From Chloroflexota bacterium (GTDB lineage: Bacteria > Chloroflexota > Anaerolineae > 4572-78 > J111): a DNA stretch of 12,096 nt. Where the stretch lies: assembly GCA_003695455.1 (NCBI GenBank), contig RFJF01000406.1:1-12096 (forward strand), in the 5' to 3' direction. Each line of letters begins with the position of its first letter. The first letter of the stretch is position 1. Position numbers and translations under genes: made by a program. The notes beneath the pieces were generated by a model. It worked only from the letters and a program-made list of their open reading frames with translations, was not told the DNA's origin and did no database searches. Positions 1 through 12,096 of the stretch are shown here, in pieces.

Positions 1-2
1 AT

Positions 3-692
3 TTTGGGGTAGAAATTCGGTGGGTGTTTGACGTGCCGCGCAACCTCAGCTTTAAAAACGGCGGCTACGATCCCTTTCCGGCGGAAAAAACGCTGGAATT
101 TGCGCTGGCCGGGCGCGAGCGCGGGGTGGTCGGTTTTGGGCTGGGTGGCTACGAGGTCGGTACGCCGCCGGAGCCGTTTGCTCACGCCTTTGCCGCTGCC
201 AAAGAAGCCGGTCTGCTGTGCGTGCCCCACGCCGGAGAAACCGAGGGGCCGGCCAGCGTGTGGGGGGCTGTCAACCACCTGCACGCCAGCCGGATTGGCC
301 ACGGCGTGCGGGCCATCGAGGACCCCAACCTGCTGGCCCTGCTCAGAGAACGCCAGATTCCGCTGGAAATCAACCCCACCAGCAACATCTGTTTGGGGGT
401 GTACCGCCGGCTGGCCCAGCACCCGCTACCACATTTGGATAAAATGGGCCTGTGCGTCACCGTTAACAGCGACGACCCGCCGCTGTTCAACACCAGCCTC
501 AACCGGGAGTATCAGCTTTTGCCGGACGAATTCGGCTACCAACAGGCAGATGTGGTGCGCATTGCCCGCACCGCGTTTGAGGTGTGCGGCGCAGAAGCAC
601 CGGTCAAAAATCGTCTGCTGGCCGAGTTTGACCGGTGGAAAAACAATCTTCAGGGAGACAGACCCAACCTGCGGCACGGCAACGATGAATGA
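3..692 (+). CDS. add: Adenosine deaminase family protein (5' end outside window)
   Basis: The reading frame is open to the left edge; codons before the GTG at 24 read FGVEIRWVFDVPRN, normal family sequence, so that GTG is internal and the true start lies upstream. About 230 C-terminal residues are present. Visible motifs in order: HAGE (228-239; metal ligand or substrate-contact His and the catalytic Glu), RIGHG, the PTSN segment, and NSDDPPLF with the Asp pair that completes zinc and substrate binding. By family knowledge the enzyme is a cytoplasmic TIM-barrel zinc hydrolase that deaminates adenosine or deoxyadenosine to inosine or deoxyinosine in purine salvage. The SDDPPLF form argues against the adenine-deaminase branch, which tends to have SDDPAYF. 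The same superfamily includes 6-aminodeoxyfutalosine deaminase of menaquinone synthesis, which cannot be excluded. The gene converges on the SBP cassette. Family assignment is sure; exact substrate is not. Confidence 0.9.
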   Translation, partial: FGVEIRWVFDVPRNLSFKNGGYDPFPAEKTLEFALAGRERGVVGFGLGGYEVGTPPEPFAHAFAAAKEAGLLCVPHAGETEGPASVWGAVNHLHASRIGHGVRAIEDPNLLALLRERQIPLEINPTSNICLGVYRRLAQHPLPHLDKMGLCVTVNSDDPPLFNTSLNREYQLLPDEFGYQQADVVRIARTAFEVCGAEAPVKNRLLAEFDRWKNNLQGDRPNLRHGNDE

Positions 693-695
693 AAA

Positions 696-779
696 TGTCA
701 TTGCGAAGCGCGTTTTTTGCGCTGAAGCAATCGCTGCCCTCTATTTTTCGGAGATTGCTTCGCTCCGCTCGCAATGACA
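696..779. repeat. Nested palindromic repeat with TGTCATTGCGA ends
   Basis: TGTCATTGCGA at 696-706 is exactly complementary to 769-779. Inside it GAAGCAATC (724-732) pairs with GATTGCTTC (753-761), and a third small hairpin AGCGC/GCGCT (707-711 with 719-723) sits on the left arm, so the whole element can form a branched cruciform. It lies 4 bp after the deaminase stop codon and has no coding content. Palindromes with the GTCATTGCGA...GAAGCAATC theme recur in many unrelated bacterial genomes as dispersed non-coding repeats (from memory, not checked). It may also end transcription of the deaminase gene, but there is no long T-run after it. Confidence 0.7.
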
Positions 780-818
780 CGTCTGAAAAAACTATGGATT
801 CCATTCTGATTTCAGTTT

Positions 819-833
819 AATTCCGGCGGAATT
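819..833. terminator. Small hairpin between convergent genes, weak terminator candidate
   Basis: AATTCC (819-824), loop GGC, GGAATT (828-833) is a perfect 6-bp inverted repeat located 12 bp beyond the stop codon of the leftward SBP gene. Neither strand has a convincing T-run after it, so it is only a possible transcription end point. A shorter repeat ATGGA/TCCAT lies just to its left at about 794-804. Confidence 0.3.
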
Positions 834-845
834 TAGCCCATCGTA

Positions 846-2144
846 TTACTGGCGGCTTGCGTCAATTTCCTGCTGGTACAAAACGGCAATGGGGCCCATA
901 GCTTCTTTGGGGGTTTTAACGCCGGTGGCAATATCCTTTAGGGCTTGCCGGTAACGGTCACGGAGTTCAACAGAAATGCCGGTCTGGGCCTCAAATACAC
1001 CAAATTCTACCAGGCGGGTAATTGTTTGCCGATTCGGTGAAGTGGCATAACTGGTGTTGCTGCGGCGCAACCCCGGAGCCAACTGGTAACCCGGTACATC
1101 TTTTGCCACTTGGGGGCCGGTAATGTAGCGGGCAAATTGATGCGAAGCTTTGAGCTTGGCCGGGTCATCACTGTTATATACCGCAAACATACCAAATGCG
1201 CCGGTGGTTACAAGCTGGCCCAGTTGGCCAGTAGGCAAAGGTAACACGTTTACCGGAAAATTCTCTTCTTCCAGTTCGGTGAGAAAAGCCGGCATGCTCA
1301 TAAACATGGCGGCCTTTCCATTTTTAAACTGGGCTTGCGCATCGGCCTGCGATACCGTTTCCGGGCCGGGCGGGGTGACTGAATGTTTTTGGTACAGGTC
1401 GGCAATTTTTTGCAGACCAGACAAGGCTTCGGGCTGGTTCTGAACAAAACGCCGGCCATCGGGACTGAGAATACGCCCGCCATCAAGGTAGAACAGCGGG
1501 TAATACTGCATAGACCACCACACCGAAGGCGCGGTAAAACCGTACACTTTGCTGCCGTCATCCCGTTGGTAGGTAAGCTGTTCGGCAGCGGCCAAAAATT
1601 CATCCCACGTCCAGGGGTTTTCAATAGTGGGAAAAGCCACGCCTCGCTCGGCAAAAATATTGGTATTGGCAAACACAGAAAAAGCCACCACCCACAGAGG
1701 CCAGGCGTAGATTTTGCCATCCACTGTAGCCGTCTCCAGAGCGTTGGGGTAAAAATCGGCGCGGTCTTCCGGGGTGAGAAACGGCTCAAGATTGGATAGT
1801 TTGCCGGTTTTGCTCCATTTTGCCAGGTCATCCGGCCGGATATTAAACACGTTGATGTCTGTACCGGCGTTAAAGGCTGCTTCCATTTGAGCATCGCCGG
1901 CGCTATCCCAGGGAACGCCAATAATTTTGACCTTGACATCCGGGTAAAGCTGTTCAAACGCCTGAACAGCTTTGGCGTAGTTTACCGAGGTAATATCTGT
2001 ACCACCTTCTACATAGCCGCGTTTGTAAAAGGTAATCTCTACCGGCTCACCGGCAGCTGGTTGTACAGGATTTGCTCTTGCACATGAAGCCAACACCAGA
2101 ATAATGCCCCATAACCACGACATTTTCCAACATTTACGTGCCAT
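846..2144 (-). CDS. Family 1 extracellular solute-binding lipoprotein, probable sugar binder (SBP-A)
   Basis: The 432-residue protein begins with a basic segment (R3, K4, K7), a hydrophobic stretch and a lipobox ending at Cys21 (VLASC), so it should be lipid-anchored outside the membrane. The fold signals are those of the CUT1-type family 1 binding proteins: an early beta strand (VEITFYKRG), the DINVF turn, VDGKIYAWP, NPWTWDEF, and a Trp/Tyr-rich stretch (WWSMQYYP) likely to stack on a sugar ring. It is about 80% identical, without gaps after residue 30, to the protein at 4554-5846. It is the last gene of the cassette, 44 bp after the kinase stop; its ribosome binding site is weak, so coupling or readthrough from the kinase gene is likely. 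No permease or ATPase gene is adjacent. Met8 is a possible later start but would remove the basic residues of the signal peptide. The ligand is unknown. Confidence 0.88.
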   Translation of the reverse strand: MARKCWKMSWLWGIILVLASCARANPVQPAAGEPVEITFYKRGYVEGGTDITSVNYAKAVQAFEQLYPDVKVKIIGVPWDSAGDAQMEAAFNAGTDINVFNIRPDDLAKWSKTGKLSNLEPFLTPEDRADFYPNALETATVDGKIYAWPLWVVAFSVFANTNIFAERGVAFPTIENPWTWDEFLAAAEQLTYQRDDGSKVYGFTAPSVWWSMQYYPLFYLDGGRILSPDGRRFVQNQPEALSGLQKIADLYQKHSVTPPGPETVSQADAQAQFKNGKAAMFMSMPAFLTELEEENFPVNVLPLPTGQLGQLVTTGAFGMFAVYNSDDPAKLKASHQFARYITGPQVAKDVPGYQLAPGLRRSNTSYATSPNRQTITRLVEFGVFEAQTGISVELRDRYRQALKDIATGVKTPKEAMGPIAVLYQQEIDASRQ

Positions 2145-2188
2145 ATTCCATATTCTCTATTTTGATATATTTCCGGTGATCCTGCTTG

Positions 2189-4537
2189 TCAGGTTCGGGC
2201 ATCCGGTATCAGGCGTTCCGCCAATTCCTGTTTAATGCGGTTAATCTGAAAATTATCAGTCAGGTCCTGCAAGTAGAAAATAAAGCTCTGGCTGTCCGGA
2301 TACATTTGCGCAATTTCAGGTAACTGCCGGCGTAATTCACCAATATCGCCAATGCGGGCAGCCTGATACAACTGCTCCAGCGCCTCTACCGGCGGCGAGA
2401 CAAAGGGGGTCCGGCCGGCAAGCTCCGGCAAAAATTCCGGTGGACGGCTGAATTGGTACTCCAGCCGCAACAGGTTTCCCAGCAACGCCAGTAATTTGCC
2501 GGCATCCACGGGTTTCTGCAAGAACACGTCGGCTCCCGCCTGCACGCTTTTGTCTCCATCTTCCGGGAATACGCTGGCAGACGAGGCAACAATGACCAGA
2601 TTTTTAAATGCTTTTTGCCCGCGCAATTGCGAAATTACCGCAAACCCGTCCACTTCCGGCATTTTTAAATCAACCACCACCACATCGGGCTGCAACCGTT
2701 CCACCAGCGCCAGACCTTCTCTGCCACCAGCGGCCTCGGCAACCTCAAATCCCACCGGCTCCAACAATCCCCGGAACACCATCCTATTCTGGGCATCGTC
2801 ATCAATCACCAGCACCCGGGGCGGTGCGTCACCCAGCACCCGGACCACGTGCCGGTGGTTGGTTGCCGTCACAGCCGGCTCTGCCACATCATCTGCCACA
2901 GGCACGGTCAAATCAAACCAAAAACGGCTGCCCTGACCCGGCCGGCTGTCAACCTGGATTTTGCTGCCCATCAACTGCAGCAAATCCTGGCTGATGGTCA
3001 GACCCAGACCGGTACCGGCAGCCCGCTGCCGCGCATCGCCGGCTTGCTCAAACGGATGAAAAATGGCCGCCAACCGGTCCGGGGGAATGCCGGGGCCGGT
3101 ATCTTCTACTGAAAACTGAAGCGTAACCCGCCCATCAGCGGGGCGTTCCGGCTGGGTAACGGCAAAAGTGATTTGCCCGGTGTGGGTAAACTTTGTAGCG
3201 TTGCCCAGCAAATTAAGCAGGATTTCCCGCAACCGGGTTTCATCGGCGCGGATAGCGGCGGGCAGGTTGGTATCCGGGCGATAATTAAATCTCAGCCCTT
3301 TTTGTTCGGCGCGCATGCGGCTGATGGACACAACGCCGTTGAGAAAATACGGCAGCCGAACGTTTTGCTCAACCAGTTCAAGTTTACCGGCTTCAACTTT
3401 AGCCAGATTCAGCACGTCGTTAATCAGCGTGAGCAAATGTCTGCCGCTCTGTTCAATGACATCCAGCCCGTGCCGCTGTGACTCCGTGACCGACTCATCC
3501 CATTTGAGAATTTGGGCGTAACCCAGAATGCCGTTGAGCGGCGTGCGGAGTTCGTGGCTCATGTTGGCCAGAAACGCGCTTTTGGCGCGGCTGGCCGCCT
3601 CGGCGGCCTCTTTGGCTTGCCGCAACGATTGCTCGACCTGCTGCCGCTCTGTGATTTCCTGCGAAAGTTGGCGGTTGGCGGCGGCCAGTTCGGCGGTGCG
3701 CTCGTTGACCAGCTCTTCCAAATGCTCCTGATAGCGAGACAATTCGGCCGACATGGTGTTTAGCGCGTACGCCAGCCGGCCAATCTCGTCATCTCTGTGA
3801 GTAATGGGCAGGCGTGTGTTCAGGTTTCCGGCCCGGATTGATTCCACACCGGCGTGGAGTACTGTTAGCGGCGAAATGATACGATTGACCACCTGGCGTG
3901 TCATACCAACCGACAAGACAAGCACTAACCCCACCACAAACGTTAGGACTGCTACCGTAGTTTGCACCACCCGACGCGACCGCATACGGGCGGCTTCCAC
4001 TTGTTTTGCTTCTAGTTGTTCAAATTCCTGAATGGCGCGGTGCAGGGGAGTCTGGTAATTTTCAGTGAGTACGGCCAGTTCGCGGGCCGTATTTGGCCCC
4101 AATTCACCTTCGGCGTCAAAGGCAGCCAGTACCCGATCGGCTTGCGGCCCAAAGGCCAGTAAATATTGCCGCACCTGCCCAATAGCAATGCTTTCATCAA
4201 TATCGCCGTTACGGGTTGCCGCAATCACTTGCTGCAACATGCGGTTCAGTTTGTCCTGTTGGGCCACAATCTGGATGCGCAGGCTGGGCTGCTCGGTGGG
4301 GTTAACCGTGTAGCGGCGCACCATATCGGTGAGTACCAGGCTTTCTGACCGGATCCGGGTGCTGAGTGCGGCGGTTTCTACGCGCTCTGTCACCTGCACT
4401 AACGTGTTATCGGTAAACTGCACGGCCCACACCGACGCCGCCGCCAAACTTACCGCAATCAGGACCAGCAGACCAAAACTGATGGTCAGCCAACGGGCCA
4501 GTGGTCGTTTAAAAATTTGCCGTGTGGTTTTTAACAT
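2189..4537 (-). CDS. Membrane hybrid sensor histidine kinase (HAMP-HisKA-HATPase-receiver)
   Basis: This is a 782-residue protein. Order: TM1 about 17-38; extracytoplasmic, predicted all-helical region about 40-190; TM2 about 190-212; HAMP about 213-266; coiled coil about 265-320; HisKA with SHELRTPL and phospho-acceptor His328; HATPase with N-box Asn446, DTGPGI (479-484) and GTGLGL (508-513); receiver about 573-690 with acidic pair Asp579/Asp580, phospho-acceptor Asp623 and Lys675. A C-terminal extension (about 691-782) contains no histidine, so it is not an Hpt domain; similar helical tails occur on other hybrid kinases. The ATG at 4537 is preferred over one at 4642, which would overlap the upstream gene: GGGGGTGG lies just before it and the gap to the upstream stop is 16 bp. 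All catalytic residues are present, so it should be active. The kinase lies between two solute-binding protein genes, which points to ligand sensing through them. No DNA-binding response regulator is in the window. Confidence 0.93.
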
Positions 4538-4553
4538 TGTCCGCCACCCCCGG

Positions 4554-5846
4554 CTACTGCCGGGCGGCATCAATTTCCTGTTGAAACAGGGGGGCAATTT
4601 CATCCATTGCCTCTTGTGGAGATTTACTGCCGGTAGCCACATCCCTGAGGGCTTGCCGGTAGCGCTCGGTCAATTCAACAGACATGCTAACCGGCGCCTC
4701 AAAGATGCCAAATTCAACCAGTTGGGTGATAATTTTGCGGTTGGGCGAGGTGGCGTAACCGGTGTTGCTGCGCCTGAAACCGGGGGCCAGTTGGTAACCC
4801 GGCACATCTTTTGCCACCTGAGAGCTGGTAATGTAGCGGGCAAATTCATGCGAGGCTTTGAGCTTGGCCGGGTCATCGGTGTTGTACACGCCGTACATAC
4901 CAAACGCGCCGGTGGTTACCAGTTGCCCCAGTTTGCCCACAGGCAGCGGTAAAACCTTCACCGGAAAATCTTCTTCTTCCAGTTCAGCGATGAAGGCCGG
5001 CATGCTCATAAACATGGCGGCCTCTCCATTTTTAAACTGTGCCTGCGCGTCGGCCTGCGATACCGTATCCGGGCCGGGCGGCGTTACGTGGTGCTTCTGG
5101 TACAAGTCGGCAATTTTTTGCAGGCCAGACAGGGCTTCGGGCTGATTTTGGACAAAGCGCTTACCGTCGGGGCTAAAAATGCGCCCGCCGTCCATATAGA
5201 AAATAGGGTAGTACTGCATACTCCACCACACCGAAGGCGCGGTGAAGCCGTACACCTGGCTGCCGTCATCCCGTTGGTAGGTGAGTTGTTCGGCAGCAGC
5301 CAGAAATTCATCCCACGTCCACGGGTTGTCAATTGAAGGAAGGTCAACCCCACGTTCGGCAAACATATCGGTGTTGGCAAAGATAGAAAAGGCCACCACC
5401 CAAATGGGCCAGGCGTAAATTTTGCCATCAACGGTGGCTGCCTGCAGGGCGTTGGGGTAAAAATCGGCGCGGTCTTCCGGGGTGAGAAACGGCTCAAGGT
5501 TAGAAACTTTGCCTTCTTTGCTCAAGCGGATCAGGTCACTGGGCCGCACACTGAACACGTTGATATCCTGGCCGGATTCCAGCGCGTCTTCCATCATCTT
5601 ATCGCCGTCGGTGCTCCACGGCACGCCCACAATTTTGACCGTGATGTTGGGGTACCGTTTTTGGAACATTTCAACGGCTTTGGCATTTGTCACCGAGGTG
5701 ATGTCTGTGCCGCCTTCAACGTAGCCGCGTTTGTAAAAGGTAATTTCCACCGGTTCGCCGGCGGCCTGTGGAGATACTCCCGCGCAGGCTGCCACTAAAA
5801 AGCCAACAAACAACAAGCTTAGAATTCGCCACGTTGCGCTCTTCAT
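4554..5846 (-). CDS. Family 1 extracellular solute-binding lipoprotein, probable sugar binder (SBP-B)
   Basis: The 430-residue protein starts with Lys2, a hydrophobic segment and a lipobox ending at Cys21 (LVAAC), so it is a predicted lipoprotein facing the outside of the membrane. It shows the same family 1 binding-protein signatures as SBP-A (EITFYKRGYVEGG, DINVF, NPWTWDEF, WWSMQYYP) and aligns to it without gaps for about 400 residues at about 80% identity by hand count. The clearest differences cluster at about residues 50-105 and near the C-terminus. It is the first gene of the cassette and is followed after 16 bp by the kinase. The ATG start is supported by AGGTGA a few bases upstream and by a promoter candidate at 5914-5942. 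No transporter permease is nearby, so a role as the periplasmic or surface sensor of the kinase is more likely than a lone uptake function, although it could feed a permease encoded elsewhere. Confidence 0.9.
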   Translation of the reverse strand: MKSATWRILSLLFVGFLVAACAGVSPQAAGEPVEITFYKRGYVEGGTDITSVTNAKAVEMFQKRYPNITVKIVGVPWSTDGDKMMEDALESGQDINVFSVRPSDLIRLSKEGKVSNLEPFLTPEDRADFYPNALQAATVDGKIYAWPIWVVAFSIFANTDMFAERGVDLPSIDNPWTWDEFLAAAEQLTYQRDDGSQVYGFTAPSVWWSMQYYPIFYMDGGRIFSPDGKRFVQNQPEALSGLQKIADLYQKHHVTPPGPDTVSQADAQAQFKNGEAAMFMSMPAFIAELEEEDFPVKVLPLPVGKLGQLVTTGAFGMYGVYNTDDPAKLKASHEFARYITSSQVAKDVPGYQLAPGFRRSNTGYATSPNRKIITQLVEFGIFEAPVSMSVELTERYRQALRDVATGSKSPQEAMDEIAPLFQQEIDAARQ

Positions 5847-5863
5847 TTTTTCACCTGTTCAAA

Positions 5864-5876
5864 TTCAACTGTTGAA
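5864..5876. promoter_or_regulatory. Possible operator palindrome in SBP-B leader
   Basis: TTCAAC, one central base, GTTGAA forms a perfect 6-bp-arm palindrome between the candidate promoter and the SBP-B ribosome binding site. A regulator binding here would sit in the 5' untranslated region. A second inverted pair, CCGGTC (5883-5888) and GACCGG (5925-5930), brackets the predicted start of transcription. Both are short enough to be chance. Confidence 0.3.
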
Positions 5877-5913
5877 AAATATCCGGTCGAGTTTGTTGTA
5901 TACGATTGGCATG

Positions 5914-5942
5914 AATATAACGCAGACCGGTACAATCGGCAA
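5914..5942 (-). promoter_or_regulatory. Candidate sigma-70-type promoter for the SBP-kinase-SBP cassette
   Basis: Read on the minus strand, TTGCCG (5942-5937), a 17-bp spacer and TATATT (5919-5914) give a -35/-10 pair at ideal spacing. Transcription would start near 5907, leaving a leader of about 60 nt before the SBP-B start codon. It is the best pair in the 5847-5997 gap. Confidence 0.55.
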
Positions 5943-5956
5943 ACAACCCAGGGTTT

Positions 5957-5992
5957 AAAACCAAACCGGCGAGGTTGTGTGGCCTCGCCGGT
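5957..5992 (-). terminator. Intrinsic terminator of the alaX-ileS unit
   Basis: ACCGGCGAGG (5965-5974) and CCTCGCCGGT (5983-5992) form a perfect 10-bp GC-rich stem with an 8-nt loop, starting 5 bp after the ileS stop codon. In ileS orientation it is followed by TTGGTTTT. This separates the ileS transcript from the SBP cassette, which starts with its own promoter candidate inside the same gap. Confidence 0.8.
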
Positions 5993-5997
5993 GATGA

Positions 5998-8900
5998 TTA
6001 ACCCGCTTTTTTGACGCCGAGCATCACATCCTCGCCGTCTACGCGCTCTTTGCGCTGAAAGGCGGCTTCCGGTATGAGCTGGTGTTCAATGCCCACCGCC
6101 AATGTTTCGGCCCGAATGTAATCGGCCCACTGTTTAAAGACCCGCAGGGCAACGCCTTCGGCCTGGTGATAAATGACAATCCGGTCGCTGATGTCAAAGC
6201 CGGCATCTTTGCGCATATTCTGGATGCGGCGCACCAGTTCGCGGGCCAGCCCCTCGGCGGCCAGTTCCGGGCTGATGTTTGTATCTACGGCCACGGTGAT
6301 GAGTTTGTCTGCGGCCACGGCCAACCCGGCGGCAGGCTCGGTGTGTACCAGAATCTCTTCCGGCAGCAGTTCGATGTTCTGCCCCTCTACCACAAGCGAT
6401 ACACTTTGCCCCGCCTCTACGGCCGCGGCGATGGCATTTGCATCGGCCTGTTCCAGCGCGGCGCGGGTAGCCGGGATGAGTTTGCCCAGCTTTTTACCCA
6501 GCAACTTAAGGTTGGGCAACAACTTGTAAACCACCAGTTTGCCGGATTCCTGCACAAACTCAATGGTTTTCACATTCAGTTCATCCTGCACAATGGCGGC
6601 CAGCTCATCCGCCAGTGTTGCATCATCGCCGGTGTGAATCAGGGCGCGGGCCAGTGGCTGCCGCACCTTGAGTTGTGCGCTTTCGCGGGCGCTCAGCCCC
6701 AGGCTGGCTACGCGACGGGTGAGGTCCATTTGCTCCAGCAACTCCTGGTCAATGACCGTTTCATCCGCTTGCGGCCAGGTGCAGTGATGCACGCTTTCCG
6801 GTGCGGCGGCGTCAACCGAGCGCACCAGATTTTGGTACATCACCTCGGTTACAAACGGGGCAATGGGGGCCAGCATTTTGACCATAGTAACCAGCACGTG
6901 GTACAGGGTGGCGTAGGCGGCGTCTTTGTCGGCGTCGTGTTCGCTGCGCCAGAAGCGGCGGCGGCTGCGCCGAATGTACCAGTTGGTCAGGTCATCCAGC
7001 AACCCCTGAATGGCAAGCGTGGCCCTAAAGGCATCGTAATTTTCAAGGTTGTCGGTAACGCGGGCCAGCACGTCATTCAGGCGGCTCAGTATCCACTTGT
7101 CCAGCACAGACAAATGACCATTGACCAATGACGAATGACCGCTGTCACTGGTTATTTGTTCTTTGTCAATGGCCGGCTGCCAACCGTCTAGCCTGGCATA
7201 CGTCACAAAAAAGTTGTACACGTTCCAGAAGGGCATGAGCAACTGGCGGCGGGCTTCGTCGGCGCGCTGGTAGCCAAAGAGCAGGTTTTGCTCCGGTTTA
7301 TGGTTGCAGTACATCCAGCGCATCACGTCCACGCCCATTTTGTCGGCGGCCTCGTTGAACTCAATGCTGTTGCCCCAGCTTTTGTGCATGGGGCGGCCGT
7401 CTTCGGCCCACAGGGTAGCGTAGCCAAAGTTGCTCAGAAAGCTGGGGCTGGAATCGAGGATGCCTCCCATAACCAGCATGCTGTAAAACCAGTTGCGGAA
7501 CTGGCCGGGAAAACTCTCGCTAATCCAGTCGGCGGGGTACCATTTGCGCCAGTATTCCGGGTTGCGCCGGTATTGCAGGGTGCTGAAGCTGACAATTCCG
7601 GCGTCAAGCCAGGGATTGCCCACATCTGTGGTGCGGGTCATCAGGCTGCCGCATTTATCGCACTTGAGTTTGACGGCGTCAATGTAGGGACGGTGGGGCG
7701 TGTGGCCTTCAAACACATCGTACCCCTCTACGGCGCGGTTTTTCAGGTCAACGTCATCGGCCACCACGGTCCAGTTGTCGCAATCGTCGCTGTCACATTC
7801 CCAAATGGGCAGAGCCAGCCCCCAGTAGCGATTCTTTTTGGAAATCATCCAGTCGTGCATATTTTTGAGCCAGTCCAGTTCGCGCTCCAGCCCAAATGAG
7901 GGAATCCAGCGAATCTGGCGGGTGATGTCCATCAGCCGGTCGCGCAGGCCATCCATGCTGATGAACCACTCATCCACCAGCCGGAAGACCAGCTCGGTTT
8001 TGCAGCGCCAGCAGGTGGGGTAGCGGTGAGTGTACGGCTCAACATGGTAGAGCACGCCTTTTTCCTGCAAATTATCAAAAATGGGCGTAGCTACATCGCT
8101 GACCTGCATGCCGGTGAGCCAGTCAAAGCCATCCACGTACACGCCCTCGTCATCCAGCGGGGCAATGATGGGCAGGCCGTTTTCTTTGCCCAGCGCAAAG
8201 TCCTCGGCGCCGGCGCCGGGGGCAATGTGGACAATGCCGGTGCCTTCTTCCTCGCCCACTTCTTCCCAGGCAATCACCCGGTGGGCCTCTTTGCCGCTGA
8301 TGCTGATGCCTTCAATGAGTTCGCGGATGGCGGTCAGGCCGCCGGGCATTTGCTGGGCGGGCAGTTCGTCAAAGGGGCCGTCGTATGTCCAGCCGAGCAT
8401 TTCTTTGCCCTTGAGCGATTGCAGCACCTTGAATTTGCCGCGCAACATTTGGGTGGTGCCTTTGCTCAGGTAGTAAATTTCACCGGTATCTGCCATTTGT
8501 ACCTTGAGATAGTCCAGGTCCGGGCCAACGGCGGCGGCCACGTTACTGGTGAGCGTCCACGGGGTGGTGGTCCAGACCAGCAAAAACTCGCCGGGTTTCT
8601 GCCGCAGGGGGAATTTGACGGTCACGCTGCGGTGGGTGATTTCGGCGTAGCCATCGGTTACAATTTCGTGCTGGCTGATGCCGGTGGCGCAGCGCGGGCA
8701 CCAGGGCATTACGTCTGCCCCGCGATACAGCCAGCCGTTTTCTTCGCACACTTTGAGGGCGCGCCAAATCATGTAGTTGTTTTCGTTGGAGAAGGTGTAG
8801 TAGCTGCCGCCCAGTTCCGGCAGCCCCAGCCGGCCCACAATATCTTCTACCGTGCTGGTCACGGGGCCTTCCGGCCCGTCCACGGTAATTTCCTCGGCGG

Positions 8901-9387
8901 GGTCGGCCACAATTTTATCGCCCAGCCAGTTGAGTTGTTCCTGGTCGTTCCAGTCCATCCAGTACCCCAGCCGGATAGACTGGTTGGTTTGCACACCGGA
9001 ATAGCGCAGCACGCGCTCTTTGCATTTGTTGACAAAGGCGGCCACGCCGTAATCCTCGATGTCTTTTTTGGTTTTAAAGCCCATTTCTTTTTCAACTTCA
9101 ACCTCAACCCACAAGCCCTGGCAATCGAATCCCTGCTGGTAGCGCAGTTCGTAGCCCTGCATGGCGCGGTATCGATTGTACAGGTCTTTGTAGGTGCGGC
9201 CCCAGGCATGATGCACGCCCATGGGGTTGTTGGCAGTGATGGGGCCGTCAATGAAACTCCATTTTTTGGGGCGGCCGGGCATCATGGCCTTTAATTTTTG
9301 AAACGATTGATTTTCCTGCCACCATTGCAGAACATCGCGTTCCTGCGCGGGAAAATCAGGGTTAGAGGGTACGTCTTTAAATGGCAT
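5998..9387 (-). CDS. ileS: Isoleucyl-tRNA synthetase, type 2, with variant signature motifs
   Basis: The protein has 1129 residues from the ATG at 9387, which is preceded by GGAG at six-base spacing; a TTG four codons earlier contains part of that site and is rejected. It charges tRNA-Ile in the cytoplasm. The Rossmann start is recognisable, but the HIGH position reads GVHH (57-60), the usual DCHG is DCQG (88-91), and the KMSKS position reads PMHKS (666-670). The editing domain looks intact: TTTPWT (273-278), His387 in VHIAPG and Asp396. Cys pairs occur at 230/233, 459/462 and 576/579. An insertion spans about 147-195, a repeat-encoded linker about 741-761 precedes the helical anticodon domain, and the C-terminal part (about 1000-1129, ISPELAAEGLARELVRRIQN) is the type-2/eukaryote-like tail. 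It is downstream of alaX under an Ile T-box. I recall bacterial IleRS-annotated proteins with the same NPMGVHHAWGR stretch, so the variation seems a subfamily trait. Confidence 0.92.
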   Translation of the reverse strand: MPFKDVPSNPDFPAQERDVLQWWQENQSFQKLKAMMPGRPKKWSFIDGPITANNPMGVHHAWGRTYKDLYNRYRAMQGYELRYQQGFDCQGLWVEVEVEKEMGFKTKKDIEDYGVAAFVNKCKERVLRYSGVQTNQSIRLGYWMDWNDQEQLNWLGDKIVADPAEEITVDGPEGPVTSTVEDIVGRLGLPELGGSYYTFSNENNYMIWRALKVCEENGWLYRGADVMPWCPRCATGISQHEIVTDGYAEITHRSVTVKFPLRQKPGEFLLVWTTTPWTLTSNVAAAVGPDLDYLKVQMADTGEIYYLSKGTTQMLRGKFKVLQSLKGKEMLGWTYDGPFDELPAQQMPGGLTAIRELIEGISISGKEAHRVIAWEEVGEEEGTGIVHIAPGAGAEDFALGKENGLPIIAPLDDEGVYVDGFDWLTGMQVSDVATPIFDNLQEKGVLYHVEPYTHRYPTCWRCKTELVFRLVDEWFISMDGLRDRLMDITRQIRWIPSFGLERELDWLKNMHDWMISKKNRYWGLALPIWECDSDDCDNWTVVADDVDLKNRAVEGYDVFEGHTPHRPYIDAVKLKCDKCGSLMTRTTDVGNPWLDAGIVSFSTLQYRRNPEYWRKWYPADWISESFPGQFRNWFYSMLVMGGILDSSPSFLSNFGYATLWAEDGRPMHKSWGNSIEFNEAADKMGVDVMRWMYCNHKPEQNLLFGYQRADEARRQLLMPFWNVYNFFVTYARLDGWQPAIDKEQITSDSGHSSLVNGHLSVLDKWILSRLNDVLARVTDNLENYDAFRATLAIQGLLDDLTNWYIRRSRRRFWRSEHDADKDAAYATLYHVLVTMVKMLAPIAPFVTEVMYQNLVRSVDAAAPESVHHCTWPQADETVIDQELLEQMDLTRRVASLGLSARESAQLKVRQPLARALIHTGDDATLADELAAIVQDELNVKTIEFVQESGKLVVYKLLPNLKLLGKKLGKLIPATRAALEQADANAIAAAVEAGQSVSLVVEGQNIELLPEEILVHTEPAAGLAVAADKLITVAVDTNISPELAAEGLARELVRRIQNMRKDAGFDISDRIVIYHQAEGVALRVFKQWADYIRAETLAVGIEHQLIPEAAFQRKERVDGEDVMLGVKKAG
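7111..7173. repeat. Nine in-phase heptamers inside ileS, encoding 21 residues
   Basis: On the plus strand the stretch divides into nine consecutive 7-mers without a slip, such as CAAATGA, CCATTGA, CCAATGA and CGAATGA followed by TATTTGT and TCTTTGT types. Sixty-three bases are divisible by both 7 and 3, so the frame of ileS is kept. It encodes about residues 739-759 (low-complexity sequence including GHSSLVNGH), between a helix ending near ARLDGW and the conserved LDKWILSRL. The segment GTCACTGGTTATTTG within it recurs with one mismatch in the alaX leader (minus strand, about 10353-10339). Confidence 0.75.
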
Positions 9388-9463
9388 GGTTTTCTCCAAA
9401 TTCAGGGATTAGGGGTCAGGATTTGGGAAACAGAAAAAACATCTGCCCCAACCCTTCAAAATT
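9388..9463. other. alaX-ileS intercistronic gap with degenerate repeats
   Basis: The 76-bp gap carries the ileS ribosome binding site (GGAG, minus strand) and a degenerate heptad-like stretch at about 9404-9428 resembling repeated CCTAATC on the minus strand. No terminator hairpin or clear promoter is visible, which supports cotranscription of alaX and ileS. Confidence 0.4.
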
Positions 9464-10168
9464 TCAGTCTCCAATTTCAAGCATAATCCGCTTGTTGATT
9501 TTGCCTTTGCTTTTGTAACCGGCGACGGTTATTTTGCCCACTTCGCGGGTGTTGGCTACGTGTGTGCCACCGTCGGCCTGCAAATCCAGCCCTTCGATTT
9601 CTACGGTGCGCACCTGCGTGATACCGGGCGGCAGCAGGTTGATTTTGGTGCGAATCAAATCCGGTATCTGGAAGGCTTCTTCGCGGGGCAGAACTTTGAC
9701 GTGGATGGGCCGGGCGGCGGCAACTTCCACGTTCAGCTTGGCCTCAATTTCACCGACCAACTCTTTTTTGAGCGTTTCAAACTCAAAATCCATCCGGCCC
9801 TTGAGCACGTCCATGTTGCCGCCGGTCACCTGCGCGCCGTAATCTCGCCAGACCACGCCGCATAAAATATGGAAGGCCGTGTGGGTGCGCATCAATTTGT
9901 AGCGGCGCTCCCAGTCAATTTTACCGTGGAGGGTGTCACCCTCGGCGGGCAGGCTGCCGTCCAGCCAGTGCCAGATGTGCTGGCCCTGCCGCTTGACTTT
10001 TGTCACCGGGGTATTGTTCAGCCAGCCTACATCGCAGGGTTGGCCGCCGCCGCCGGGATAAAAGGCGGTTTTATCGAGCGCCACGGCGTTTTGTTCGGCG
10101 TCTACCGCCACCACCACGGCGTCAAATTCCTTTAAATAAGCGTCGGCGTGAGCCAGTAGTTCGGTCAT
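9464..10168 (-). CDS. alaX: AlaX-type alanyl-tRNA editing protein
   Basis: The 234-residue protein matches the free-standing AlaX editing domains related to the editing and C-terminal region of AlaRS. Family members hydrolyse mischarged Ser- or Gly-tRNA-Ala in trans. Visible motifs: the N-terminal TAFYPGGGGQP segment, the metal-binding HTAFH (His96 and His100), and DGGTHVANTREVG with His203. The residue at the usual third zinc-ligand Cys of CGGTH is Asp199 here. The ATG at 10168 is chosen over one at 10234 because GAGGAGA precedes it at good spacing and the homologous domain starts there. The size fits the medium AlaX class. It is the first gene after the T-box leader and lies 76 bp before ileS, so it is probably isoleucine-regulated despite belonging to an alanine-tRNA editing family. 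Its substrate here is open: Ser/Gly-tRNA-Ala by family, or another mischarged tRNA by context. Confidence 0.88.
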   Translation of the reverse strand: MTELLAHADAYLKEFDAVVVAVDAEQNAVALDKTAFYPGGGGQPCDVGWLNNTPVTKVKRQGQHIWHWLDGSLPAEGDTLHGKIDWERRYKLMRTHTAFHILCGVVWRDYGAQVTGGNMDVLKGRMDFEFETLKKELVGEIEAKLNVEVAAARPIHVKVLPREEAFQIPDLIRTKINLLPPGITQVRTVEIEGLDLQADGGTHVANTREVGKITVAGYKSKGKINKRIMLEIGD

Positions 10169-10189
10169 GAGTCTCTCCTCATATAAAGT

Positions 10190-10217
10190 AAGGATAAAGG
10201 CGGAAGGATGAAGGATA
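10190..10217. repeat. Heptamer array (AAGGATA type) in alaX leader
   Basis: Four consecutive 7-mers, AAGGATA, AAGGCGG, AAGGATG and AAGGATA, lie just upstream of the alaX ribosome binding site. In the mRNA they form a pyrimidine-rich stretch. Confidence 0.65.
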
Positions 10218-10238
10218 AAAACAACCTCCCACACTGTG

Positions 10239-10270
10239 TTGCAGGAGCGACCGGTCGGTCGTCCTTACAA
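10239..10270. repeat. Imperfect palindrome with CGACCGGTCG core
   Basis: Fourteen-base arms (10239-10252 and 10257-10270) match with four mismatches around a GGTC centre; the core CGACCGGTCG at 10248-10257 is a perfect palindrome. Palindromes of the form GTAGGGGCGACC...GGTCGCCCCTAC are common dispersed repeats in several bacterial phyla (recalled, not checked). It lies in the untranslated leader between the T-box terminator and alaX. Confidence 0.55.
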
Positions 10271-10336
10271 ATTTTCATTCACCGTTGCCATGCCGCAGGG
10301 ACTGTCACACTCGCCGCATAAAATAAAGACGATTGG

Positions 10337-10371
10337 CAAACAACCAGTGACAAACAACCAACAAACAAAAA
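10337..10371. repeat. Heptamer array (CAAACAA type) touching the T-box terminator
   Basis: Five in-phase 7-mers, including CAAACAA twice, CCAGTGA and CCAACAA. On the transcribed minus strand the array begins inside the U-run of the T-box terminator and continues as UUUGUUUGUUGG, so it lengthens the U-rich tract. Confidence 0.6.
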
Positions 10372-10397
10372 ACTCCCGCCCCAGTATGGGACGAGAG
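10367..10397 (-). terminator. Intrinsic terminator of the T-box leader
   Basis: On the minus strand CTCTCGTCCC (10397-10388), loop ATACT, GGGGCGGGAG (10382-10373) form a 10-pair stem with two G-T wobbles followed by TTTTTT (10372-10367). Its 5' arm is also the 3' arm of the antiterminator: UCUCGU (10396-10391) can instead pair with GCGGGA (10411-10406) and CCCA (10390-10387) with UGGG (10422-10419). The two structures are mutually exclusive. Confidence 0.9.
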
Positions 10398-10515
10398 CAC
10401 AACATTCCCGCGGTACCACCCAAATTAGTGTTTCCACTCACTTTGCAGCCCACGGGAGACGGCGCTCCGATGGGCGCGCTCCGGTAACGGGGAGCGACTC
10501 CGGCTGAGCCTACTT

Positions 10516-10586
10516 GAGTTTGCAGAGTTTGGTGAGTTTGTGGGGTTTGTGGAGTTATCAACTCCATCAACTCTACTAACTCGTTC
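10516..10586. repeat. Inverted arrays of 9-bp units within the T-box leader
   Basis: On the plus strand four to five 9-mers of the type GAGTTTGNN (from 10516, 10525, 10534, 10543, 10552) run head-on into three 9-mers of the complementary type AACTCNNNN (from 10560, 10569, 10578). The centre GGAGTT-ATC-AACTCC (10551-10565) is a perfect hairpin, and the array can fold as one long stem with a 9-nt rhythm. It lies between Stem I and Stem III of the T-box, where Stem II structures are normally found. Confidence 0.7.
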
Positions 10587-10714
10587 GGTCAGCGGCTCTG
10601 GAAGGATTTTCAGCAAGTGTGGCGCATCCGGCTTCCACCATCCCGGACTCGCTGGGCGCATTGGCTTGCGTACTCGTTTCCGTCACAGCCTTTCAGCGTC
10701 AATTTTGTGGCAAA

Positions 10715-10743
10715 ACTATATCACGAAGCCGCCGGCCTGTCAA
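10715..10743 (-). promoter_or_regulatory. Consensus promoter for the T-box-alaX-ileS unit
   Basis: On the minus strand TTGACA (10743-10738), a 17-bp spacer and TATAGT (10720-10715) form a near-perfect sigma-70-type promoter. Transcription would start near 10708, about 18 nt before Stem I. Basal initiation should be strong, with control left to the T-box terminator. Confidence 0.88.
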
Positions 10744-10786
10744 GCAAAAACGAGCTGCCTTTTCTGTAATCTGCGCCGGTTGAAAA

Positions 10787-10815
10787 TTGACAATCGCCGC
10801 AAAGCAGGCCATAGT
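10787..10815 (+). promoter_or_regulatory. Possible promoter of the glycosyltransferase gene
   Basis: TTGACA (10787-10792), a 17-bp spacer and CATAGT (10810-10815) give a perfect -35 and a 4/6 -10. The transcript would start only a few bases before the ATG at 10825, so the mRNA would be nearly leaderless. It is divergent from the T-box promoter. Confidence 0.4.
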
Positions 10816-10829
10816 TAGGCCACTATGGC
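10808..10829. repeat. Inverted repeat enclosing the glycosyltransferase start codon
   Basis: GCCATAGT (10808-10815) and ACTATGGC (10822-10829) are perfect complements around a 6-nt loop. The right arm contains the ATG start codon and the left arm overlaps the candidate -10. As DNA it could be an operator; as RNA, from a more upstream start, it would hide the start codon. Confidence 0.5.
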
Positions 10830-11964
10830 GACTATCGGCATTGACTACACCTCGGCGTTGCGGCAGACGGCAGGCATTGGCCGCACCACCCGCGAGTTGG
10901 TTGCGGCGCTGGCCCGCCTACCCGCCACCGAACTGCCCACCCAAATTCGGTTGTTTGCCGCGCAAACCCGGCAGCCCGACCTGCCGCCCGTACCCGGCCC
11001 CAGCTTTGAATGGCGCAGCAGTCGCATCTCCGAGCGCTGGCTGGACCGGCTCTGGTATCGCCTGCGCCTGCCCCTGCCGGTAGAAACGTGGGCCGGCAGG
11101 CTCGATTTGTTTCACGCGCCGGATTTTTTTCTGCCGCCCACGCTGCCCGGCACACGCACGCTGGTTACGGTTCACGACCTCTCGTTTGTGCGCTTTCCGG
11201 ACAGCGTGATGCCCGGCATGGCGCGCAAACTGAACACGTGGGTTCCGCGCGCGGTAGCCCGCGCTGACCACATCACTGCCGTATCGGAGGCCACGCGGCA
11301 GGATTTAATTGAACTGTACGGCACGCCGCCCCAAAAAATCAGCGTGCTGCACCACGGAGTCACCTCCGATTTTCAGCCGGTCACCGACCCGGCCCGCCTG
11401 TCTGCGGTTCGCAAAAATTACGGGCTGGGCAGTAATCCCTTCATTTTAAGTGTGGGGACGGTGCAGCCGCGCAAAAATTACCGGCGGCTCATCCGGGCGA
11501 TGGCTCACGTGCCGCCGCCGGTTTCACTGGTAATTGCCGGCGGTGACGGCTGGCAAACCGGAGAAATCTACGGCGAGGTCGCCGCGCAGAGGCTGGAAAA
11601 GCGGGTCATCTTTGCCGGATTTGTGGCCGATGCCGACCTGCCCGCGCTGTACAGCGCGGCAACACTGTTCGCCTACCCATCACTATACGAAGGATTTGGC
11701 CTACCCGCGCTCGAAGCGATGGCCTGCGGCACACCGGTTGTTACCGCCGATGCCTCGGCCCTGCCGGAAGTGGTGGGCGACGCCGGGTTGCTGGTTGACC
11801 CCACGGACGAGAATGCTATCGCCGCCGGCATCAACCGCCTGCTGGCTGACGAGGATTTGCAGCGGCGACTGTCTGTGGCTGGAAAACGGCGCGCCGCCCA
11901 ATTTACGTGGGATAATTCGGCCCGGCAATTACTGGCAATCTACCGCCGGCTGCTTGAAATGTAG
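10825..11964 (+). CDS. GT4-family glycosyltransferase
   Basis: The 379-residue protein has the two-lobe GT-B layout of family GT4 glycosyltransferases. The N-terminal acceptor lobe begins MATIGIDYTSALRQTAGIGR, with the usual IGIDY start and the Gly-rich GIGR loop; TVHDLSFVRFP and TAVSEATRQDL are family landmarks. The C-terminal nucleotide-sugar lobe has SVGTVQPRKN (209-218) and the EX7E element from Glu289 to Glu297 (EGFGLPALE), then AMACGTPVV. These enzymes transfer a sugar from an activated donor with retention of configuration, commonly for cell-surface glycans or glycolipids. No transmembrane segment is seen, so it acts on the cytoplasmic side. The ATG lacks a good ribosome binding site (only AGG at 10817-10819). 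A second gene of the same type begins right after it, suggesting a surface polysaccharide cluster. Donor and acceptor cannot be told. Confidence 0.93.
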   Translation: MATIGIDYTSALRQTAGIGRTTRELVAALARLPATELPTQIRLFAAQTRQPDLPPVPGPSFEWRSSRISERWLDRLWYRLRLPLPVETWAGRLDLFHAPDFFLPPTLPGTRTLVTVHDLSFVRFPDSVMPGMARKLNTWVPRAVARADHITAVSEATRQDLIELYGTPPQKISVLHHGVTSDFQPVTDPARLSAVRKNYGLGSNPFILSVGTVQPRKNYRRLIRAMAHVPPPVSLVIAGGDGWQTGEIYGEVAAQRLEKRVIFAGFVADADLPALYSAATLFAYPSLYEGFGLPALEAMACGTPVVTADASALPEVVGDAGLLVDPTDENAIAAGINRLLADEDLQRRLSVAGKRRAAQFTWDNSARQLLAIYRRLLEM

Positions 11965-11970
11965 GGTTGT

Positions 11971-12026
11971 CATTCGTCATTCGTCATTCGTCATTTGCTC
12001 ATTGGTAATTGTTCATTGGTCATTGA
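11971..12026. repeat. Eight in-phase heptamers (CATTCGT type)
   Basis: Three exact copies of CATTCGT (11971-11991) are followed by five variant 7-mers of CATTTGC and TCATTGG types with no change of phase. The array fills nearly the whole gap between the two glycosyltransferase genes and runs into the likely start codon of the second. The units are the same type as part of the array inside ileS, read on the other strand. Confidence 0.85.
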
Positions 12027-12096
12027 AATTGCGTATCACACTTGATGTTTCACCCACCGCCCAGCAACACGCCGGGCTGGGCCGCTACGCCGGAGA
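12023..12096 (+). CDS. Second GT4-like glycosyltransferase, N-terminal fragment
   Basis: The frame reads LRITLDVSPTAQQHAGLGRY and continues to the right edge. This is the usual beginning of a GT4 N-terminal lobe: a strand ending in Asp followed by a Gly-rich AGLGRY loop, matching the IGIDY...AGIGR start of the preceding gene. There is no ATG in frame; TTG at 12023 or at 12029 are the possible starts, and both lie in or beside the heptamer array with no Shine-Dalgarno sequence visible. Only about 24 codons are in the window, so the family call rests on a short stretch. Confidence 0.6.
   Translation, partial: MKLRITLDVSPTAQQHAGLGRYAG

Follow-up and report, generated by a model that had tools for sequence, protein, structure and literature searches.

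A recurrent permease-free pairing of an importer-type sugar-binding lipoprotein with a sensor kinase in Chloroflexota

In some Chloroflexota, an importer-type sugar-binding lipoprotein apparently acts as the detector of an adjacent sensor kinase. The window, i.e. the whole stretch of DNA analyzed here, is one complete contig of 12,096 bp (G000:C726), within whose bounds the gene neighborhood was read; it comes from a 4.38-Mb draft genome (929 contigs, 87% complete) and carries two related solute-binding proteins (SBPs), SBP-A and SBP-B, around a single hybrid histidine kinase. The permease-free SBP-kinase pair is real and recurrent, and this genome has one SBP more; we propose its mechanism by analogy. 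The two SBPs probably once belonged to an ABC importer and now work for a dedicated sensor.

The cassette and its encoded proteins

On the minus strand, SBP-B is followed after 16 bp by the hybrid histidine kinase gene, which is followed after 44 bp by SBP-A, with SBP-B, the first gene of the cassette, occupying a conserved slot upstream of the kinase (Table 1). A permease search across the whole genome gave no match on the window contig, and the arrangement of a CUT1 ABC importer, namely an SBP gene with two permease genes, was seen neither here (no permF match on the contig) nor at any of the four other kinase-linked loci described below. No gene for a cognate response regulator was found on the contig, and the kinase has a receiver domain of its own. 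The preliminary description had read the region as a permease-free lipoprotein-hybrid kinase-lipoprotein cassette on one strand with these 16- and 44-bp gaps, which is borne out by the ORFs, Pfam and the permease search, and had taken the extracytoplasmic domain of the kinase to be helical, with which a single-chain structure model agrees.

Table 1. Features of the window
Feature	Positions	Strand	Basis or remark
Adenosine-deaminase-like ORF, lacking its 5' fragment	3-692	+	Reading of the translation alone
SBP-A, CUT1-type lipoprotein, 432 aa, final gene of the cassette	2144-846	-	Pfam, blastp, dN/dS, tree
Hybrid histidine kinase, 782 aa, TM-ectodomain-TM-HAMP-HisKA-HATPase-REC with C-terminal tail	4537-2189	-	Pfam, hydropathy, motifs
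Kinase ectodomain, about residues 42-187	3977..4414	-	Alignment, class search, structure model
SBP-B, CUT1-type lipoprotein, 430 aa	5846-4554	-	SBP_bac_8/SBP_bac_1, C21, position kept in 4 other genomes
Alanyl-tRNA-synthetase-like editing-domain gene, adjoining the ileS-like gene	9464-10234	-	Ordinary-looking
ileS-like gene			Same contig
GT4 glycosyltransferase gene			Same contig

Both SBPs match SBP_bac_1 and SBP_bac_8 (Pfam, E 1e-28 to 1e-31), exceeding the curated cut-offs of 26 and 27 bits with scores of 101-111 bits, and both carry a lipobox-type cysteine, C21, which is invariant across 40 aligned sequences. They are 76% identical (blastp), and dN of about 0.15 with dS of about 1.0-1.2 indicates that the duplication is not recent and that both copies look constrained. 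SBP-A is the extra copy and clusters with P0003/P0005/P0007 (support 97/95 in a 43-row tree). A duplication within the lineage, with SBP-A and SBP-B as sisters, does not give the best tree, yet at p-AU 0.25 that tree is not rejected; the patchy third-position identity between the two genes could reflect gene conversion.

Hydropathy places the first transmembrane helix (TM) of the kinase at about residues 16-41, the ectodomain at about 42-187 and TM2 at about 190-213, followed by HAMP (217-267), HisKA (318-384), HATPase_c (432-544) and a single receiver (575-685) by Pfam; the length of 782 aa assumes the ATG 16 bp past SBP-B, while a longer in-frame ORF begins at 4642. The phospho-acceptor H328, the N, G1 and G2 boxes and the receiver motif DLKMP are all found, and since no histidine occurs in the C-terminal tail past residue 690, no HPt is evident. 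The ectodomain model is all-helical (pLDDT 80.4, pTM 0.60) and predicts an up-down four-helix bundle between the two TM helices. Pfam 4HB_MCP_1 gave no convincing match, with one of six ectodomains at E 0.0096, short of the curated cut-off, and a comparison with PDB sequences returned two rows, the best at E 1.3. The TorS equivalog TIGR02956 scored 406.5 bits against a cut-off of 676.5 and aligned to residues 166-691 only, so that the ectodomain was uncovered. TorS is not among the 50 matches listed in the ectodomain fold comparison, which excludes nothing.

Recurrence and ancestry of the pairing

Among 396 genomes of the class, with at most seven candidates scored per genome, the ectodomain profile matches six at E<=1e-10, of which five are strong (E<=1e-59), namely the own genome, G387, G357, G106 and G129. 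At all five strong loci a family SBP gene lies directly upstream of the kinase, and permF and permG have no match within the stretches read, which span 18 kb for G387 and G357 and 4.9 and 4.4 kb for G106 and G129, where the short contigs leave neighbors mostly unseen; permeases may also be hidden by the draft state of the genomes, the own one being 87% complete. The pairing is present across three families of this class. The sixth match, in G299, is weak and lies inside a kinase array, with no SBP-A/B match within 14 kb. The SBP profile matches 18 of the 396 genomes at E<=1e-100, i.e. the five kinase-linked ones and 13 others, and in 12 of these 13 two CUT1 permease genes stand beside the close SBP; in the thirteenth, G150, the locus is cut by the contig end and has transporter-type neighbors. 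In G119, one of the 12, kinase-core matches that lack the ectodomain lie past the permeases at a distance of over 1 kb.

The co-occurrence of SBP and kinase that the preliminary description expected outside this genome is thus seen in four others, and class searches uphold a permease-free pair that recurs. Its expectation that relatives would lack CUT1 permeases beside these SBPs held for the kinase-linked loci (none of five) and failed at 12 of the 13 sister SBP loci, the remaining one being cut off. SBP-kinase-SBP is not supported as a general design: no other locus read shows this order, G387 and G357 have one SBP each, and what recurs is a kinase with a single SBP upstream.

The pattern is patchy across relatives. 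None of 23 genomes from the same genus, family or order as the window matches the SBP at E<=1e-40, the ectodomain has no match among the listed genomes of these ranks, and scans of genome contigs with SBP-A and the ectodomain alignment found no relative. Wider ectodomain searches recovered known loci only (2/56 genomes in the order of G357 and 2/5 in that of G106), a search across the phylum matched two of 400 genomes, the own one and, weakly, G427, without a new locus, and an SBP search around G106 matched five of 119 genomes, all known already.

In an 80-row SBP tree, in which one outgroup row forms a very long branch, the six kinase-linked rows make up one side of a single branch (SH-aLRT 99), against a mean of 5.4 changes for shuffled rows, 0/500 of which were as low; this placement is consistent with one capture. 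The kinase-linked clade is nested among permease-linked SBPs, and the 31-row clade that holds the kinase-linked SBPs has support 100/100 in the 43-row tree. Because transporter-linked sisters survive in related genomes, the differing residues can be listed: 15 near-fixed differences, including W to Y at 144 and 351, separate the 31 kinase-clade from 28 permease-clade SBPs (19 of the latter assigned by tree position rather than gene context), hence the ligand may have changed. Ectodomain searches of the protein database returned five and three non-self kinases; a link of database kinases to SBP rows is hinted at by three whose longest contig has exactly the same length as that of an SBP row (9697, 6888 and 5383), with three SBP rows sharing the length 8054.

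Kinases with the common ectodomain have predicted cytoplasmic halves that differ, ranging from HAMP-HisKA-HATPase-REC through PAS- and GAF-bearing forms to that of G106, which is without a receiver. Ectodomains are 42-86% identical, near-identical pairs set aside, and exceed the catalytic cores in identity in 42 of 60 pairs, while the core is at least as alike in 18, including G387-type kinases against P0123-P0125, both figures being inflated because near-copies (G387, G357, P0127 and P0128) were counted separately. In a tree with 19 other cores, the 11 from cassettes do not group as a single clade (3 changes, p-AU 0.0004; G106 sits on a long branch), and the best G357 match of the window core is not the cassette kinase but another kinase, which adjoins a different SBP. 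A mirror-tree test did not discriminate, with SBP distances tracking the core (r 0.87) better than the ectodomain (r 0.74) over six pairs.

Proposed mechanism, ligand clues and alternatives

By analogy to known systems, the lipid-anchored SBP with sugar bound, perhaps a peptidoglycan amino sugar, would dock on the four-helix ectodomain, and this ligand-dependent docking would shift TM2 and HAMP and thereby set autophosphorylation of H328, followed by transfer to the receiver domain. SBP-A, the diverged extra copy, probably serves this kinase too, presenting it with the ligand of SBP-B or a related one.

The ligand class is suggested by the genes around the transporter-linked relatives. A NamZ-like gene is present at eight of the 13 transporter-type loci (tblastn, with a query that is NamZ by Pfam) and on the same contig in a ninth case, G208, while NagA occurs in two of the 13 (TIGR00221 above cut-off), GntR-UTRA in four and PIG-L in five; none of these four was found at the five kinase-linked loci. 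NamZ was not found in the G000, G387 and G357 genomes and is present in G106 and G129. The frequent proximity of NamZ to the transporter-linked relatives suggests that the ancestral ligand was a peptidoglycan amino sugar, and the NamZ/NagA neighborhood of the sister SBPs provides a concrete first ligand class. The CUT1 importer loci themselves (L026, L027, L045-L055), which lie near NamZ, NagA, GntR-UTRA and PIG-L, suggest peptidoglycan amino-sugar uptake.

The SBPs might instead go on supplying a CUT1 importer whose genes lie elsewhere in the genome, with the kinase sensing the same sugar by other means or regulating the importer, or they might do both, as is known for dual transport and signaling SBPs for chitin in V. 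cholerae and citrate in B. pertussis (as cited in the available text of PMC10384115). The own genome does hold 18 permF-like matches at E<=1e-5 and the sister SBPs are transporter-linked, yet the best of these matches is 38% identical, far below the 65-83% found among the 11 non-self transporter loci with true partners, and no permease gene lies beside any of the five kinase-linked SBPs, which makes this reading unlikely. The best permF match likewise reaches at most 38% in G387 and G357, and 47% in G106 and G129, where it sits in a distinct importer, linked to NamZ, with an SBP that shares about 32% identity with those of the window. It is also quite improbable that the ectodomain binds a small ligand directly and that the SBPs are co-expressed for, say, scavenging or ligand buffering: the four-helix bundle is a common fold, many members of which bind small ligands themselves, as is described for the fold relatives MCP2201, PcaY, NarQ and Vc1313, and AgtS and AruS are cautionary cases (PMC11113362, in the part available), but the SBP and ectodomain families stay paired at all five strong loci while the cytoplasmic half changes. 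That the cassette has lost its function and is decaying would fit draft genomes, but is very hard to credit given the intact frames, lipobox and kinase motifs, the low dN relative to dS between the SBPs and the retention of the pairing in three families.

Beyond detection by a dedicated SBP-kinase pair, which we prefer, it is conceivable but rather doubtful that the SBP of a peptidoglycan amino-sugar importer was captured once in Chloroflexota as a detachable detector for a new family of ectodomains, that the SBP-ectodomain module then moved between unrelated kinases and that in this lineage the two diverged presenters compete for one kinase. If this is true, the cell would compare two sugars derived from the cell wall, or two ranges of concentration, and import neither. 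On the preferred reading, the locus would offer a traceable case of an importer part turned receptor part, and the paralogous presenter pair around one kinase makes ligand competition testable.

Relation to known SBP-kinase systems and further pairs

An SBP gene adjoins a membrane histidine kinase gene and the arrangement is conserved in relatives, as in three-component SBP-histidine kinase systems, to which the cassette appears akin as a variant with an inferred mechanism. Its nearest known relatives are CuaDSR by SBP type, XylFII-LytS by ectodomain fold and TorT-TorS by the hybrid kinase. XylFII binds xylose and belongs to a different SBP class from those of the window, TorT is not known to be a CUT1-type SBP, and TorT-TorS is not known to have a dedicated transporter.

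Like the window, CuaDSR of Ruminiclostridium cellulolyticum has a sugar-binding lipoprotein encoded beside a kinase. The Cua lipoprotein is not the SBP used for transport and binds the extracytoplasmic domain of its kinase in a two-hybrid assay; CuaS is non-hybrid, works with the response regulator CuaR, has a modeled β-sheet ectodomain and a single sensing SBP, and shares its genome with the importer (PMC10384115, as far as available); the window differs in its hybrid kinase, predicted helical ectodomain, lack of an adjacent regulator and two SBPs. The ectodomain is modeled as a four-helix bundle, a common fold, like that of LytS in XylFII-LytS from Clostridium beijerinckii (5xsj; PMC6321045, in part). 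TorT-TorS of E. coli likewise has a binding protein that activates a hybrid kinase with an all-helical periplasmic part (PMC8534201 and PMC6321045, in the portions available), although the TorS ectodomain comprises two stacked four-helix bundles and the window kinase one (PMC8534201). In AioX-AioS-AioR a transporter SBP family (PhnD type) is co-opted for signaling and adjoins the kinase gene, while SBP family, ligand and kinase partner, which has its own regulator, are different (PMC5908839, in part). Two binding proteins with a single membrane receptor are also described for AibA and AibB with TlpB in Helicobacter pylori, although TlpB is a chemoreceptor rather than a kinase and the ligand is autoinducer-2 (PMC6321045). 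The AioX and Cua systems have an adjacent response regulator, which is not required for working alike. According to the available text of PMC11113362, genes are associated in 10 of 11 characterized SBP-activated kinases, and AgtS and AruS are not activated by the nearby SBPs tested, hence SBP-kinase adjacency can mislead. Among the papers listed on SBPs with histidine kinases in Chloroflexi or Anaerolineae, none concerns such a cassette, judging by title and opening of the abstract.

Other SBP-kinase pairs occur in these genomes. Of 118 other kinase matches in G000 and G357, 28 were examined, and three of these adjoin an SBP gene without a transporter gene in view, neighbors having been chosen by eye and lipobox flag before Pfam and some being hidden by short contigs; a fourth SBP-adjacent kinase, with an NMT1 SBP, has an adjoining ABC ATPase gene. 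The three comprise an SBP_bac_1 lipoprotein with a dCache hybrid kinase (G357:C107, L101:4458-8635) and a Phosphonate-bd lipoprotein with a HAMP hybrid kinase (G357:C51, L102:1894-6158), each followed by a receiver-bearing gene, and, in the own genome, an NMT1-type lipoprotein gene adjoining a dCache-GAF histidine kinase gene (G000:C475, L107:3650-7548). In G427:C528 (L099:4231-16000), sensor-type genes are interleaved with Peripla_BP_6 and NMT1 SBP genes, and the Peripla_BP_6 SBP is immediately followed by a gene whose 4HB_MCP_1 ectodomain gives a weak match to the window ectodomain profile.
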